Assembly: GCA_031459855.1 (NCBI GenBank)
Contig: JAVKHP010000001.1
Location: 3,014,309 to 3,078,308 of the forward strand
DNA from: Armatimonadota bacterium
GTDB lineage: Bacteria; Sysuimicrobiota; Sysuimicrobiia; Sysuimicrobiales; Humicultoraceae
Reading direction: 5' to 3'
Length of the DNA: 64,000 nt
The notes under the pieces were generated by a model that was given only the letters and a program-made list of their open reading frames with translations, did not search any database and was not told the DNA's origin. Positions within the stretch are counted from its first letter, which is position 1. Each line of letters starts with the position of its first letter. Shown piece after piece: positions 1 to 64,000 of this stretch. The translations under genes and the position numbers were made by a program.

Positions 1-110
1 GCGTCCACGTCCCGCGTGTCGGTGATGGTCATGGACTGCACCGAGACGGGTGCCTGGCCCCCGATCTCGACCTTCCCGACCCTGACGGTGCGCGTCTGCG
101 TCCGGTGCAT
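1..110 (-). CDS. ispG: 4-hydroxy-3-methylbut-2-en-1-yl diphosphate synthase, N-terminal fragment
   Basis: Only the first 36 codons are inside the window; the gene runs off the left edge. The start of the protein reads [12 protein letters not shown] followed by an [11 protein letters not shown] segment and a TDTRD motif, the characteristic N-terminus of IspG/GcpE. This is the [4Fe-4S] enzyme that makes HMBPP from MEcPP in the non-mevalonate isoprenoid pathway. The ATG at 108-110 has a GGGGAG Shine-Dalgarno about 8 nt upstream and lies 12 nt after the rseP stop, so it should be the last visible gene of the uppS-cdsA-dxr-rseP-ispG operon. Dxr and IspG belong to the same pathway. The iron-sulfur cysteines lie outside the window. 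Confidence 0.9.
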
Positions 111-122
111 CGGTCCGCTCCC

Positions 123-1145
123 CTACTCGAAGAGCCGCCGGAGGTCGCGCAGGGTCACGGTGGCCAGCAGCAGCAACAACAGCGCGAGGCCCACGGTGTG
201 CACCAGCCCCTCGCGCCGGGCGTCCAGCAGCGGCCGCCGGCGCACGGCCTCGGCGACCAGGAACGCCAGCCGGCCGCCGTCCAGCGCGGGAATCGGCAGC
301 AGGTTGAAGAACCCGATCAGGATGCTGAACTGGGCGGTGATGTGCAGGAAGACCTGGAACCCCAGCGCCGCAGCCTGCCGGAGCTGGTCGCCGGCGGCCA
401 GCGGTCCGCCGAGGTGCTCGAGGAACCGGCCCTCGCGAATCAGGCGCTCGACGATCCCGGCCAGCACCACGATGTAGTGCCCCGTCTGGCGCACGCCCCA
501 CACCAGCGCGGCCGCAGGATGGAGGCGGGTGAAGATGGGGTCGGGCGCGAACCCGATGCGGCCTACGCCGCGCGCGGGATCCAGGCGGGGCGTGACCGCC
601 ACGGTCAGGGCCTGATCGCCCCGGTGCACGTCCAGCACCAGCGTCCGGCCCACGCTGCGGTTGATCGTCTCGATCAGCTGGTCGGTGCCCATGGGCTGAC
701 CGTCGATGCCGACGATGCGGTCGCCCGGCCGGAGCCCGGCGGCCTCTGCCGGCCAGCCCGCCTCGAGGCTGCGCACCCGGGTGCTGGTGGCGACACCACC
801 GGTGACCGCCGCCAGCGTCAGGATCAGGACCGCCATGGCGAGGTTCATCAGCGGGCCCGCGGCGATGATGGCCATGCGGGCGCCCACCGGCTGAGCCTGG
901 AAGCTGCCCGCCCCCGCGCCGCCCTCCTCACCCTCCATGCGCACGTACCCGCCGAAAGGCAGCAGGTTGATCGCATACCGCGTCTCGCCGCGGGTCCAGC
1001 TCGCCAGCGCCGGCCCGAACCCGATGGCGAAGGCGTGCACGCGCACGCCGGCACGCTTGGCCACCAGGAAGTGGCCCAGTTCGTGGAAGAAGATCATGGC
1101 GCCAAAGGCCGCCACCGCGGCCAGCACGTCGGGCACCGCCGTCAC
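123..1145 (-). CDS. rseP: RIP metalloprotease RseP/RasP (site-2 protease, M50)
   Basis: 340-aa polytopic membrane zinc protease that cleaves anti-sigma factors or signal-peptide remnants inside the membrane. The zinc motif HELGH is at residues 21-25 in the first membrane segment. A single PDZ domain occupies roughly residues 115-185 (GLRPGDRIVGIDG). The second catalytic motif NLLPIPALDG lies at 281-290 and supplies the aspartate ligand. Length suits a one-PDZ Gram-positive-type enzyme. The GTG start at 1145 overlaps the dxr stop by 4 bp (GTGA), implying translational coupling. The position between dxr and ispG is classic for Firmicutes and many other phyla. Confidence 0.95.
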   Translation of the reverse strand: MTAVPDVLAAVAAFGAMIFFHELGHFLVAKRAGVRVHAFAIGFGPALASWTRGETRYAINLLPFGGYVRMEGEEGGAGAGSFQAQPVGARMAIIAAGPLMNLAMAVLILTLAAVTGGVATSTRVRSLEAGWPAEAAGLRPGDRIVGIDGQPMGTDQLIETINRSVGRTLVLDVHRGDQALTVAVTPRLDPARGVGRIGFAPDPIFTRLHPAAALVWGVRQTGHYIVVLAGIVERLIREGRFLEHLGGPLAAGDQLRQAAALGFQVFLHITAQFSILIGFFNLLPIPALDGGRLAFLVAEAVRRRPLLDARREGLVHTVGLALLLLLLATVTLRDLRRLFE

Positions 1146-2290
1146 CTCGTCACGCGGGCGGTCCGGGCGGCCTCCTCCCGCGCCCAGGCGTCCGCGGCGA
1201 CCACGGCGTCCAGGGTCGGCGCAGGGCGTGGGGTGTGCCGCGCGAGCACCGCGCGCACCGTCTCCACGATCTCAGGGAACCGAATGGTCCCGGCCAGGAA
1301 CTGCGCCACGGCCACCTCGTTGGCCGCGTTCAGCACGGCGGGCGCGGTCCCCCCCGCGCGCAGCGCCTCCCGGGCCAGGTCGAGGGCGGGAAACCGCGCG
1401 GGGTCCGGCGCCTCGAAGGTCAGCGCCAGGCGGTGCCAGTCCAGCGGCGCCACCAGGCCGGGGCGGCGCCGTGGCCCGGTCAGGGCGAACTGGATCGGGC
1501 CGCGCATGTCCGGCCGGCTCACGTGGGCCAGGACCATGCCGTCGGCGAACTCCACCAGGGCGTGCACGATGCTCTGCGGGTGGATGAGGACGTCGATCTG
1601 TTCCGGGGCGACGTCGAACAGCCACCGGGCCTCGATGATCTCCAGCCCCTTGTTCATCAAGGTGGCCGAATCGATCGTCACCTTCTTCCCCATCTTCCAC
1701 GTGGGGTGCGCCAGCGCCTCCTCCACCGTGACGCGCCACAGGTCGTGCGCGGGCCGCCGCAGGAACGGGCCGCCCGAGGCGGTCAGGATCAGGCGTCGGA
1801 GCCCGGCGCGGTCCTGGCCGAGCAGGCACTGGGCGATCGCGGCGTGCTCACTGTCCAGTGGGAGCAGCCGGGCGCCCGACCGCGCCGCGGCGGCAGCCAC
1901 CAGGTGCCCGCCCGCCACCAGCGCCTCCTTCGTGGCCAGGGCCACGTCGCGCCTGGCACCCAACGCGGCCAGCGTGGGCGCCAGGCCGGCGATGCCCACC
2001 ACCGCCACCAGCACCAGGTCGACGCCGTCCAGCAGCGCCAGCGCGGTGGCGGCCTCCGGGCCGCACAGCACGCGCGTGCCGGCCGGAACGGCGTCGCGCA
2101 GTGCCGCCCCCGCCGCAGGATCCTCGACCGCGACCGCCCGCACGCGGAACCGGCGCGCCTGCTCGGCCAGCAGCGCGTGGTGACGCTGCGCGCCCAGCCC
2201 GACGACCTCCACGTCGCCGAGCGCCGCGGCCACGTCCAGCGCGGCGCGGCCGACGCTGCCGGTGGAGCCGAGCACCACGAGCCGCCTCAC
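1142..2290 (-). CDS. dxr: 1-deoxy-D-xylulose 5-phosphate reductoisomerase
   Basis: 382 aa with the GTG start at 2290, which overlaps the cdsA stop as GTGA; another in-frame GTG lies 9 nt upstream. The enzyme converts DXP to MEP, the committed step of the MEP isoprenoid pathway. The NADPH-binding GSTGSVG is at residues 8-14. The LATKEAL motif (118-124), the metal-binding LDSEHAA (145-151) and the downstream TIDSATLMNKGLE loop are all present, so the enzyme looks catalytically complete. The open frame continues far upstream in the antisense of cdsA, but that extension is non-homologous low-complexity sequence and was trimmed. Confidence 0.96.
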   Translation of the reverse strand: MRRLVVLGSTGSVGRAALDVAAALGDVEVVGLGAQRHHALLAEQARRFRVRAVAVEDPAAGAALRDAVPAGTRVLCGPEAATALALLDGVDLVLVAVVGIAGLAPTLAALGARRDVALATKEALVAGGHLVAAAAARSGARLLPLDSEHAAIAQCLLGQDRAGLRRLILTASGGPFLRRPAHDLWRVTVEEALAHPTWKMGKKVTIDSATLMNKGLEIIEARWLFDVAPEQIDVLIHPQSIVHALVEFADGMVLAHVSRPDMRGPIQFALTGPRRRPGLVAPLDWHRLALTFEAPDPARFPALDLAREALRAGGTAPAVLNAANEVAVAQFLAGTIRFPEIVETVRAVLARHTPRPAPTLDAVVAADAWAREEAARTARVTR

Positions 2291-3096
2291 CGCATCCACC
2301 CCACGAGATAGTACCCGACGGGAATCCCGAACAGCACCGCATCGAAGCGGTCCAGGACGCCGCCGTGGCCGGGCAACCAGGCACCCGAGTCCTTCACGCC
2401 CGCGGTGCGTTTCAGCGCCGATTCCCACAGGTCGCCGACCACGCCGGCGCCCGCCACCAGCAGGCCGCCCACGGCACCCATCGTGGCCGGCCATCCCACG
2501 AGACCGCTCGTCGCCACGGCCACGGCCGCGGCAACCGCCAGGCCGGCGACGAGCCCCTCGATGCTCTTGCCCGGGCTCAGCGCCGGCGCCAGACGCCGCC
2601 GGCCCCACCGCAGGCCGACCAGGTACGCCGCGACGTCGCCGGCCCACACCACGGCCAGCAGGCCGAGCACGGGCCCCGGTCCATAGGCCGCCCGGGCCAG
2701 CACGAGATATGCGAACAGCATGCCCACGTACACCGCGCCCAGCACCGCCGCGCCTGCGTGGGCGAGCACTGCGGTCCGGCGCGCTGGCACCAGCCCTGCC
2801 GCCGCGGCGGCGGCCAGCAACGCGACGACCAGCGTGCCCGCATGCGCCCACAGTCCCCACGCTGCCAGCAACGGAAACCCCAGGCCCCCGCCAAGCACGC
2901 TCCCGGGGGGATGCAACCCCGCGGCGCGCGCGAGCCGCGCGTACTCGGCCAGCGCTGCCGCCACCAGCACCAGCACCGTCGCCAGCAGGACGTGCCCCCC
3001 GGCCCAGACGGCCGCGACCAGAAGCGGCACGCCCAGGGCGACGGTGGCAACCCGCGCGGGCAGCGCCCGGTCGGGCCACGTCCGCGCGCTAGTCAC
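2287..3096 (-). CDS. cdsA: phosphatidate cytidylyltransferase
   Basis: 269-aa integral membrane protein that makes CDP-diacylglycerol from phosphatidate and CTP. It has many hydrophobic segments. Near the C-terminus is the CDP-transferase signature: SALKRTAGVKDSG followed by LPGHGG and DRFDA, with the conserved lysine, aspartates and glycine pair. SPGKSIEG precedes it, as usual. I chose the GTG at 3096, which overlaps the end of uppS by 8 nt; longer in-frame versions would read deeply into uppS. It lies between uppS and dxr in the standard lipid and isoprenoid order. Confidence 0.95.
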   Translation of the reverse strand: MTSARTWPDRALPARVATVALGVPLLVAAVWAGGHVLLATVLVLVAAALAEYARLARAAGLHPPGSVLGGGLGFPLLAAWGLWAHAGTLVVALLAAAAAAGLVPARRTAVLAHAGAAVLGAVYVGMLFAYLVLARAAYGPGPVLGLLAVVWAGDVAAYLVGLRWGRRRLAPALSPGKSIEGLVAGLAVAAAVAVATSGLVGWPATMGAVGGLLVAGAGVVGDLWESALKRTAGVKDSGAWLPGHGGVLDRFDAVLFGIPVGYYLVGWMR

Positions 3097-3838
3097 GGAG
3101 GGCGCCGAAGCGGCGCTGCCGGTGCTGGTAGTCGGCAATGGCCGCCAGGAGGTGGTCGCGGTCGAAGTCGGGCCAGAACACGTCGGCAAAGTACAACTCG
3201 GCGTAGGCCGCCTGCCACAGCAGGAAGTTGGACAGGCGCTGCTCCCGGCCCGTCCGGATCAGCAGATCGGGGTCGGGCAGGCCGGCCGTGTAGAGCGCGC
3301 CGGCCACTGCCGCTTCGTCGATCTCGTCGAGGCGGCGGTGGCCCGCACACACCTCCGCCGCCAGCTGCCGCACGGCGCGCACGAGCTCGGCCCGGCCCCC
3401 GTAGTTCAGGGCGATGTTGAGCACCATGGCCTGGTTCTCGCGGGTCAGCTCCTCGACCTGCGCGATCTCCCGGCGCAGCGCCGGCGCCAGCCCGTCCAGG
3501 TCACCGACGACCCGGACGCGGATCCCGACCCGGTGCAGCTCGTCGGCCTCCTCCAGGAGCGCCTCGTGGAGCAGGCGCATCAGCGCCTCCACTTCCTCGG
3601 GCGGCCGCTGCCAGTTCTCGGTGGAGAAGGCGTACAGCGTCAGCACCTGCACGCCCAGCTCGCGACAGGCCTCGACGGTGCGCCGGATCGCCTCCCGGCC
3701 GGCACGATGGCCCTCGGACCGCGGCAGTCCCCGCGCGCCGGCCCACCGCCCGTTGCCGTCCATGATGATGGCGACGTGGACGGGCACCCGGGTCCGGTCG
3801 ATCGCGACCGAGGTGGCGTCGGGGCGGGCGTGGCTCAC
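3089..3838 (-). CDS. uppS: isoprenyl transferase (undecaprenyl diphosphate synthase)
   Basis: 249-aa cis-prenyltransferase that elongates FPP with IPP to undecaprenyl diphosphate, the carrier lipid for peptidoglycan and glycan export. The catalytic-aspartate signature HVAIIMDGNGRWA lies at residues 21-33, and the C-terminal RTGREQRLSNF plus FADVFWPDF motif is intact. Length is normal. The ATG at 3836-3838 overlaps the stop of the small upstream gene (ATGA). It is followed by cdsA with an 8-nt overlap. Confidence 0.96.
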   Translation of the reverse strand: MSHARPDATSVAIDRTRVPVHVAIIMDGNGRWAGARGLPRSEGHRAGREAIRRTVEACRELGVQVLTLYAFSTENWQRPPEEVEALMRLLHEALLEEADELHRVGIRVRVVGDLDGLAPALRREIAQVEELTRENQAMVLNIALNYGGRAELVRAVRQLAAEVCAGHRRLDEIDEAAVAGALYTAGLPDPDLLIRTGREQRLSNFLLWQAAYAELYFADVFWPDFDRDHLLAAIADYQHRQRRFGALRD

Positions 3839-4044
3839 GCGCCTCTGGGCCGCGGTACGTACCGCTCGTGGACGACCACGAGCCGCGCCGTCCCGCTGGC
3901 GAACGTCTGCCGCACCACGCGCAGCGGGCCCACCAGCTGCACGTCCGGACGCGGCGGCCGCGTCTCGCGCACCTCCACGGCGTAGCCCTCGGCCTCGAGC
4001 AGGGCGCGGGCCTGGTCCAGCGACTGGCCGAGCAGGTCGAGCAT
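3835..4044 (-). CDS. small single PASTA-like domain protein
   Basis: 69-aa protein wedged between frr (9 nt upstream) and uppS (4-nt ATGA overlap). No signal peptide or membrane segment is evident, so it should be cytoplasmic. The N-terminal half, MLDLLGQSLDQARALLEAEG, resembles the start of a PASTA repeat (LvGqsleeArklLe..G). The rest is beta-rich with alternating hydrophobics (VQLVGPLRVV, ARLVVVHERYV), consistent with one PASTA-like alpha/beta unit. PASTA repeats normally occur outside the membrane in PrkC-type kinases and PBPs, so a free cytoplasmic copy is unusual. No enzymatic motif is seen and function is unknown. The tight coupling to frr and uppS supports it as a real gene. Confidence 0.72.
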   Translation of the reverse strand: MLDLLGQSLDQARALLEAEGYAVEVRETRPPRPDVQLVGPLRVVRQTFASGTARLVVVHERYVPRPRGA

Positions 4045-4053
4045 GCCCGCGGG

Positions 4054-4611
4054 TCAGACCTCCATGATCTCCTTCTCTTTAGCGGCCAGCAGGCGGTCCA
4101 GCTGCGCGATCATCTCGTCGGTGAGCTGCTGCAGGCGGTCGATGGCGCGGCGTGCCTCGTCCTCCGAGACGTCGCCCGCCTCTTCCAGCTCCTCCAGCAT
4201 CTCCTTGGCTTCGCGCCGCACGTTGCGGATGGCCACGCGCCCCTCCTCGGCGTGCCGGCGGGCCACCTTCACCAGCTCGCGCCGCCGGTCCTCGGTGAGC
4301 GGCGGAATGGGCAGCCGGATCACCACCCCGTCGCTGCTGGGGGTCAGCCCCAGATCGCTCGTGAGGATGGCGCGCTCGATCGCCTTCACGATGCTCTTGT
4401 CCCAGGGCTGGATGACCAGCAGCCGCGGCTCGGGGACGGAGATGGTGGCCAGCTGGGTGATGGGGGTGGGCGTCTGGTAGTAGTCGACGCGGATGTGCTC
4501 GAGGAGTGCCGGGCTGGCCCGCCCCGTGCGCAGCGCGGCGAACTCGCGCCGCGTGGCCTCGATCGCCTTCTGCATCCGCGCGCGGGCATCGGCCAGGACC
4601 TCGTCGGTCAT
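4054..4611 (-). CDS. frr: ribosome recycling factor
   Basis: 185 aa, exactly the usual RRF length. It splits post-termination ribosomes together with EF-G. The N-terminal three-helix-bundle sequence MQKAIEATRREFAALRTGRA, the DYYQTPTPI hinge strand, the EPRLLVIQPWDKS segment and the C-terminal DRLLAAKEKEIMEV helix are all recognisable. The ATG at 4611 gives the canonical N-terminus. A GTG at 4626, overlapping the pyrH stop as GTGA, would add five residues. It follows pyrH in the conserved rpsB-tsf-pyrH-frr order. Confidence 0.97.
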   Translation of the reverse strand: MTDEVLADARARMQKAIEATRREFAALRTGRASPALLEHIRVDYYQTPTPITQLATISVPEPRLLVIQPWDKSIVKAIERAILTSDLGLTPSSDGVVIRLPIPPLTEDRRRELVKVARRHAEEGRVAIRNVRREAKEMLEELEEAGDVSEDEARRAIDRLQQLTDEMIAQLDRLLAAKEKEIMEV

Positions 4612-4622
4612 GGACCCGCGGC

Positions 4623-5366
4623 TCACCGCCGGCCGCCCCCCACCAGGGTCCCGATCGCCTCGCCCAGCACCGCCTTGGTGATGTTCCCGGGTCGGGTGAC
4701 GTCGAAGACCACGATGTCCATGTTGTTGTCGCGACACAGCGCGGCGGCCGTGGCGTCCATGACGCGCAGGTCCCGGTTCAGGATGTCCATGTAGTCCAGG
4801 TGGGTATACATCACGGCGTCGGGATGCTGGCGCGGGTCCTTGTCGTAGACGCCCGAGACGCCCCGTTTGGCCATCAGCAGCGCGTCGGCCTGGATCTCGA
4901 TGGCCCGCAACGCCGCCGCCGTGTCGGTGGTGAAGTACGGGCTGCCCGTGCCCCCCACGAAGATCACCACGCGGCCCTTCTCGAGGTGGCGGATCGCCCG
5001 CCGGCGGATGTAGGGCTCGGCCACCTGGTGCATCTCGATGGCGGACATCACGCGCACGACCAGGCCCAGGCGTTCCATGGCGTCCATGAGCGCCAGGCCG
5101 TTGATCACCGTGGCCAGCATGCCCATGGTGTGGGCCGTGACCTCCTCGATGCCGAGCCGCCGGCTGAGGTCGGCGCCCCGCACGATGTTGCCGCCGCCGA
5201 CCACGATGGCCACCTGCACACCGCGGGCCTGCACGTCGCGCACTTCGGTGGAGACCAACTGCAGGACGGCGGGGTCGAGCCCCCCGCCGCCCTCGCCGGC
5301 GAGGGCTTCACCGCTGAGCTTCAGCAAGACCCGGGTGTAGCTCGGGCGCCCTGCCGCCGCGTCCAT
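4623..5366 (-). CDS. pyrH: UMP kinase
   Basis: 247-aa amino-acid-kinase-fold UMP kinase (UMP to UDP), hexameric and normally regulated by GTP and UTP. The sequence has RVLLKLSGEAL near the N-terminus, GGGNIVRGA in the UMP site, and the GTGSPYFTTDTAAALRA loop typical of bacterial PyrH. The ATG at 5364-5366 has a strong GGAGGGAG ribosome-binding site 4 nt upstream. An upstream in-frame ATG (at 5423) is disfavoured because it adds low-complexity sequence. It sits between tsf and frr. Confidence 0.97.
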   Translation of the reverse strand: MDAAAGRPSYTRVLLKLSGEALAGEGGGGLDPAVLQLVSTEVRDVQARGVQVAIVVGGGNIVRGADLSRRLGIEEVTAHTMGMLATVINGLALMDAMERLGLVVRVMSAIEMHQVAEPYIRRRAIRHLEKGRVVIFVGGTGSPYFTTDTAAALRAIEIQADALLMAKRGVSGVYDKDPRQHPDAVMYTHLDYMDILNRDLRVMDATAAALCRDNNMDIVVFDVTRPGNITKAVLGEAIGTLVGGGRR

Positions 5367-5441
5367 CGTCTCCCTCCGGCCGGTCCCGGCAGCCACCGGG
5401 GGCCGCGCCCGCAGCGCAGCCACGTCCCCGATCGATGCCGC

Positions 5442-6011
5442 TCACTCCCCCAGCTTGAACCGGGCGAACCGGCGCACGCGCACGTGCTCGCCGACACGGG
5501 CGGTCACGTCGGCCACGAGATCGCGCACCCGTCGCCCCGGATCGCGAATGTACGGCTGTTCCAGCAACGCCACTTCGGCGATCCACTGCGCCAGACGCGC
5601 CTCGACCTGCCCGGCGCCGTCCCCTTCCCGCGCGAGCTCGGCCCGCCGCGCGGCCAGGACCTCGGCGGGGATCTCGTCGGCCGACACCCACTGCGGCGTC
5701 GTCGCCGCCACCTGCATGGCGAGCTCGCGGGCCAGTGCCTTGAACTCGTCGGTGCGCGCCACGAAGTCGGTCTCGCAGTTCACCTCGACCAGCGCGCCCA
5801 GCCGCCCGCCGGCGTGGACGTACGCCTCCACCACGCCCTGGGAGGTCTCGCGGTCAGCCCGTTTGGCCGCGGCGGCCAGTCCCCGGGCGCGCAGCAGCTC
5901 CGCCGCCCGCTCGAGGTCGCCGCCGGTCTCCTCCAGGGCCCGCCGGCAGTCCATCACGCCCGCGCCCGTGCGCGCCCGCAGCGCCTTGATCAGCTCCGTC
6001 GTCACCGCCAT
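5442..6011 (-). CDS. tsf: translation elongation factor Ts
   Basis: 189 aa, the short single-core type of EF-Ts found in Thermus and several Gram-positives rather than the 280-aa E. coli type. It recycles EF-Tu-GDP. The N-terminal UBA-like domain carries LRARTGAGVMDCRRALEE and LRARGLAAAAKRADR; the core carries NCETDFVARTDEFKALA. The ATG at 6009-6011 lies 5 nt after the rpsB stop, with GAGGG about 8 nt upstream. It is followed by pyrH after 75 nt. Confidence 0.96.
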   Translation of the reverse strand: MAVTTELIKALRARTGAGVMDCRRALEETGGDLERAAELLRARGLAAAAKRADRETSQGVVEAYVHAGGRLGALVEVNCETDFVARTDEFKALARELAMQVAATTPQWVSADEIPAEVLAARRAELAREGDGAGQVEARLAQWIAEVALLEQPYIRDPGRRVRDLVADVTARVGEHVRVRRFARFKLGE

Positions 6012-6016
6012 CGCAC

Positions 6017-6850
<834 letters not shown>

Positions 6851-7006
6851 TGTCCTCCTCTGGGGCCGGGCCCGCCGGCCACCATCCGTGTTCGCCCTCC
6901 GCGCCCGTCACTCCCGCAACTCGGGCCGAGGTCCCGCAGGGGCACGCTCTCGGCGGGTCGGGGCGCGTGTGGACTCGCAGATCGCGCAGGACGCCCGGCA
7001 TGCAAA

Positions 7007-7036
7007 CCCCGCAAAATCGCGCACGACTTTGCGGGG
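7007..7036 (-). promoter_or_regulatory. hairpin in the rpsB 5' leader
   Basis: A perfect 9-bp inverted repeat, CCCCGCAAA and TTTGCGGGG, separated by 12 nt, lies in the untranslated leader between a candidate promoter (7080-7088) and the rpsB start at 6850. No T-tract follows it on the minus strand, so it does not look like a terminator. A structured leader fits the frequent autoregulation of ribosomal protein operons, but no known rpsB leader motif was recognised. Confidence 0.45.
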
Positions 7037-7079
7037 GAACGAGCGCGGTATGCCGCGTTCCTGCGACAAATCCTGCGGT

Positions 7080-7088
7080 AGTATACCA
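7080..7088 (-). promoter_or_regulatory. candidate extended -10 promoter for rpsB-tsf-pyrH-frr
   Basis: On the minus strand the sequence TGGTATACT is an extended -10 element (TGn plus TATACT, five of six consensus bases). A -35 at 17-bp spacing (TTCCCT) is weak, which extended -10 promoters tolerate. It lies downstream of the xerC terminator-like hairpin and about 230 nt upstream of rpsB. Confidence 0.5.
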
Positions 7089-7109
7089 CGGGCCTTCACG
7101 CCAGGGAAA

Positions 7110-7133
7110 CCCTGCGGCGCAGCCGCCGCAGGG
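7110..7133 (-). terminator. terminator-like hairpin after xerC
   Basis: A 10-bp perfect stem (CCCTGCGGCG with CGCCGCAGGG, 4-nt loop) begins 22 nt after the xerC stop. On the minus strand it is followed by GTTTCCCT, a short T-run. It probably separates topA-xerC transcription from the rpsB promoter just beyond. Confidence 0.5.
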
Positions 7134-7154
7134 CGGTGACGCGGGCGCGCCCTG

Positions 7155-8093
7155 CTATGCCCGGGGATGGGCCTGGGCGTAGACGCGCTGCAGGTGCGCG
7201 CGGGAGACGTGGGTGTACACCTGCGTCGTGACCAGGCTGGCGTGGCCCAGCAGCTCCTGGACCACCCGCAGATCGGCGCCGCCGTCGAGGAGGTGCGTGG
7301 CGAACGTGTGGCGCAGCACATGCGGGGTGACGCGCTGTTGCACCGCGGCGGCGCGCACCCAGCGGGCCACGACGAGCTGGACGGCGCGTGCCGTCAGCGG
7401 GGTGCCCCGCGCGCTCACGAAGACCCGATCGGTCGGTCGCCGCACCAGCCGCGGCCGGCCGTCGCGCAGGTAGCGGGCCAGGGCCTGCGCCGCCTGGGCG
7501 CCGATCAACACCACGCGGTCGCGCCCGCCCTTGCCGCGCACGCGGAGCTCGTCGCCCGCCAGGTGGCCCAGCTCGAGCCCCACGAGCTCGCTCACCCGCA
7601 GGCCGCCGGCGTAGAGGAGCTCGAGGATCGCCCGGTCCCGCAGGCCCGTCGGCCGGTCCAGCGGCGGCGCAGCCAGCAGCGCCGCCACCGCCTCTGGCGG
7701 GATCGCCCGGGGGAGGCGGCGCGGCACCCGGGGCGATGCCAGCAGCCGCAGCGGGCTCGCCGCGATCCGGCCGGTCCGCCGCAGGAACCGGAAGAATGTG
7801 CGCAGCGCGGCCGTCGTCCGCGCCACCGACGCGCGAGCGTGCGTGCGGTGCCGCGCCGCCAGGTACCGGCGGACGACGGCGAGGGTGACGTCTTCCCAGC
7901 GGCGGACGCCGTCCCCGACGAGGAACCGCGCCACGTCCTCCAGGTCGCGCCGGTAGGCCGCCAGCGTGTGCGGGGAGGCCGCGCGCTCGGCCTCCAGCGC
8001 CTGCAGGAAGGCCTCGAGGTCCCGCGCCAGCGCCGCAGCCACGGGCGGTGCGCCCGCCCCCTGCGCGCGCCGGCCCGTGCCCCGCCGCCTCAC
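7155..8093 (-). CDS. xerC: tyrosine recombinase XerC/XerD family
   Basis: 312 aa from the GTG at 8093, which overlaps the topA stop as GTGA; a GTG at 8042 would give 295 aa, closer to the family norm. An N-terminal SAM-like core-binding domain (around residues 20-105) is followed by the catalytic domain. All catalytic residues are visible: R166 in GGLRVSEL, K188 in RGKGGRD, H258 and R261 in HVLRHTFATHLL, H284 in LLGHASL and nucleophile Y293 in QVYTHVS. It likely resolves chromosome dimers. In Bacillus codV/xerC follows topA and trmFO; here trmFO and hslVU are absent. Confidence 0.93.
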   Translation of the reverse strand: MRRRGTGRRAQGAGAPPVAAALARDLEAFLQALEAERAASPHTLAAYRRDLEDVARFLVGDGVRRWEDVTLAVVRRYLAARHRTHARASVARTTAALRTFFRFLRRTGRIAASPLRLLASPRVPRRLPRAIPPEAVAALLAAPPLDRPTGLRDRAILELLYAGGLRVSELVGLELGHLAGDELRVRGKGGRDRVVLIGAQAAQALARYLRDGRPRLVRRPTDRVFVSARGTPLTARAVQLVVARWVRAAAVQQRVTPHVLRHTFATHLLDGGADLRVVQELLGHASLVTTQVYTHVSRAHLQRVYAQAHPRA

Positions 8094-10225
8094 GGGACGC
8101 CGGCCGGCGCCGCGAGGGGCTCGGCGGCAGGCTCGCGGTGCCCGCACGCCTCGTTCGTGCACCGCAGCTCGTCGCCGCGCCGTGTGCTCTTGACGACCAT
8201 CAGGCCGCCGCAGGCCGGACACCGGCGGGGGCTGGGACGGTCCCACGACGTGAAGTCGCAGGCGGGGTACGCGCTGCATCCATAGAAGATGCGCCCGCGC
8301 CGGGTCCGCCGCGCCACCAGCTCGCTGCCGCACACAGGACAGGCCACCCCCACGCCCAGCGGCCGCGTGTACCGGCAGGCCGGGAAGCCCGAGCACGCGA
8401 TGAACTCGCCGAACCGGCCGTGCTTGCGCACCAGCGGCTGCCCGCACTGCGGGCAGGGCTCGCCGATCTCGACCGCGGGGAACTCCGTCACCGGGATCTT
8501 GGCCTCGGCGCGCTGCAGTGTGCGTTCGAACGGCTCGTAGAACTCGCGGACGATCTGCTGCCAGTCGGCCCTGCCCTCCTCCACGCGATCCAGCTGCTCC
8601 TCCAGGCTGGCCGTGAAGTCGATGTCCACCACCTCGGGGAAGTGCTCGACCAGCAGGTCGGTAACCATGCGTCCCAACGGCGTAGGCACCAGGCGCCGGT
8701 CGCGACTGGTGACGTAGCCGCGCTTCTTGATCGTCTCGATCGTCGGGGCATAGGTGCTGGGCCGGCCGATCCCCTTCTCCTCGAGGGCGCGCACCAGGGC
8801 CGCCTCGGTGTACCGCGGCGGTGGCTGGGTGAAGTGCTGCGCGGGTGCCACGTCCACCAGCGTCAGCGCCTCGCCCGCCGCCAGCGGCGGCAGCCAGCCC
8901 TCCGGGTCGGCCTCGCCATCGTCGCCGGCCTCCCGGTACAGGATCAGGAATCCGGGGAACTTCACCCGGCTGCCCGTGGCGCGGAACAGGAACGGCCCCC
9001 CGACGACGTCCACCGAGAGCGTGTCGAGCACCGCTGCGGCCATCTGGCTGGCCACGAACCGTTCCCAGATGAGGCGGTAAAGGCGGTACTGGTCCGGCCG
9101 GAGGAAGGGTTTGACGCGCTCGGGCGTGCGGGCGACGCTCGTGGGCCGAATCGCTTCGTGGGCGTCCTGGGCGTCGCGCCGCGACCGGTACTGGCGCGGC
9201 CGCTCGGGCACGTACGCGTCGCCGAAGGTCCTGGTCACGAACTCCCGGGCCTCGGCCTGCGCCGACGCCGCCACCCGCACCGAATCGGTGCGCATGTACG
9301 TGATCAGGCCCACGGTGCCCTCGTCCCCCACGTCGAGGCCCTCGTAGAGCTGTTGCGCCACGGCCATGGTCCGGGCCGCGGAGAACCCGAGCCGCCGGTT
9401 GGCCTCCTGCTGCAACGTGCTGGTGGTGAACGGGGGCGCGGGGTGGCGCAGCTGGTCGCGCCGCCGTACCTCGCCCACGGTGTAGCGCTGGGCCTGGACC
9501 TGGGCGACCAGCGCGCGGGCCTCGGCCTCGGTGCGGATGACCGTCGCGCCCTCGTCGGTCGGCGTGCCGATCCGCGCCCCATCGCGGGCCACGAGGCGCG
9601 CGGGAAACTCCTTCCCCTCCGCCGTCTGGAAGGTGGCGGTGATCGACCAGTACTCCTCCGGGGTGAAGGCTTCGATCTCGCGCTCGCGGTCGACCACCAG
9701 GCGCAGCGCCACCGACTGCACGCGGCCCGCCGAAAGCCCGCCGCGGACCTTGCGCCACAGCAACGGGCTCAACGAGTACCCCACCAGGCGGTCGAGCACG
9801 CGCCGGGCCTGCTGCGCGTTGACCAGGTGCTGGTTGATCTCCCGCGGGTGCTTGAGCGCCCGCTGCACGGCGTCCTTGGTGATCTCGTGGAACTCGATGC
9901 GCCGGATCGCGGGGTTCACCGGGCTCAGCAGCTCGGCCAGATGCCAAGAGATGGCCTCGCCTTCCCGGTCGGGATCGGTGGCCATGTAGATCGCCGAGGC
10001 CTTCCTGGCGGCGTCCTTGAGTTCCTTGATGATGGGGCCCTTGCCCTTGATGACGATGTACCGGGGAGCGAAGTTCTGGTCGACGTCGACGCCCAGCTGG
10101 CTCTTGGGCAGGTCCTTCACGTGGCCCATCGAGGCCTTGACCTCGTAGGACCGCGCAAGCAGCCTGGACAGGGTGCGGGCCTTCGTCGGTGACTCGACGA
10201 CGACCAGCACTTTCTGCGTTGCCAC
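8090..10225 (-). CDS. topA: DNA topoisomerase I
   Basis: 711-aa type IA topoisomerase that relaxes negative supercoils. The Toprim domain (residues 1-120) has the acidic DPDREGE at 84-90. The nucleophile is Y310 in the TYMRTDSVRVA motif, and HEAIRPT is present. The C-terminal ~115 residues hold three C4 zinc-ribbon units (starting CPQCG, CPVCG and CPACG), a full complement. The GTG start at 10225 has GGAGG 6 nt upstream. It is downstream of dprA and comM, as in Bacillus. Confidence 0.97.
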   Translation of the reverse strand: MATQKVLVVVESPTKARTLSRLLARSYEVKASMGHVKDLPKSQLGVDVDQNFAPRYIVIKGKGPIIKELKDAARKASAIYMATDPDREGEAISWHLAELLSPVNPAIRRIEFHEITKDAVQRALKHPREINQHLVNAQQARRVLDRLVGYSLSPLLWRKVRGGLSAGRVQSVALRLVVDREREIEAFTPEEYWSITATFQTAEGKEFPARLVARDGARIGTPTDEGATVIRTEAEARALVAQVQAQRYTVGEVRRRDQLRHPAPPFTTSTLQQEANRRLGFSAARTMAVAQQLYEGLDVGDEGTVGLITYMRTDSVRVAASAQAEAREFVTRTFGDAYVPERPRQYRSRRDAQDAHEAIRPTSVARTPERVKPFLRPDQYRLYRLIWERFVASQMAAAVLDTLSVDVVGGPFLFRATGSRVKFPGFLILYREAGDDGEADPEGWLPPLAAGEALTLVDVAPAQHFTQPPPRYTEAALVRALEEKGIGRPSTYAPTIETIKKRGYVTSRDRRLVPTPLGRMVTDLLVEHFPEVVDIDFTASLEEQLDRVEEGRADWQQIVREFYEPFERTLQRAEAKIPVTEFPAVEIGEPCPQCGQPLVRKHGRFGEFIACSGFPACRYTRPLGVGVACPVCGSELVARRTRRGRIFYGCSAYPACDFTSWDRPSPRRCPACGGLMVVKSTRRGDELRCTNEACGHREPAAEPLAAPAGVP

Positions 10226-10562
10226 TCGTCACCTCCGCACGCGTCGCTGGAGCGCTGCCTGCGCGCGAGGCTCCTTCCCGGCACTCTCCCAGTACCCGGC
10301 CGGCCCCGCGGCCAGACGTGGTGCGCCCCGCCGCGCACCGACGCCGCCGGGACCGTCAAGTTCATCCTTTACGTTAGCACGGGCTGTCAAGGCGGCCGGG
10401 GTTGACGTGCAGCGTCGGGGCCGACGCACACGGCCGCGGCCACGTGGGGCGCGCCCGCGGCCCGGCTTCCTCGGCCACTGCGGTCCTGCGCCCCGCCTGC
10501 CTCCCACCACGTCACGGGTCGCGCGGATCTGCTGCCGCGATGCGCTGCGGGGCTGGGATCGG
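10226..10562. other. intergenic region upstream of topA
   Basis: About 337 bp between dprA and topA (both minus). No gene with family resemblance is seen in either direction. A TTGACA hexamer lies at 10385-10390 (minus), followed by TGCTAACGT. The spacing between the two is too short for a standard promoter, so the topA promoter is not clearly identified. Otherwise it is GC-rich unstructured sequence. Confidence 0.4.
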
Positions 10563-11708
10563 TCACGATTCGCGCCGACGGTCTGCGCGCACTGTCACCA
10601 CCTGTCCGGGATGCACCTCCACGGCTCCCTGCAGTTCCAGCGCTGTGATCGCCGCCGCCGCCTCTGCGGGCGAGAGCCCGGTGGCCGCCACCAGCACGTC
10701 CACGGTGGTCGGGCCGGCCGCAAGCACGCCCAGCACGCGCGCGGTCGGACTTCCCGTGCCCGTCGCGTCGTCTGGCGCACCGTGCGCCGGCATGGTGGGA
10801 CCGCGCGGCACCTGCAGCTCGTCGAGGATGTCGTCGGCAGACGTCGCCATCTTGGCCCCCTCGCGCAGCAGCGCGAGCGGCGCGCGGCTCACAGGGCTGA
10901 AGATGCTCCCCGGCACCGCAAAGACGTCGCGCCCCTGGGCCAGGGCGCAGTCCACCGTCACCAGCGCGCCGCTGTCCTCCGTACCCTCCACGACCACCAC
11001 GGCCAGGCTGAGACCGCTGATCACGCGATTGCGCCGGGGAAAGTGCCCGGGCTGCGGCACGGTGCCGGGCGGAAACTCGGAGACGAGCGCGCCGCGGCCC
11101 GTGATCGCCGCGGCCAGGGGTGCGTGTTCGGGCGGGTAGACGACGTCCACCCCTGCGCCGAGCACCGCGATCGTCCGCCCGCCGCCGTCGAGGGCACCGC
11201 TGTGGGCGGCGCCGTCGATGCCGCGAGCCAGCCCGCTCACCACCGTCACACCCGCCGCAGCCAGATCGCGGGCCAGGCGCGTCGCCGCCTGGAGCCCGTA
11301 GGGCGAGGCGCGCCGCGCGCCCACCACCGCCACGGCGGGGCCGACCGCGAGCACGCCGCGCACGAAGAGCACGGGCGGCGGATCGGGAATGTGCCACAGC
11401 CGCGGTGGATAGGCGGGGTGTCCTGGCACGACGAGATCCTGGCTGCGGCGCCGTGCCCGCGTCACGAGATCTGCGGGGCGCGCCGCACGCCAGGCCGCGA
11501 CGATGGCCGCAGCGTCGGCCCGGCCGCGCACCAGGTGCGGCACGCGCCGCCAGACGGCCCAGGCCCGTCCCGCCGCCTGCACCCACGTCTTGATCGTCCG
11601 TGGGCCGATCCGCGGCAGCAGCGTCAATCCGACGTACGCCTCGATCTCGGCGTCCAGCGCGCTGCCGGCCAGCGGCCGATCGTACGGGGGCAGCCAAGGC
11701 GCGCGCAT
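10563..11708 (-). CDS. dprA: DNA-processing protein DprA
   Basis: 381 aa. DprA binds incoming single-stranded DNA and loads RecA during natural transformation. An N-terminal helix-hairpin-helix/SAM-like region (LTLLPRIGPRTIKTW) precedes the Rossmann-like domain, which has SGLARGIDGAAHSGAL and the FPRRNRVISGLS motif. A C-terminal winged-helix (DprA_WH) starts near TARVLGVLAAGP. The ATG at 11708 lies 10 nt after the comM stop; a long upstream open frame inside comM was rejected. Pairing with comM suggests DNA uptake or recombination, though no pilus genes are in view. Confidence 0.95.
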   Translation of the reverse strand: MRAPWLPPYDRPLAGSALDAEIEAYVGLTLLPRIGPRTIKTWVQAAGRAWAVWRRVPHLVRGRADAAAIVAAWRAARPADLVTRARRRSQDLVVPGHPAYPPRLWHIPDPPPVLFVRGVLAVGPAVAVVGARRASPYGLQAATRLARDLAAAGVTVVSGLARGIDGAAHSGALDGGGRTIAVLGAGVDVVYPPEHAPLAAAITGRGALVSEFPPGTVPQPGHFPRRNRVISGLSLAVVVVEGTEDSGALVTVDCALAQGRDVFAVPGSIFSPVSRAPLALLREGAKMATSADDILDELQVPRGPTMPAHGAPDDATGTGSPTARVLGVLAAGPTTVDVLVAATGLSPAEAAAAITALELQGAVEVHPGQVVTVRADRRRES

Positions 11709-11718
11709 CGCCGGCAGG

Positions 11719-13230
11719 CTAGGCGCGCGTGGGCGCGGCCCGGTCGAACACCCGGTACCGGGCAGCCTCGGCGACGTGGCCGACCTGCACGGCCGCGGCG
11801 CCCTCGAGGTCGGCGATGGCGCGGGCGACGCGCAGCAGGCGGCGCGTCGCCCGCCCGCCCAGCAGCAGCCGGTCGGCACACTGGCGGACGAAGGCCAACG
11901 CCTCGGCGGCCATCGGGCCGGCCTCGGGCAGCGCGCCGTCGCCGATCCCCTGCCGTCGGCGATCCTGCGCCCGTGCGCGCGCAGCCACCACCCGGGCACG
12001 CACCGCCGCCGACCCTTCGCCCGGCTTCCCCGCAAGCACGGCGTCGGTGGGCGGGCGCGGCACCTCCACATGCATGTCGATGCGGTCGAGCAGCGGCCCC
12101 GAGAGCCGCGCCAGGTAGCGCCGGACCTGCGCGGGCGTGCACCGGCACGGCCGCTGGGGATCGCCGCGAAAGCCGCACGGACACGGGTTCATGGCCGCCA
12201 CCAGCATGAACCGCGCGGGGAACCGGACCACGCCGTGCACGCGCGCCACGGTGATCACGCCTTCCTCCAGCGGCTGGCGCAGCACCTCCAGGGCGTCGTG
12301 CCGGAACTCAGGCAACTCGTCGAGGAAGAGCACGCCGTGGTGCGCGAGGGTCACCTCGCCGGGTCGCGGCATCACCCCACCGCCTGCCAGGGCAGACGCG
12401 CTGGCGGTGTGATGCGGCGCGCGGAACGGCCGCTCCCACACCAGGCCTGCGCCGGCCGGCAGGCGGCCGGCCACGCTGTAGATCCTGGTGACATCCACCG
12501 CTTCGTCGCGGCTCAGCGGCGGCAGGATCGTCGGGAGCCGCCGCGCCAGCATCGTCTTGCCGACGCCGGGCGGGCCGACCAGCAGCAGGTTGAGCCCGCC
12601 CGCCGCCGCGACCTCCAGGGCCCGACACGCGGCGGGCTGTCCGCGCACGTCGGCCAGGTCCAGCGGTGACGTCTGACGCACCCCGGCGCACACCGGCGGC
12701 GGGGCCGGCGGGACCGGGTGCACGCCGGTGAGGTGGTCGACGACGGCACGCAGGCTGGCGAGGGCATACACGCGCACCTCCTCGACGACCGCGGCTTCCC
12801 CGGCGCTCGCGGCAGGGGCGAGCAGCCCCCGCGCGCGGGTTCGCCGCACGGTCTCGGCCACGGACAGGACGCCGGGCACGGGACGCAGCGCGCCGTCGAG
12901 CGCCAGCTCGCCCAGCGCCACGTAGCCGTCCACGGCGTCGGCGGGCAGCTGGCCGGTGGCCACCAGCACGCCCAGGGCGATGGGCAGGTCAAGGGCGGGC
13001 CCCTCTTTCCGTCGATCGGCCGGTGCGAGGTTCACCACGATCCGCCGCGGGGGCATCGCGTAGCCGGAGTTGCGGATCGCTGCGCGCACGCGCTCCCGCG
13101 CCTCCTGCACCGCGGCGTCGGGCAACCCCACGATCGTGAACGTCGGCAGCCCGGGCCCGACGTCGACCTCCACCGCTACCGGCACCGCCTCCAGGCCGGC
13201 GAGCGTCGCGCTGCAAATCGTTGCCAGCAT
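11719..13230 (-). CDS. comM: YifB/ComM family Mg-chelatase-like AAA+ ATPase
   Basis: 503 aa. The N-terminal Lon-S5-fold domain (from MLATICSATLAGLEAVPVAV) is followed by the chelatase AAA+ domain with Walker A GPPGVGKTMLARRL, Walker B GVLFLDELPEF and a C-rich NPCPCGFRGD segment; a C-terminal helical domain follows. ComM/YifB promotes branch migration during transformation with heterologous DNA. The ATG at 13230 gives the canonical start. It opens the comM-dprA-topA-xerC minus-strand block and faces the divergent heme operon. Confidence 0.95.
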   Translation of the reverse strand: MLATICSATLAGLEAVPVAVEVDVGPGLPTFTIVGLPDAAVQEARERVRAAIRNSGYAMPPRRIVVNLAPADRRKEGPALDLPIALGVLVATGQLPADAVDGYVALGELALDGALRPVPGVLSVAETVRRTRARGLLAPAASAGEAAVVEEVRVYALASLRAVVDHLTGVHPVPPAPPPVCAGVRQTSPLDLADVRGQPAACRALEVAAAGGLNLLLVGPPGVGKTMLARRLPTILPPLSRDEAVDVTRIYSVAGRLPAGAGLVWERPFRAPHHTASASALAGGGVMPRPGEVTLAHHGVLFLDELPEFRHDALEVLRQPLEEGVITVARVHGVVRFPARFMLVAAMNPCPCGFRGDPQRPCRCTPAQVRRYLARLSGPLLDRIDMHVEVPRPPTDAVLAGKPGEGSAAVRARVVAARARAQDRRRQGIGDGALPEAGPMAAEALAFVRQCADRLLLGGRATRRLLRVARAIADLEGAAAVQVGHVAEAARYRVFDRAAPTRA

Positions 13231-13363
13231 CGGTCGTGCCGATCCCCGTCTGGTGCATCGGCCGCAGACGCCCGGCTGTACAGCCCCACCGTGTCCGCGT
13301 GTGCCCCCACACCCGCCCGTACCCGCTGCCTTCCTCCACGTGCGAGGGCGCACGGTGCAAGGG

Positions 13364-13378
13364 CATACGCTGTGTATG
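13364..13378. promoter_or_regulatory. palindrome in comM/heme divergent region
   Basis: CATAC-GCTGT-GTATG, 5-bp arms and a 5-bp spacer, in the 230-bp divergent region. Its half sites (GTAT/ATAC) resemble, but do not equal, the TGTGTA arms of the operator 60 bp downstream. It may be a second regulator site; evidence is only the symmetry. Confidence 0.3.
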
Positions 13379-13420
13379 AGCACCCGTCGCAGGCCGTGGC
13401 TGCCCGCCGCTGGGTTCGGT

Positions 13421-13451
13421 TTCTGAAGGATTACACAGACTTGTGTAGAAT
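13421..13451 (+). promoter_or_regulatory. MerR-type promoter/operator of the heme operon
   Basis: A -10 hexamer TAGAAT (13446-13451) is preceded, at 19-bp spacing, by TTCTGA (13421-13426). Between them lies the perfect palindrome TACACA-GACT-TGTGTA (13432-13447), abutting the -10. An overlong spacer filled by a palindromic operator is the hallmark of MerR-family promoters, and the next gene encodes a MerR-like HTH protein. The predicted start point falls almost at the ATG at 13461, so the mRNA may be leaderless; no Shine-Dalgarno is visible. Confidence 0.55.
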
Positions 13452-13460
13452 CACGCGGCG

Positions 13461-14162
13461 ATGCCTGCGCGAATCGACCGTGCCCGCGAGGGTCGGTGGC
13501 TGCCCCTCGGTCAGGCCGCAGCGTTGCTCGGCGTGGACGAGGCGACGTTGCGCCACTGGGCCGATACCGGCCGTGTGCGCACGTTCCGCACGCCGGGTGG
13601 CCACCGCCGGTTCCGCGAGGGCGACCTGTACGCGCTGCTGCAGCACGAGGCGCCACGGGTCGACGATCTGGCGCACCTGGTGCGGCGGCGCAGCGCCCGG
13701 GTGCTGGCCGGCACCCCCGCTCGACCGCTCCAGCGGCGCCCGTGGTTCGCGGCGCTCGACCCCGCGCTGCGCGCGCGGGCACGCGAGCATGGCCGCCACC
13801 TGTTCGCCGCCGTCGTGCAGTTCATGGCGCAGCCCGAGGCGCGGCGGGCGCTGCGCCAGCAGCTGCTGGAGCGCGCCGCGCGCTACGGCGGCGAGCTCCA
13901 GCGCGCGGGGATCGGCCCGGCCGAGGCCGCCGAGGCGTTCGCCTACTTTCGCCACCTGGTGCTCACCATGGTGACCGCGCCGCGGGGCCGCGGCGGTCTG
14001 CTGGACGAACGGCAGGTGCGCACGCTGGTCGAGACCAGCGAGCTGCTCGACGCCGTCTTCGTCGCGATGCTGCGCGCCCACGACGCTGCGCCCGCACGCA
14101 CCGGCCGCCGCGCGACCGCGACCGCGCACGACGCGACGGCGACGTCGTCCGAGCCGCACTGA
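13461..14162 (+). CDS. MerR-like HTH transcriptional regulator of the heme operon
   Basis: 233 aa. Residues ~12-57 form a MerR/excisionase-type winged HTH (QAAALLGVDEATLRHWADTG then VRTFRTPGGHRRF). The C-terminal ~150 residues are alpha-helical, Ala/Arg-rich and contain no metal-binding cysteine set, so the effector domain is not a classical metal or B12 sensor. It is the first gene of the plus-strand heme operon; its stop overlaps the hemC start (TGATG). The location just behind a 19-bp-spaced palindromic promoter suggests autoregulation and control of tetrapyrrole synthesis. The effector (heme, a porphyrin or redox) cannot be read from the sequence. Confidence 0.8.
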   Translation: MPARIDRAREGRWLPLGQAAALLGVDEATLRHWADTGRVRTFRTPGGHRRFREGDLYALLQHEAPRVDDLAHLVRRRSARVLAGTPARPLQRRPWFAALDPALRARAREHGRHLFAAVVQFMAQPEARRALRQQLLERAARYGGELQRAGIGPAEAAEAFAYFRHLVLTMVTAPRGRGGLLDERQVRTLVETSELLDAVFVAMLRAHDAAPARTGRRATATAHDATATSSEPH

Positions 14163-15082
14163 TGGCAGCGTTGCGTCGACAGGTCCGCGTGGGCACGCGC
14201 GGCAGCGCGCTGGCCCTGGCCATGACCGCGCGGGTCCTGACGGGGCTGCGGGCCCTGGGCCTGGAAGGTGAGCCGGTCACGATCCGCACGCGCGGCGATG
14301 CGCACCCCGACCGGCCGACGCGCGCGCTCGGCCCCGGGGCGTTCGTCAAGGAGCTGGAGGATGCCCTCGCGGATGGGCGGATCGACCTGGCGGTGCACAG
14401 CGCCAAGGACCTGCACAGTCAGACCACGCCGGGACTGGTCGTCGCCGCGTTCCTGCCGCGCGACGACCCGCGGGATGCGCTGGTGGCCCGCGACCGCCTG
14501 GGACTGCGCGCCCTGGCCGCAGGCGCCCGCGTGGGCACCGACAGCCCGCGCCGGCGCGCGTTCCTGCTGGCAGCGCGGGGCGACCTCGACGTGCGCGGCA
14601 TCCGCGGCAACGTCGACACGCGGCTGCGCAAGCTGGATGCCGGCGAGGTCGATGCGCTGGTGCTGGCCGCTGCGGGCCTGCAGCGCCTCGGGCTGGCCGA
14701 CCGCATCGCGGAGATCCTGCACCCGGAGGTCATGCTGCCAGCGGTGGGCCAGGGCGCCGTGGCGATCCAGGCACGCGCCGACGACCCGCTCGTCGCGCAG
14801 GTCGCCGCCCTCGACCACGCGCCGACGCGGCACGAGCACGATGCCGAGCGCGCGTTCGTGGCGGCCCTGGGTGGCACGTGCCACACCGCCATCGCCGGGC
14901 TGGCGCGGTGCCGCGCAGACCGTCTGACCGTGGAAGGCGCCGTGCTCGCCCCAGACGGCCGCAGCGTGCTGCGGGAGCGGGTGACGGGCACGCCGGAGGA
15001 GGCCAGCGCCCTGGGCGAGGCGCTCGGCCAGCGCCTGCTCGCCCGCGGGGCCCGGGCCCTGATGGTGGAGGTCGCGCCGTGA
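14162..15082 (+). CDS. hemC: hydroxymethylbilane synthase (porphobilinogen deaminase)
   Basis: 306 aa. It joins four porphobilinogens into hydroxymethylbilane. The three-domain fold is visible: RVGTRGSALALA at the N-terminus, the HSAKDLHS and RRAFLLAARGDLDVRGIRGNV region, and LPAVGQGAVAIQ. The dipyrromethane cofactor-attachment cysteine is C240 in GGTCHTAIAG. The ATG overlaps the regulator stop by one base, and the stop overlaps hemD (GTGA). hemA and hemL are not present in the window. Confidence 0.96.
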   Translation: MAALRRQVRVGTRGSALALAMTARVLTGLRALGLEGEPVTIRTRGDAHPDRPTRALGPGAFVKELEDALADGRIDLAVHSAKDLHSQTTPGLVVAAFLPRDDPRDALVARDRLGLRALAAGARVGTDSPRRRAFLLAARGDLDVRGIRGNVDTRLRKLDAGEVDALVLAAAGLQRLGLADRIAEILHPEVMLPAVGQGAVAIQARADDPLVAQVAALDHAPTRHEHDAERAFVAALGGTCHTAIAGLARCRADRLTVEGAVLAPDGRSVLRERVTGTPEEASALGEALGQRLLARGARALMVEVAP

Positions 15083-15975
15083 CGGGTCGTGGCGCGAGCG
15101 CGCTCAGACAGCGCGGGAGACGTCCCGTGGTGCGTCCGCACGCCCCGCGGGCGGCCCGTCGCCAGCGGCCCGCTAGCGGGGCAGCGCAGCCGCTGGCGGG
15201 CCGGCGCATCCTCGTCACGCGGCCTCGGGCAGCCGCCCGGGCGCTGTGCGCGCGGCTGCGGGCGTTGGGCGCCACGGTCGTCGCGATCCCGACCGTCGAG
15301 ATCCTCCCCGCGCCCGCGAAGAGCCTCGATCGCGCCCTGCGTCGCATCGGCCGGTACGACTGGATCGTGGTGACCAGCGCCAACGGCGCGCGCGTGCTCG
15401 TCACCCGCGCACAAGCGCTGGGGCTCGACCTGCGTCGCGCGCGCAGGCCGCGCTGGGCGGCCGTGGGCCCTGCCACCGCGGCGGTGCTGCGCGCTGCGGG
15501 CGTGCGGGTGGCCAAAATCCCCTCGCGCTACCTGACCGAGGCGCTGGGCCGCGAGCTGCCCGACGTCGCGGGCCGACGCGTGCTGCTGGCACGCGCGGAC
15601 CTGGCCTCGCCGGACCTGGCCCGCCGCCTCGCGGCGCGCGGCGCGCACGTCGAGACCGTCGTGGCGTACCGCACCCGGGTGGCGCCGCGGGCGTCGGCGC
15701 TGCCACTGCGCCGTGCGCTGGCGCGCCCCTTCGACGCCATCGTGTGCACCAGCGCCTCGACGGTCCGGGGGCTGGTGCGCCTGGCCGGCCGTGCGCGCCT
15801 GCGCACGTCCACCCTGGCCTGCATCGGCCCGGTCACCGCGGCCGCCGCGCGGGCCGCGGGCCTGCGGCCGCAGATCGTCGCGCGCACCCACACGGTCGAC
15901 GGCCTGCTGGACGCCCTGGTCGCGACCTTACAGACGAAAGGAGCCACAGATGTCGCCTCTTGCCGTGCGGGGTAA
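15079..15975 (+). CDS. hemD: uroporphyrinogen-III synthase
   Basis: 298 aa from the GTG at 15079 (GTGA overlap with hemC). It cyclises hydroxymethylbilane with inversion of ring D. HemD is poorly conserved, but LAGRRILVTRPRAAA at the domain start, DWIVVTSANGARVL, the AVGPATAAVL linker and AIVCTSASTVRGL in the second half are typical of its two Rossmann-like lobes. The first ~45 residues before LAGRR are basic and non-conserved, so a start further downstream is possible. The 3' end overlaps hemB by 26 nt. Confidence 0.9.
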   Translation: MTGRGASALRQRGRRPVVRPHAPRAARRQRPASGAAQPLAGRRILVTRPRAAARALCARLRALGATVVAIPTVEILPAPAKSLDRALRRIGRYDWIVVTSANGARVLVTRAQALGLDLRRARRPRWAAVGPATAAVLRAAGVRVAKIPSRYLTEALGRELPDVAGRRVLLARADLASPDLARRLAARGAHVETVVAYRTRVAPRASALPLRRALARPFDAIVCTSASTVRGLVRLAGRARLRTSTLACIGPVTAAAARAAGLRPQIVARTHTVDGLLDALVATLQTKGATDVASCRAG

Positions 15976-16948
15976 CCTCATCCAGCGGCCGCGGCGCCTG
16001 CGCCGCACCGCGGGACTACGCGCCCTCGTCCGCGAGACGCGCTGGGAGGCCGGGGGCCTGGTGGCGCCGCTCTTCGTGCGGCCCGGCGTCGACGTCCGGG
16101 AGCCCATCGCCTCGTTGCCCGGACAGTACCGCTTCTCGCCCGACGCCCTGGAGCGCGAGGTCGACCGCCTGGTCGCCCTGGGCCTGCGCGCGGTGCTGCT
16201 CTTCGGCGTGCCCGCGGCCAAGGACAGCATGGCCCGGGAAGCCTACGCCGACGATGGGATCGTGCAGACCGCGCTGCGCCGGCTGCGGGCCCGCCATCCC
16301 GACCTGGTGCTGATCACCGACGTCTGCCTGTGCGCGTACACCGACCACGGGCACTGCGGGCTCGTGCGCGACGGCGAGGTGGACAACGACGACACGCTCA
16401 CGCTGCTGGCGCGCACCGCGGTCTCCCATGCGGCGGCCGGCGCGGACATCGTCGCGCCCAGCGCCATGATGGACGGCCAGGTCGGCGCCATCCGCACGGC
16501 GCTGGACGACGCGGGCTTCCCCGACGTGGCCATCATGGGGTACTCGGCGAAGTACGCCTCGGTGTTCTACGGGCCGTTCCGGGACGCCCAGGGCTCGGCT
16601 CCGCAGTTCGGCGATCGTCGCGGGTACCAGATGGACCCGCCCAACGCCCGCGAGGCGTTGCGGGAGATCGCCCTGGACCTGGCCGAGGGTGCCGATATCG
16701 TGATGGTGAAGCCCGCGCTGTGCTATCTGGACGTCATCCGCGCTGCCCGCGAGACGACCACGGCGCCGCTGGCCGCCTACTGGGTGAGCGGGGAGTACGC
16801 GATGCTGAAGGCGGCCGCCGCGGCTGGCTGGCTCGACGAACGCAGGGCGGTGCTGGAGGTGCTCGCCGCCATCCGTCGCGCGGGCGCCGATATCGTCATC
16901 ACCTACGCGGCCGCCGATGCGCTGGGCTGGCTGCGCGAGGAGGGATGA
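15950..16948 (+). CDS. hemB: delta-aminolevulinic acid dehydratase (porphobilinogen synthase)
   Basis: 332 aa. It condenses two ALA molecules to porphobilinogen. Schiff-base lysines are K201 (MGYSAKYAS) and K254 (VMVKPALCYLD). The active-site zinc cysteines C126, C128 and C136 (TDVCLCAYTDHGHC) are all present, so this is the zinc-dependent type, not the Mg/aspartate type. The ATG at 15950 is preceded by AAAGGAG and lies inside the end of hemD. The stop overlaps hemQ. Confidence 0.97.
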   Translation: MSPLAVRGNLIQRPRRLRRTAGLRALVRETRWEAGGLVAPLFVRPGVDVREPIASLPGQYRFSPDALEREVDRLVALGLRAVLLFGVPAAKDSMAREAYADDGIVQTALRRLRARHPDLVLITDVCLCAYTDHGHCGLVRDGEVDNDDTLTLLARTAVSHAAAGADIVAPSAMMDGQVGAIRTALDDAGFPDVAIMGYSAKYASVFYGPFRDAQGSAPQFGDRRGYQMDPPNAREALREIALDLAEGADIVMVKPALCYLDVIRAARETTTAPLAAYWVSGEYAMLKAAAAAGWLDERRAVLEVLAAIRRAGADIVITYAAADALGWLREEG

Positions 16949-17667
16949 GGACCGCCATGGACGCGACCTGGACGACCGTCCACGTGCTGGCGTTGCAGCT
17001 CGACCCGGCGTGGCGGCGCCTGGGCGACGACGTCCGGCGTCAGGACGCCGAGGCGTTCCTGGCGGCGGCCGCCACCGCCGCCCAGCGCGTGCGGACGTAC
17101 ACCTACTCGATGATCGGCCTGCAGGCCGATGCCGATCTGCTGTGGTGGCGACTGGCGCCGTCGGTGGAGGTCGCCGAGGAGACGGCCGCCAGCCTGCTGC
17201 GCACCGGGCTGGGACGGTTCCTGCGCGTGGCGCACGCCATGGTGGGGCTGGTGCGGCCCTCGGTCTACGTCAAGCGGCCCACGGTGCAGGAACAGGCGAT
17301 GTTCGTGGGCGAGCGCAACCGGTACCTGATCGTCTACCCGTTCGTGAAGACCACGTCCTGGTACCTGACCCCCCAGGAGGAGCGCCAGCGGATGATGGCC
17401 GAGCACATCCGCGTCGGCCACCAGTTCCCCATGGTGCGCCAGCTCCTGGCGTACTCGTTCGGGCTCGACGACCAGGAGTTCATCGTGGCGTACGAGACCG
17501 ACGACCTGCAGGCGTTCCAGGACCTGGTGCAGGCGTTGCGGGCCACCGAGGCGCGCCGGTACACCGTGCGCGACACGCCGCTCCTTCTGGGCGTGCACCG
17601 GCCGCTGCGGGAGATCGTCGGGTTGCTGGGGGCGCCGCTGGAGGCGGCGGTGCCGCGGTCGGGATGA
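16945..17667 (+). CDS. hemQ: chlorite dismutase-like protein, probable coproheme decarboxylase HemQ
   Basis: 240 aa (ATG at 16945, ATGA overlap with hemB; a second ATG at 16957 has better Shine-Dalgarno spacing). The duplicated ferredoxin-like barrel of the Cld family is visible. The heme-side motif reads YPFVKTTSWYL, then EERQRMMAEHIRVGHQF with the presumed proximal histidine, then YSFGLDDQEFIVAYETDD and RRYTVRDTPLLLG. In the coproporphyrin-dependent pathway HemQ decarboxylates coproheme to heme. Position between hemB and hemE supports this over chlorite detoxification; no ferrochelatase is in the window. Substrate assignment is from context. Confidence 0.88.
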   Translation: MRTAMDATWTTVHVLALQLDPAWRRLGDDVRRQDAEAFLAAAATAAQRVRTYTYSMIGLQADADLLWWRLAPSVEVAEETAASLLRTGLGRFLRVAHAMVGLVRPSVYVKRPTVQEQAMFVGERNRYLIVYPFVKTTSWYLTPQEERQRMMAEHIRVGHQFPMVRQLLAYSFGLDDQEFIVAYETDDLQAFQDLVQALRATEARRYTVRDTPLLLGVHRPLREIVGLLGAPLEAAVPRSG

Positions 17668-18698
17668 TCGACAGGTTCCTGCGCGCGTGCCGGCGCGAGC
17701 CCACCGACCGCACGCCGGTGTGGTTCATGCGCCAGGCTGGCCGGGCGTTGCCCGAGTACCGGGCGCTGCGCGCCCGCCACACCCTGCTGGACCTCTGCCG
17801 CACGCCGGAGCTCGCCGCACAGATCACGCTGCTGCCGGTGGAACGCCTGGGCGTGGACGCCGCGATCCTCTTCGCCGACATCACCCTGCCGCTGGCCGGG
17901 ATGGGCGTCGCCGTCGACCTCGTCGAGGGCGTCGGGCCGGTGATCGCCGAGCCGCTGCGTACCGCCGCCGACGTGGCACGCCTGCGCCCGTTCGTCCCTG
18001 AACGCGACGTGCCCTTCGTGCTCGAGGCGATCCGTCTCGTGCGGCGGGCCTGCCCCGTGCCCTTGCTCGGGTTCGCGGGCGGACCGTTCACGCTGGTGTC
18101 GTACCTGGTGGACGGCCGGGGCACGCGCGACCTGGTGCAGACCAAGCGCCTGCTGCACGGCGATCCGCCAACCTGGCACCGGTTGATGGCCCACCTGACC
18201 GACGCCACCCTCGCCTACCTGGAGGCGCAGGTCGCTGCGGGCGCGCAGGCGGTGCAGGTGTTCGACTCGTGGGTGGGCGCGCTCGCCCCGCGCGACTACG
18301 CGGCGGCGGTGCTGCCCCACATGCAGCGCCTCTTCGCCGGGCTGGCAGCCCTGGGGGTGCCGACGATCCACTTTGGCACCGGCACGGCGGGCCTGCTGCC
18401 CCTGATGGCGCACGCCGGGGGCGACGTGATCGGCGTGGACTGGCGCATCCGGCTGGGGGAGGCCTGGGCGCGGATCGGGCCGCGGGCGATTCAGGGGAAC
18501 CTGGACCCCGCCGTCCTCCTGGCGCCGTTCCCCGTGGTGGCCGCGGCGGCCCGCGAGGTCCTGGACGAGGCTGCGGGCCGGCCGGGGCACATCTTCAACC
18601 TGGGGCACGGCGTGCTGCCGCAGACGCCGCCCGACCACCTCGCGCGGCTCGTCGAGCTGGTGCACGAGACCACGGCCGCCCCCGCACCCGCAGGCTGA
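17664..18698 (+). CDS. hemE: uroporphyrinogen decarboxylase
   Basis: 344 aa. It decarboxylates uroporphyrinogen III to coproporphyrinogen III. The substrate-binding N-terminal motif PVWFMRQAGRALPEYR is at residues ~18-33. The second signature GFAGGPFTLVSYL has Gly where the family often has Ala. GNLDP and HIFNLGHGVLPQTP close the protein. The ATG at 17664 overlaps the hemQ stop (ATGA). The product feeds the next gene, the porphyrinogen oxidase. Confidence 0.97.
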   Translation: MIDRFLRACRREPTDRTPVWFMRQAGRALPEYRALRARHTLLDLCRTPELAAQITLLPVERLGVDAAILFADITLPLAGMGVAVDLVEGVGPVIAEPLRTAADVARLRPFVPERDVPFVLEAIRLVRRACPVPLLGFAGGPFTLVSYLVDGRGTRDLVQTKRLLHGDPPTWHRLMAHLTDATLAYLEAQVAAGAQAVQVFDSWVGALAPRDYAAAVLPHMQRLFAGLAALGVPTIHFGTGTAGLLPLMAHAGGDVIGVDWRIRLGEAWARIGPRAIQGNLDPAVLLAPFPVVAAAAREVLDEAAGRPGHIFNLGHGVLPQTPPDHLARLVELVHETTAAPAPAG

Positions 18699-18702
18699 CC
18701 GC

Positions 18703-20223
18703 ATGTCGCCGGGTGTGCCGGCTCCCCACGTGGTGGTGGTCGGCGGTGGGATCGCCGGGCTCGCCGCCGCGCATGCGCTGGCCACCGACGCGCAAGCTCG
18801 AGCCGCTGGCATCGCCTGCACCCTGATCGAGGCCGACGACCGGGTGGGCGGCAAGCTGCGCACTGAGGTCATCGATGGCTGCCTCGTCGAGTGCGGCCCC
18901 GACGCGTTCCTGGCGACCAAGCCCTGGGCCCGGGATCTGTGTGTGGCCCTCGGGCTCCAGGATCGGCTGGTGAGCACACGGCCAGGGCGCGGGGTGTACG
19001 TGGCCTACCGTGGCAAGCTTCGACGCCTGCCCGACGGCCTGGCGTTGGGCATTCCGACGCGACCGCTCGCCCTGGTCCGGGCGGGTCTGCTGTCGCCAGC
19101 GGACGCCCTGCGCGCCGCCGCCGACCTGGTGCTGCCGCGCCGCCGGGCAGCCGACGACGAGTCCATCGGTCGCCTGCTGCGACGCCGTCTGGGTGCGGCC
19201 ACAGCCGACCGGCTGGTCGGCCCGCTTCTGGCGGGCATCTACGCCGGGGACGCGGAGGCGCTCAGCGTGCGGGCTACGTTCCCGCAGCTGTGCGAGTGGG
19301 AGCGCCACTACCGCAGCCTGATCCTGGCCGGACTGGCTCAGTCCAGGCGGCGCGCTGCCGCGCCGCGGACGGCGCCGTCTGCAGCCGGACCAGCACCGCA
19401 GCGGCAGGTCGTGCCGACCGGCGACAGCGGCGTTTTCCTGAGCCTGGCCGGCGGCATGGGGGAGCTGGTCGATGCTCTCCTGGCGTCGGTGCGGGACCGC
19501 GTGCAGGTGCTGCGCGGCGTTGCCGTGGCGCAACTCGTGGCGCCCGGAGGCCCGCAGCCCGTCTACACCCTGCGCCTGGAGGATGGCCGGGTGCTCCGCG
19601 CAGACGGGCTGGTGCTCGCCGCGCCGGCGTTCGTCGCCGCGGACCTGCTCGCTCCGCTCTGCCCCGCTGCAGCCGCGGCGCTACGCGCCGTGCCCTACGC
19701 CTCGACAGCCGCGGTGACGCTGGCCTACCGCCGCGAGGCCGTGGCGCATCCGCTCGACGGTCACGGGTTCGTCGTGGCACGCGGCGAGCCTCTGGCGATC
19801 ACCGCGTGCACGTGGGTTTCGTCGAAGTGGCCCGACCGCGCGCCGCCGGACACCGTGCTGCTGCGGTGCTTCCTGGGCCGCGCGGGCGCCGATGCCATCG
19901 TCGCCGCAGACGACGCTACCCTCGTGGAGACCGCGCGCCGCGACCTGCGGGCTGTCATGGGACTCGACGCCGTGCCGCGTCTCGTCCACGTCGTCCGGTG
20001 GCCGCGCGCGATGCCGCAGTACGTCCCCGGCCACCTCGCCAGGCTATCGGCCATCGAGGCGGCGCTGGCGGGTCTGCCGCGGCTGGCGCTGGCCGGCGCG
20101 GGCTACCGTGGCATTGGGGTGCCCGACTGCATTCGCCAGGGGCAGGAGGCAGCGGCGAGGGTACTGGCTGCCCTCGTGGCACACTCTGGCGCCGCACCCG
20201 TGCCCGTCACCCCGACGCGCTGA
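18703..20223 (+). CDS. hemY: FAD-dependent coproporphyrinogen/protoporphyrinogen III oxidase
   Basis: 506-aa HemG/HemY-type flavoprotein. The N-terminal dinucleotide-binding motif VVVVGGGIAGLAAAHAL is followed by EADDRVGGKLRTE and ECGPDAFL. The C-terminal AGAGYRGIGVPDCI motif closes the FAD site. With hemQ nearby it probably acts as coproporphyrinogen III oxidase (CgoX) rather than on protoporphyrinogen; this is inferred from the operon. It starts 4 nt after hemE and converges with yraN, the two stops overlapping by 17 bp. A central ~45-residue Arg/Ala-rich stretch (after ILAGLAQS) looks like a loop insertion. Confidence 0.93.
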   Translation: MSPGVPAPHVVVVGGGIAGLAAAHALATDAQARAAGIACTLIEADDRVGGKLRTEVIDGCLVECGPDAFLATKPWARDLCVALGLQDRLVSTRPGRGVYVAYRGKLRRLPDGLALGIPTRPLALVRAGLLSPADALRAAADLVLPRRRAADDESIGRLLRRRLGAATADRLVGPLLAGIYAGDAEALSVRATFPQLCEWERHYRSLILAGLAQSRRRAAAPRTAPSAAGPAPQRQVVPTGDSGVFLSLAGGMGELVDALLASVRDRVQVLRGVAVAQLVAPGGPQPVYTLRLEDGRVLRADGLVLAAPAFVAADLLAPLCPAAAAALRAVPYASTAAVTLAYRREAVAHPLDGHGFVVARGEPLAITACTWVSSKWPDRAPPDTVLLRCFLGRAGADAIVAADDATLVETARRDLRAVMGLDAVPRLVHVVRWPRAMPQYVPGHLARLSAIEAALAGLPRLALAGAGYRGIGVPDCIRQGQEAAARVLAALVAHSGAAPVPVTPTR

Positions 20224-20572
20224 ACGCGTCGGGCAGATGCTCGATGGCCAGCACCCGACCGTCACGGGTCAGGTGCACGGCCACGGCGTCGAACCGCACG
20301 ATGGCGTCGGCCAACCCCGCCTCCGCCAGGTAGCGCGCCGCCAGCCGCGCGAGCCGGCGCCGCTTGCGCGGTGTGACCGCGTCGGCAGGGTGGCCGAACC
20401 CGGAACCGGCACGGGCCTTGACCTCGACGACGACCACCACCTCGCCGCACCGCACGATAAGGTCGATCTCACCTCCCCGCCAGCGCACGTTGCGCGCCAG
20501 CACCTGGTAGCCCCGGGCCTCGTACCAGGCCGCGGCCGCCGCCTCGCCGATGACCCCCGCGCGCGCTGACAT
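20207..20572 (-). CDS. yraN: YraN family (UPF0102) nuclease-fold protein
   Basis: 121 aa. The restriction-endonuclease-like fold is visible: GEAAAAAWYEARGYQVLARNVR, then GGEIDLIVRCGEVVVVVEVKAR with the E-D-ExK-type residues, then RRRLARLAARYLAE. Function in the cell is not established for this family. Families of this type sit between rnhB and comM in Firmicutes and others, so it marks the old backbone between the two plus-strand insertions. The ATG at 20570-20572 gives the canonical N-terminus. Its 3' end overlaps hemY. Confidence 0.9.
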   Translation of the reverse strand: MSARAGVIGEAAAAAWYEARGYQVLARNVRWRGGEIDLIVRCGEVVVVVEVKARAGSGFGHPADAVTPRKRRRLARLAARYLAEAGLADAIVRFDAVAVHLTRDGRVLAIEHLPDAFSASG

Positions 20573-21059
20573 CGTCTCATCGGGATCATCGGCACAGCCC
20601 ACGCGGGTGTGCGGGGGGTGCACACGCGGCGCACCGGACGCGGGCCTACTGGGCAGCCACGGCCTGCCCCCCCGTCTGTGTTCCAGGTCCGCGCGCCGTC
20701 ACGCCGGACGCTGGCCCCACGAGGAACCGCGCGGCGCAACGGAGAATAAAGTCAACGCAACAAAGTTGCATCAATTATGGTCGCGGCGATCGCAGCGTCA
20801 CGGTCGCGCGGCCGCACGTCGCTGCCTGCCCGTCGGCGGCGGAGGACGCCTGGCCGGGACGGCGGCGCGCACGCAACCGTGCGTGCGGCAGGGCGTCTTT
20901 CGTCGACGGATGGGGACGGCGGCCGTGGTCGGTGGCCGGCGTGACGTGCACGATCCCGCTGGCGCGTCCCGCTGCGGTCCGCGGTGGTTTTCAGATGGCG
21001 CCCACGGGCCGCGAGCGTACATAGAGTGGCAGGCGCCACTGGCGGCAGGAGTGCGGCAC
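20573..21059. other. 487-bp divergent intergenic region with an AT-rich palindrome
   Basis: Between yraN (minus) and the IclR-type regulator (plus). No convincing coding sequence. The only AT-rich patch is at ~20744-20780, containing the palindrome GCAAC-AAA-GTTGC (20757-20769; seven bases per arm with one mismatch if extended). It could be an operator for the IclR regulator or part of a minus-strand promoter for yraN (TTGATG, 18-bp spacer, TTTATT). The rest is GC-rich and featureless. Confidence 0.35.
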
Positions 21060-21845
21060 ATGGTGGGACTCTCGATCGTCGAAGCGCTCTCGTCGGCACC
21101 CGACGGCCTGACGGTGAGCGAGCTGGCGCGCCAGCTCCGGGTCCACAAGGGCGTGGTCTCCCGCACGCTCCGCCACCTCGTGGCCCGCGGGTACGTGGTC
21201 GCCTCGCCCACCACACGGCGCTTCTCCCTGGCGTTGAGCATCCTCGCGCTGGGCCTGCGCTACGCTGACCGCCTGGGGTTCCCCGGCGTCTGCCTCCCGA
21301 TCCTGCAAGACCTCGCCGACGAGACGGGCGAGCTGGTGCAGCTGGGCCTCGTGGACGGCGACCGCTTGCTGTTCGTCGCCAAGGCCGAGGGGCGCGACCA
21401 GCGGATCCGGATGGTGTCGATGCTCGGGCAGTTCGCGCCGCTCCACGCCACGGCCGCCGGCAAGGTCTTCCTGGCGAGCCTGCCCGAGGCGCAGGCCCTG
21501 GCCCTCGCGCGTCGCCAGGGGCTGCGGGCCTTCACGCGGCGCACCGTCACTTCGATCGCCGGCCTGCGCCGCGAGCTGGCGCGGGTGCGCCGTCTCGGGT
21601 ACGCCGTCGTCGAGGAGGAGCTGTTCGAAGGCGCCGGCGCCATCGCGGCGCCGGTGCGGCTGGCGCGCCTGGGCGACCGGGTCGTCGGCACGGTCTCGCT
21701 GTCGGGCCCGACGTTTCGCCTGCCGGCGGCCCGCAAGCACGAGCTCGCACCGAAGGTCCTGGCCACCGCGGCGCGCCTCGCCGCGATCTGGCCGCTCCAG
21801 GCACGCGTGCCGTCGGGGACCACCGCGTTGGAGCAGGCGCCATGA
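21060..21845 (+). CDS. IclR family transcriptional regulator
   Basis: 261 aa. An N-terminal winged HTH (IVEALSSAPDGLTVSELARQ, then KGVVSRTLRHLVARGYV) is followed by the IclR effector-binding domain (LQDLADETGELVQLGLVDG, PLHATAAGKVFLASLPE, YAVVEEELFEGAGAIAAPV). The ATG at 21060 has AGGAG 8 nt upstream; a GTG at 21051 is an alternative. Its stop overlaps the start of the hydroxylase small subunit (ATGA), so it is the first gene of the island operon and probably its local, substrate-responsive regulator. Confidence 0.93.
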   Translation: MVGLSIVEALSSAPDGLTVSELARQLRVHKGVVSRTLRHLVARGYVVASPTTRRFSLALSILALGLRYADRLGFPGVCLPILQDLADETGELVQLGLVDGDRLLFVAKAEGRDQRIRMVSMLGQFAPLHATAAGKVFLASLPEAQALALARRQGLRAFTRRTVTSIAGLRRELARVRRLGYAVVEEELFEGAGAIAAPVRLARLGDRVVGTVSLSGPTFRLPAARKHELAPKVLATAARLAAIWPLQARVPSGTTALEQAP

Positions 21846-22357
21846 GCCCATCCGCCGGACCTCTCCGGACCGTCTCCGTGACGCTGCGGGTCAACGGCGT
21901 CCACCACGCGGTGGTGGTCCCCGTGCACTACACGCTGCTGGACCTCCTGCGCCGCCAGCTGGGCCTGCCGGGCACCAAGCCCTCCTGCAAGGAAGGGGCC
22001 TGCGGCGCGTGCACCGTGCTGCTGGACGGCCGGCCCGTGACGTCCTGCCTCGTCCTGGCGGCGTCGGTCGACGACCGGACGGTGGTGACGATCGAAGGGA
22101 TCGCCGCCGACGGCGGGCTGCACCCCGTGCAGGACGCGCTGGTCGAGTGCGGCGGGGTCCAGTGCGGGTACTGTACCCCTGGCGTCGTGCTCTCGGCCGT
22201 GGCGCTGCTGGCGGACGTGCCCGAGCCGACGCCAGACCAGATCCGGCGCGCGCTGGCCGGGAACCTGTGCCGGTGCACCGGGTACGCCAAGATCGTCGAG
22301 GCCGTGCAGGTCGCAGCCCGTCGGCTGGCCGCGCAGCGCGCGGCGGTGCGGCCGTGA
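21842..22357 (+). CDS. molybdenum hydroxylase [2Fe-2S] small subunit (CoxS/XdhC-like)
   Basis: 171 aa. A plant-type ferredoxin domain with C49, C54, C57 and C69 (KEGACGACTVLL) is followed by the helical [2Fe-2S] domain with C108, C111, C143 and C145 (CGYCTPG and NLCRCTGY). Both clusters are complete, so it should pass electrons between the molybdenum subunit and an acceptor. The next gene overlaps by GTGA. A medium FAD subunit, normally part of this enzyme type, is not encoded nearby. Confidence 0.96.
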   Translation: MSPSAGPLRTVSVTLRVNGVHHAVVVPVHYTLLDLLRRQLGLPGTKPSCKEGACGACTVLLDGRPVTSCLVLAASVDDRTVVTIEGIAADGGLHPVQDALVECGGVQCGYCTPGVVLSAVALLADVPEPTPDQIRRALAGNLCRCTGYAKIVEAVQVAARRLAAQRAAVRP

Positions 22358-24621
22358 CCGTCGTCGGCCGATCGGTCCCGCGCCTCGACGGCCGTGCCAA
22401 GGTCACGGGCCGGTACCTCTACGCCGTGGACGTGGCGCTGCCAGGCATGCTCTGGGGCCACCTCGTGCGCAGCCCGCACCCGCATGCCCGCATCCGCGCC
22501 ATCGACGTCTCGGCCGCCCGGGACGTGCCGGGTGTCGCCGCGGTCGTCACGGGTCGCGACGCGCCGGCGCGGCGGTTTGGCGGGCTGGTCAAGGACGAGA
22601 CGATCCTCGCGGTCGACGTCGTCCGCTACGTGGGGCAGCCGGTGGCTGCGGTGGCGGCTGCCACCCCCGAGGCGGCGGCCGCCGCCGCCGAACGCGTCGC
22701 CGTCGACTACGAGGTCCTGCCGGCCATCACCGACCCCCTCGCCGCCATGGCCGACGGCGCGCCGCTGGTCCACGACGCGTGGGAGACGTACGCTGCCCAT
22801 CCGCAGCTCGTGCGGTTCGGCAACGTGTGCGGCGAAGCCCAGGTGGTCCGGGGCGACGTGGCGCACGCCTTCGCCGTGGCCGATGCCGTCTTCGAGGATA
22901 CGTTCACCACCGCCCCCGTCCACCAGGCGTACCTCGAGCCGCGCGCGGCGGTGGCGGTGTGGGAGACACCCGAGCGGCTCGTGGTCTACTCCAACACGCA
23001 GCTCCCGTTCGAGATCCAGCAGACGCTGGCCGACGCGTTCGGGCTGGCGCCGGGGCAGATCCGGGTGATCAGCGCGGGCATCGGCGGCGGCTTCGGGGGC
23101 AAGTTGCGGGTAGGCGTCGAGCACATCGCCGCGCTCCTCGCCCGGCGGGCCGGGCGCCCCGTGAAGGTGGCCCTGACCATGGACGAGGAGTTCCTGGCCG
23201 CCTACCCGCGCCACGGCATGCACATCCGGCTGCGCACGGCGGTGCGCCGGGACGGCGTCATCCTCGGCAAGGAGGCGCTGGCGGTGCTGGACGCCGGCGC
23301 CTTCAGCGGGTCGAGCCCGGGCCTGCCGTCGGTGGCGACGCTGGTGCTGGCCGGCCCGTACCGCATCCCGCACCTACGGCTGGTCGCCCGCGCCGTCTAC
23401 ACCCACAAGCAGAACTTCGGCTCCTACCGCGCGCCGACGGGCCCGCAGTGCGCGTTCGCGGTCGAGTCGCAGATGGACATGATCGCCCGACGGCTGGGGC
23501 TGGATCCCCTCGAGGTGCGGCTTCGCAACGTCGTGCGGGACGGCGATGCGGGCCCCACCGGCCAGGTGTTCGGACGGGTCAGCATGGACGCCGTGCTGCG
23601 CGCTGCCGCCGACGCGATCGGCTGGGGGCGGCCCGCCGGCCCGTACCGCGGCAAGGGACTGGCTTGCACCTGGTGGACGACCACTGGCGGCCCCTCGGGC
23701 GTGTACGTCAAGCTGCAGCCGGACGGATCGGCGACGCTGGTGACCGGGTGCGCCGAGCTGGGCACCGGAGCGCTCACCGCCGCGGCGCAGATCCTCGCCG
23801 ACGAGCTGGGGCTGCCGGCCGACCACATCAGCATCGTGAGCGCCGATACCCAGGCCACGCCCTACGATCACGGCGCGCAGGGCAGCCGCACCGCCTTCAG
23901 CGTCGGCAACGCGGCGCGGGCGGCCGCCGCCGAGCTGCGGCGCCAGATCGTGGAGGTGGCGGCAGGCGCGCTGGAGGCCCATCCGGGCGACCTGGTGCTC
24001 CGCGACGGGCACGTGGTCGTGACGGGCGCGCCGGCCCGACGGATCGCCCTGGCGGAGGTGGCCCGGCTGGGTCTCCAGCGGGGCGGCCTCGTGGCCGCCG
24101 GAGTCTTCGCCGCGCCCCCCACACCCTACGACGCCACGTGCGTGCGCGGCCACGTGTACCCGACCTTCCACTCGCCGAGCTTCCACGCGCACGCGGCAGA
24201 GGTCGAGGTCGATCCCGAGACCGGCGAAGTCCGCGTGCTGCGCTACGTCGCCGTGCAGGACGTGGGCTTCGCCATCAACCCGCGGTTGGTGGAAGGGCAG
24301 ATCGAGGGCGGCGTCGTCCAGGGCCTGGGGCAGGCGTTGGGAGAAGAGCTGCCCTACCAGGACGGGCAGCCGCTGGTGCACAACCTGAGCGCCTACGCCC
24401 TGCCGCGCACGACAACGGTCCCCCCCATCGAGACCCGCGTGGTGGAGGTGCCAAGCGAGGTGGGCCCCTACGGGGCCAAGGGCGTGGGCGAGCCGCCGAT
24501 CATCGCACCGCCGGCCGTGGTGGCCAACGCGCTGGACGCGGCGGCGGGCGTGCGCCTGACCAGCCTGCCGATCACCGCGCCCAAAGTCTACGCCGCCCTG
24601 CGGCACCGAGGAGGAGGCTGA
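22354..24621 (+). CDS. molybdenum hydroxylase large subunit (xanthine dehydrogenase family)
   Basis: 755 aa from a GTG overlapping the small-subunit stop. The N-terminal Ald_Xan_dh_C domain (VPRLDGRAKVTGRYLYAVDV) is followed by molybdopterin-binding domains with GGGFGGK, FGSYRAPTGPQ and the catalytic-glutamate motif KGVGEPPIIAPPAVVANA near the C-terminus. It lacks the AYxCSFR loop of true aerobic CO dehydrogenase, so it is more likely an aldehyde or N-heterocycle hydroxylase. It is cytoplasmic, with no signal peptide. With the LLM monooxygenase and DUF917 protein downstream, a ring-hydroxylation role is plausible but inferred. Confidence 0.94.
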   Translation: MTVVGRSVPRLDGRAKVTGRYLYAVDVALPGMLWGHLVRSPHPHARIRAIDVSAARDVPGVAAVVTGRDAPARRFGGLVKDETILAVDVVRYVGQPVAAVAAATPEAAAAAAERVAVDYEVLPAITDPLAAMADGAPLVHDAWETYAAHPQLVRFGNVCGEAQVVRGDVAHAFAVADAVFEDTFTTAPVHQAYLEPRAAVAVWETPERLVVYSNTQLPFEIQQTLADAFGLAPGQIRVISAGIGGGFGGKLRVGVEHIAALLARRAGRPVKVALTMDEEFLAAYPRHGMHIRLRTAVRRDGVILGKEALAVLDAGAFSGSSPGLPSVATLVLAGPYRIPHLRLVARAVYTHKQNFGSYRAPTGPQCAFAVESQMDMIARRLGLDPLEVRLRNVVRDGDAGPTGQVFGRVSMDAVLRAAADAIGWGRPAGPYRGKGLACTWWTTTGGPSGVYVKLQPDGSATLVTGCAELGTGALTAAAQILADELGLPADHISIVSADTQATPYDHGAQGSRTAFSVGNAARAAAAELRRQIVEVAAGALEAHPGDLVLRDGHVVVTGAPARRIALAEVARLGLQRGGLVAAGVFAAPPTPYDATCVRGHVYPTFHSPSFHAHAAEVEVDPETGEVRVLRYVAVQDVGFAINPRLVEGQIEGGVVQGLGQALGEELPYQDGQPLVHNLSAYALPRTTTVPPIETRVVEVPSEVGPYGAKGVGEPPIIAPPAVVANALDAAAGVRLTSLPITAPKVYAALRHRGGG

Positions 24622-24929
24622 TGCCTGTCGTGGTCTTCCTGGCGCGTCTACGCCCGGGCGTGGACCCCGCAGCCTACGAACGGTGGGTGCGCGAGGTCGA
24701 CTACCCCACGGCCCGCAGCCTGCCCAGCATCGTCGCGTACACCAACTACCGGCTCGTGGCGCCGCTGCGCAAGGCCGACGTCCGGTACGACTACCTCGAG
24801 GTCATCCAGATCACCGACCTGGAGGCCTACCGACGGGATCTGGCCCGGCCCGAGCTGCAGACGCTGCGCGAGCAGCTGGCCGCGTTCATCGAACCCTCGG
24901 ACAACTTCGTGGCGGAGCCGATCGAATGA
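24621..24929 (+). CDS. REDY/HapK-like dimeric alpha-beta barrel protein
   Basis: 102 aa. The N-terminal strand VVVFLARLRPGVDPAAYERW, then VDYPTARSLPSIVAY and YDYLEVIQITDLEAYRRDL fit the ferredoxin-like fold of the REDY-like HapK family. HapK itself is known from a prodiginine-type biosynthetic cluster; related small barrels often act as monooxygenase partners or isomerases. GAGGAGG precedes the ATG, which overlaps the large-subunit stop. Its stop overlaps the luciferase-like gene (ATGA), so it is tightly coupled to both. No catalytic residue can be assigned. Confidence 0.8.
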   Translation: MPVVVFLARLRPGVDPAAYERWVREVDYPTARSLPSIVAYTNYRLVAPLRKADVRYDYLEVIQITDLEAYRRDLARPELQTLREQLAAFIEPSDNFVAEPIE

Positions 24930-26011
24930 CGACGCCGGCGCTGGGACTCAGGACGGGCGTGCTGCTGCTGGGGCAGCACGCGCCGCACCGCCTGGTCGAC
25001 CTCGCGACCCTGGCGGAGGCGCTGGGGTACGACGATCTCTGGTACGCCGACGAGCGCTTCTACCGGGAAGTCTACGGCGGGCTGACGCTGTGCGCCCTAC
25101 GCACGACGCGGCTGCGCCTGGGCCCGTGCGTCACCGATCCCTACTCGCGCCATCCGGCCCTCACCGCCATGGCCATCGCCACCCTCGACGAGGTCAGCGG
25201 GGGGCGCGCCGTGCTGGGTATCGGCGCCGGGGTCTCGGGGTTCCGCGAGCTGGGCATCGTGCGCGACCGCCCGGCCCTGGCGATCCGCGAGGCGGTCCAC
25301 GTGATCCGGGCACTGCTGCGCGGGGAAACGGTCACGTTCCGGGGTGCGCTGGTCTCGGTTGACGGCGCCAGGCTCGACTTCACGCCGCTGCGCCCGGCGA
25401 TCCCCATCTACGTGGCCAGCAACGCCTCGCGGGGCCTCCAGACGGCCGGCCGCGTCGCCGACGGCGCGATGATGCAAGGATGCGTCGCCGATGCGGCGCT
25501 GGCGTACTTCCGCGCCCACGTCGCCCGGGGCGCCCGCGCGGCCGGCCGCGACCCTGCCGCAATCGAACTGGTCGCGCGCATCAACGTGTGCATCCACGAC
25601 GACCCGGACGTCGCCCGCCACCTCATGCGCCGGTCCGTGGCCGTCAGTCTCATCGCCCAGCAGCCCGACTTCCCCGGCTTCGTCGCGGCGGGACTCGAGG
25701 TGCCGCCGCAGCTCCGCGAGGCGGTCCGCGGCCTCTCCTACGGCTACCTCAGCGAGGCCGCTACCCAGGTCGCGGCTCTGGTGCCCGATGCCTTCGTCGA
25801 CGCGCTGACCCTGGCTGGACCCGTGGAGGTCGTGGCCGCCGGCGTGGCGCGCATGGCAGCGCGCGGCATCAGGGCGTTCGTCATGTACCCGATGGACCCC
25901 GACGGCCGCATCGAGCGCACCATCGAGCGGTTTGCCACCGAGGTCCTCCCGCGCGCCGCGCAGCTGCTGGCATCACCGGCCCGTCCGGTGGACGATCCCA
26001 AGACCCCCTGA
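24926..26011 (+). CDS. LLM class flavin-dependent oxidoreductase
   Basis: 361-aa bacterial luciferase-like TIM barrel, using reduced FMN or F420. Typical elements: LATLAEALGYDDLWYADE near the N-terminus, RLRLGPCVTDPYSRHPALTA, ATLDEVSGGRAVLGIGAG and IPIYVASNASRGLQTAGRVADG. Substrate specificity is not readable: relatives include methylene-tetrahydromethanopterin reductase-like enzymes and ring-opening monooxygenases. It is flanked by two HapK-like barrel proteins, suggesting the three act on one substrate. Confidence 0.92.
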   Translation: MTTPALGLRTGVLLLGQHAPHRLVDLATLAEALGYDDLWYADERFYREVYGGLTLCALRTTRLRLGPCVTDPYSRHPALTAMAIATLDEVSGGRAVLGIGAGVSGFRELGIVRDRPALAIREAVHVIRALLRGETVTFRGALVSVDGARLDFTPLRPAIPIYVASNASRGLQTAGRVADGAMMQGCVADAALAYFRAHVARGARAAGRDPAAIELVARINVCIHDDPDVARHLMRRSVAVSLIAQQPDFPGFVAAGLEVPPQLREAVRGLSYGYLSEAATQVAALVPDAFVDALTLAGPVEVVAAGVARMAARGIRAFVMYPMDPDGRIERTIERFATEVLPRAAQLLASPARPVDDPKTP

Positions 26012-26024
26012 AGGAGGCACGGCG

Positions 26025-26687
26025 ATGCCGACCCGGTTCGTGCTGGTCCGGTTGCGTCCCGGCGTCACCCACGAAGCCTACCAGCGCTTCATCCGGGAGG
26101 ACGACTACCCGGTGCTGCCCGAACTGCCGACGATCGTGCACTACCGCACCCACCGTATCCTGCAGGAGCACGGGGAGCGCCGGGCGCTGCCCTACGACTA
26201 CATCGAGCAGATTGTGGTCACCGACCGTGAGGCCTACTGGAAGGAGCTGGACGCCTCGCCGGGGTTCCGGCGGTTCCGGGAGCGCAACCCGGCCTTCGTC
26301 GAGGACACGCTCGACTTCTGGGCCGAGGTGGTCACCCCGGCCCCTCTGGCGGCAGGCGGGGCCGCCCCGCCGGGGACGGTCTTCCGGTGGGACGAGGTGC
26401 CCGAGGAGGACGCACGGCCGGGTCTTCCGCTGCGTCGACGGCGGGGCCGCGCCATGACGGCGCTGCTCGTGCGCCTCTACCCGGGCGTGGTGGTGACGCC
26501 GCAACGGCATCCCGAGGAGCAGCTGGTGCACATGCTCGGCGGCCGCCTGCGCCTGCAGGTCGGTGATGACGTGCGGGTGCTGACACCGGGCGACGCAGCC
26601 CTGATCCCCCCGCAGGTGCCGCACACCGGCGAGGCGCTGGGCCCCGAGCCTGCGGTCTACCTGGAAGTGCTGGCGCGCGCGCCATGA
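26025..26687 (+). CDS. HapK-like barrel fused to a C-terminal cupin domain
   Basis: 220 aa. Residues 1-105 repeat the pattern of the upstream small barrel protein (RFVLVRLRPGVTHEAYQRF, PYDYIEQIVVTDREAYWKEL). After a linker of about 35 residues, residues ~144-220 form a single cupin barrel (HPEEQLVHMLGGRLRLQVGD, LTPGDAALIPPQVPHTGEA) with conserved His/Glu metal-ligand positions. The frame is continuous and AAGGAGG precedes the ATG, so the fusion looks genuine. An internal ATG at 26455 lacks a ribosome-binding site. A barrel-cupin fusion of this kind is not familiar to me. Confidence 0.82.
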   Translation: MPTRFVLVRLRPGVTHEAYQRFIREDDYPVLPELPTIVHYRTHRILQEHGERRALPYDYIEQIVVTDREAYWKELDASPGFRRFRERNPAFVEDTLDFWAEVVTPAPLAAGGAAPPGTVFRWDEVPEEDARPGLPLRRRRGRAMTALLVRLYPGVVVTPQRHPEEQLVHMLGGRLRLQVGDDVRVLTPGDAALIPPQVPHTGEALGPEPAVYLEVLARAP

Positions 26688-26775
26688 GGTGTGGCAACGA
26701 GGCGTCGGCGGCGCGACGCCTGGATCTCACGCACGGGAGCACCGAGAGGATCGGACCAACAGGAGGTGCAGGAGC

Positions 26776-28413
26776 ATGGCACACGATCGGCACCACCCCC
26801 TGACGCGGCGGGAGTTCCTGGCCCGCTCCGCCGCGGCCGCGGCCGGCACCGGACTGGCCGGCGGGCTGGTGGCGGGCGCGCTCAAACCCTTCGCGGTGGC
26901 CGCGGCGCCCGCCCGTGTCGCCACCCGCCCGCTGGTCTATGCGGTGCGCACCGAGACCCTCACGTTGGACCCCCACCAGAACGACTTCATCTACTCGCAG
27001 AACGCGCAGCGGCCCGTCTACGAGCCGCTGGTGGACTACGTCCCCGACGGCAGAGGCGGCGCGAAGATCGCGCCGGTCCTGGCCACCGAGTGGCGCGCGT
27101 CGCCCGACGCGCGGGTCTACACGTTCCGGCTGCGGCCCAACGTGCGCTTTTCCGACGGCACGCCGTTTGACGCGGAGGCGGCCAAGTGGAACTTTGAGCG
27201 CCTCAAGGCCGTGAACAAGGGTCCGGCGGCGCGCCTGCCGGCGATCGAGCGGGTGGACGTGGTGGACCGGCTGACCGTGCGGGTGACGCTGCGGAACCCG
27301 TTCGCGCCGTTCATCGAGGCCCTGGCAAAGGCCCCGTACATGATCAGCCCGGCCACCCAGGCCCGCGCCCAGGGCGGCGACCTGGCCCAGCGCTGGCTCA
27401 ACGACAACGCCGTGGGCACCGGTCCCTACCTGCTGGAGAGCTGGGTGCGGGGCCAGCAGGTGACGTTCGTCCGCAACCCCACCTACTGGCGGGGCTGGCA
27501 GGGTCCCCACGCCGAACGCATCGTGGTGCGCCTGGTGCGCGAGTCGGCCACCCAGCGCCTGATGCTGGAGACCGGGGAAGCCGACCTGGCCGACGGCATC
27601 GTCATCACCGATGCCGACGCCCTCAAGAAGCGCCCGGACGTGGTCATCGAGGAGCACGACACCCCGGCGCAGATCCACATCATGATGCGCATGCGGGGCC
27701 CGTTCACCAACCCGAAGTTCCGGGAGGCGATGCGCGCGGTCTTCGGCTACAGCAGCTTCGTGGGCGGAGTGCTGCTGAACAAGGGTCGCATCCCCAACGG
27801 GCCGATCGCCCGGGGTATCTGGGCCCACGACCCCTCCCTGCCGCAGTTCCGCCGCGAGCTCACCCGGGCCAAGCAGCTGATCCAGGAGGTGGGGCCCAGC
27901 CAGCGGGCGTTCGTGCTGCAGACGATCTCGCCGTTCTTCCCCTACTACCCGCAGCTCGCGCAGATCTTCCAGCAGAACCTCGCCGAGGTGGGCATCACGC
28001 TCACCATCGACGACAAGCCGGACGCGGCCGGCTTCATCGGCGCGCTGACGGCGCTGGAGCGCGGCCCCGACATGTACGGCTGGGCCATCAACCCGGCCTA
28101 CGACGACCCCCACGACATCCTGTTCCGCACCTACCATTCCACGGCGACACCCCCCGGCGCCCAGAACTTCACCTTCTACAAGCACGCCGAGGTCGACGAG
28201 CTCATCGACCGCGGGGTCGCGGTGCCTGACCGGGAGCGCCGCCGGCCGCACTACCACCGGGTCCAGCGGGTGCTGCGCGAGGATGGGCCGGCGATCTTCT
28301 GCGCCCAGTTCTTCCAGATCTTCGGGCGGTCGAAGAAGCTCCACGGGTTCGACTGGCATCCGTTCCTGTTCAACCTGCCGCCCGACTTCTACAATCTCTG
28401 GGTGGAGGCGTAG
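26776..28413 (+). CDS. ABC transporter solute-binding protein, peptide/nickel type (SBP_bac_5), Tat-exported
   Basis: 545 aa. The N-terminus carries a twin-arginine signal (PLTRREFLARSAAAAAG then a hydrophobic stretch), so it is exported folded. The mature part shows the family 5 pattern: DPHQNDFIYSQNAQRPVYEPL, VYTFRLRPNVRFSDGTPFDA, NDNAVGTGPYLLESW. The ATG at 26776 has AGGAGG 12 nt upstream and a second GGAG close by. It is followed after 9 nt by a DUF917 gene and then two permeases. The ligand may be a peptide-like or heterocyclic compound used by the island enzymes; the sequence does not decide. Confidence 0.94.
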   Translation: MAHDRHHPLTRREFLARSAAAAAGTGLAGGLVAGALKPFAVAAAPARVATRPLVYAVRTETLTLDPHQNDFIYSQNAQRPVYEPLVDYVPDGRGGAKIAPVLATEWRASPDARVYTFRLRPNVRFSDGTPFDAEAAKWNFERLKAVNKGPAARLPAIERVDVVDRLTVRVTLRNPFAPFIEALAKAPYMISPATQARAQGGDLAQRWLNDNAVGTGPYLLESWVRGQQVTFVRNPTYWRGWQGPHAERIVVRLVRESATQRLMLETGEADLADGIVITDADALKKRPDVVIEEHDTPAQIHIMMRMRGPFTNPKFREAMRAVFGYSSFVGGVLLNKGRIPNGPIARGIWAHDPSLPQFRRELTRAKQLIQEVGPSQRAFVLQTISPFFPYYPQLAQIFQQNLAEVGITLTIDDKPDAAGFIGALTALERGPDMYGWAINPAYDDPHDILFRTYHSTATPPGAQNFTFYKHAEVDELIDRGVAVPDRERRRPHYHRVQRVLREDGPAIFCAQFFQIFGRSKKLHGFDWHPFLFNLPPDFYNLWVEA

Positions 28414-28422
28414 CGCGCCGCC

Positions 28423-29577
28423 ATGCCTCGCGGGCGCATCCAGACCGTCACGGACGCGGAGGACTTCATCCGCGGCCTCACGCTGCTCGGCACCGGTGGG
28501 GGCGGGCGCCCCGACAAAGGGCGCGAGTACCTGGCCCCCCACGTGGCGGCGGCCACGGGCATCGGATGGGTGGACGTGGCCGAGGTGCCCGACGACGCGT
28601 GGGTATGCACGACCTTCGGCATGGGCTCCATCGCGCCGACCCCCGTGCTCACGGCGGCGGAACGGGCCGCGTTGGGGTACGGTGAGGTGACCGTGGAGCG
28701 GCCCCTCGCCGAGGCCGTCCGGGACCTGTCGGCGGCCACCGGGCGCCCGGTGGCCGCCATCGTGCCCTTCGAACTCGGCGCCGGGAACACCGCCGGCCCG
28801 CTGGATGCGGCCGCGCGGCTGGGCGTGCTCGCGGTCGACGCCGACCTGGCCGGCCGCGCGGTCCCCGAGCTCACCCAGACCACGGCCGCCCTGGCCGGCG
28901 TCCCGCTGTGCCCGGTGGCGATCTGCGACTCGTGGGGCAACCGGCTGGTGCTGCGGGAGGCGCACAGCCTGCCGGTGGCGGAGCGCATCGGCAAACTCCT
29001 CAGCATGGCCACGCGGTTGCCCGATCCCCGGCTCACGTGCGCGCACGCCGGCTACCTGATGACCGGCGCCGACCTGCGCCGGGTCGCGATCCCCGGCACC
29101 CTCAGCCGCGCGCTCGCCGTCGGCCGGGCGATCCGCACCGCGCGCGACGCAGGACAGGACCCCCTGGCCGCGGCGGCAGCGGCGCTGGGCGCGTGGGTGC
29201 TGTTCACCGGCGTCGTCACCGCGCACCCCTGGGAGAGCCGTGAGGGCTACATGGTCGGCGAGACCCTGATCGAGGGCCGGGACGCCTCCCGGGGCCGGCA
29301 CCTGCGCATCTGGTACAAGAACGAAAACCACGCCGCCTGGCTCGATGGCCGCCCGGTGGCCACCAGCCCGGACCTGATCATGGTGGCCGACGCCCAGACG
29401 GGCGAGCCCTACACCAACACCGATCTCCCCGTGGGCGCCACCGTGGGCGTGCTGGTCGCGCCCGCCCCGGCGGTCTTCCGCACGCCCCAGGGGCTGGCGG
29501 CGTTGGGGCCGGCGCACTTCGGCCTCGAGGTGTCCTACACGCCCATCGAGGCGACCATGGCCGAGCGCCCCTCCTAG
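28423..29577 (+). CDS. DUF917 domain protein (S-methyl thiohydantoin desulfurase-like family)
   Basis: 384 aa. The N-terminus VTDAEDFIRGLTLLGTGGGG and the PFELGAGNTAGPLDAAARLG segment are typical of DUF917, a family next to hydantoinase-type enzymes; one characterised relative desulfurises S-methyl thiohydantoin. No clear metal-binding hydantoinase partner is present. It is placed between a solute-binding protein and its permeases, suggesting it acts on the imported compound. The ATG at 28423 lies 9 nt after the binding-protein stop. The biochemical reaction here is unknown. Confidence 0.85.
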   Translation: MPRGRIQTVTDAEDFIRGLTLLGTGGGGRPDKGREYLAPHVAAATGIGWVDVAEVPDDAWVCTTFGMGSIAPTPVLTAAERAALGYGEVTVERPLAEAVRDLSAATGRPVAAIVPFELGAGNTAGPLDAAARLGVLAVDADLAGRAVPELTQTTAALAGVPLCPVAICDSWGNRLVLREAHSLPVAERIGKLLSMATRLPDPRLTCAHAGYLMTGADLRRVAIPGTLSRALAVGRAIRTARDAGQDPLAAAAAALGAWVLFTGVVTAHPWESREGYMVGETLIEGRDASRGRHLRIWYKNENHAAWLDGRPVATSPDLIMVADAQTGEPYTNTDLPVGATVGVLVAPAPAVFRTPQGLAALGPAHFGLEVSYTPIEATMAERPS

Positions 29578-29588
29578 GCCGCATCCCC

Positions 29589-30596
29589 GTGCTCCGGTAC
29601 CTGTTTCGGCGGCTGGTCAGCCTGGCGTTCGTGCTGTGGGGCATGTCGCTGCTGACCTTCACCATCTCCCACGTGATCCCCGCGGATCCGGCGGCGGCCG
29701 CTGCCGGCTTCAACGCTACCGCCGAGCAGATCGCCCAGTATCGGCGGGAGCTGGGGCTGGACAGCCCGCTGCACGAGCAGTACCTGCGCTACATGGCGGG
29801 CATCGTGCTGCGCTTCGACCTCGGCCGGTCCATCCTGAACCAGCGGCCGGTGCGGGACGACATCGCGACGTTCCTGCCGGCCAGCATCGAGCTCGCCCTG
29901 GTCTCCCTGGCCCTGTGCGTGCCGCTGGGCATCGCGCTGGGCACGTTCACGGCGGTGCGTGCGGGGCGCCTGTCCGACGCCCTCACGCGGGCGTTCGCCA
30001 TCTTCGGCGTCTCGATGCCCGTCTTCATTGTCGCCCTCCTCTTCCAGCTGGTCTTCTACAAGGAGCTGCGGTGGTTTCCGTCGGGCGGGCGCATCAGCGA
30101 CGCCGTGGCCCGCCCCCCGGTGGTGACCGGGTTCCTGCTGGTGGACAGTGTCCTGGCCGGCAACTGGCCGGCCTTCGTCTCGGCCCTCCACCACTTGGCC
30201 CTCCCGGCGGCCACGCTGGCGGTGGCCAACCTAGCCGTGATCACCCGCATGACCCGCAGCAGCCTGCTGGAGGTGCTGACCGCCGACTACGTCCGCACGG
30301 CCCGGGCCAAGGGGTTGAGCGCAGGCCGGGTGCTGGTCCACCACGCGTTGAAGAACGCCATGATCCCCGTGGTGACCGTCATCGGCCTCCAGGTGGCCTC
30401 GCTCATCGCCTACGTGTTCCTGGTGGAGTACATCTTCTCGTGGCCGGGCATCGGCTCGTATGCGGTGCGCGCCATCCTGGGGTTGGACTTCCAGCCGATC
30501 ATGGGGATCACACTGCTGTTCTCGCTGGTCTACGTCGTCGTGAACTTCCTCGTGGATCTGAGCTACCTGCTGCTCGATCCGCGGATCCACTACTGA
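29589..30596 (+). CDS. ABC transporter permease, DppB type
   Basis: 335 aa with an N-terminal membrane helix (RYLFRRLVSLAFVLWGMSLL), an extracytoplasmic region containing RRELGLDSPLHEQYLRY, and further membrane segments. The EAA-like loop YVRTARAKGLSAGRVLVHHA contacts the ATPase. The C-terminal FSWPGIGSYAVRAI is typical of the first permease of dipeptide/oligopeptide importers. It starts with GTG 11 nt after the DUF917 stop, with a weak ribosome-binding site. Confidence 0.94.
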   Translation: MLRYLFRRLVSLAFVLWGMSLLTFTISHVIPADPAAAAAGFNATAEQIAQYRRELGLDSPLHEQYLRYMAGIVLRFDLGRSILNQRPVRDDIATFLPASIELALVSLALCVPLGIALGTFTAVRAGRLSDALTRAFAIFGVSMPVFIVALLFQLVFYKELRWFPSGGRISDAVARPPVVTGFLLVDSVLAGNWPAFVSALHHLALPAATLAVANLAVITRMTRSSLLEVLTADYVRTARAKGLSAGRVLVHHALKNAMIPVVTVIGLQVASLIAYVFLVEYIFSWPGIGSYAVRAILGLDFQPIMGITLLFSLVYVVVNFLVDLSYLLLDPRIHY

Positions 30597-30620
30597 CCCC
30601 ATGGGGCAGGCGCGGCGCCC

Positions 30621-31502
30621 GTGATCTCGCTGCCGTCGGCCTGGCCGGCCGTGGGCCCGCGGCCGGTGACGCTGTGGCGCCGGCTGACCCGCAACGCGGG
30701 CGCCACGGCCGGGCTCGTGCTGCTGGGCGCCATCGCGACGGTCGCGGTGGTGAGCGCGGCCTACGTGCCCCACGACCCGTACGCCATCGCCGTCGAGCGG
30801 CGCTTCCAGCCCCCCAGCGTCGTCCATCCTTTCGGGACCGACGACCTGGGTCGGGACGTGGCCAGCCGCGTCATGGTCGGCGCCCGGATCTCGCTGGCCG
30901 TGGCGAGCGTGGTGTTGCTGGTGGCCTCAGGGGTGGGCGTGCCGCTGGGCGTGGTGGCCGGCTACCGCGGCGGCCTGGTCGACGAGGCCATCATGCGCGC
31001 CTGCGACATCTTCCTGGCGTTCCCGTCGTTTCTGCTGGCCATGGCCATCGTGGCCGCCCTGGGGTCGAGCATGGCCAACGCCGTCCTGGCCGTGGGCCTG
31101 GCCTGGTGGCCCCGCTACGCGCGGCTGATGCGCGGGCAGGTGTTGGCCCTGGCCCACCTGCCCTACGTCGAAGCCGCACGGGCGCTGGGGGCCGGCGAGG
31201 CGCGCGTGCTGGCCCGTCACCTGCTGCCCAACTGCCTGGCGCCGCTCCTGGTCCAGCTGGCCACCGACGCGGGCAACGCCATCCTGATCACCGCCAGCCT
31301 GAGCTTCGTGGGCCTGGGCGCGAAGCCGCCCATGCCCGAGTGGGGCTTCATGGTGGCCCAGGGTCGGCAGTTCCTCCTGACCGCCTGGTGGGTGCCCATC
31401 GCGCCGGGCCTCGCCATCGGCGCCACCGTGGCGGCCTTCACCTTCGTGGGTGACGCCCTGCGGGATCTGCTGGACCCGCGGCTGCGCGGCCGGCGCGCGT
31501 AG
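30621..31502 (+). CDS. ABC transporter permease, DppC type
   Basis: 293 aa. The motif HPFGTDDLGRDVASRVMVGA after the first membrane helix, the permease loop YVEAARALGAGEARVLARHL, and the C-terminal DPRLRG ending are characteristic of DppC-type permeases. It starts with GTG. It is the last gene of the island; no DppD/DppF-type ATPase follows and rnhB converges 24 nt downstream, so the importer is incomplete here and must borrow ATPases from elsewhere. Confidence 0.94.
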   Translation: MISLPSAWPAVGPRPVTLWRRLTRNAGATAGLVLLGAIATVAVVSAAYVPHDPYAIAVERRFQPPSVVHPFGTDDLGRDVASRVMVGARISLAVASVVLLVASGVGVPLGVVAGYRGGLVDEAIMRACDIFLAFPSFLLAMAIVAALGSSMANAVLAVGLAWWPRYARLMRGQVLALAHLPYVEAARALGAGEARVLARHLLPNCLAPLLVQLATDAGNAILITASLSFVGLGAKPPMPEWGFMVAQGRQFLLTAWWVPIAPGLAIGATVAAFTFVGDALRDLLDPRLRGRRA

Positions 31503-31525
31503 TGACCCGGGCCGGGCCCCCGGCC

Positions 31526-32362
31526 TCACCCCACGGGGTCGTGTGCGGACGGGTCGGGCCACAGCGCGTGCTGGCGCAGGGCGGCGGACACGAACGCACG
31601 GCGGTGTGCCGGACACGGCCCCCACCGGCGCAGCGCCGCCAGGTGCGCGGCCGTGGCGTAGCCCTTGTGGTGGGCGAACCCGTACTGCGGGTAGCGCGCG
31701 TCCAGCGCCTCCATGAGCCGGTCGCGCGTGACCTTGGCGACGATCGACGCCGCCGCGATCGACGCGCACTGGGCGTCGCCCCGCACGATCGGCCGCTGCG
31801 CCACCGCCACCGGCGCGCGCAGGTGCCCGTCGATGAGGACCAGCGCGGGAGCCACCGGCAGCGCGGCCAGCGCGCGGGTCCAGGCCAGGGCCGTGGCGCC
31901 CAGGATGTTGTGCCGGTCGATCTCGTCCACCTCCGCCACCCCGATCCCCACGGCGGCGCCGCACGCCAGCAGCCGCTCGTAGACCGCCAGGCGTGCTGCG
32001 GGCGTCAGGCGCTTGGAGTCCCGTAGCTGTGGCACCGGCAGCTCCTCGGGGAACACGACCGCGGCGGCCACCACCGGGCCGGCCAGCGGACCACGGCCGG
32101 CCTCGTCCACCCCCGCCACCGGCGCGATGCCCGCGGCCCACGCCGCCCGCTCGTGCGCGAACATCGCTGCCAGGCGCGCGCGCTCGGCCTCGGCCCGGGC
32201 TTGGCGCCGCGCCCACTGCGCCGCGAGCCGACGCGCACCGGCACGGGGATCCCGGGCGAGCTCGGCCGCCGCCACCGTGCCCGCTGCCAGCGCGGCGGCG
32301 AGCGCCGCCAGGGTCGGCCGGGAACTGCGGTCTGCCTGTCGGGGGGCAGCCCGCGGGGCCAT
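31526..32362 (-). CDS. rnhB: ribonuclease HII
   Basis: 278 aa. It removes RNA from RNA:DNA hybrids and single ribonucleotides. The catalytic core begins at VDEAGRGPLAGPVVAAAVVF (first D and E), continues with LRDSKRLTP and carries the later acidic residues in LVLIDGHL. An N-terminal extension of ~85 mainly helical residues resembles the N-domain of Gram-positive RNase HII. The ATG at 32362 lies 7 nt after the lepB stop. In Bacillus rnhB also follows lepB (with ylqF between, absent here). Confidence 0.93.
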   Translation of the reverse strand: MAPRAAPRQADRSSRPTLAALAAALAAGTVAAAELARDPRAGARRLAAQWARRQARAEAERARLAAMFAHERAAWAAGIAPVAGVDEAGRGPLAGPVVAAAVVFPEELPVPQLRDSKRLTPAARLAVYERLLACGAAVGIGVAEVDEIDRHNILGATALAWTRALAALPVAPALVLIDGHLRAPVAVAQRPIVRGDAQCASIAAASIVAKVTRDRLMEALDARYPQYGFAHHKGYATAAHLAALRRWGPCPAHRRAFVSAALRQHALWPDPSAHDPVG

Positions 32363-32369
32363 GGCGCCG

Positions 32370-33023
32370 TCAGCGGACGAGCCCGATGCGATCCGGCGGC
32401 CAGTAGACCACGAGCGCACGCCCCACGATGTTCCGCATGGGGACGAAGCCGAAGAAGCGGCTGTCCTCGCTGTTGCAGCGGTTGTCGCCCAGCACGAAGA
32501 CGTGCTCCGGGGGCACGACCTCGGGGCCGTAGGTGCTGGCACACGCGCGGTCGCCGCCCGGGAGCGCCGTGGGGTACACCTCGGAGAGCGGGCGGCCGTT
32601 GATGCGCACCAGCCCGTCCTTCATCTCGATGCGCTCGCCCGGCAGGCCGACCACGCGCTTGACGAAGTCCTTGTTGGGATTGAGCGGGTACCGGAAGACG
32701 ATGATGTCCCCCCGGCGGACCTCCCAGATGCGGTAGGCGAACTTCCCCACCAGGATCCGGTCGCCCACCCGCAGCGTGGGCTCCATGGAGCCCGAGGGGA
32801 TGAAGAACGCCTGCACGACGAAGACGATGATGACCAGGGAGAGCAGCGCGGCGAAGATAGTGGCGTCCAGCGTCTCGACGATCGACAGCCGCACCGTCGG
32901 CGGCAGCCGGTAGCTGCGGCGGACTACCGTCCGCAGCAGCAGCAGCCCGGCGGCGAGCAGCAGGATGAACGTTGGAATGCCGAACGGCAGCCGCTCGACA
33001 ACCGTCAGGAGGTCGCGAGTCAT
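32370..33023 (-). CDS. lepB: signal peptidase I
   Basis: 217-aa membrane protease. Two N-terminal hydrophobic segments precede the catalytic motifs: nucleophile S79 in PSGSMEPTL and general base K122 in DFVKRVVGLPGE. The conserved GDNRCNSEDSRFFGFV box is present near the C-terminus. A two-helix N-terminus is more like E. coli than typical Bacillus SipS. It starts 18 nt after the rplS stop with no clear Shine-Dalgarno. It belongs to the rplS-lepB-rnhB unit. Confidence 0.95.
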   Translation of the reverse strand: MTRDLLTVVERLPFGIPTFILLLAAGLLLLRTVVRRSYRLPPTVRLSIVETLDATIFAALLSLVIIVFVVQAFFIPSGSMEPTLRVGDRILVGKFAYRIWEVRRGDIIVFRYPLNPNKDFVKRVVGLPGERIEMKDGLVRINGRPLSEVYPTALPGGDRACASTYGPEVVPPEHVFVLGDNRCNSEDSRFFGFVPMRNIVGRALVVYWPPDRIGLVR

Positions 33024-33041
33024 GCGCTACAGGGCAGCGGG

Positions 33042-33383
33042 CTAGCGCTGCTCCTTGATGCGGGTCTCCTTCCCCACCCTGCCGCGCAGGTAGTGCAGCT
33101 TGGCGCGTCGGACGCGGCCGCGGCGGACGACGTCGATCTTCTCCAGCCGCGGCGAGTGCAACGGGAAGATACGCTCGACGCCCACGCCGTGGCTGATCCG
33201 CCGCACCGTGAACGTGGCGCCCGTGCCACCGCCGCGGCGGGCGATGACCGTGCCCTCGAACACCTGCAGTCGCTCCCGGCCCCCTTCGGTGACCCTGACG
33301 TGCACCCGCACGGTGTCGCCGGGGCGAAACTCGGGGATCTGCGTGCGCAGCGACGCAGCCTCGACGGCCCTGACCTTGTCCAT
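33042..33383 (-). CDS. rplS: 50S ribosomal protein L19
   Basis: 113 aa, normal L19 length. Family motifs: [52 protein letters not shown] and [14 protein letters not shown]. The ATG at 33383 has GAGGAG 9 nt upstream; the longer open frame is antisense to trmD and was dropped. A promoter-like element lies about 70 nt upstream, separating it from trmD. Confidence 0.97.
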
Positions 33384-33453
33384 CCTTCTCGCTCCTCGCC
33401 CGGCGTGATCTCCCGGCCCGGCGCGCACGTCGCGGCGCCGGTCACGGTTGAGA

Positions 33454-33483
33454 ATTCTAACACAGGTCGCCGCGCCCGGCCAA
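33454..33483 (-). promoter_or_regulatory. candidate promoter for rplS-lepB-rnhB
   Basis: On the minus strand TTGGCC (33478-33483), an 18-bp spacer and TAGAAT (33454-33459) preceded by TGT, giving an extended -10. It lies in the only AT-rich patch between trmD and rplS, with a short leader to the rplS ATG at 33383. Confidence 0.5.
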
Positions 33484-33510
33484 GCGCGGCGGGCGACGGC
33501 GGCCGCGCGG

Positions 33511-33531
33511 GAGCCGGCGCGCCGCCGGCTC
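33511..33531. terminator. possible hairpin terminator at the trmD stop
   Basis: A perfect 9-bp stem, GAGCCGGCG with CGCCGGCTC and a 3-nt loop, overlaps the trmD stop codon. It has no T-tract, so termination would need Rho or would be partial; with a promoter directly downstream, some insulation is plausible. Confidence 0.3.
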
Positions 33532-34276
33532 AGCGCTCGCCGGCCGCCTCGGCCTGGAGGGCGGCCAGCAGCGCCCGATCCTCGTCGCTGAGCGTCGCCT
33601 GGGCCAGCAGGTCGGGCCGCCGTGCCAGGGTGCGCCGCAACTGCTCGCGGCGCCGCCAGCGCCGGATCTCGGCATGGTGGCCGCTGAGCAGCACCTCGGG
33701 CACCCGCAGCCCGCGGAACTCCGCCGGCCGCGTGTAGTGCGGGTAGTCCAGCAACCCGGTGGTGAACGACTCGGCCGCCACCGACTGCGCGTCGCCCACG
33801 ACGCCCGGGAGCAGCCGCACCGTGGCGTCCACGATGACGAGCGCCGCCAGCTCCCCGCCGGTGAGCACGTAGTCGCCGATGGAGATCTCCTCGGCGCCCA
33901 GCCCAATGACGACCCGCTCGTCGACGCCCTCGTAGCGCCCGCACAGGATGATCAGGTGGGGCGCGCGGCTCAGCTCCTCCGCCAGGCGCTGCTCGAACCG
34001 GCGGCCCTGCGGCGAGGTCAGGATCACGCGCGGGCGCGGCCCTCCCGGTGGGGTCAGGGCCTCGACGGCCGCGAAGAACGGCTCGGGCTTCATCACCATC
34101 CCGGGCCCGCCGCCGTAGGGCACGTCGTCGACCTGGCGGTGCCGGTCGGTGGTGTAGTCGCGCAGGTCGTGCACCGCGATGGTCACCAGGCCGCGCTGGC
34201 GCGCCCGCCCCAGCAGCGACACCTCCAGCACGGGCCGCACGGCCTCGGGGAAGATCGTGACGATGTCGATCCGCAC
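33530..34276 (-). CDS. trmD: tRNA (guanine-N1)-methyltransferase
   Basis: 248-aa SPOUT methyltransferase that makes m1G37 and prevents frameshifting. The trefoil-knot SAM site is visible: [41 protein letters not shown] and [18 protein letters not shown]. The GTG at 34276 lies one nucleotide after the rimM stop and has GGAGG upstream, within the end of rimM. Normal length. Confidence 0.97.
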
Positions 34277-34277
34277 G

Positions 34278-34838
34278 CTAGGCCTCCAGCCCCGGGGGCA
34301 GACGCACCACCATCTCCCCGGTGGCCCGGTCCACCCGCCGCACCACCTCGCGCAGCGCCGGCACCAGCACGTCCCCCTGGGGCCCCCGCACCACGTACAC
34401 GTCGTGAGCCGGGCCCCGTGCGACCTCCGTGACCACACCCACCAGACGGCCCTCCTCGGTGCGCACGCGCAGGCCGACGATCTCGAACAGGTAGTACGTG
34501 TCAGGGCCCAGCGGCGGCAGCGCGCGCCGCGCCACCACCAGCTCGGCACCCCGCAGGCGTTGTGCCGCCTCGACGCTGTCCACGCCCCGCAGCGTCACCA
34601 GCAGCGCCCCGCCGTGGGGCCGCACGCCCGTGATCTCGGCGGGGGTCAGCGCGCCCGCCCGGCGCAGGTACACTCGGCGTCGCCGCGCGAATCGCTCGGG
34701 GAAGTCCGTCTCCAGCTGCACCCGCACCTCGCCCCGCAGCCCGTGCGGCCGCACGATGCGGCCGACGACGATCCACGCCGGCGGCGCGGGCCGCCTGCCG
34801 TCCGGCTCACCCTTCCCGGATCTCGACGACGATCCCAT
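34278..34838 (-). CDS. rimM: 16S rRNA maturation factor RimM
   Basis: 186 aa. The RimM N-terminal barrel ([20 protein letters not shown]) and the PRC-barrel-like C-terminal part ([36 protein letters not shown]) are present. The only in-frame ATG (34838) makes a 32-nt overlap with ylqD and adds ~20 Ser/Arg/Pro-rich residues; the true start may be a non-ATG codon further in. It belongs to the rpsP-khpA-ylqD-rimM-trmD operon. Confidence 0.94.
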
Positions 34839-35211
34839 CCTTGACGACGATCTCGGTGCGCGTCAGCCGTGCGAAGAAGTTGTCGCCGACGTTGACCTCC
34901 ACCAGGCTCTCCACCGTGCCCTGGGAGAACTCCGAGTGCAGCTCGAGCGCCTCGGCCTCGCGCAAGCGCGCGCTCAGCTCGGCGCGGGCGGCCTCCTGGC
35001 GGGACCGCTCGAGCTCCAGCTGCTGGCGGATCGCCCGCGACTGCGGCGTGATCTGCCGCTCGAGCTCCGCGCGTCGAATCTGGCTGTCGATCTGCCCGAT
35101 GACGGCGTCCAGGCGTTTGATCATGTCCTCGAGCTCGCTCAGGTACTGTCGCTTGAACGCCTCGGTGACGATGGCCTTGACGACCACCGGCCGGACGAGG
35201 GTGATGCCCAT
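34807..35211 (-). CDS. ylqD: YlqD family protein
   Basis: 134 aa. A short N-terminal strand (LVRPVVVKAIVTEAFKR) is followed by a long coiled-coil helix (residues ~20-90, heptad-rich, many Arg/Glu) and a beta-rich tail (VEVNVGDNFFARLTRTEIVV). This matches the YlqD family, a protein of unknown function found between the KH protein and rimM in Firmicutes. A strong AAGGAGGAG precedes the ATG at 35211. Confidence 0.9.
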   Translation of the reverse strand: MGITLVRPVVVKAIVTEAFKRQYLSELEDMIKRLDAVIGQIDSQIRRAELERQITPQSRAIRQQLELERSRQEAARAELSARLREAEALELHSEFSQGTVESLVEVNVGDNFFARLTRTEIVVKDGIVVEIREG

Positions 35212-35230
35212 GCGCTCCTCCTTGGTGTGG

Positions 35231-35476
35231 TTACTGCACGATCTCCACGTGCACGCGCCGGCCGGTCCGTGCCGCCGCGGTCCGGGCCACGGTGCGCAGC
35301 GCGGCGATCACGCGCCCCCGCCGCCCGATCACCTTGCCCACGTCCTCGGGCGCGACCCGCACCTCGACCACCAGCATGCGGGCGCGCTCGACGGCGTCCA
35401 CGCGTACCGCGTCGGGCTGGCCCACGAGCCCGCGCACCACGTCCTCGACCAACGCGCGCACGTCGGCGCCAGCCAC
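35231..35476 (-). CDS. khpA: KH domain RNA-binding protein KhpA
   Basis: 81-aa single KH domain. The GxxG loop sits in VGKVIGRRGRVIAALRTV, followed by ARTGRRVHVEIVQ. KhpA (YlqC) binds RNA, often with KhpB/Jag, and affects cell envelope and division in Firmicutes. The GTG at 35476 lies 3 nt after the rpsP stop. The conserved position after rpsP confirms identity. Confidence 0.96.
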   Translation of the reverse strand: MAGADVRALVEDVVRGLVGQPDAVRVDAVERARMLVVEVRVAPEDVGKVIGRRGRVIAALRTVARTAAARTGRRVHVEIVQ

Positions 35477-35479
35477 GGC

Positions 35480-35755
35480 CTACCCCGGCCGGGTGCGGCC
35501 GGCCTCCCACCGTTGCAGGATGCCGGTCTTCTCCAACAGCACCCGGGCGGCGTCGGAGGGGCGCGCCCCCCGGTCCAGCCACTTGCGGACCCGCTCCTCG
35601 TCGATCCGGATCGTCGACGGCTCGGTGCGCGGGTTGTAGAACCCCAGGGCCTCGAGGTACTTCCCGCCTCGGGGCGCACGGGCGTCGGCCACCACCATCC
35701 GGTAGACGGGCTGGTGCTTGGCCCCCATGCGCATCAAGCGAATCTTGACCGCCAT
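35480..35755 (-). CDS. rpsP: 30S ribosomal protein S16
   Basis: 91 aa. [40 protein letters not shown] and [18 protein letters not shown] are diagnostic of S16. GAGGAGGGAG lies 4 nt before the ATG at 35755. It follows ffh after 69 nt in the conserved SRP/ribosome-maturation operon. Confidence 0.98.
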
Positions 35756-35824
35756 CGTCTCCCTCCTCGCGTCGCGTTGCCCCTCCCGGGCCGGCGTGCC
35801 GTCCGCAGCCGCGTCCCGGTGCTC

Positions 35825-37150
35825 TCAGCGGGGGGCGAACGGCCACCCGCGGCCGCGCCCCCGCTCCTCCATGTGTCGTAGCAGGCGACGGGTCTCCTCG
35901 AACTGTTTCAGCAACCGGTTGACGTCGTGCACCGTGGTGCCGCTGCCCCGCGCGATCCGCCGGCGGCGACTGCCGTCGATGATGGACGGATCGGCGCGCT
36001 CGGCCGGCGTCATCGACTGGATCATGGCCTCGACGCGCTTGAGCTGGCGTTCGTCGACCGTCAGGCCCGCGGTGCGCGCGCGGGCGAAGCCCGGGATCAT
36101 CTCCAGCAGCTGGTCGAGGGGACCCATCTGGCGCACCTGCCGCAGCTGCTCGAGGAAGTCCTCAAGGGTGAACCGCGCGCGGCGCAGCTTGCGCTCGAGC
36201 TCGGCAGCGCGCTCCGCCGAGACCGCAGCTTCCGCCTTCTCGATCAGGGTGAGGACGTCGCCCATCCCCAGGATGCGTCCTGCCATGCGGTCGGGATGGA
36301 AGGGTTCCAGCGCGTCGAGCTTCTCGCCCACCCCCACGAACAGGATGGGCCGCCCCAGGGTGGCCACCACCGAGAGCGCGGCACCGCCCCGCGCGTCGCC
36401 GTCGAGCTTGGTCAGGATCACGCCGTCGATCGGGAGCCGGGCGGCGAAGCGCTCGGCCATAGTCACCGCATCCTGCCCGGCCATAGCATCGACCACCAGC
36501 AGGGTCTCGCGGGGATGCAGCGCCGCATGCATGGCGGCCAGCTCGGCCATGAGGGCGTCGTCGGCGTGCTGGCGTCCCGCGGAGTCCACAATCACCACGT
36601 CGTGCCCCGCGGTTCGGGCATGGGCCACCGCCGCCAGGGCGACCGCCACAGGGTCGGTGGCGCCATCCTGCGCGAAGACCGGGACGCTGGCAGCCGCGCC
36701 GACCACGCGCAGTTGCTCGATGGCCGCCGGCCGCTTCAGGTCGGTGGCTACCAGCAGCGGCGCCCTGCCGCGCCGCCGCAACCAGCGGGCGAGCTTGGCC
36801 GCCGACGTGGTCTTGCCCACGCCGTTGAGCCCCACTAGCAGCACCACCGCGGGCGGGGGCGGCGCCAGCCGCAGGTCGCGGGCGCCGCCGCCCAGCAGCC
36901 GGGTGAGCTCGGTGTGGACGAGCTTGACCACCTGCTGACCCGCGTTGAGGTGCTTCCAGACCTCTTGGCCCACCGCCGCCTCGCGCAGGCGCGCGGTGAA
37001 GTCGCGGACGACCTTGACGTTGACGTCGGCCTCCAGCAACGCCAGACGGACGTCGCGCAGCGCGGCGTCGACGTCCGCCGCCGACAGCACGCCGCGCCCG
37101 GTCAGCTTCCGAACGATCTCGCCCAGGCGCTGCTGCAGGCCGTCAAACAC
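35825..37150 (-). CDS. ffh: signal recognition particle protein Ffh (SRP54)
   Basis: 441-aa SRP GTPase. The N domain (VFDGLQQRLGEIVRKLTGRG) is followed by the G domain with GLNGVGKTTSAAKLA, DLKRPAAIEQL, VDSAGRQ (where many Ffh have VDTAGR), TKLDGDARGGAALS, and a methionine-containing M domain (MGPLDQLLEMIPG, MIQSMTPAERADP, RRRRIARGSGTTV). The GTG at 37150 has GAGGAG 8 nt upstream and overlaps the end of the upstream fusion gene by 8 nt. It binds signal sequences and docks on FtsY, encoded two genes upstream. Confidence 0.97.
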   Translation of the reverse strand: MFDGLQQRLGEIVRKLTGRGVLSAADVDAALRDVRLALLEADVNVKVVRDFTARLREAAVGQEVWKHLNAGQQVVKLVHTELTRLLGGGARDLRLAPPPPAVVLLVGLNGVGKTTSAAKLARWLRRRGRAPLLVATDLKRPAAIEQLRVVGAAASVPVFAQDGATDPVAVALAAVAHARTAGHDVVIVDSAGRQHADDALMAELAAMHAALHPRETLLVVDAMAGQDAVTMAERFAARLPIDGVILTKLDGDARGGAALSVVATLGRPILFVGVGEKLDALEPFHPDRMAGRILGMGDVLTLIEKAEAAVSAERAAELERKLRRARFTLEDFLEQLRQVRQMGPLDQLLEMIPGFARARTAGLTVDERQLKRVEAMIQSMTPAERADPSIIDGSRRRRIARGSGTTVHDVNRLLKQFEETRRLLRHMEERGRGRGWPFAPR

Positions 37151-38003
37151 CGGCAGGCTCCTCGCCGCGGGTCGCTTCGTAGACGCGGTAGCCACCGCGC
37201 AGCGCCACCTGCCGCACGCCGCCGAACCGCGCCGCGATCAGCCGCGCCAGCGTCCGGGCCCCCTGCGCGGTGCGCGCCACCAGGTAGAAGCGGCCACCCG
37301 GCCGGAGCACCCGGTGGGCATCGTCGATGAAGCCCGCCACCACCCGGCGACCCGCGCGGATGGGCGGGTTGGTCACCACGACGTCCATGGAGGCGTCCCG
37401 GATCGCTGCGGCGCGATCGCCCACCAGCACCGCCACGTTGTCCAGCCGGTGGGCGAGGGCGTTGTCGCGGGCCAGCGCCGCGGCGCGCTCGTTGGCGTCC
37501 ACCAGCCACGCGCCTCCTGCCGGCGCGAGCGCGGCGGCCACCAGGCCGACGGCCCCGTAGCCGCAGCCCAGGTCCAGCACGCGGTCGGTGGGCTCGATCC
37601 GCATCGCCTCGATCAGCAACCGGGTGCCGGGGTCGACGCCGCGCCGGGCGAAGACGCCCCGCGCCACCGCGAACGCCCACTGGCGTCCCCGCAGCGTCGC
37701 GTGCACGGTGCGCGTCTGGGGCGCCGACCGCGGGCGCCGCGTGAAGTAGTGCTCGCCCCCGGCGCGTGGGCCATCGCCCACCAGCCCCAGCGCCGCCTCG
37801 AACCGCTCCAGCGCGCCAAGCGCCCGGCGCAGGCCGTCGTGCACGGCCTGCCGCGAGATGCGCAGCTGCGCGGCGATCTCGCCCAGCGAGAGGTCGTCCT
37901 GGTAGTAGCGCACCAGGAACTCCCGCTGCCGTGCGGTCAGCAGGCGGCCGTAGCGATCCAGCAGGCGGTTCGCGCGGTCACGTCCTGCGAGCTCCCGGTC
38001 CAT
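37143..38003 (-). CDS. YlxM-like HTH domain fused to an RsmC/YbxB-type methyltransferase
   Basis: 286 aa in one unbroken frame. Residues 1-~75 match YlxM, the sigma-70 region-4-like HTH protein encoded before ffh in Firmicutes (LLTARQREFLVRYYQDDLSL, then AAQLRISRQAVHDGLRRAL). Residues ~84-286 are a class I SAM methyltransferase of the RsmC small-domain type: EHYFTRRPRSAP, GVDPGTRLLIEAM, motif I VLDLGCGYGA at 142-151, acidic motif II D169, and catalytic NPPI at 212-215. The first domain likely assists SRP assembly; the second probably methylates rRNA guanine. It starts at ATG 38003 and overlaps ffh by 8 nt. I know of no described fusion of these two families. Confidence 0.88.
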   Translation of the reverse strand: MDRELAGRDRANRLLDRYGRLLTARQREFLVRYYQDDLSLGEIAAQLRISRQAVHDGLRRALGALERFEAALGLVGDGPRAGGEHYFTRRPRSAPQTRTVHATLRGRQWAFAVARGVFARRGVDPGTRLLIEAMRIEPTDRVLDLGCGYGAVGLVAAALAPAGGAWLVDANERAAALARDNALAHRLDNVAVLVGDRAAAIRDASMDVVVTNPPIRAGRRVVAGFIDDAHRVLRPGGRFYLVARTAQGARTLARLIAARFGGVRQVALRGGYRVYEATRGEEPAGV

Positions 38004-38290
38004 CGTTCCTCACCTGTGCCTGGCGATTGCGTGGCGATGCAGGGCACCCGGCAGCCGCGCCGGGCGCCGCATCGACGGTCATCTGTAAAGGAAATCGCCT
38101 TGACACATGGAATCCTTCTTACCTTACCGCGGACGTGCGCCGCCGTCAACGGCAGTGCCAGGCCACGCGCAGCTGGCCGGGCCCGCGAAGGCGGGCGCCT
38201 GCGGTCCTCCTGGCCGCCGCGCGGCCGCCTCTCCCGGGCCCTGGGCCGCACGCTCCCACGCCCGGATGCCCCGGGCCCGCGGCCGCCACG
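38004..38290. other. leader region of the fusion gene-ffh operon with a short open frame
   Basis: 288 bp between ftsY and the fusion gene. Downstream of the promoter at 38121-38149 lies a leader of ~110 nt. It contains a 9-codon open frame at 38079-38108 (MCQGDFLYR, stop) preceded by AGAAGGA, a possible leader peptide. The first half of the region (38150-38290) is GC-rich and shows nothing. Confidence 0.35.
38121..38149 (-). promoter_or_regulatory. sigma-70-type promoter upstream of the YlxM-methyltransferase/ffh operon
   Basis: Minus strand: TTGACG (38144-38149), 17-bp spacer, TAAGGT (38121-38126). Five of six -35 bases match consensus and spacing is ideal. It would drive the fusion gene, ffh, rpsP, khpA, ylqD, rimM and trmD, separately from smc-ftsY. 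Confidence 0.6.
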
Positions 38291-39214
38291 CTACGACCGG
38301 CTGCCGTCCTGAGCCAGCAGCGCCTCGGCGAACGCGCCAGGGTCGAAGGGGTCGAGGTCGTCGAGCCCCTCGCCGGTCCCGAGGAACACGATGGGCACGC
38401 CCAGCGTCTGGGCGATGGCCACCGCGATGCCCCCCTTGGCCGTTCCATCGAGCTTGGTGATGACGACGCCGGTGAGGCGCACGGCCTCGTGGAAGGCGCG
38501 CGCCTGCGCCAGGCCGTTCTGGCCCGTCGTGGCGTCGAGCACCAACAGACGCTCGACAGGCGCCGCGGGCAGCGTGCGGGCCACCACCCGGTCGACCTTC
38601 TTCAACTCCTCCATCAGGTTGACCCGCGTGTGCAGGCGGCCGGCGGTGTCCACCAGCAGGACGTCGACGCCGCGCGCCTGCGCGGCCTGGGCCGCGTCGA
38701 ACACCACCGCTGCGGGGTCGGCACCCTCCCGGTGATGGATCACCGGCGCACCGACGCGGGCACCCCAGACCTCGAGCTGCGCGATCGCCGCGGCGCGGAA
38801 CGTATCGGCTGCCGCCAGCAGCACGCGGCGCCCCTCGCGGGTCAGCCGGTGCGCCAGCTTCCCGATCGTCGTGGTCTTGCCCGACCCGTTCACGCCGAGC
38901 ACGAGCACCACGGCGGGAGGCGGCTCGAGCCGCAGCCGCCCCGGCGGCCCGAGCCGATCGCGCAGGATGGCGGCCAGCGCCGCCCGGACCTCGGCCGGCG
39001 CCGCGCTCCCCACCGTCCGTGCGCGCAGGTCCTCGACGATGGCGCGCGCAAGCGGCGCGCCGAGGTCGGCCTGGATCAGCACTTCCTCCAGGTCGTCGTA
39101 GAAGGCGGGGTCGATCGGACGGGCCAGCAGAGCGTCCAGGCGCGCCCCCAGCGCCTGGCGGGTACGCGCGAGGCTCTGCCGCAACCGGCCGAGCCAGCCC
39201 GGTCGGTCCTCCAC
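38291..39214 (-). CDS. ftsY: signal recognition particle receptor FtsY
   Basis: 307-aa SRP receptor GTPase without a long acidic A domain, like Gram-positive FtsY. NG domain motifs: GVNGSGKTTTIGKLAHRL, AADTFRAAAIAQLEVW, DTAGRLHTRVNLMEELKKV, DATTGQNGLAQARAF, TKLDGTAKGG and FLGTGEGLDDL. The GTG at 39214 has GGAGG 9 nt upstream and lies 15 nt after the smc stop. The partner Ffh is encoded downstream. Confidence 0.97.
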   Translation of the reverse strand: MEDRPGWLGRLRQSLARTRQALGARLDALLARPIDPAFYDDLEEVLIQADLGAPLARAIVEDLRARTVGSAAPAEVRAALAAILRDRLGPPGRLRLEPPPAVVLVLGVNGSGKTTTIGKLAHRLTREGRRVLLAAADTFRAAAIAQLEVWGARVGAPVIHHREGADPAAVVFDAAQAAQARGVDVLLVDTAGRLHTRVNLMEELKKVDRVVARTLPAAPVERLLVLDATTGQNGLAQARAFHEAVRLTGVVITKLDGTAKGGIAVAIAQTLGVPIVFLGTGEGLDDLDPFDPGAFAEALLAQDGSRS

Positions 39215-39229
39215 GCCGGTCCGCCTCCG

Positions 39230-42200
39230 TCAGTCGCCCGGCGCCGCCACGGGCTCGCGCACGCGCGCCGCGACATCCGCGGGCGCCGTCTGGCCGTTGG
39301 TCTCGGGGGGTACCAGCCGCACCGAGACCAGCGATGACACGCCGGGTTCCTGCATCGTCACGCCGTACAGGACGTCGGCGGCGGCCATGGTGCCCTTGTT
39401 GTGGGTGATGATCAGCACCTGGGTCCGCTCGGCCAGATCGCGCAGCAGGGTGACGAACCGCTGGGTGTTGGCGTCGTCCAGGGCCGCTTCCACCTCGTCG
39501 AAGATGCAGAAGGGGCTGGGGTGTACACGCAGCATGGCGAAGATCAACGCCAGCGCCACCAGCACCCGCTCGCCGCCCGACAGCGCCACCAGCGGGCGGC
39601 GCATCTTGCCCGGCAGCTGCGCGATGACCTCCAGGCCGGGCTCGCCGCCGTCGTCGGCCTCCACGAGCTCGAGGTGGCCGTTCCCGCCCTCGAACAGGCG
39701 CTGGAACAGCCGGCCGAACTCCGCGTTCACGTCCTCGAAGGTCTGCCGGAAGCGCACGCGCAGGGCGGCGTTGATCTGCCCGATCACCTCCCGCAGCAGC
39801 GCCGAGGCGCGGTCCAGGTCGTCGACCTGGGCGCGCAGGGCCTCCAGGCGCGCACAGATCGCGGCATGCTCGTCGGCCGCGCGCAGGTTGACCGGCCCCA
39901 GCTCCCGCAGCGCCTCGCGCAGAGCGGCCAGCTGGCGCTGCGCGTCCTCGCGGCTGCCCTGCAGCCGGCGCGTCGCGGCGTCCTCCAGGGTCACCCCGAA
40001 CTCGGCCGCCAGGCGCGCGCGGGCAGCGTCCAGCTCCGCCTCGACCTGCGCCGCGCGCACCTCGGTCCGGTGCACCGCGGCGTCGGCCGCCGCCAGCGCC
40101 TCGCCGGCCGCACGGTGCTCCTCCTGCCGCGCTGCCAGCGTCTCCCGCAGCGTCCCGCGCTCGGCCTGGAGGCGCTCGAGCTCGGCCTTGGCGGCAGCCT
40201 GGCGCGCTACCAGCGCGTCGTACGCCGCGGCGGCCGCGCGCTGGCGGCCCTCCACCTCGGCCGCGGCGTCTGCGGCCGCGCGCCGGGCTGCCTCGAGCTC
40301 GGCCATCCGCCGGACGAGGTCTGCCGCGCTGGCGCGTCGGTCGGCAGCGCGCGCCGCCACCGTCTGCACGCGGCCCTCGACCTCGGCCAGCCGCAGGCGC
40401 GCCGCCTGCAGGGCGGCGGCCGCCGCCTCGTGCGCGGCCTCAGCGCGCGCCAGCTCGGCCTGCCCGGCCGCCTGCGCCGCGTCCAGACGGCGCGCCTCCT
40501 CCTCGAGCCGGCGCACGTCGGCGTCGAGCGCCTCCGCTTGGCGCGCGAGGCGCGCGCGCTCGTCGTCCCGTGGCCCGCGCTCGTCTTCCAAGGCCTGCGC
40601 CTCGGCCGTCAGGCGCGCGGCGTCCGCCGCCAGGCGCTCGACCTGCTGGCTGCGCGCGAACACCTCTGCCTGCGCGTCCTCGGACACGGCGCGCGCGCGG
40701 GCCAGCGCCTCCTCGGCGTCGCGCACGCCCTCGGCCGCGGCCGCGCGCCGCACCACCAGCGCCAGGCGCGTCCGCTCGATCTCCTCGAGGGCCTGCCGCA
40801 TCGCGGCGATCGTCTGTCCCCGGCCCAGCGGCGCCAGGTCGCCCGCGGGCCAGCCGCCTAGTGCCAGCACACCGTCGGGCTCCAGCACCAGGCCGTCTCG
40901 GGTCACCGCGCGGCCCGCGAAGCCTGCGGCGCGAAGCGCCCAGGCCGCCGCCAGGTCCTCCACGATCATCGCATCGCCCAACAGCGCCTGCGCGAGGCGC
41001 CGGGCCAGGAGCTCGTCCCCGCCCGCGGGCTGCACCGCGCGGTCCGCGCGCAGGCCATCGGGCGCCTCACCCTCCGGGAGGCGCGCAGGCCGCAGGTCCT
41101 CCAGGGCGACCACCGTGGCGGCACGCGCCCCGTCGGCGGCCAGGAAGGCCAGCACGGGCTCGAGCTGGGCGCGGCGCTCCACGACCAGACAGTGCAGGCG
41201 GCGCCCCAACGCTGCGGTGACCGCGGGACGCAACGCCTCGGGCGCATCCAGCAGCTCGGCCACCGCGCCCCGCAGCCCCGGAAAGCGCTCCGGGTGGTCA
41301 CGCGCGGCGAGCAGCACGGCACGCGCGCCCTCGTCGAACCCGGCGTGCTGCCGGTGGGCCTCCTCGATCGAGGCCAGGCGCGCACGCAGCCGGTGCTCCT
41401 CCAGTTCCACCGCGTGCACCTGCTCGATGAGCGCGGCCCACTCCGCGCGCCGGGCCTCCAGGGCCGCGGTCGCCGCCGCCACGTGCGCGGCGGCCGCGGC
41501 GGCGGCGGCGCGGGCCTGGGCCAGCGCGTCCTCCGCTGCGGCCCGGTCCGTGGCCGCGCGGTGCGCCGCCTCCCGCGCAGCCTGCGCCTTCTGAGCCGCG
41601 GTCTCCGCCGACTGGGCCAGCACGGCCGCGCGGGCCTGCGCCGCGGCTAGGTCACGCCGGGCCTGGGCGAGCGCGCGCGCCACCTCCGCCGCCTCGTCAC
41701 GGGTCGCGCGCAGCGCGGCCTGCTGCGCGGCCAGCGCGTCGCGGGCCGCCGCCAGGGCCGCTTCGGCCGCAGTCGCCTCTGCAGCCAGCCGGGCGCGCTC
41801 GGCCTGCCCGGCCGCGGCGTCCTGCTCGAGCGCGGCCTCCTCCGCGCGCAGCCGCTCCAGCGTCTGGTCCAGCCGGGCCCGCTCGTCCGTCAGATGCTCG
41901 CACCGGGCGCGCAGCGCGTCGGCCTCCGCGGCCAGCGTCTGCGCCTCCATGGCCAGCCGCGTGGCCTGCTCGGCGCCATCGAGCAGCGTCGCCTGCGCGC
42001 GTTCGACCGCTGCGGTGGCCGCGGCCAGCGCGGTCTCGGCGTCGGCGACCGCGGTGGCGGCGGCGGCGTGGCGCTGGGCGGCCGCCTCCCGCGCCGCCCG
42101 CTCGGCCGACAGCTGGGCGGCCAGGCGGCGCGCGGCGGCCAGCAGCCGCCTGGCCTCGTCGGCGAAGAGCGCCAGTTCGAGCTCGCGCACGTCGTCGGTG

Positions 42201-42853
42201 AGGCGCTGATGGCGCGCGGCGGCCTCGGCCTGGACCGCCAGGGCCTGCCGCTGGGACTCCAGCCCGGCGACGAGATCCGCCAGCCGCTCCAGGTGGGCCT
42301 GCGCGTGGGCCAGACGCCGCTCGGCCTCCACGCGCTGCCGCTTGTACCGCGCCAGACCGGCTGCTTCCTCGAGCCACTGCCGGCGTTCGACCGGCGTCGC
42401 GCGCAGCACCGCGTCCACCTCGCCCTGCCCGATCAGCGCGTAGGAGCGGCCGCCCAGCCCCGTGCCGAGGAAGAGCATCTGCACGTCCCGCAGCCGACAG
42501 TCCACGCCGTTGATGGCGTACCGTCCTTCCCCCCCGCGGGTGACCGCGCGGGTCACGGTGACCTCGCTGAACGCCAGCGGCAGCAGGCCCGCGCCGTTGT
42601 CCAACGTGAGCGACACCTGCGCCATCGCGTGCGGCTTGCGCCCGGCGCTGCCGGAGAAGATCAGGTCGTCCATGCGGCCGCCACGCAGCAGCCGGGCGTT
42701 GGTCTCGCCCAGCGCCCAGCGGATGGCGTCGAAGATGTTGCTCTTCCCGCTGCCGTTGGGACCGACGATGGCCGTGACCCCCGGGTGGAACGCGAGTTCC
42801 GTGCGGGTCACGAACGTCTTGAACCCCATCAGCTCGAGGCGTCGGAGTTGCAC
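39230..42853 (-). CDS. smc: chromosome segregation protein SMC
   Basis: 1207-aa condensin ATPase. The N-terminal head (LELMGFKTFVTRTELAF) has Walker A VGPNGSGKSNIFDAIRWALG. A long Ala/Glu/Arg-rich coiled coil runs from ~170 to ~520. The hinge (LRGAVAELLDAPEALRPAV to ALGG) lies around 530-660; a second coiled coil and the C-terminal head follow, with signature LSGGERVLVALALIFAM and Walker B FCIFDEVEAALDD. The coiled coil is unusually alanine-rich, likely reflecting GC content. The GTG start has GAGGAGGAG upstream. smc-ftsY is the standard pair. Confidence 0.97.
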   Translation of the reverse strand: MQLRRLELMGFKTFVTRTELAFHPGVTAIVGPNGSGKSNIFDAIRWALGETNARLLRGGRMDDLIFSGSAGRKPHAMAQVSLTLDNGAGLLPLAFSEVTVTRAVTRGGEGRYAINGVDCRLRDVQMLFLGTGLGGRSYALIGQGEVDAVLRATPVERRQWLEEAAGLARYKRQRVEAERRLAHAQAHLERLADLVAGLESQRQALAVQAEAAARHQRLTDDVRELELALFADEARRLLAAARRLAAQLSAERAAREAAAQRHAAAATAVADAETALAAATAAVERAQATLLDGAEQATRLAMEAQTLAAEADALRARCEHLTDERARLDQTLERLRAEEAALEQDAAAGQAERARLAAEATAAEAALAAARDALAAQQAALRATRDEAAEVARALAQARRDLAAAQARAAVLAQSAETAAQKAQAAREAAHRAATDRAAAEDALAQARAAAAAAAAHVAAATAALEARRAEWAALIEQVHAVELEEHRLRARLASIEEAHRQHAGFDEGARAVLLAARDHPERFPGLRGAVAELLDAPEALRPAVTAALGRRLHCLVVERRAQLEPVLAFLAADGARAATVVALEDLRPARLPEGEAPDGLRADRAVQPAGGDELLARRLAQALLGDAMIVEDLAAAWALRAAGFAGRAVTRDGLVLEPDGVLALGGWPAGDLAPLGRGQTIAAMRQALEEIERTRLALVVRRAAAAEGVRDAEEALARARAVSEDAQAEVFARSQQVERLAADAARLTAEAQALEDERGPRDDERARLARQAEALDADVRRLEEEARRLDAAQAAGQAELARAEAAHEAAAAALQAARLRLAEVEGRVQTVAARAADRRASAADLVRRMAELEAARRAAADAAAEVEGRQRAAAAAYDALVARQAAAKAELERLQAERGTLRETLAARQEEHRAAGEALAAADAAVHRTEVRAAQVEAELDAARARLAAEFGVTLEDAATRRLQGSREDAQRQLAALREALRELGPVNLRAADEHAAICARLEALRAQVDDLDRASALLREVIGQINAALRVRFRQTFEDVNAEFGRLFQRLFEGGNGHLELVEADDGGEPGLEVIAQLPGKMRRPLVALSGGERVLVALALIFAMLRVHPSPFCIFDEVEAALDDANTQRFVTLLRDLAERTQVLIITHNKGTMAAADVLYGVTMQEPGVSSLVSVRLVPPETNGQTAPADVAARVREPVAAPGD

Positions 42854-42928
42854 GCTGGGTCTCCTCCTCGATTCGGGCCGCCGACGCGACCCGCCCGTGG
42901 TGTGATCGCCGCCTGGGGCGGCCTGGGC

Positions 42929-44167
42929 TCAGTCGGGTGCGGTGTCGATGGGTCCATCGGTGCTCACGTGGCGGTACAGCGCAACCAGTCGGCGTGCCAG
43001 CGCGTCGATCGCATAGGCGCGCGCCACCTGCCGGCCCCGGGCGGCCAGCCGGCGGCGCAGGGGCGCATCGTCGAGCAGGCGACGGATGGCCGCGGCCAGG
43101 GCTGCGGGGTCCGGGTCGACCAGCAGGCCGGTGTCGCCGTCACCGACGGCCTCGGCCACCCCACCAGCCCGCACGGCCACCACCGGCAGCCCGGCGGCCA
43201 TGGCCTCGATCACCACCAGGCCCTGCGTCTCCGTTGGCGAGGCGAACGCGAACAGGTCGGCCGCGGCATAGCAGTCCAGCACGCGGTCGTGGTCCAACGG
43301 CCCCGTGAAGACCACCTGGGTGCCCACGCCGAGCTGGGCGGCGAGATGGCGCAACACGGGCGCTTCCGGACCCCCGCCCACGACCAGGAGGCGGGCGGGA
43401 CTGCCCCGGGCCGCGTCGGCGAACGCGGCTAGCAGCACGTCGAAGCGCTTTTCGGGGGCCAGGCGGCCCACGGTGATCACCAGCGGCGCATCGGACGGAA
43501 TCCCGTAGCGCGGCCGGACCCACGAGGGCTCGAGTCGGTCGAACCGCGCGAGCTCGAAGCCCGCGGTGGGCAGGACCTCGATGGGCGCCGTGACCCCGAT
43601 GGACCGCAGCCACGCGCGGACCGCCTGTGAGGGCGCGATCACGGCCGTGCAACGGTTGCAGTACCGCGCCGTGTACCGCGTCACCACGCGACGCGACAGC
43701 GGCGGCGGAAACAGCGGCACGTAGTGCACGTACTCGGCGTACATGGTGTGGTGCGTGAACACCAGCGGGAGCCCCAGGCGCCGCGCCGCGTAGCGCCCGG
43801 CCGCGCCCATGAGGAAGGGCGAATGGGTGTGCACCACCGTCAGCCGCCGCGCCGCCAGCGTGGCCACGAACCGGCGGTGGAGGGGAATCGCCAGCGGGAA
43901 GTCGGGGTGGCCGGGCGGGCGCACCGAGGGAAACCGCACCACGTCCGGATCGGTGTCCACGAACCCCCGGTAGCCGGGCGCGAAGATCGAGACGTGGTGG
44001 CCCTGGCGGCGCAGCTCGGCCACGAACGCCTCGATCGACCGCACCACGCCGCTGATGCGGGGCAGGTACGAGTCGGTGAACACCCCCACGCGCACCGGGG
44101 CGTCGTCGGCCCGTGCCCTGATCGCCGGCGACGGCCTCACGTGGGGAATGCCACGCGCCACGCGCAT
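42929..44167 (-). CDS. glycosyltransferase family 4 (GT-B) protein
   Basis: 412 aa from the ATG at 44167; a GTG at 44095, just before VGVFTDSYLPRISGVVRSI, is an alternative. The acceptor-binding N-lobe (FTDSYLPRISGVVRSI, VVHTHSPFLMGAAGRYAARR, FTHHTMYAEYVHYVP) and the nucleotide-sugar C-lobe (TVGRLAPEKRFDVLLAAF, FASPTETQGLVVIEAMAAG with the E-x7-E motif) are complete. It resembles the mannosyl- or glucosyl-transferases acting on diacylglycerol or phosphoinositol-type lipids, but the acceptor cannot be fixed. It is cytoplasmic. It lies upstream of smc, outside the usual synteny, behind its own promoter. Confidence 0.9.
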   Translation of the reverse strand: MRVARGIPHVRPSPAIRARADDAPVRVGVFTDSYLPRISGVVRSIEAFVAELRRQGHHVSIFAPGYRGFVDTDPDVVRFPSVRPPGHPDFPLAIPLHRRFVATLAARRLTVVHTHSPFLMGAAGRYAARRLGLPLVFTHHTMYAEYVHYVPLFPPPLSRRVVTRYTARYCNRCTAVIAPSQAVRAWLRSIGVTAPIEVLPTAGFELARFDRLEPSWVRPRYGIPSDAPLVITVGRLAPEKRFDVLLAAFADAARGSPARLLVVGGGPEAPVLRHLAAQLGVGTQVVFTGPLDHDRVLDCYAAADLFAFASPTETQGLVVIEAMAAGLPVVAVRAGGVAEAVGDGDTGLLVDPDPAALAAAIRRLLDDAPLRRRLAARGRQVARAYAIDALARRLVALYRHVSTDGPIDTAPD

Positions 44168-44320
44168 CGCATGGTGGCCTGAGGTTCGCGTCGGGGTCGC
44201 CAACTCCTCCACCCGGGACCTCCCCGGCGGTCGATCCGTCGCCCGCAGCTGGCGCCCGCGCCCCCGCGTCGAGCACCGAATCCCCTGCGCGCGGCCGCGC
44301 GCCCACGGCGTGCGATCGCC

Positions 44321-44350
44321 GAAAAAGACAAAGACGGCGCACCCGCGCCG
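44321..44350 (-). terminator. intrinsic terminator or attenuator ahead of the glycosyltransferase gene
   Basis: Minus strand: stem CGGCGC-GGGT-GCGCCG (44335-44350) followed by a T-rich run with TTT and TTTTT blocks (44321-44334). It is ~75 nt downstream of a good promoter and ~150 nt upstream of the glycosyltransferase ATG, so it could end tRNA transcription, act as an attenuator, or end a short RNA. Confidence 0.5.
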
Positions 44351-44422
44351 CCCCGCGCGTTTCCCCACATTCCTGCCGTGTTCGCACGACGCGGCGCCCC
44401 TCGCGGCACCGCATCGAGCCCT

Positions 44423-44451
44423 AGTCTACCGTGTCAGATCCCTGGTGACAA
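44423..44451 (-). promoter_or_regulatory. sigma-70-type promoter between tRNA-Pro and the glycosyltransferase
   Basis: Minus strand TTGTCA (44446-44451), 17-bp spacer, TAGACT (44423-44428). The predicted start is near 44416, leaving a leader of about 250 nt before the glycosyltransferase ATG, interrupted by a terminator-like hairpin. Confidence 0.6.
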
Positions 44452-44503
44452 GCCGCGCACCGCGGCGTGTGGTACGACCGCAGGCGACCACCCGCCGCCC
44501 ACC

Positions 44504-44582
44504 TGGTCGGGGAGGGGGGATTTGAACCCCCGACCTCAGCGTCCCGAACGCTGCGCGCTACACCAAGCTGCGCCACTCCCCG
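44504..44582 (-). tRNA. tRNA-Pro (anticodon CGG), CCA encoded
   Basis: 79-nt cloverleaf. Acceptor CGGGGAG pairs with CTCCCCG, followed by ACCA. The D stem GCGC/GCGC has loop AGCTTGGTGTA. The anticodon stem CAGCG/CGCTG encloses loop TTCGGGA (CGG, reading CCG). The T stem GGGGG/CCCCC has loop TTCAAAT. All stems pair perfectly and the CCA end is in the DNA. CCG should be a common proline codon in this GC-rich genome. It has its own promoter upstream. Confidence 0.97.
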
Positions 44583-44593
44583 CGGTCACACCC

Positions 44594-44622
44594 ATTGTAG
44601 CCGCCGTCGTCGCGGGCGACAA
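44594..44622 (-). promoter_or_regulatory. promoter of tRNA-Pro
   Basis: Minus strand TTGTCG (44617-44622), exactly 17 bp, TACAAT (44594-44599). The predicted start falls a few bases before the tRNA 5' end at 44582. It lies just after the S1-domain gene stop. Confidence 0.65.
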
Positions 44623-44642
44623 GGCGATCCCGGCGGCATGCG

Positions 44643-45899
44643 TCAGGACGTGCCGGGCTCGTGCTCCGGCGTCGTGGGCGAAGGCGCCTCGGGGTCGGGC
44701 GCCCCGGGGCGCGATGTCGTCACCTGCCGCAGCAGCGCGCCCACCGCGTCGCCGATGGTCACCCGGCCTTCGTCCTGTTGTTCCCGCAGGTACTCCTTCA
44801 CCCGCTTGCGCTCGGCCTCGCGCGCCAGCCGCCGCACGCTCACGATCATGCGGCGCTCCTCGGGTCGCACTTCGACCACCATGGCCTCGACCGTCTGGCC
44901 GACCTGCACGACGTCGTCGACCTTGGCGACCCGTTTCTCGGCCAGCTCGCTGATCGGCAAGAACGCGTCGATGTCCCGCAGCCGCACGAACGCGCCGGAG
45001 GCGACCAGGCGCACCACCTTGCCGCGCACGACGTCACCGGCCCGGTAGCGTTCGTCGACGGTGGTCCAGGGGTCTTCCAGGATCTGCTTGAGGCCCAGCG
45101 AGATCTTGCCGGCCTCCCGGTCGATCTTCAGGACCTGCAGCCGCAGGTGCTGGTTGCGCCGCACGACCTCTGAGGGATGGCGGATGTAGGTCCAGGCCAT
45201 CTCGCTGATGGGCAACAGGCCGTCGACGCCGCCCAGGTCCACGAACGCCCCGAAGTCGGTGATGCGCTTCACGACGCCCTCGACGACGGCGCCCTCCTCC
45301 AGCGTGGCCAGCACCTGTTCCCGGCGACTCTTCCGTTCTTCCTCCACGGCCAGCTTGTGCGAGAGGATGACGCGCCCCTTGCCGCGGTCCACTTCGATGA
45401 CCTTCAGGGGAATCGACTGGCCGACGAACCACTCGAAGCGCCGGCCCTTGGCCTGCGTGAGGTCGACGTGCGATCCCGGCACGAAGCCGCGCAGCCCCAG
45501 GTCCACCACCAGACCGCCCTTCACCTTGTCGACGACCATGGCGTGGATGATGCGCCCGTCCCGATGCGCCTCGAGCACACGCTCCCAGGCGCGCACGAAG
45601 TCCGCGCGCTTCTTGCTGAGGATGATGTTGCCCTCCTCGCCGTCGACGCGCATCACCATCACATCGATTCGGTCTCCGACGTGCACCGCCTCGAGCTGCT
45701 CGCCCCGGCGGGCCAGCTCCTTGGGCGGGATCAGTCCTTCCGACTTGGCCCCGACGTCGACCAGGACGCCCTCGGTGTCGACGCGCACCACCGTGCCCTG
45801 CACGATCTGGCGCTCCCGGAGCCGGGGCACCGCCTCCGAGAGGTCCACGGCCTCGCTCTTCGGTGCCTGCTCGTCCGCCCCTGCCTGCTCTGCTGCCAT
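44643..45899 (-). CDS. rpsA: S1 RNA-binding domain protein (ribosomal protein S1-like)
   Basis: 418 aa from the ATG at 45899. Four S1 repeats follow in order, recognisable by IVQGTVVRVDTEGVLVDVGA, IIHAMVVDKVKGGLVVDLG, VVEGVVKRITDFGAFVDLGG and VVRGKVVRLVASGAFVRLRD. Four-repeat S1 homologues are the Gram-positive/actinobacterial type, shorter than the six-repeat E. coli protein. The C-terminal ~30 residues are Pro/Glu-rich. An in-frame GTG at 46133 would add 78 low-complexity residues; I trimmed these because the extension shows no domain and the GTG lacks a ribosome-binding site. A GGAGG sits 11 nt before the chosen ATG. Confidence 0.92.
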   Translation of the reverse strand: MAAEQAGADEQAPKSEAVDLSEAVPRLRERQIVQGTVVRVDTEGVLVDVGAKSEGLIPPKELARRGEQLEAVHVGDRIDVMVMRVDGEEGNIILSKKRADFVRAWERVLEAHRDGRIIHAMVVDKVKGGLVVDLGLRGFVPGSHVDLTQAKGRRFEWFVGQSIPLKVIEVDRGKGRVILSHKLAVEEERKSRREQVLATLEEGAVVEGVVKRITDFGAFVDLGGVDGLLPISEMAWTYIRHPSEVVRRNQHLRLQVLKIDREAGKISLGLKQILEDPWTTVDERYRAGDVVRGKVVRLVASGAFVRLRDIDAFLPISELAEKRVAKVDDVVQVGQTVEAMVVEVRPEERRMIVSVRRLAREAERKRVKEYLREQQDEGRVTIGDAVGALLRQVTTSRPGAPDPEAPSPTTPEHEPGTS

Positions 45900-46197
45900 C
45901 TGGCCCGTCGCCTCCACTGCCGTGCCCTGCGCATGCTGCCGGCGCGTGGCCCCGCGCTCCGCCTGCGGCGATGTGCCCGCAGCGACGTCGTCCGTCGCAG
46001 ATGCTGCTCCGGCCAGCGCTGCGCACTTCGCCGCCTGTCGCGGGTTTCCTCCCCGGGCCGCAGGCCGGCCCCCGGGTGCACCGGACGCAGCCGTGGGCCG
46101 CGTGCCGATCGTCTCCGGGTCCTCGTGCGGCACGCCACGGGCCCCGCGCCGGCCGAGCCCTGACGCCGTGCCCGTCCCCAGGGGAGCGGCCGCGGCG

Positions 46198-47271
46198 CTA
46201 GAGCCGCCAGTAGGTCGCCAGCAGGCGTCGCACCGCGCGCACGCGGCTGCCGATCGCGGACGGGGGGGTCTCCCGCCCCGGCCGCCGCGCGCCCAGGCCC
46301 GCAGGGGCGGGCTCGCGCCAGGCTGCGGGATCGGTGGGCCGTCCTGTCAGCGCCTCGAGCGTGGCCACCACCGACGTGGCCAGCGCGTCGAGGTGGTAGC
46401 CGCCCTCGAGCACGGCCAGCAGCGGCACGTCGAGCGTGCGGGCCACCTCGTCCATCAGGCGGGCCAACTGCCGGAACCCGGCGGCGCTGACGACCATCCC
46501 GCCCAGCGGATCGGCGAAGTGCGCGTCGTATCCGGCCGAGACGACGATGAACTGGGGTCGGTAGGCGTAGGCCAGCGGGAGCACCACTTCGGTGAAGACG
46601 TCGGCGTACCCGCCATCGCCGGTCTCCGCAGGCAGCGGGACGTTCACCGTACACCCCTCGCCCGGCCCTTCCCCGAGCTCCTCCATGGCGCCGGTTCCCG
46701 GGTACCAGTACTCCTGGTGGACCGAGACGACCAGCACCGACGGGTCGCGCCAGAACACCGCCTGCGTGCCGTTGCCGTGGTGCACGTCCCAGTCCACGAG
46801 CAACACGCGCTCGCGGCCCGCCCGTCGTGCGGCCGCGGCGGCCACGGCGGCGTTGTTGAACAGGCAGAAGCCCATCCCGCGGTCGGGTCCGGCATGGTGT
46901 CCCGGTGGGCGGGCGGCCACGAAGGCCCGCCGGACCTGCCCGGCCAGCAGCACCTCGGTGGCCCGCTGCGCCGCGCCCGCGGCCAGGCGCGCGGCCCGCG
47001 CCGACTCGGGCCCCACGACGGTGTCTGCGTCCAACCAGCCTCCGCCGGCGCGCGCCAGCGCCTCCACGGTCTCGATGTAGGTGCGGCGGTGCACGCGTTC
47101 CAAAAGGTCGGGGTCGACCTCCGGCGGCTGCTCGTCCCAGACCAGCACGCCCTCCAGCCCGCTCGTCTCCACGGCGCGCCGGACGGCCTGCAGACGCTGG
47201 GGGCGCTCCGGGTGCCCCGGGCCGGTGACGTGCCGCTCGCACGCGGGGTGGGTCACGAACACAAGGCTCAT
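46198..47271 (-). CDS. histone deacetylase family protein (AcuC/acetylpolyamine amidohydrolase-like)
   Basis: 357 aa. The zinc deacetylase fold is clear: ARPPGHHAGPDRGMGFCLFN (tandem catalytic histidines), VDWDVHHGNGTQ (Asp and His ligands), VSAGYDAHFADPLGGM (Asp ligand) and LEGGYHLDAL. Bacterial members deacetylate acetyl-CoA synthetase (AcuC) or acetylpolyamines. Substrate is not decided; no acs/acuA is nearby. The ATG at 47271 overlaps the rpe stop (ATGA). The C-terminal ~60 residues are basic and family-variable. Confidence 0.93.
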   Translation of the reverse strand: MSLVFVTHPACERHVTGPGHPERPQRLQAVRRAVETSGLEGVLVWDEQPPEVDPDLLERVHRRTYIETVEALARAGGGWLDADTVVGPESARAARLAAGAAQRATEVLLAGQVRRAFVAARPPGHHAGPDRGMGFCLFNNAAVAAAAARRAGRERVLLVDWDVHHGNGTQAVFWRDPSVLVVSVHQEYWYPGTGAMEELGEGPGEGCTVNVPLPAETGDGGYADVFTEVVLPLAYAYRPQFIVVSAGYDAHFADPLGGMVVSAAGFRQLARLMDEVARTLDVPLLAVLEGGYHLDALATSVVATLEALTGRPTDPAAWREPAPAGLGARRPGRETPPSAIGSRVRAVRRLLATYWRL

Positions 47272-47930
47272 CCCTGCACGGCCGTCCGCAAGCGCGCCAC
47301 CGCCGCGTCCACGCCGTCGGGCGCCCCGAAGATGGCCGACGCGGCCACCACCACGTCGGCACCCGCGGCCACCGCCAGCGGGGCGGTCTTTGGCGAGATG
47401 CCGCCGTCGACGGCGATCCAGCACCGGTCGCCCACCAGGCGTCGGATGCGGGCGATCTTGGGCAGCACGCCCGGCTGGAACGCCTGGCCGGCGTAGCCGG
47501 GATCGACGGTCATGACCAGCACGAAGTCCAGGACGTCGACGAGCCACTCGCACGCGTCGGGCGGCGTGCCGGGGTTGAGGGCGACGCCGGCCTGCACGCC
47601 CAGGCGCCGCAGCTGCGCCAGCGTGCGGTGCGGATGGACGACCGCCTCCAGGTGCACCGCGATGCTGGCCGCTCCGGCGCCGACGAAGGCTTCGAGCTGA
47701 CGTTCCGGCTCGCGCACCATCAGGTGGACGTCCAGGGGCAGCCGCGAGACGCGGCGCACGGCGTCGACGACCACCGCGCCCATGGTGATGGGCGGCACGA
47801 ACTGTCCGTCCATCACGTCGATGTGGAGCAGGTCGACCCCGGCGCGCTCGGCGGCCCGGACCGCATCCCCCAGGTGCGCGAAGTCGGCGGCCAGGAGGCT
47901 GGCGGCGATGCGCACACGGCCGGAGGTCAC
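47268..47930 (-). CDS. rpe: ribulose-phosphate 3-epimerase
   Basis: 220-aa TIM barrel interconverting ribulose 5-phosphate and xylulose 5-phosphate. Motifs: IAASLLAADFAHLGDAV, LHIDVMDGQFVPPITMG with the metal-binding His and Asp, VDPGYAGQAFQPGVLPKI and IAVDGGISPKTAPLAVAAGA. The GTG at 47930 overlaps the kinase stop (GTGA). In Bacillus the order is prkC-rsgA-rpe; rsgA is missing here. Confidence 0.96.
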   Translation of the reverse strand: MTSGRVRIAASLLAADFAHLGDAVRAAERAGVDLLHIDVMDGQFVPPITMGAVVVDAVRRVSRLPLDVHLMVREPERQLEAFVGAGAASIAVHLEAVVHPHRTLAQLRRLGVQAGVALNPGTPPDACEWLVDVLDFVLVMTVDPGYAGQAFQPGVLPKIARIRRLVGDRCWIAVDGGISPKTAPLAVAAGADVVVAASAIFGAPDGVDAAVARLRTAVQG

Positions 47931-49897
47931 GGCCGCAGTTCCTGCACGAGGCGGTTGTCGATGTAGACCTGGATGATCGTGTACCCCTGCGTGCTCACGA
48001 ACTGCTCGACGCGGTCGCCCGGCGCATGGGCGGCCTGATAGACCGTCCGCACGCCCTTCTCGTCGATGACGACGATCTTCACCTCCTGGGCGGCGGGACC
48101 CTCCGGCACTACGACCTGCACGCGCGTCCGACGCGCCAGCCCCGGCGAGGGCGCAGCGGCTGGCGGCGCGCCCGGCGTCGCCGCCGGGGACGGACGGCCC
48201 GCGGACGTCGGCGGAGCCGGTGAGGGCACGGGCGTCGGCACCGGCTGAGGCTCGACGGTCACCACGGGCGCCTGGGGCGGCGCGGCCTCCTGGCCGGGCC
48301 GCGCGGCCACCGCGACCGTGATGGCGGTCTGGCCGGGACGCACCAGGGCGCCCGCAACGGGCGACTGCTCGACGATCACCCCCGGCGCCACGTCGACCAC
48401 CGGAACGGTCCGCGCATGGGCGATCACCAGACCGCGATCCTCCAGCAGCCGGCGGGCCTCTGCCAGCGTGCGCCCCACCAGGGCCGGCATCTCCACCTGC
48501 GCCGGCCCCCGGCTGATGACCAGCGTGACCGGTGAGTCCACCTGGACCCGCGCGCCCGCCGGCGGATCCTGTCGGATCACGAACCCCGGTTTGACCACGT
48601 CGTCGTAGCCCTCCTGCAGGGCGCCCACCCGCAGGCGCGCGGTCTCCAGCGCCAGCTGCGCGGCCTGCACGGGCTGGTGGACCACGTCGGGCACGGTGAC
48701 GAGCTGCGGCCCGAGGCTGACGACCACCCCGATCCGGCGGCCCTGCTTGACGCGTTTGCCCGGGGGTTCGTGCTGCGCCAGGATCACATCCTGCGGCACC
48801 GTGGCGCTGTAGGCGCGCTCCGCGACCTCCAGGATCACGCCCTGCTGCCGCGCGATCTGCTCCGCCTGTAAGAGCGACCGCCCCACCAGGTCGGGCACCT
48901 CCACCTCGGGGACGTTCAGATAGGCGCTGACCGCCTGCCAGCCGGCCCACAGCCCGGCCAGCACCGCCACCAGCACCGCCGCCGCCAGCGGCACGACCGG
49001 CCGCAGCCGGCGGCGCCGGTGCGCCTCGAGCGCGAACGTGCGGGTAGGGTCGTCGTCGCCGAGGACCTCCTCCCATCGAGCGGTCTCCCCGCGGAGGTCG
49101 GCGGCCATCTCGCGGGCGGTCGCGTACCGGTCCTCGCGCCGTTTGGCCATCGCCTTCCGGATGATCCCATCCAGCCGGCGGGGCACGCGCGGGTGCACGG
49201 CGCGGGCCGATGGCGGCGGCTCGTGCAGGTGCTTGAGGGCCACGGCGATCGGGCTCTCGCCCTCGAACGGCAGGCGGCCGGTCAGCATCTCGAAGAGCAC
49301 GACCCCCAGCGCGTAGAGGTCCGAGGCGCGGCCCACCGGCGCGCCCCGCGCCTGCTCGGGCGAGAGGTAGTGTACCGTGCCCAGCACGGTGCCCGTCTGG
49401 GTGAGGGTGACGGCCGCCAGGGCGCGCGCGATGCCGAAGTCCGCCACCTTGACGGTGCCGTCGCGGGTCAGGAGGATGTTCTGCGGCTTCACGTCGCGGT
49501 GGACGATGCCCTGTCCGTGGGCGTAGTCGAGGGCTTCACACACCGCCAGGGCGATGCGTTCCGCGTCTGCCGGCTCCAGCGGGCCCACGCGCCGCAGGTA
49601 GCTTTTCAGGTCCTCGCCGTCCACGTACTCCATGGCGATGAAGTAGACGTCGCCGTCGCGGCCGCTGTCCAGCACGCGCACCACGTGGGGATGGTCGAGG
49701 GCCTGCACGGCCCTGGCCTCGCGGACGAAGCGCTCGACGAACTCCCGGTCGGCGGCGTAGGCGTCGCGCAGCACCTTGAGGGCGACCACCTGGCCCTCGG
49801 GCGTGCGCGCACGGTAGACGCGGGACATCCCGCCCTCGGCGAGGAGCGCCACCACCTCGTACCGTCCGGCCACGCGCGTGCCGACGTCGACGGTCAC
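47927..49897 (-). CDS. prkC: PASTA-domain serine/threonine protein kinase (PrkC/StkP type)
   Basis: 656 aa. The cytoplasmic kinase domain (~12-275) has lysine K41, catalytic HRD D135, N140 and DFG D153, all intact. A single membrane helix (301-322) leads to three extracellular PASTA repeats (~333-398, 399-465, 466-530) expected to bind muropeptides or lipid II. A Pro/Ala-rich linker follows, then a final ~70-residue folded domain (TRVQVVVPEGPAAQEVKIVV onward) of unknown role. The GTG at 49897 overlaps the rlmN stop. The PP2C phosphatase prpC, usually between rlmN and prkC, is absent. Confidence 0.96.
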   Translation of the reverse strand: MTVDVGTRVAGRYEVVALLAEGGMSRVYRARTPEGQVVALKVLRDAYAADREFVERFVREARAVQALDHPHVVRVLDSGRDGDVYFIAMEYVDGEDLKSYLRRVGPLEPADAERIALAVCEALDYAHGQGIVHRDVKPQNILLTRDGTVKVADFGIARALAAVTLTQTGTVLGTVHYLSPEQARGAPVGRASDLYALGVVLFEMLTGRLPFEGESPIAVALKHLHEPPPSARAVHPRVPRRLDGIIRKAMAKRREDRYATAREMAADLRGETARWEEVLGDDDPTRTFALEAHRRRRLRPVVPLAAAVLVAVLAGLWAGWQAVSAYLNVPEVEVPDLVGRSLLQAEQIARQQGVILEVAERAYSATVPQDVILAQHEPPGKRVKQGRRIGVVVSLGPQLVTVPDVVHQPVQAAQLALETARLRVGALQEGYDDVVKPGFVIRQDPPAGARVQVDSPVTLVISRGPAQVEMPALVGRTLAEARRLLEDRGLVIAHARTVPVVDVAPGVIVEQSPVAGALVRPGQTAITVAVAARPGQEAAPPQAPVVTVEPQPVPTPVPSPAPPTSAGRPSPAATPGAPPAAAPSPGLARRTRVQVVVPEGPAAQEVKIVVIDEKGVRTVYQAAHAPGDRVEQFVSTQGYTIIQVYIDNRLVQELRP

Positions 49898-50982
49898 GGC
49901 GCGCTCCCCGTCGGCCCGGCCGGCGCCGGGATCGGCCGTGTGCGCCGCAGCTGCCCGCAGGCCGCGTCGATCTCCACGCCGCGCTCCACGCGGACCGTGA
50001 CCGGTACGCCGGCCGCCCGCACGGTCCGCGCGAACCGCCGCACCGCGTCCTCCGACGGCCGCCGGTACTGCAGCCCGAAGACCGGGTTCCACGGGATCAC
50101 GTTGACGTGGAAGGGGCCACCAGCCAGCAGGCGGCCCAGCGCGCGGGCGTGGGCGTCGGCGTCGTTGACCCCGGCCAGCAGCACGTACTCGAACGTCACC
50201 CGGCGTCCGGTGGTGGTCGCATACGCCCGAGCGGCGGCCACCAGCTGCGCGATGGGCCATCGGCGGTTGACGGGGACCAGCTGCGTGCGCAGCGCATCGT
50301 CGGGCGCGTGCAGGGAGATCGCCAGGGTGAGCTGGAAGCGCTCCGCGGCGAGCCGGTGGATCTGCGGCACCAGCCCCACCGTCGAGATCGTGAGGTGCCG
50401 CCCGCCGATGCCCACGCCCCAGGGCGCGGTGAGGATGCGCACGGCGCGCACCGTCGCCTCGTAGTTCGCCAGCGGCTCCCCCATGCCCATGAAGACCACG
50501 TGGGTGGGCCGCGCGCCGGTGGCCTGCGCGATCAGCAGGACCTGGTCGATGATCTCGCCGGCGGTGAGGTTGCGCTGCAGGCCTGCCAGGCCCGTGGCGC
50601 AGAACGTGCAGCCCATGCCGCAGCCGACCTGCGTCGAGATGCACGCCGTCCGCCGGCCGTCGGCGTAGCGCATCAGGACGGCCTCGACGGCCTGCCCGTC
50701 GGGCAGGGCGCAGAGGAACTTGGTGGTGGACCCGTCGGGGGCCTCCTGCCGCGCCACGACCGCCAGCCGCGGCAGCCGCGCGACGGCGGCCAGCCGCGCG
50801 CGCAGCGGCCCGGGCAGGTCGGTCATCTCCTCGAACGTCGCAGCCCGGTGCCGGTAGATCCACCGGGCCAGCTGGCGGCCGCGGTACGCCGGCTCGCCCA
50901 GCGACCGCGCGAACGCCTCGAGCTCGTCGAGTCCAAGACCCGTCAGGTCGGTGCGCGGGGCCGCGGTCACATCGGTCGGCAT
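49894..50982 (-). CDS. rlmN: 23S rRNA (adenine-2503-C2)/tRNA methyltransferase RlmN
   Basis: 362-aa radical-SAM enzyme. The [4Fe-4S] motif is CGMGCTFCATG. Other landmarks are VEAVLMRYADGRRTACISTQ, VVFMGMGEPLANY, LTISTVGLVPQI, LAISLHAPDD and the C-terminal ERGVEIDAACGQLR with the methyl-carrying cysteine. It modifies A2503 in the peptidyl-transferase centre and A37 of some tRNAs. It lies 49 nt after rsmB, in the fmt-rsmB-rlmN order. Confidence 0.97.
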   Translation of the reverse strand: MPTDVTAAPRTDLTGLGLDELEAFARSLGEPAYRGRQLARWIYRHRAATFEEMTDLPGPLRARLAAVARLPRLAVVARQEAPDGSTTKFLCALPDGQAVEAVLMRYADGRRTACISTQVGCGMGCTFCATGLAGLQRNLTAGEIIDQVLLIAQATGARPTHVVFMGMGEPLANYEATVRAVRILTAPWGVGIGGRHLTISTVGLVPQIHRLAAERFQLTLAISLHAPDDALRTQLVPVNRRWPIAQLVAAARAYATTTGRRVTFEYVLLAGVNDADAHARALGRLLAGGPFHVNVIPWNPVFGLQYRRPSEDAVRRFARTVRAAGVPVTVRVERGVEIDAACGQLRRTRPIPAPAGPTGSAP

Positions 50983-51031
50983 GGACAGCCTCCCACCGGG
51001 CGCGCGAGTGCCCGACGGGATCGATTATAGG

Positions 51032-52405
51032 TCACCCCCGGACCAGTCGGGCCACGTAGAACCCGTCGGTATCGTGCCGGTGCGGCAGCAGCACGATCTC
51101 GCCGGCGTCCGCGCCGGCCACCGGCTGCCCGTGGAGGAGGCGGGGGACGGCCGGCGGCAGGGACGCAAACGCAAACGCGCGATGCGTCCGCAGGAACTCC
51201 CGGACGACGTCCGGACCTTCTTCGGGTTCCAGGGTGCAGACGCTGTAGACCAGCACCCCCCCGGGCCGCACGGCCCCGGCCGCCCCGGCCAGGAGCTCCC
51301 GTTGCAGCGCGGCGCACCGCGCCAGCGCGTCGGGGGCGATGCGCCATTTCACGTCGGGTCGGCGTCGCACCACGCCCAGCCCCGAGCACGGCGCGTCCAC
51401 CAGCACCGCGTCCGCCTGGCCGGGGAACGTCCGGCCCAGCGTGCGCGCATCCAGGTGATGGGCCTCCACGTTGGTGACGCCCATGAGGGCGCACCGGTGC
51501 GCCAGCGCGGTCAGCTTGCCGGGGTGGACGTCGCAGGCGATCAGCCGTCCGGTATTGTGCATCAACGCGGCCAGGTGGGTCGTCTTCCCGCCGGGTGCCG
51601 CGCACGCGTCGATGACCACCCCGTCTGCCGGCGGGGCGACCGCCCGGGCCACCACCATGGCGCCCTCGTCCTGCGCCATGCACAGGCCGCGCGCGTACAG
51701 GGGCAGACGCGCGGTCAGCGACCCCTGCACCCGCAGGGCTTCGGGCAGCAGGCCGGTGGTGGCACGCACGCCGCGCGCGGCGAGCGCCAGGCGCACCTCG
51801 CTGGGCGTCGCCAGCAGCGTGTTGACCCTGACCACGGACGGCGCGGGCTGCAGGCACGCGGCGGCCAGCGCCGCGGTCTCGTCCACGCCCCAGCGCGCCA
51901 GCCAGCGCTCAGCGAGCCACCGGGGCAGCGAGTACACCACTGCCAGATGCCCGGCGGGATCGACGGCGACGTCGGGTGGCGGCGGTGGCCCCTCGGCGCT
52001 CAGGCGCCGGAGGACGGCGTTGACGAGGCCCGCCGTCCCCGGATGCCCGTGCCGGCGTGCCAGGGCCACGGCCTCGTCCACCGCCACGGGCGGAGGGATA
52101 CGCGGGAGATCCAGCAGCTGATAGGCGCCCAGGCGCAGAACGGTGCGGATCGCCGGCGGCAGCGTGGTCAGCGGACGCCGCAGGAACGCCGCGAGCGCCC
52201 AGTCGAGGCGCCCGCGGTGTCGCAACACGCCCAGCACCAGCGCCGTCGCCAGCGCCCGGTCGGCCTGCGACAGCCCCGACCGCTGCAGCGCGCGAAACAG
52301 CAGGACCGTGGCGAACGCCCCTGCGGTCTCGGTCCGCAGGAGGACGGTATAGGCGACCTCCCGGGCGGACGCCGGCGCGGTGCGGGCGGTGTTACTCGTT
52401 GTCAC
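51032..52405 (-). CDS. rsmB: 16S rRNA (cytosine-967-C5)-methyltransferase RsmB
   Basis: 457 aa. An N-terminal NusB-like RNA-binding domain (VLLRTETAGAFATVLL, LVLGVLRHRGRLDWAL) is followed by the Rossmann methyltransferase domain with DACAAPGGKTTHLAALM and the two catalytic cysteines in VDAPCSGLGVVRRRPDVKW and YSVCTLEPEE. The GTG start at 52405 overlaps the yugP end by 14 nt. Confidence 0.96.
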   Translation of the reverse strand: MTTSNTARTAPASAREVAYTVLLRTETAGAFATVLLFRALQRSGLSQADRALATALVLGVLRHRGRLDWALAAFLRRPLTTLPPAIRTVLRLGAYQLLDLPRIPPPVAVDEAVALARRHGHPGTAGLVNAVLRRLSAEGPPPPPDVAVDPAGHLAVVYSLPRWLAERWLARWGVDETAALAAACLQPAPSVVRVNTLLATPSEVRLALAARGVRATTGLLPEALRVQGSLTARLPLYARGLCMAQDEGAMVVARAVAPPADGVVIDACAAPGGKTTHLAALMHNTGRLIACDVHPGKLTALAHRCALMGVTNVEAHHLDARTLGRTFPGQADAVLVDAPCSGLGVVRRRPDVKWRIAPDALARCAALQRELLAGAAGAVRPGGVLVYSVCTLEPEEGPDVVREFLRTHRAFAFASLPPAVPRLLHGQPVAGADAGEIVLLPHRHDTDGFYVARLVRG

Positions 52406-53075
52406 GCATGTTGCGCAGGGCCACCAGGCGGACGAGCTGCAACACGGCCATGGCCGCGGCCGCGACGTAGGTGAGGGCCGCGGCGTTCAGCACCTGCCGG
52501 GTGCCGTCGGCCTCTACCGAGGTCACCAGCCCCTCACGCTGCAGGGCCGCCACCGCACGCCGGCTCGCGTCGAACTCCACCGGGAGCGTGACCAGCGCGA
52601 ACGCGATGTAGCCCAAGAACAGCAGGATGCCAAGGTCCATCAGGGGCCGCAGGCTCGCGACCAGCCCGATCATGAACAGGATGATGGCCGCCTGGGTTCC
52701 CAGCGTCGCCACCGGCACGATGGCGGAGCGCAGCGCCAGCGGCGCATAGCCCTCGTGGTGCTGGAGCGCGTGCCCGCACTCGTGGGCGGCCACGCCCACG
52801 GCCGCGACCGACGCGCTGCCGTACACCGCCGGCGACAGCCGCAGCGTCTTCGTCCGCGGGTCGTAGTGGTCGGCCAGCAGGCCGTCCACGGGCTCGACCG
52901 CCACGTCCCGGACGCCGCGCCGGCGGAGCAGTTCCACGGCGACCTCCGCACCGGTCCGGCCGGCTACGGTGGGTACCTGGCTGAACCGCTGGAACGTGCT
53001 GTGGACCTTCCACTGGGCGTACAACGCCAGGAGGATCCCCGGCAGCACGATGACGTACGAGCTGTCGAAGACCAT
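52392..53075 (-). CDS. yugP: membrane zinc metallopeptidase, YugP family
   Basis: 227 aa. An N-terminal membrane helix (SYVIVLPGILLALYAQWKV) is followed by the catalytic motif AAHECGHALQHH and, further on, two or three hydrophobic segments. YugP-type proteins are predicted membrane peptidases of unknown substrate and often sit between fmt and rsmB in Firmicutes, as here. GGAGGGGG precedes the ATG at 53075. Confidence 0.93.
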   Translation of the reverse strand: MVFDSSYVIVLPGILLALYAQWKVHSTFQRFSQVPTVAGRTGAEVAVELLRRRGVRDVAVEPVDGLLADHYDPRTKTLRLSPAVYGSASVAAVGVAAHECGHALQHHEGYAPLALRSAIVPVATLGTQAAIILFMIGLVASLRPLMDLGILLFLGYIAFALVTLPVEFDASRRAVAALQREGLVTSVEADGTRQVLNAAALTYVAAAAMAVLQLVRLVALRNMRDNE

Positions 53076-53156
53076 GTTCCCCCTCCTTCGCTCCTGCGAG
53101 GCGTCCCCGAACCCGCGCCCGAGCGCAACGGGCGGTGGTTACCCCGTGCGTGCCGC

Positions 53157-54140
53157 TCACATTCTAGCATCCCCGGCCGGCTGGGGAAGACCAGCCAGGC
53201 GGTCGCCCGGACGGATCGGGTGTCCGCGCGCAAACGCATCGGCGGCCATGCGCACACCGCCGGGCAGCTGGACCTCCTGCACCAGCACCGCCCCTGCGCC
53301 CGCCGCGACGACGATGCCCTCCGGGGTCACCGCGACCACGCGGCCGGGCTCCGCGCCCGGCGCGGCGTCCGTAACACGTGCGCGCCAGATCCGCAGCGGC
53401 ATCCCCCGCCAGGTGGTCCGCGCGCCAGGCCAGGGCGTCATCGCGCGCACGTGGTTGACGATGGCCTGGGCCGGCCGGGTCCAGTCGATCATGCCGTCGG
53501 CCTTCGCGAGCCGGCCGGTGTACGTGGCCTGCGCGTGATCCTGGGGACGCCGCGGTGCGCGCCCCTCCGCCAGCAGGCGCACCGCCTCCACCAGCAGCGC
53601 GGCACCCTCCTGTGCCAGCCGTTGCTCGAGCTCGCCGGCCGTCTCCTCGGGGTGGATGGGCACCTCCCGCTGGAGGATGATGTCCCCCGCATCGACCTCC
53701 TCGCTCATGTAGAGCACCGTGACGCCGGTCGTGGTCGCCCCGTCGGCGATCGCCGCCTGGATCGGCGAGGCGCCGCGGTAGCGCGGCAGCAACGAGGGAT
53801 GCAGGTTGATGCAGCCAAGCGGCGGCAGGGCCAGCACCGCGGGCGGCACGATCCGACCGTAGGCCACGGCCACGCCGAGCTCCGGGGCGAGCGCCCGCAG
53901 CGCGTCCAGCACCGCGGGGTCTCGCAGCCGGACGGGCTGCAACACCGGCAGACCCAGCCGGCGCGCCGCCAGCGCCACCGGGGGCGGCGTGAGCCGGCGG
54001 CCGCGGCCGGCGGGTCGGTCGGGCTGGGTCACCACGCCCACCACGGTCGCCGCACGCGCCAGGGCGTCCAGCGACGGTAGCGCGAACGCCGGGGTGCCGA
54101 AGAACAGCACCCGCAGCCGTCGTGCGGGGGCCTCGGTCAT
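53157..54140 (-). CDS. fmt: methionyl-tRNA formyltransferase
   Basis: 327 aa. It formylates initiator Met-tRNA. The formyltransferase domain contains FFGTPAFALPSLDAL, the THF-binding LHPSLLPRYRGASPIQ and the conserved Asn/His/Asp triad region (INLHPS, EEVDAGDI). The C-terminal OB-like domain starts near RTTWRGMPLRIW. The ATG at 54140 overlaps the def stop (ATGA). Function is paired with def upstream. Confidence 0.97.
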   Translation of the reverse strand: MTEAPARRLRVLFFGTPAFALPSLDALARAATVVGVVTQPDRPAGRGRRLTPPPVALAARRLGLPVLQPVRLRDPAVLDALRALAPELGVAVAYGRIVPPAVLALPPLGCINLHPSLLPRYRGASPIQAAIADGATTTGVTVLYMSEEVDAGDIILQREVPIHPEETAGELEQRLAQEGAALLVEAVRLLAEGRAPRRPQDHAQATYTGRLAKADGMIDWTRPAQAIVNHVRAMTPWPGARTTWRGMPLRIWRARVTDAAPGAEPGRVVAVTPEGIVVAAGAGAVLVQEVQLPGGVRMAADAFARGHPIRPGDRLAGLPQPAGDARM

Positions 54141-54694
54141 CCGGTGGCGGTGCGCACGTCGCTCCGTGCAGTGGCACCCGCCGTGGCGGCAGGGGCGCCC
54201 CGGTCCTCCGCGCCAGTCAGGTGGCGGATCGTGGTCGGGTCCCGCACGCGGTCGAGGAACAGCACGCCGTCCAGGTGGTCGACCTCGTGCTGGATCACGC
54301 GCGCCAGCAGGCCGTCGGCCTGGATCGTGACGCGGCGTCCGCGACGGTTCTTGCCCCGCACCGTGACGCTGGCCGCGCGGGGCACCTCGGCGATCACCCC
54401 GGGCACCGACAGGCACCCCTCCGTATCGACCACCTCGCCCTCGGCCCGCACCACTTCGGGATCCGCAAGCGCCAGCGTGCGGTCCTCGACCCGGGCGACG
54501 AAGACCCGCACGCTCTCTCCCACCTGGGGCGCGGCCAGGCCGAGGCCACCCGCCGCCTCCATGGTGGCGAGCATCGCGTCGATCAGTTCCGTCACTTCAC
54601 GTGTGACCCGGCCGACGGGCCTGGCCTTCCGACGCAGGATCCCCGCCCGCGGGCTGTCCACGGTGACGATCTCGAGGCGCCGCGCTGCTGGCAT
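54137..54694 (-). CDS. def: peptide deformylase
   Basis: 185 aa. The three metal motifs are intact: GLGLAAPQVG, EGCLSVPG (cysteine ligand) and QHEVDHLDG (two His ligands and catalytic Glu). The C-terminal ~30 residues after VRDPTTIR are Ala/Thr-rich and variable. The ATG at 54694 has GAGGG 5 nt upstream; another ATG lies 15 nt earlier. Operon: priA-def-fmt-yugP-rsmB-rlmN-prkC-rpe. Confidence 0.96.
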   Translation of the reverse strand: MPAARRLEIVTVDSPRAGILRRKARPVGRVTREVTELIDAMLATMEAAGGLGLAAPQVGESVRVFVARVEDRTLALADPEVVRAEGEVVDTEGCLSVPGVIAEVPRAASVTVRGKNRRGRRVTIQADGLLARVIQHEVDHLDGVLFLDRVRDPTTIRHLTGAEDRGAPAATAGATARSDVRTATG

Positions 54695-54732
54695 TCCGTC
54701 CCTCACCATACCACGCGCAGGGGGCCGACTGT

Positions 54733-56826
54733 CTACAGCTCGTGGGGATCCACGTCGGCCACCACCCGCACGCCGCGCGGCGCGCCGCCGGTAAGCAGCG
54801 GCCACACCAGCGCCCGCGCCGCCTCCCGGTCTGCGGCCTTCAGCACGACCTGCATTCGCGGCGGATCCCCTGGCACGGGCGCAGGGCCCAGCACCTCCAC
54901 CCCGGGCGGTGGATCGGCAGCCAGTCGCGCGGTCAGCGCATCGACGGCGGCCGCAGGGCCGAAGAGCGTGAGCAGGAGCAACGTGCGCGCCGGCGGATAC
55001 CCCAGGGCAGCACGTTGGGCGAGCTCATCCGCATAGAAGGCGCGAAGCGTGGGCGCGACGGCGGCCCGCAGCGCCGGGTGTGCGGGGTCGGACGTCTCGA
55101 CCAGCACCAGCGCGCCCGACGCCAGGCCGACCGCACGCAGCAGCGCCAGCGCCCGCTCGGCAGCCCGAAACTCCGGGCGGTGCAACATCCGGTCCGCATC
55201 CACGAGCGCGACGACCTGCGGCCGCAGCACCTCGAGCCAGGGCACGACCAGGGGCGTGGCGACCAGCACGCCGCCCTCCCTGAGGAACGGCGCCAGGACC
55301 GTGGGCGAGGCGACCCCCCGGGGTGCGATGTCGCGATCAAACCGCCACACGCGGATCGCCATGCTGCGCAGCACCGCCGCCACCCGTTCCGTCCCGACGC
55401 CCAACGGGCGCAGGTGCGTGCCGCCGCAGGTGACGCAGGTGGCGGGCACCGGCGCCAGACGCCCGCATACGCCGCAGCGCAGCTGGCGGCGCGCGCGTTC
55501 GTACCGCAGCGCCACCCCGCACGTCGGGCAGCGCGTCACGCGCCCGCACTCGGTGCACTGCAATCCTCCGGCGTACCCCTTCCGGTCGACGATGACGACG
55601 GCCCGCCCGCGTCCTTGCACGGCGCGTCGCACGGCCGCTGCCACGGGCGCGCTGAGCGGCGCCGGGGAGGATCGACGCCGCAGGTCGACGACGCCCAGCC
55701 GCGGACGGCCCGGCAGGGCCACCAGGCGGTAGCGCCCTTCCTGTACCGCCGCGTACGTGGCGACCGTGGGCGTGGTGCTGCCCAGGAGCAGGAAGCCGCC
55801 ATCGGCGGCCCGACGGGCCGCCACGGCTGCAGTGCGGTACCGCGGCGACCGCTCTTCCTTGTGGCCCGCGGCGTCCTCCTCGTCGACGATGAGCAGCGCC
55901 GGGTCGCGCACCGGCGCGTACACGGCGGCCCGCGTCCCCACCACGAGCCGCGCCTCGGCGGCTGCGCGCCAAGCGGCCAGGCGTCGGTCCGGAGGCAGAC
56001 CCGCGTGCAGCACCACTGGCATCAGTCCAGCACTGGTTGCAACCCCGGCGAACGTCTCCGCTGCTTCGATCGAGGGGAACGCCACGATGCAGGAAAGCCC
56101 GGCGGCCAGCGCGACCTCGATGGCCGTCAGGTAGGCTGGCGTCCGCCCCCATCCCGCCAGCACCATGCCCGGCGCGCCGCGCGCCAGCGCCTCGCGCAAC
56201 GGACGCTCCAGTTTCGGCCAGCGCGCCGCTGCGGGCTGCCCCAACGGGCCGCCAGCCGCCGGCGGGAGCGCCGTCGACGGACCGGCCGGGGAGGCGCCGC
56301 GGGAGACGGCCGGTGGGCCGGGAAGGTGCACGCGAATCGCCCGCTGTGCAGCCAGCGTGTCTACCGTTCTCGGGTCGCGCAGCAGGATGCTGGCGGCACG
56401 GGCGAGCGAGACGCGACGGGGAGCCGACCCGTGATGGGACCGCCGCCCGGTCCCCGGGAGGACCGCGGGCAGGTCCAGCGCCACGCCGTACCAGAGCGCA
56501 TCCCAGGGCGTGGCGATGGCCAGCGCTTCGCCCACCGTGGAGAGGAACTCGCGCGCCGTCCATGTCGCGAGGGCCAGCACCGACGGCGGCACGAGGGGCG
56601 CCCCGTCTACCCGCGCCAGCACCGGCCGCAGGTCTCCCCGCGGCATCCCCGGCCCCAGCACGATCCCCGGGAGCAGGCGCGCGCCGAACGGCACGATGAC
56701 GCCGTCGCCCGCGCGCGCGCCCAGAGCCGCGCCGGCGCTGTAGGTAAACGCCACGTCGCCGGCCCGTAGCGGCACGTCGATGGCGATCAGGAGCGCTTCA
56801 GCGGATGTGGCGGTAGCCGCGTCCAC
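54733..56826 (-). CDS. priA: primosomal protein PriA with degenerate helicase motifs
   Basis: 697 aa. Overall PriA architecture is kept: N-terminal 3'-DNA-binding domain (DVPLRAGDVAFTYS), helicase-like lobes, eight zinc-binding cysteines (CTECG, CPTCG, CGVCG, CVTCG) and the C-terminal domain (LGYPPARTLLLLTLFG). The ATPase site is lost. Walker A GxTGSGKT is replaced around residues 223-231 by LAGWGRTPA; the DEEH box is DEED (315-318); and the motif VI GRAGR arginines are missing (GLASGALVLVETSD). It may load the replisome without unwinding, as proposed for actinobacterial PriA. It precedes def-fmt as in Bacillus. Confidence 0.9.
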   Translation of the reverse strand: MDAATATSAEALLIAIDVPLRAGDVAFTYSAGAALGARAGDGVIVPFGARLLPGIVLGPGMPRGDLRPVLARVDGAPLVPPSVLALATWTAREFLSTVGEALAIATPWDALWYGVALDLPAVLPGTGRRSHHGSAPRRVSLARAASILLRDPRTVDTLAAQRAIRVHLPGPPAVSRGASPAGPSTALPPAAGGPLGQPAAARWPKLERPLREALARGAPGMVLAGWGRTPAYLTAIEVALAAGLSCIVAFPSIEAAETFAGVATSAGLMPVVLHAGLPPDRRLAAWRAAAEARLVVGTRAAVYAPVRDPALLIVDEEDAAGHKEERSPRYRTAAVAARRAADGGFLLLGSTTPTVATYAAVQEGRYRLVALPGRPRLGVVDLRRRSSPAPLSAPVAAAVRRAVQGRGRAVVIVDRKGYAGGLQCTECGRVTRCPTCGVALRYERARRQLRCGVCGRLAPVPATCVTCGGTHLRPLGVGTERVAAVLRSMAIRVWRFDRDIAPRGVASPTVLAPFLREGGVLVATPLVVPWLEVLRPQVVALVDADRMLHRPEFRAAERALALLRAVGLASGALVLVETSDPAHPALRAAVAPTLRAFYADELAQRAALGYPPARTLLLLTLFGPAAAVDALTARLAADPPPGVEVLGPAPVPGDPPRMQVVLKAADREAARALVWPLLTGGAPRGVRVVADVDPHEL

Positions 56827-56955
56827 TACCGGTAGACAGGAGCGCCCCCGCCCGGGACGACGCGCGCGCCACGACCGCCGAGGGGTACCGGGCCGTCCCG
56901 ACGTCCCACCGGGCGCGAGCGGCGGCGCGCGTGCGCGGGGGAGCGCACGGCCGGA

Positions 56956-57507
56956 CTACCGCGCCTGCCCTGCCGGCCGCAGCGCTCGTACCAAACGCTC
57001 CAGGACGTCGACGATCACCTCGGGGTCCCAGCGGCTCGTGTCGATGACCAGGTGGTAGGGCGTGCGATCGCCGAACTCGATGCCGTAGAGGGCCTTGTAG
57101 CGCGACCACTCGCTCTGCTCGCGCTCGAGCAACGCCTGGCGTGCGCGGTCGGGGGGCTGCCCCTCACGCATGGCCACCCGCGCCGCGCGCACCGCCAGCG
57201 GCGCATCCAGCCAGACCTTGAGGTCCGCGTCGACCATCCAGCCCGACAGCCGGGACTCGACCACACACGGCCCCGCCCGGGCCAGCTCGCCCTGCAGGCG
57301 GTCCAGATCACGGTCAATGGACGGATCGTCCTCGGCCAGGCGGTTCAGGTCGACGACCGAGACGCCCCGCCGCCGTGCGACCTCGCGGAAGACGCCCCCC
57401 GCCGAGATCAAGGGCACCCCGAGCCGCTCGGCCAGCAGGCGCGCCACGGTGGTCTTGCCGACACCAATGGGACCGCCGACGGCGACGGTCACCCGCGCGC
57501 CGTTCAC
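56956..57507 (-). CDS. cmk: archaeal-type (d)CMP kinase
   Basis: 183 aa. The P-loop [20 protein letters not shown] is followed by [40 protein letters not shown] and the lid [14 protein letters not shown] with [10 protein letters not shown]. This pattern is that of the archaeal cytidylate kinase family, not of bacterial Cmk (~225 aa) or guanylate kinase. It phosphorylates CMP/dCMP by family assignment. It occupies the slot after remA where gmk is expected; rpoZ and coaBC, normally next, are also absent. The GTG at 57507 overlaps the remA stop (GTGA). Confidence 0.88.
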
Positions 57508-57770
57508 TCCGCCGCGTCCCCGGCGTCGTCGCGCGCGGCGTAGCGGTGGGCGACGGTCTCGGGCTGGACGGCAGCGAGCACCACGTGCCCGCTGTCGGTG
57601 ATGACGACCGCCCGCGTGCGGCGGCCGTAGGTGGCGTCGATCAGCGTACCGCGCTCGCGCGCTTCCTGGATGATGCGTTTGACCGGCGCCGAATCAGGGC
57701 TGATGATGGCCACGATGCGATTCGCCGCGAGGATGTTGCCGAATCCGATGTTGATGAGGCGCGGCTCCAT
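57504..57770 (-). CDS. remA: RemA family extracellular matrix regulatory protein (DUF370)
   Basis: 88 aa. The start [20 protein letters not shown] and [20 protein letters not shown] are diagnostic of RemA, a ring-forming DNA-binding regulator of matrix and osmoprotection genes in Bacillus. C-terminal ~15 residues are acidic. It lies between yicC and the CMP kinase, matching yicC-remA-gmk order. No matrix genes are in the window. Confidence 0.95.
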
Positions 57771-57786
57771 GGGTCCTGCGTGCTCC

Positions 57787-58668
57787 TCACTCGACGTTCT
57801 GCACCTGTTCCCGCAGGCTCTCCAGCTCCGCTTTCATGGCGATGACCTGCCGGGTGATCTCCAGATCGTTGGCCTTCGCCCCCAGGGTGTTCACCTCGCG
57901 CCCCATCTCCTGGAGGAGGAACTCCAGCTTGCGGCCGAGCGCCCCATCCTCCCCCAGCACGGTCTCCCGGAACTGGGCCAGGTGGCTGCGCAACCGCACC
58001 AGTTCCTCGGTGATGTCGGCACGATCGGCCACGATGGCCAGTTCCATCGCGATCCGCGCTTCGTCGACGGGTACCTCGCCCAGCAGCTCACCGAGACGCG
58101 CCCGCAGCCGGTCGCGGTACGCCTGCACCACGACCCGGCTGCGCGCAGCGACGGTCTCGGCCGCCCGTTCGAGGACCTCCAGCCGCGCCAGCACGTCGTC
58201 GGCCAGCCGCCGGCCCTCGGCCGCCCGCATCGCCACCAGGGCGTCCAGCGCGGTCCGCACGGCCTCCTCCAGCGGGGGCCAGACGGCGTCCAGGGCCGGG
58301 CGGTCCTCGTCCACCCTGATCACGTCGGGCAGGGCCGTCAGGTGGTCGATGGTCACCTCGCCTGCGGCCCCGACCGCGTGCGCCAGGTCCCGCAACGCCC
58401 GGGCATACGCCGCGGCCAGGTCGACGTCCGCCCGGACCACGCGCGCCCGGCGGCCCGCATCCTCGCGGGTGACGCTGACCTCGACGCGGCCGCGGAGGAT
58501 CCGCGCCGTCACCAGGGCGCGGATCCGGTCCTCCAGCCCCGCCAGCTCCCGGGGCAACCGGATCTGGATCTCGCTGAAGCGGTGGTTGATCGAGCGCATC
58601 TCCACCGCCAGCCGTCCGCCGGGCACCGACACGGCGGCGGCGCCAAATCCGGTCATGCTGCGGATCAC
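57787..58668 (-). CDS. yicC: YicC/YloC family endoribonuclease
   Basis: 293 aa. N-terminal [30 protein letters not shown], and C-terminal [18 protein letters not shown] and [20 protein letters not shown] are typical of YicC, recently shown in other bacteria to be an endoribonuclease that acts on RNA. The GTG at 58668 gives the canonical first residues; a GTG at 58698 would add ten. It heads the minus-strand yicC-remA-cmk unit and diverges from rqcH, as in Bacillus where yloA and yloC are close. Confidence 0.94.
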
Positions 58669-58829
58669 GGGCTCACACTTCGGCCCGCCGAAAGACACCT
58701 CCTGCCCGCGCGCCGCCGCGCCGGGCGATCCACGGAGCGCCGGCGCGTGGCGACCGCGCGCCGCGCCCCGGCGAGGGTGCGGGCGCGGTGGCCCCACGCC
58801 GGTTGCCGGGCGTCGCAGGAGGCCGTATC

Positions 58830-60554
58830 GTGCAAGACGGCATGGGCGGCGTCCTGACCTCCCCCTCCGCGTCCTTCGACAGCGTGGTGCTGGCCGCGGT
58901 CATCGCCGAGCTGCAGGATGTGGTGGGCACCCGCATCCAGCGCGTCCTGGGCGCCGGGCCGGGCGCGCTGGTGCTGGCCGTGCGCGGGGGCGGGCGCACC
59001 CGTCTGCTGCTGGCGTGCGCACGACCGCGGTGGGCCAGACTGGTCGAGGTGACCACACCACCTCCGGGCGAGGCCGATGCGTTCGCCGGGCTGGTGCGCA
59101 GCCGGCTGGTCGGGGCGATCGTCCGCAGCGTGACCGCCGCGCCCTTCGAGCGCCTGGCGACGCTGGCGCTCGATACGCTGGAGGGTCCGGCACAGCTCCA
59201 CGCCGAGCTCGCGGGGCGCCATCCCAACCTCGTGCTGGCGTGCAACGGCCTGGTGGTAGGGGTCCTGCGTCCGGTGGCGGGTCCCGGTCGCGAGGTGCGC
59301 CCGCAGCGGCCCTATGTTCCGCCGCTCCAGACGCGCCCGACCCCTGCCACGCTGACCGCACCCGCGCTCGCGGCGGTCGCCCGACAGCGCCCCGAGGCCC
59401 CTGCGTGGCGCACGCTGCTGGAGGCGGTGGCCGGCATCGGTCCCGCGCTGGCGCACGAGCTGTGCCTCCGCGCGGACGTGGCCCCCGACGCACCACTCGA
59501 CCCCGCGCGTGCTCACGCCGTGGTGGCGGCCACGACGACGCTGGCGGCGGACGTCGCCGCAAGGCGGTTCGCGCCGGTCCTCTACAGCGACGCCGCGACG
59601 CCCGTGGCGTACGCCCCGTTCCCGTTCCGCCTCTACGCGCGGCTCACCGCGTCTCCGACCACGATGAGTGCGGCCGTCGAGGCCGTGACCGCGCGCGCCG
59701 AGGCGGCTGACCGCCTCGACCGCGCACGCCGGGCAGTTGCGACTGCCGTGGCACGGGCCAGGGCGCGGGTCGAGCATGCGCTCGCCGCTCTCGCCCGCGA
59801 GATGGACGAGGCGGCGACCGCCCCACGCCTGCGGCAGTGGGGCGAACTGCTCCTTGCCTACCAGGCGCACGTGCCGCGCGGCGCGGCATCGGTGGAGGTC
59901 CCGGGGTTCGACGGGACGCCCACCGTGATTCCCCTCGACCCCGCGCGCACCGCGGTCGAGAACGCCCAACAGTATTTCCGCCGCTACGCCAAAGCCCAAG
60001 CTGCGGCGCGCCACGTCCCGGCCCGGCGCGCCCAGCTGGAGGCCGAGCGGGCCTGGCTGGAGCGCGTGGCCACGGCCATCACCCGGGCCCAGCACGAGGA
60101 CGACCTCAAAGCGCTGGCGCAGGAGCTACGAGAAGGAAGACCGCACCTGCCACACCGGCCGGCGGCCGCTTCGAGCGGGCCGGGGCGCGTCTACACGCTT
60201 GGCGACGGTTTTTGCGCGCTGGTCGCGCGCAGCGCGCGCGAGGGCGACCGCCTTGTGTTTCAGGTGGCGCGTCCCGACGACCTGTGGCTCCACGCCAGGA
60301 ACGCGCCGGGGGCCCACGTGATCGTCCAGGGCCCGGCCGACCCGCCCGAGGCCGTGGTGGAAGCCGCCGCCCGCCTGGCCGCCTACTACAGTCGCGGGCG
60401 GCATGCCGGGCACGTGCCGGTGGTGGTGACCCGCCGCCGCTACGTGCGGCGGGTGCGTGGCGGGCGCCCCGGACAGGTCACCTACAGCAACGAGCGCACG
60501 CTGGTGGTCTCACCCGCACTGCCCGGCGGCGAGCCAGACCGCCCGCCGCCCTGA
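58830..60554 (+). CDS. rqcH: Rqc2/RqcH family NFACT protein
   Basis: 574 aa. NFACT-N (SPSASFDSVVLAAVIAEL, HAELAGRHPNLVLACNG), an HhH segment (GIGPALAHELCL), a coiled-coil middle with AVENAQQYFRRYAKAQ, and C-terminal NFACT-R (RPDDLWLHARNAPGAHVIVQ, TYSNERTLVV). RqcH adds C-terminal alanine tails to nascent chains on obstructed 50S subunits. The GTG at 58830 has AGGAGG 7 nt upstream; a leaderless ATG at 58842 is possible because TTGCCG-N17-TATCGT (58803-58831) overlaps the start. It is the only plus-strand gene in the right half and ends convergent to the 60.7-kb hairpin. Confidence 0.92.
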   Translation: MQDGMGGVLTSPSASFDSVVLAAVIAELQDVVGTRIQRVLGAGPGALVLAVRGGGRTRLLLACARPRWARLVEVTTPPPGEADAFAGLVRSRLVGAIVRSVTAAPFERLATLALDTLEGPAQLHAELAGRHPNLVLACNGLVVGVLRPVAGPGREVRPQRPYVPPLQTRPTPATLTAPALAAVARQRPEAPAWRTLLEAVAGIGPALAHELCLRADVAPDAPLDPARAHAVVAATTTLAADVAARRFAPVLYSDAATPVAYAPFPFRLYARLTASPTTMSAAVEAVTARAEAADRLDRARRAVATAVARARARVEHALAALAREMDEAATAPRLRQWGELLLAYQAHVPRGAASVEVPGFDGTPTVIPLDPARTAVENAQQYFRRYAKAQAAARHVPARRAQLEAERAWLERVATAITRAQHEDDLKALAQELREGRPHLPHRPAAASSGPGRVYTLGDGFCALVARSAREGDRLVFQVARPDDLWLHARNAPGAHVIVQGPADPPEAVVEAAARLAAYYSRGRHAGHVPVVVTRRRYVRRVRGGRPGQVTYSNERTLVVSPALPGGEPDRPPP

Positions 60555-60678
60555 GGCGCAGGTCCGTGATCGCTGGCCTGCTCGCCAACGCGGCGGCCGA
60601 GCGGCTCCGGTTGCCACGTGCCCACCCACAGGCGCATCGGATCGTCGCGGTGCTCGACCATCGCAGGATCCCTCCGTG

Positions 60679-60722
60679 AAAAACGGCACGACGCCCGCAC
60701 CTCGTCAGGAGGTGCGGGCGTC
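60679..60722 (-). terminator. strong hairpin with T-run downstream of pyrR
   Basis: Perfect 13-bp stem (left arm 60690-60702, right arm 60710-60722, 7-nt loop). On the minus strand it is followed after 6 nt by TTTTT (60679-60683). It can terminate the lspA-lgt-rluD-pyrR transcript 150 nt beyond pyrR, and may also stop rqcH read-through. A promoter sits only ~30-60 bp upstream of it on the same strand. The rest of 60555-60872 shows no further feature. Confidence 0.7.
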
Positions 60723-60753
60723 GCGGCCCGCATCCAACAGCTCGTCGACACCC

Positions 60754-60781
60754 ACGATAGCACACCGCGCTTTGCTGTCAA
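60754..60781 (-). promoter_or_regulatory. sigma-70-type extended -10 promoter between pyrR and the hairpin
   Basis: Minus strand TTGACA (60776-60781, perfect), 16-bp spacer, TATCGT (60754-60759) preceded by TGC, an extended -10. The predicted start near 60747 gives an RNA of ~70 nt ending at the T-run 60679-60683. Either a small RNA or an attenuated leader. Confidence 0.55.
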
Positions 60782-60872
60782 GCGCGGCCGCCCGGCCCGC
60801 GCGGGCCTGTCATCGGTCCGTGCGTGGTCGCGCCACCGCGCGTGGCCCGCGCGACCACCGGACGCAGGACGA

Positions 60873-62487
<1,615 letters not shown>

Positions 62488-62524
62488 GTAGGTGTACCGC
62501 TCCTCGATACCGTCCCCGCGCCGG

Positions 62525-63295
62525 CTACGGCGGCGTCTGCGGCGCGGGCTCCACGCGTACCGCGGGCCCGCGGCGCTGCAGCCAGCCCAGCAGCAGGCCA
62601 CTGGCCACGGCGACGGTGCCGCTGGCGAGCTGGCCGAGGGTCAACGGCCCGGCCACCGCCGGCGCCTCGACGAAGACGTCCACGAAGAACCGGGCCACCG
62701 CCTGCAAGAACAGTGCCAGCACGAAGAGGGTGCCGTCGGCCAGGGCCTGGTCGCGCTGGCCCCGCAAGATCACCAGGATCGCTGCCGCGGCCAGGGCCAG
62801 GTAGATCTGGGTCGGGTGGCGCCGCTCGAGGAACAGGTCGATCGCCCAGGGCACCCCTGTTGGCTTGCCGGGGAACAGGCCGTGCAGCAGCGCCCCGATC
62901 ATGGCGATCCCGTAGCCGATGATCAGCGCCGGCGCATAGGCGTCCAGCAGCGCGCCAAACGACACCTGCCACCGGCGGGTATACAACCGTGCGAGCACCA
63001 GGCCCGCTGCGAGCGCCCCGTAGTAGACCAGGCCGCCGTCCCGCCAGATCGTCAGCATGCGCCGCGGCTCGCCGGCGAACGCCTCGAGGTTGGCCAGCAC
63101 GAACCCGATGCGGCCGCCGACGATCCCCGCCACGATGGCGTAGAGGGCCAAGTCCAGGGTGTGGGTGGGGTCGATGCCAAGCCGCGCGTACGCCGACCGG
63201 CGCGCGACGACGATGGAGGCGCCGAAGGCCAGCAGCAAGAACAGCCCGAAGGCCGAGATCGGCACGCCCCAGACGTCGTACAGGATCTGTTGCAC
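62525..63295 (-). CDS. lgt: phosphatidylglycerol-prolipoprotein diacylglyceryl transferase
   Basis: 256-aa polytopic membrane enzyme that lipidates prolipoprotein cysteines, the step before LspA. Motifs: VGGRIGFVLANLEAFAG, DGGLVYYGALAAG (the E. coli HGG histidine is Tyr-Gly here, as in a known subgroup), and ERRHPTQIY. The GTG at 63295 has GGGAGG 7 nt upstream. It follows lspA by 3 nt, so two consecutive lipoprotein-maturation steps are coupled. Confidence 0.93.
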   Translation of the reverse strand: MQQILYDVWGVPISAFGLFLLLAFGASIVVARRSAYARLGIDPTHTLDLALYAIVAGIVGGRIGFVLANLEAFAGEPRRMLTIWRDGGLVYYGALAAGLVLARLYTRRWQVSFGALLDAYAPALIIGYGIAMIGALLHGLFPGKPTGVPWAIDLFLERRHPTQIYLALAAAAILVILRGQRDQALADGTLFVLALFLQAVARFFVDVFVEAPAVAGPLTLGQLASGTVAVASGLLLGWLQRRGPAVRVEPAPQTPP

Positions 63296-63298
63296 CGG

Positions 63299-63817
63299 TC
63301 ACCTCCCGGGATGTCCCTGGCGAGGGTTCCTGCTCCCGGCCGCTGCACGGGTGGTCCCAGTCCCGCCGAGCAGCCCGGTGGCGAGGAGCACACCGCCTGC
63401 GACGATGGCCGCATCGGCCAGGTTGAACACCGGCCAGCGGTGCAGGTCGATGTAGTCGATGACGTAGCCCCAGCGCAGGCGGTCGACCAGGTTCCCTGCC
63501 GCCCCGCCCAGCACGAGGGCACTACCCGCCCCCACCTGCCAGCGCTCCAGGGGGTCGCCGCCCCTCCACACGACCAGAAGCACGAGGCAACCGGCGACGA
63601 GCCCGAGGACCAGCGGGGGCAGGCCGGGCAGCAGCCCGAACGCCACGCCGCGGTTGTGCACGTGGGTCAGGGTCAGGACGCCCGGGACGACCGGCACTTC
63701 CACGCCGGCCGGCAGCGTCGCCGCAACTGCCGCCTTGATCGCCTGGTCCGCGATGGCCAGCAGGCTTGCGGCGAGCAGGCGCCCGGGCCAGCGCCGATGT
63801 CGGGACGACGGCTGCAA
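63299..63817 (-). CDS. lspA: lipoprotein signal peptidase (signal peptidase II)
   Basis: 172 aa from a TTG at 63817. No in-frame ATG or GTG exists between the upstream stop at 63907 and the first membrane segment, so a TTG or CTG start is required or the protein begins upstream inside the neighbour. Family motifs: ASLLAIADQAIKAAV, HNRGVAFGLLPG, GAAGNLVDRLRWGYVIDYID and FNLADAAIVAGG, containing the two catalytic aspartates. It cleaves lipidated prolipoproteins. Confidence 0.9.
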   Translation of the reverse strand: MQPSSRHRRWPGRLLAASLLAIADQAIKAAVAATLPAGVEVPVVPGVLTLTHVHNRGVAFGLLPGLPPLVLGLVAGCLVLLVVWRGGDPLERWQVGAGSALVLGGAAGNLVDRLRWGYVIDYIDLHRWPVFNLADAAIVAGGVLLATGLLGGTGTTRAAAGSRNPRQGHPGR

Positions 63818-63906
63818 CAGTGCGCGGTCGACCTCGGTCGGCCTCCCGGTAGACAGGCTGCACCGATCCCAGGTGCGAGGAAGCCGGAAGCGTCCCCGAG
63901 GGTGCG

Positions 63907-64000
63907 CTAGCGCGCGTTGGCCTGCTCTTCGCGCGCCTTGCACTGGATGCACAGGCGAGCGTACGGGATGGCGCGCAGGCGCTCGATGTGGATCGGCTGA
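63907..64000 (-). CDS. DksA/TraR family zinc-finger protein, C-terminal fragment
   Basis: Only the last 30 codons are inside the window. The visible end, IHIERLRAIPYARLCIQCK followed by AREEQANAR and stop, matches the C-terminal half of the DksA/TraR C4 zinc finger (second C-x2-C pair). In Gram-positives a similar YteA/YocK-like zinc-finger protein precedes lspA. It lies upstream of lspA on the same strand with an 89-nt gap. Confidence 0.85.
   Translation of the reverse strand, partial: QPIHIERLRAIPYARLCIQCKAREEQANAR

Follow-up and report, generated by a model that had tools for sequence, protein, structure and literature searches.

We found that a gene on the minus strand of the window (the whole 64,000-nt stretch of DNA that was analysed), at positions 37143-38003, encodes a YlxM domain and a methyltransferase in one continuous frame. 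The fusion is real and unites two known families in a new way, so far seen in four genera. We propose that YlxM, fused in this clade to a predicted 16S rRNA methyltransferase, is the autoregulator of the SRP operon. The joint reading, in which a YlxM HTH, a linker, and a YbxB/SasO-type enzyme (predicted to form m2G1051) make up a two-domain protein whose YlxM part would repress its own operon at a palindrome, has in our estimate about an even chance of being correct. The frame comprised 286 codons without a stop, as the original prediction had stated, and was read from 38003 to 37143; the plus strand was considered as the coding strand of this interval and rejected.

The YlxM (UPF0122) domain occupied residues 1-75 (37779-38003, minus strand), the extent first proposed, and contained a sigma-region-4-like HTH. 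Pfam profile PF04297 matched residues 8-75 (E 8e-19, 68.2 bits against a cut-off of 22.7), Sigma70_r4 matched within the same half (E 9.6e-8), and the NCBIfam YlxM profile NF045758 scored 77.3, just below its cut-off of 80. Helices were predicted at residues 2-21, 24-35, 40-47, and 51-71. The proposed recognition helix region, SRQAVHDGLRRA (residues 50-61; 37821-37856, minus strand), was placed by residue conservation, with R51, Q52, A53, and D56 invariant in 21 Sysuimicrobiota YlxM sequences and the motif [ST]RQAV common to most of the other phyla sampled. In its N-terminal 75 residues, its [ST]RQAV recognition helix, and its slot directly upstream of ffh, the protein thus resembled the YlxM/UPF0122/p13 family (PF04297, NF045758). 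Unlike that family, it lacked the C-terminal part of the Pfam profile and carried the enzyme in its place; free YlxM is about 100-120 aa long and ends in C-terminal helices, whereas the form described here is fused and lacks this tail.

Residues 76-84 (37752-37778, minus strand) formed a flexible, low-confidence linker (pLDDT below 50 at residues 77-84), the length of which differed between the fused genera. It was followed by an MTS-type SAM methyltransferase domain at residues 85-279 (37167-37751, minus strand), identified by Foldseek and by PF05175, which matched residues 110-276 (E 3e-38, 131.7 bits against a cut-off of 23). The enzyme, complete as first described, carried motif I, VLDLGCGYGA (residues 142-151; 37551-37580, minus strand), the core residues of which were invariant in 34 aligned sequences, and motif IV, NPPI (residues 212-215; 37359-37370, minus strand), invariant in the same alignment. 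The predicted structure of the fused protein showed two well-folded parts separated by the low-confidence linker (mean pLDDT 87), and purifying selection acted on both halves (pairwise dN/dS of about 0.1-0.5). In three of the 7 fused genes, the 10 codons before the enzyme domain contained no start codon, and no start was common to all 7; it is therefore unlikely that the enzyme is generally initiated on its own.

The fused gene was located directly before ffh, which is the ylxM slot, and the overlap of 8 nt with ffh that had been noted originally was found at 37143-37150. The ffh gene (35825-37150, minus strand; SRP54, SRP54_N, and SRP_SPB) starts with a GTG at 37150 and encodes 441 aa including the M domain. 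The ftsY gene was at 38291-39214 (minus strand; SRP54 and SRP54_N). A YlqD homologue (PF11068; 34807-35211, minus strand) was present in the block after ffh, and the order ffh-rpsP-KH-ylqD-rimM-trmD in the window matches that of Bacillus. The sole RNA gene found in the window was a tRNA-Pro (CGG) at 44504-44582 (minus strand).

We then compared this locus across the phylum. CSP1-3 genomes were filed first under Armatimonadota and are now described as Sysuimicrobiota, a phylum that comprises a single class and a single order (PMC11604079). The phylum of the window, most likely Sysuimicrobiota (CSP1-3) and so named here, was sampled as 43 genomes, all of one order. The genes for ylxM and the enzyme were adjacent in 42 of the 43, the exception being a genome that is 72% complete (G033), and the order was ftsY-ylxM-enzyme-ffh where contigs permitted. 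In most genomes the enzyme gene was a separate gene between ylxM and ffh, and the stop codon of ylxM frequently overlapped the start codon of the enzyme gene, as GTGA or ATGA. Since gaps of up to about 150 nt were present in some genomes, this tight coupling is common but not universal. The fused frame was open in 7 genomes of 4 genera (protein identity 65-73%), and these 7 formed a single clade in the Ffh tree (SH-aLRT 100); one fusion event is therefore the simplest account. Two separate genes in homologues, which the original prediction took as a sign against a genuine fusion, are indeed the state in most of Sysuimicrobiota, but not in the four-genus clade. An assembly or sequencing artefact, which could be suspected because most relatives carry two genes, is virtually excluded by a fusion common to seven genomes of four genera in one clade with differing linker lengths; an open frame maintained at this level of divergence makes chance or sequencing error very unlikely.

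The C-terminal tail of YlxM that is missing from the fused proteins was present in most of Sysuimicrobiota, where free YlxM was mostly 119-127 aa long and reached 136-156 aa in three genomes. Two genera in the same family as the fused genomes carried a free YlxM of only 83-85 aa. Another genus of the family that includes the short-tailed and the fused forms had an unusually long YlxM of 156 aa (G004, L025:2186-2653). Outside the phylum, about 730 genomes were searched, in which adjacency of ylxM and the enzyme gene was judged from the listed places only. Among the 6-7 candidates scored per genome, no fusion was found in 336 genomes drawn around G060 (including two Sysuimicrobiota) or in 398 genomes of the phylum of G095. 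G708 has a long open frame at ylxM, which was examined as a possible fusion and rejected, as the genes there had the ordinary order ftsY-ylxM-ffh-rpsP.

The enzyme half had been called RsmC/YbxB-type, and the YbxB part of this assignment was upheld, with a single domain of YbxB/SasO type, whereas the RsmC role at G1207 was not. E. coli RsmC makes m2G1207 where the 1051-1207 pair of 16S rRNA is C-G, and SasO, the S. aureus orthologue of which is SAUSA300_0526, makes m2G at G1051 where the pair is G-C (PMC12637814). The 16S rRNA of relatives, located by sequence pattern in 7 of the 43 genomes, had G1051 in 7/7 and C1207 in 6/6 readable cases, including one from the fused clade (G008); the window genome's own 16S is not in the assembly, and the pair is known from relatives only. 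Because these relatives carry G1051-C1207, the predicted product is m2G1051 and not m2G1207. On sequence grounds, the enzyme half is thus predicted to be a YbxB/SasO-type methyltransferase that forms m2G at position 1051 in helix 34. RsmC proper was rejected (NF007023, 55.2 bits against 295; a single domain; C1207 in relatives).

The archaeal protein MJ0882 (PDB 1dus) was the best match across the whole enzyme half, by sequence (E 6.5e-37) and also by fold in the structure prediction that had been suggested as a check (Foldseek TM 0.91 on the target); MJ0882 is free-standing, unlike the enzyme half here. RsmC (E. coli 2pjd, Thermus 2zwv/3dmf) came next by fold and shared the catalytic domain fold and the NPP motif. 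It differs from the enzyme half in possessing a second, degenerate methyltransferase domain and in modifying G1207, a position at which the relatives have C; an N-terminal methyltransferase-like domain as in RsmC was not found in the predicted structure. When homologues from other phyla were placed in one tree with the Sysuimicrobiota enzymes, SasO itself not being among them, the latter formed one group (99) beside single-domain enzymes. Three of these neighbours were encoded between rplL and rpoB, where ybxB lies in B. subtilis and SAUSA300_0526 in S. aureus. The enzyme half therefore resembled the SasO/YbxB type (S. aureus SAUSA300_0526; PMC12637814) in its single MTS domain with NPPI, in the G1051-C1207 pair of its relatives' 16S, and in its place in the tree beside the rplL-rpoB enzymes; unlike that type, it lies in the SRP operon and is fused to YlxM in one clade, and its activity is predicted. 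Homologues about 50% identical were also seen in another phylum (L123, L124, and L126), beside amidase-like genes and in one case also near rpsI, these identities being read from translations; their location was neither the SRP operon nor the slot between rplL and rpoB.

A different substrate for the fused enzyme, raised in the original prediction, was considered, namely SRP RNA, with YlxM as the targeting domain. The gene neighbourhood would suit this, as would the large Alu-containing SRP RNA that matched RF01854 in 37 of the 43 Sysuimicrobiota genomes (about 266 nt at G000:C1:1460624-1460889) and the binding of scRNA by S. mutans YlxM (PMC8546722). However, helix 34 of the 16S rRNA is where this enzyme family acts (PMC12637814), the enzyme gene adjoins other genes in other phyla, and the G1051-C1207 pair suits the family target; we consider methylation of SRP RNA highly improbable. 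The 16S rRNA remains the substrate that we predict. Where the original prediction suggested that SRP assembly could be coupled to rRNA or SRP-RNA modification, the facts found point to a coupling through gene expression, by way of the operon, the translational overlap, and a common promoter that carries the conserved palindrome.

The palindrome in the window was the putative operator TGTCAAGGCGATTTCCTTTACA (38084-38105, minus strand), conserved upstream of ylxM within and outside the phylum. It stood next to a putative -10 element, TAAGGT (38121-38126, minus strand), a weak match at the place where relatives have TATACT or TATAAT, and a putative -35 element, TTGACG (38144-38149, minus strand), 17 nt from the -10. 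Across the phylum, the promoter of ylxM carried a 22-bp palindrome of the form TGTNAAG-N8-CTTNACA, with a best match of at least 11/12 in all 41 readable Sysuimicrobiota genomes, and a 12/12 match was kept in all of the fused genomes. A tighter pattern, TGTMAAGG-N6-CCTTKACA with at most one mismatch, matched in 34 of the 43 genomes, mostly at one place each, and the same pattern reversed, used as the control, gave 0 matches in the 43. Outside the phylum, a match of at least 10/12 was present within about 200 nt upstream in 33 of 43 YlxM-bearing genomes (27 of 37 without the 6 genomes that had already been inspected visually when the count was set up), against 0.49 expected from dinucleotide shuffles; as some of these genomes are closely related, they do not amount to 43 independent cases. 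The other 10 of the 43 sampled ylxM genes were without the palindrome. When 32 genomes from other phyla were searched whole, a perfect site was found in 22, mostly as a single site, and it was at ylxM in 16. The search for a known ylxM operator, carried out in open-licence papers, returned nothing relevant.

Upstream of the palindrome there was a -10-like element and often a TTGAC-like -35. The half-site CTTNACA includes TTNACA and resembles a -35 element itself, and the -35 sequence TTGACA is the target of sigma-70 region 4. YlxM is therefore the leading candidate for the protein that binds the palindrome, since its HTH resembles sigma region 4 and the palindrome is conserved at ylxM across phyla. 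In a few families, half-sites tended to differ where YlxM residue 56 was changed, a covariation in sequence that is suggestive only. We also considered an RNA hairpin and judged it unlikely. Positions 4 and 19 of the palindrome paired in 23 of 41 Sysuimicrobiota genomes, which does not exceed what independence predicts (18.9), and the left arm, which overlapped the -10 in several genomes, would not be transcribed there; in the other phyla, pairing was somewhat above independence (19 of 33 against 12.2), a modest excess.

Additional sites were found away from ylxM. Second palindromes were present about 80-155 nt before hsp20 genes in five Sysuimicrobiota genomes (L158:2690-2711, which is G000:C1:2881189-2881210; L159:3298-3319; L160:2558-2579; L161:2082-2103; and L164:242-263). 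The palindrome also preceded rpsP in two genomes of one family outside the phylum (L220:1501-1522 and L221:1501-1522), in which ylxM was located elsewhere without a palindrome; the identity of rpsP was read from the sequence. These extra sites at hsp20 and rpsP are compatible with a small regulon of YlxM or with a different regulator, so that a protein other than YlxM could be responsible. The palindrome might be bound by an unlinked factor, such as a regulator of proteostasis with hsp20 among its targets; YlxM would then act only as an SRP accessory, and the fusion would have joined two co-translated genes neutrally, each half working on its own. That most of Sysuimicrobiota manages without the fusion is in keeping with neutral joining. 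We regard this combination as unlikely, if still worth serious consideration, in that the only target common to the phyla is ylxM, the product of ylxM has a DNA-binding-type domain, and sigma region 4 relatives read TTGACA-like sequences.

Under the autoregulation that we propose, a YlxM dimer would bind the 22-bp palindrome and repress its own operon. Free YlxM would repress ylxM-ffh until taken up by SRP, and its binding to Ffh or SRP RNA would relieve the repression, so that ffh output would be matched to SRP RNA. Such a feedback would agree with the large SRP RNA of the phylum and with the findings in S. mutans, where YlxM is reported to bind both Ffh and scRNA and to modulate the hydrolysis of GTP (PMC8546722). 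In the fused clade, the proposed autoregulator and the predicted 16S rRNA enzyme form a single polypeptide. Because the two are one polypeptide, the level of the fused enzyme would follow SRP-operon control, and its chemistry would be unchanged.

Many rRNA methyltransferases bear RNA-binding extensions, and YlxM could accordingly be an RNA-binding adaptor that guides the enzyme to helix 34 of the 30S, regulation not being the purpose of the fusion. The scRNA binding of S. mutans YlxM (PMC8546722) would agree with such a role. Single-domain members of the enzyme family such as SasO, however, function without an extra RNA-binding domain (PMC12637814), and the operator was retained in all of the fused genomes; we consider the adaptor improbable. 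The regulatory reading has a parallel in the autoregulatory trigger enzymes. BirA and PutA, for example, are enzymes that regulate their own operons through a DNA-binding domain of the same protein. The likeness is by analogy and extends to the proposed working principle only, as DNA binding by the fused protein is inferred. The broader claim, that YlxM is a widespread SRP-operon autoregulator at TGTNAAG-N8-CTTNACA and that the trigger-enzyme-like fusion ties ribosome modification to the expression of SRP, and in some genomes of hsp20, is put forward tentatively, with a chance that we place somewhat under one half.

YlxM adjoins ffh in many bacteria, and in the open-licence literature searched its one described role was that of an SRP accessory, for Streptococcus. 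The conserved palindrome before ylxM in several phyla is the wider point, and it makes a regulatory role directly testable. The comparison moves the expected methylation site from G1207 to G1051, and the fusion places the SRP operon and the predicted methylation of 16S helix 34 in one polypeptide.
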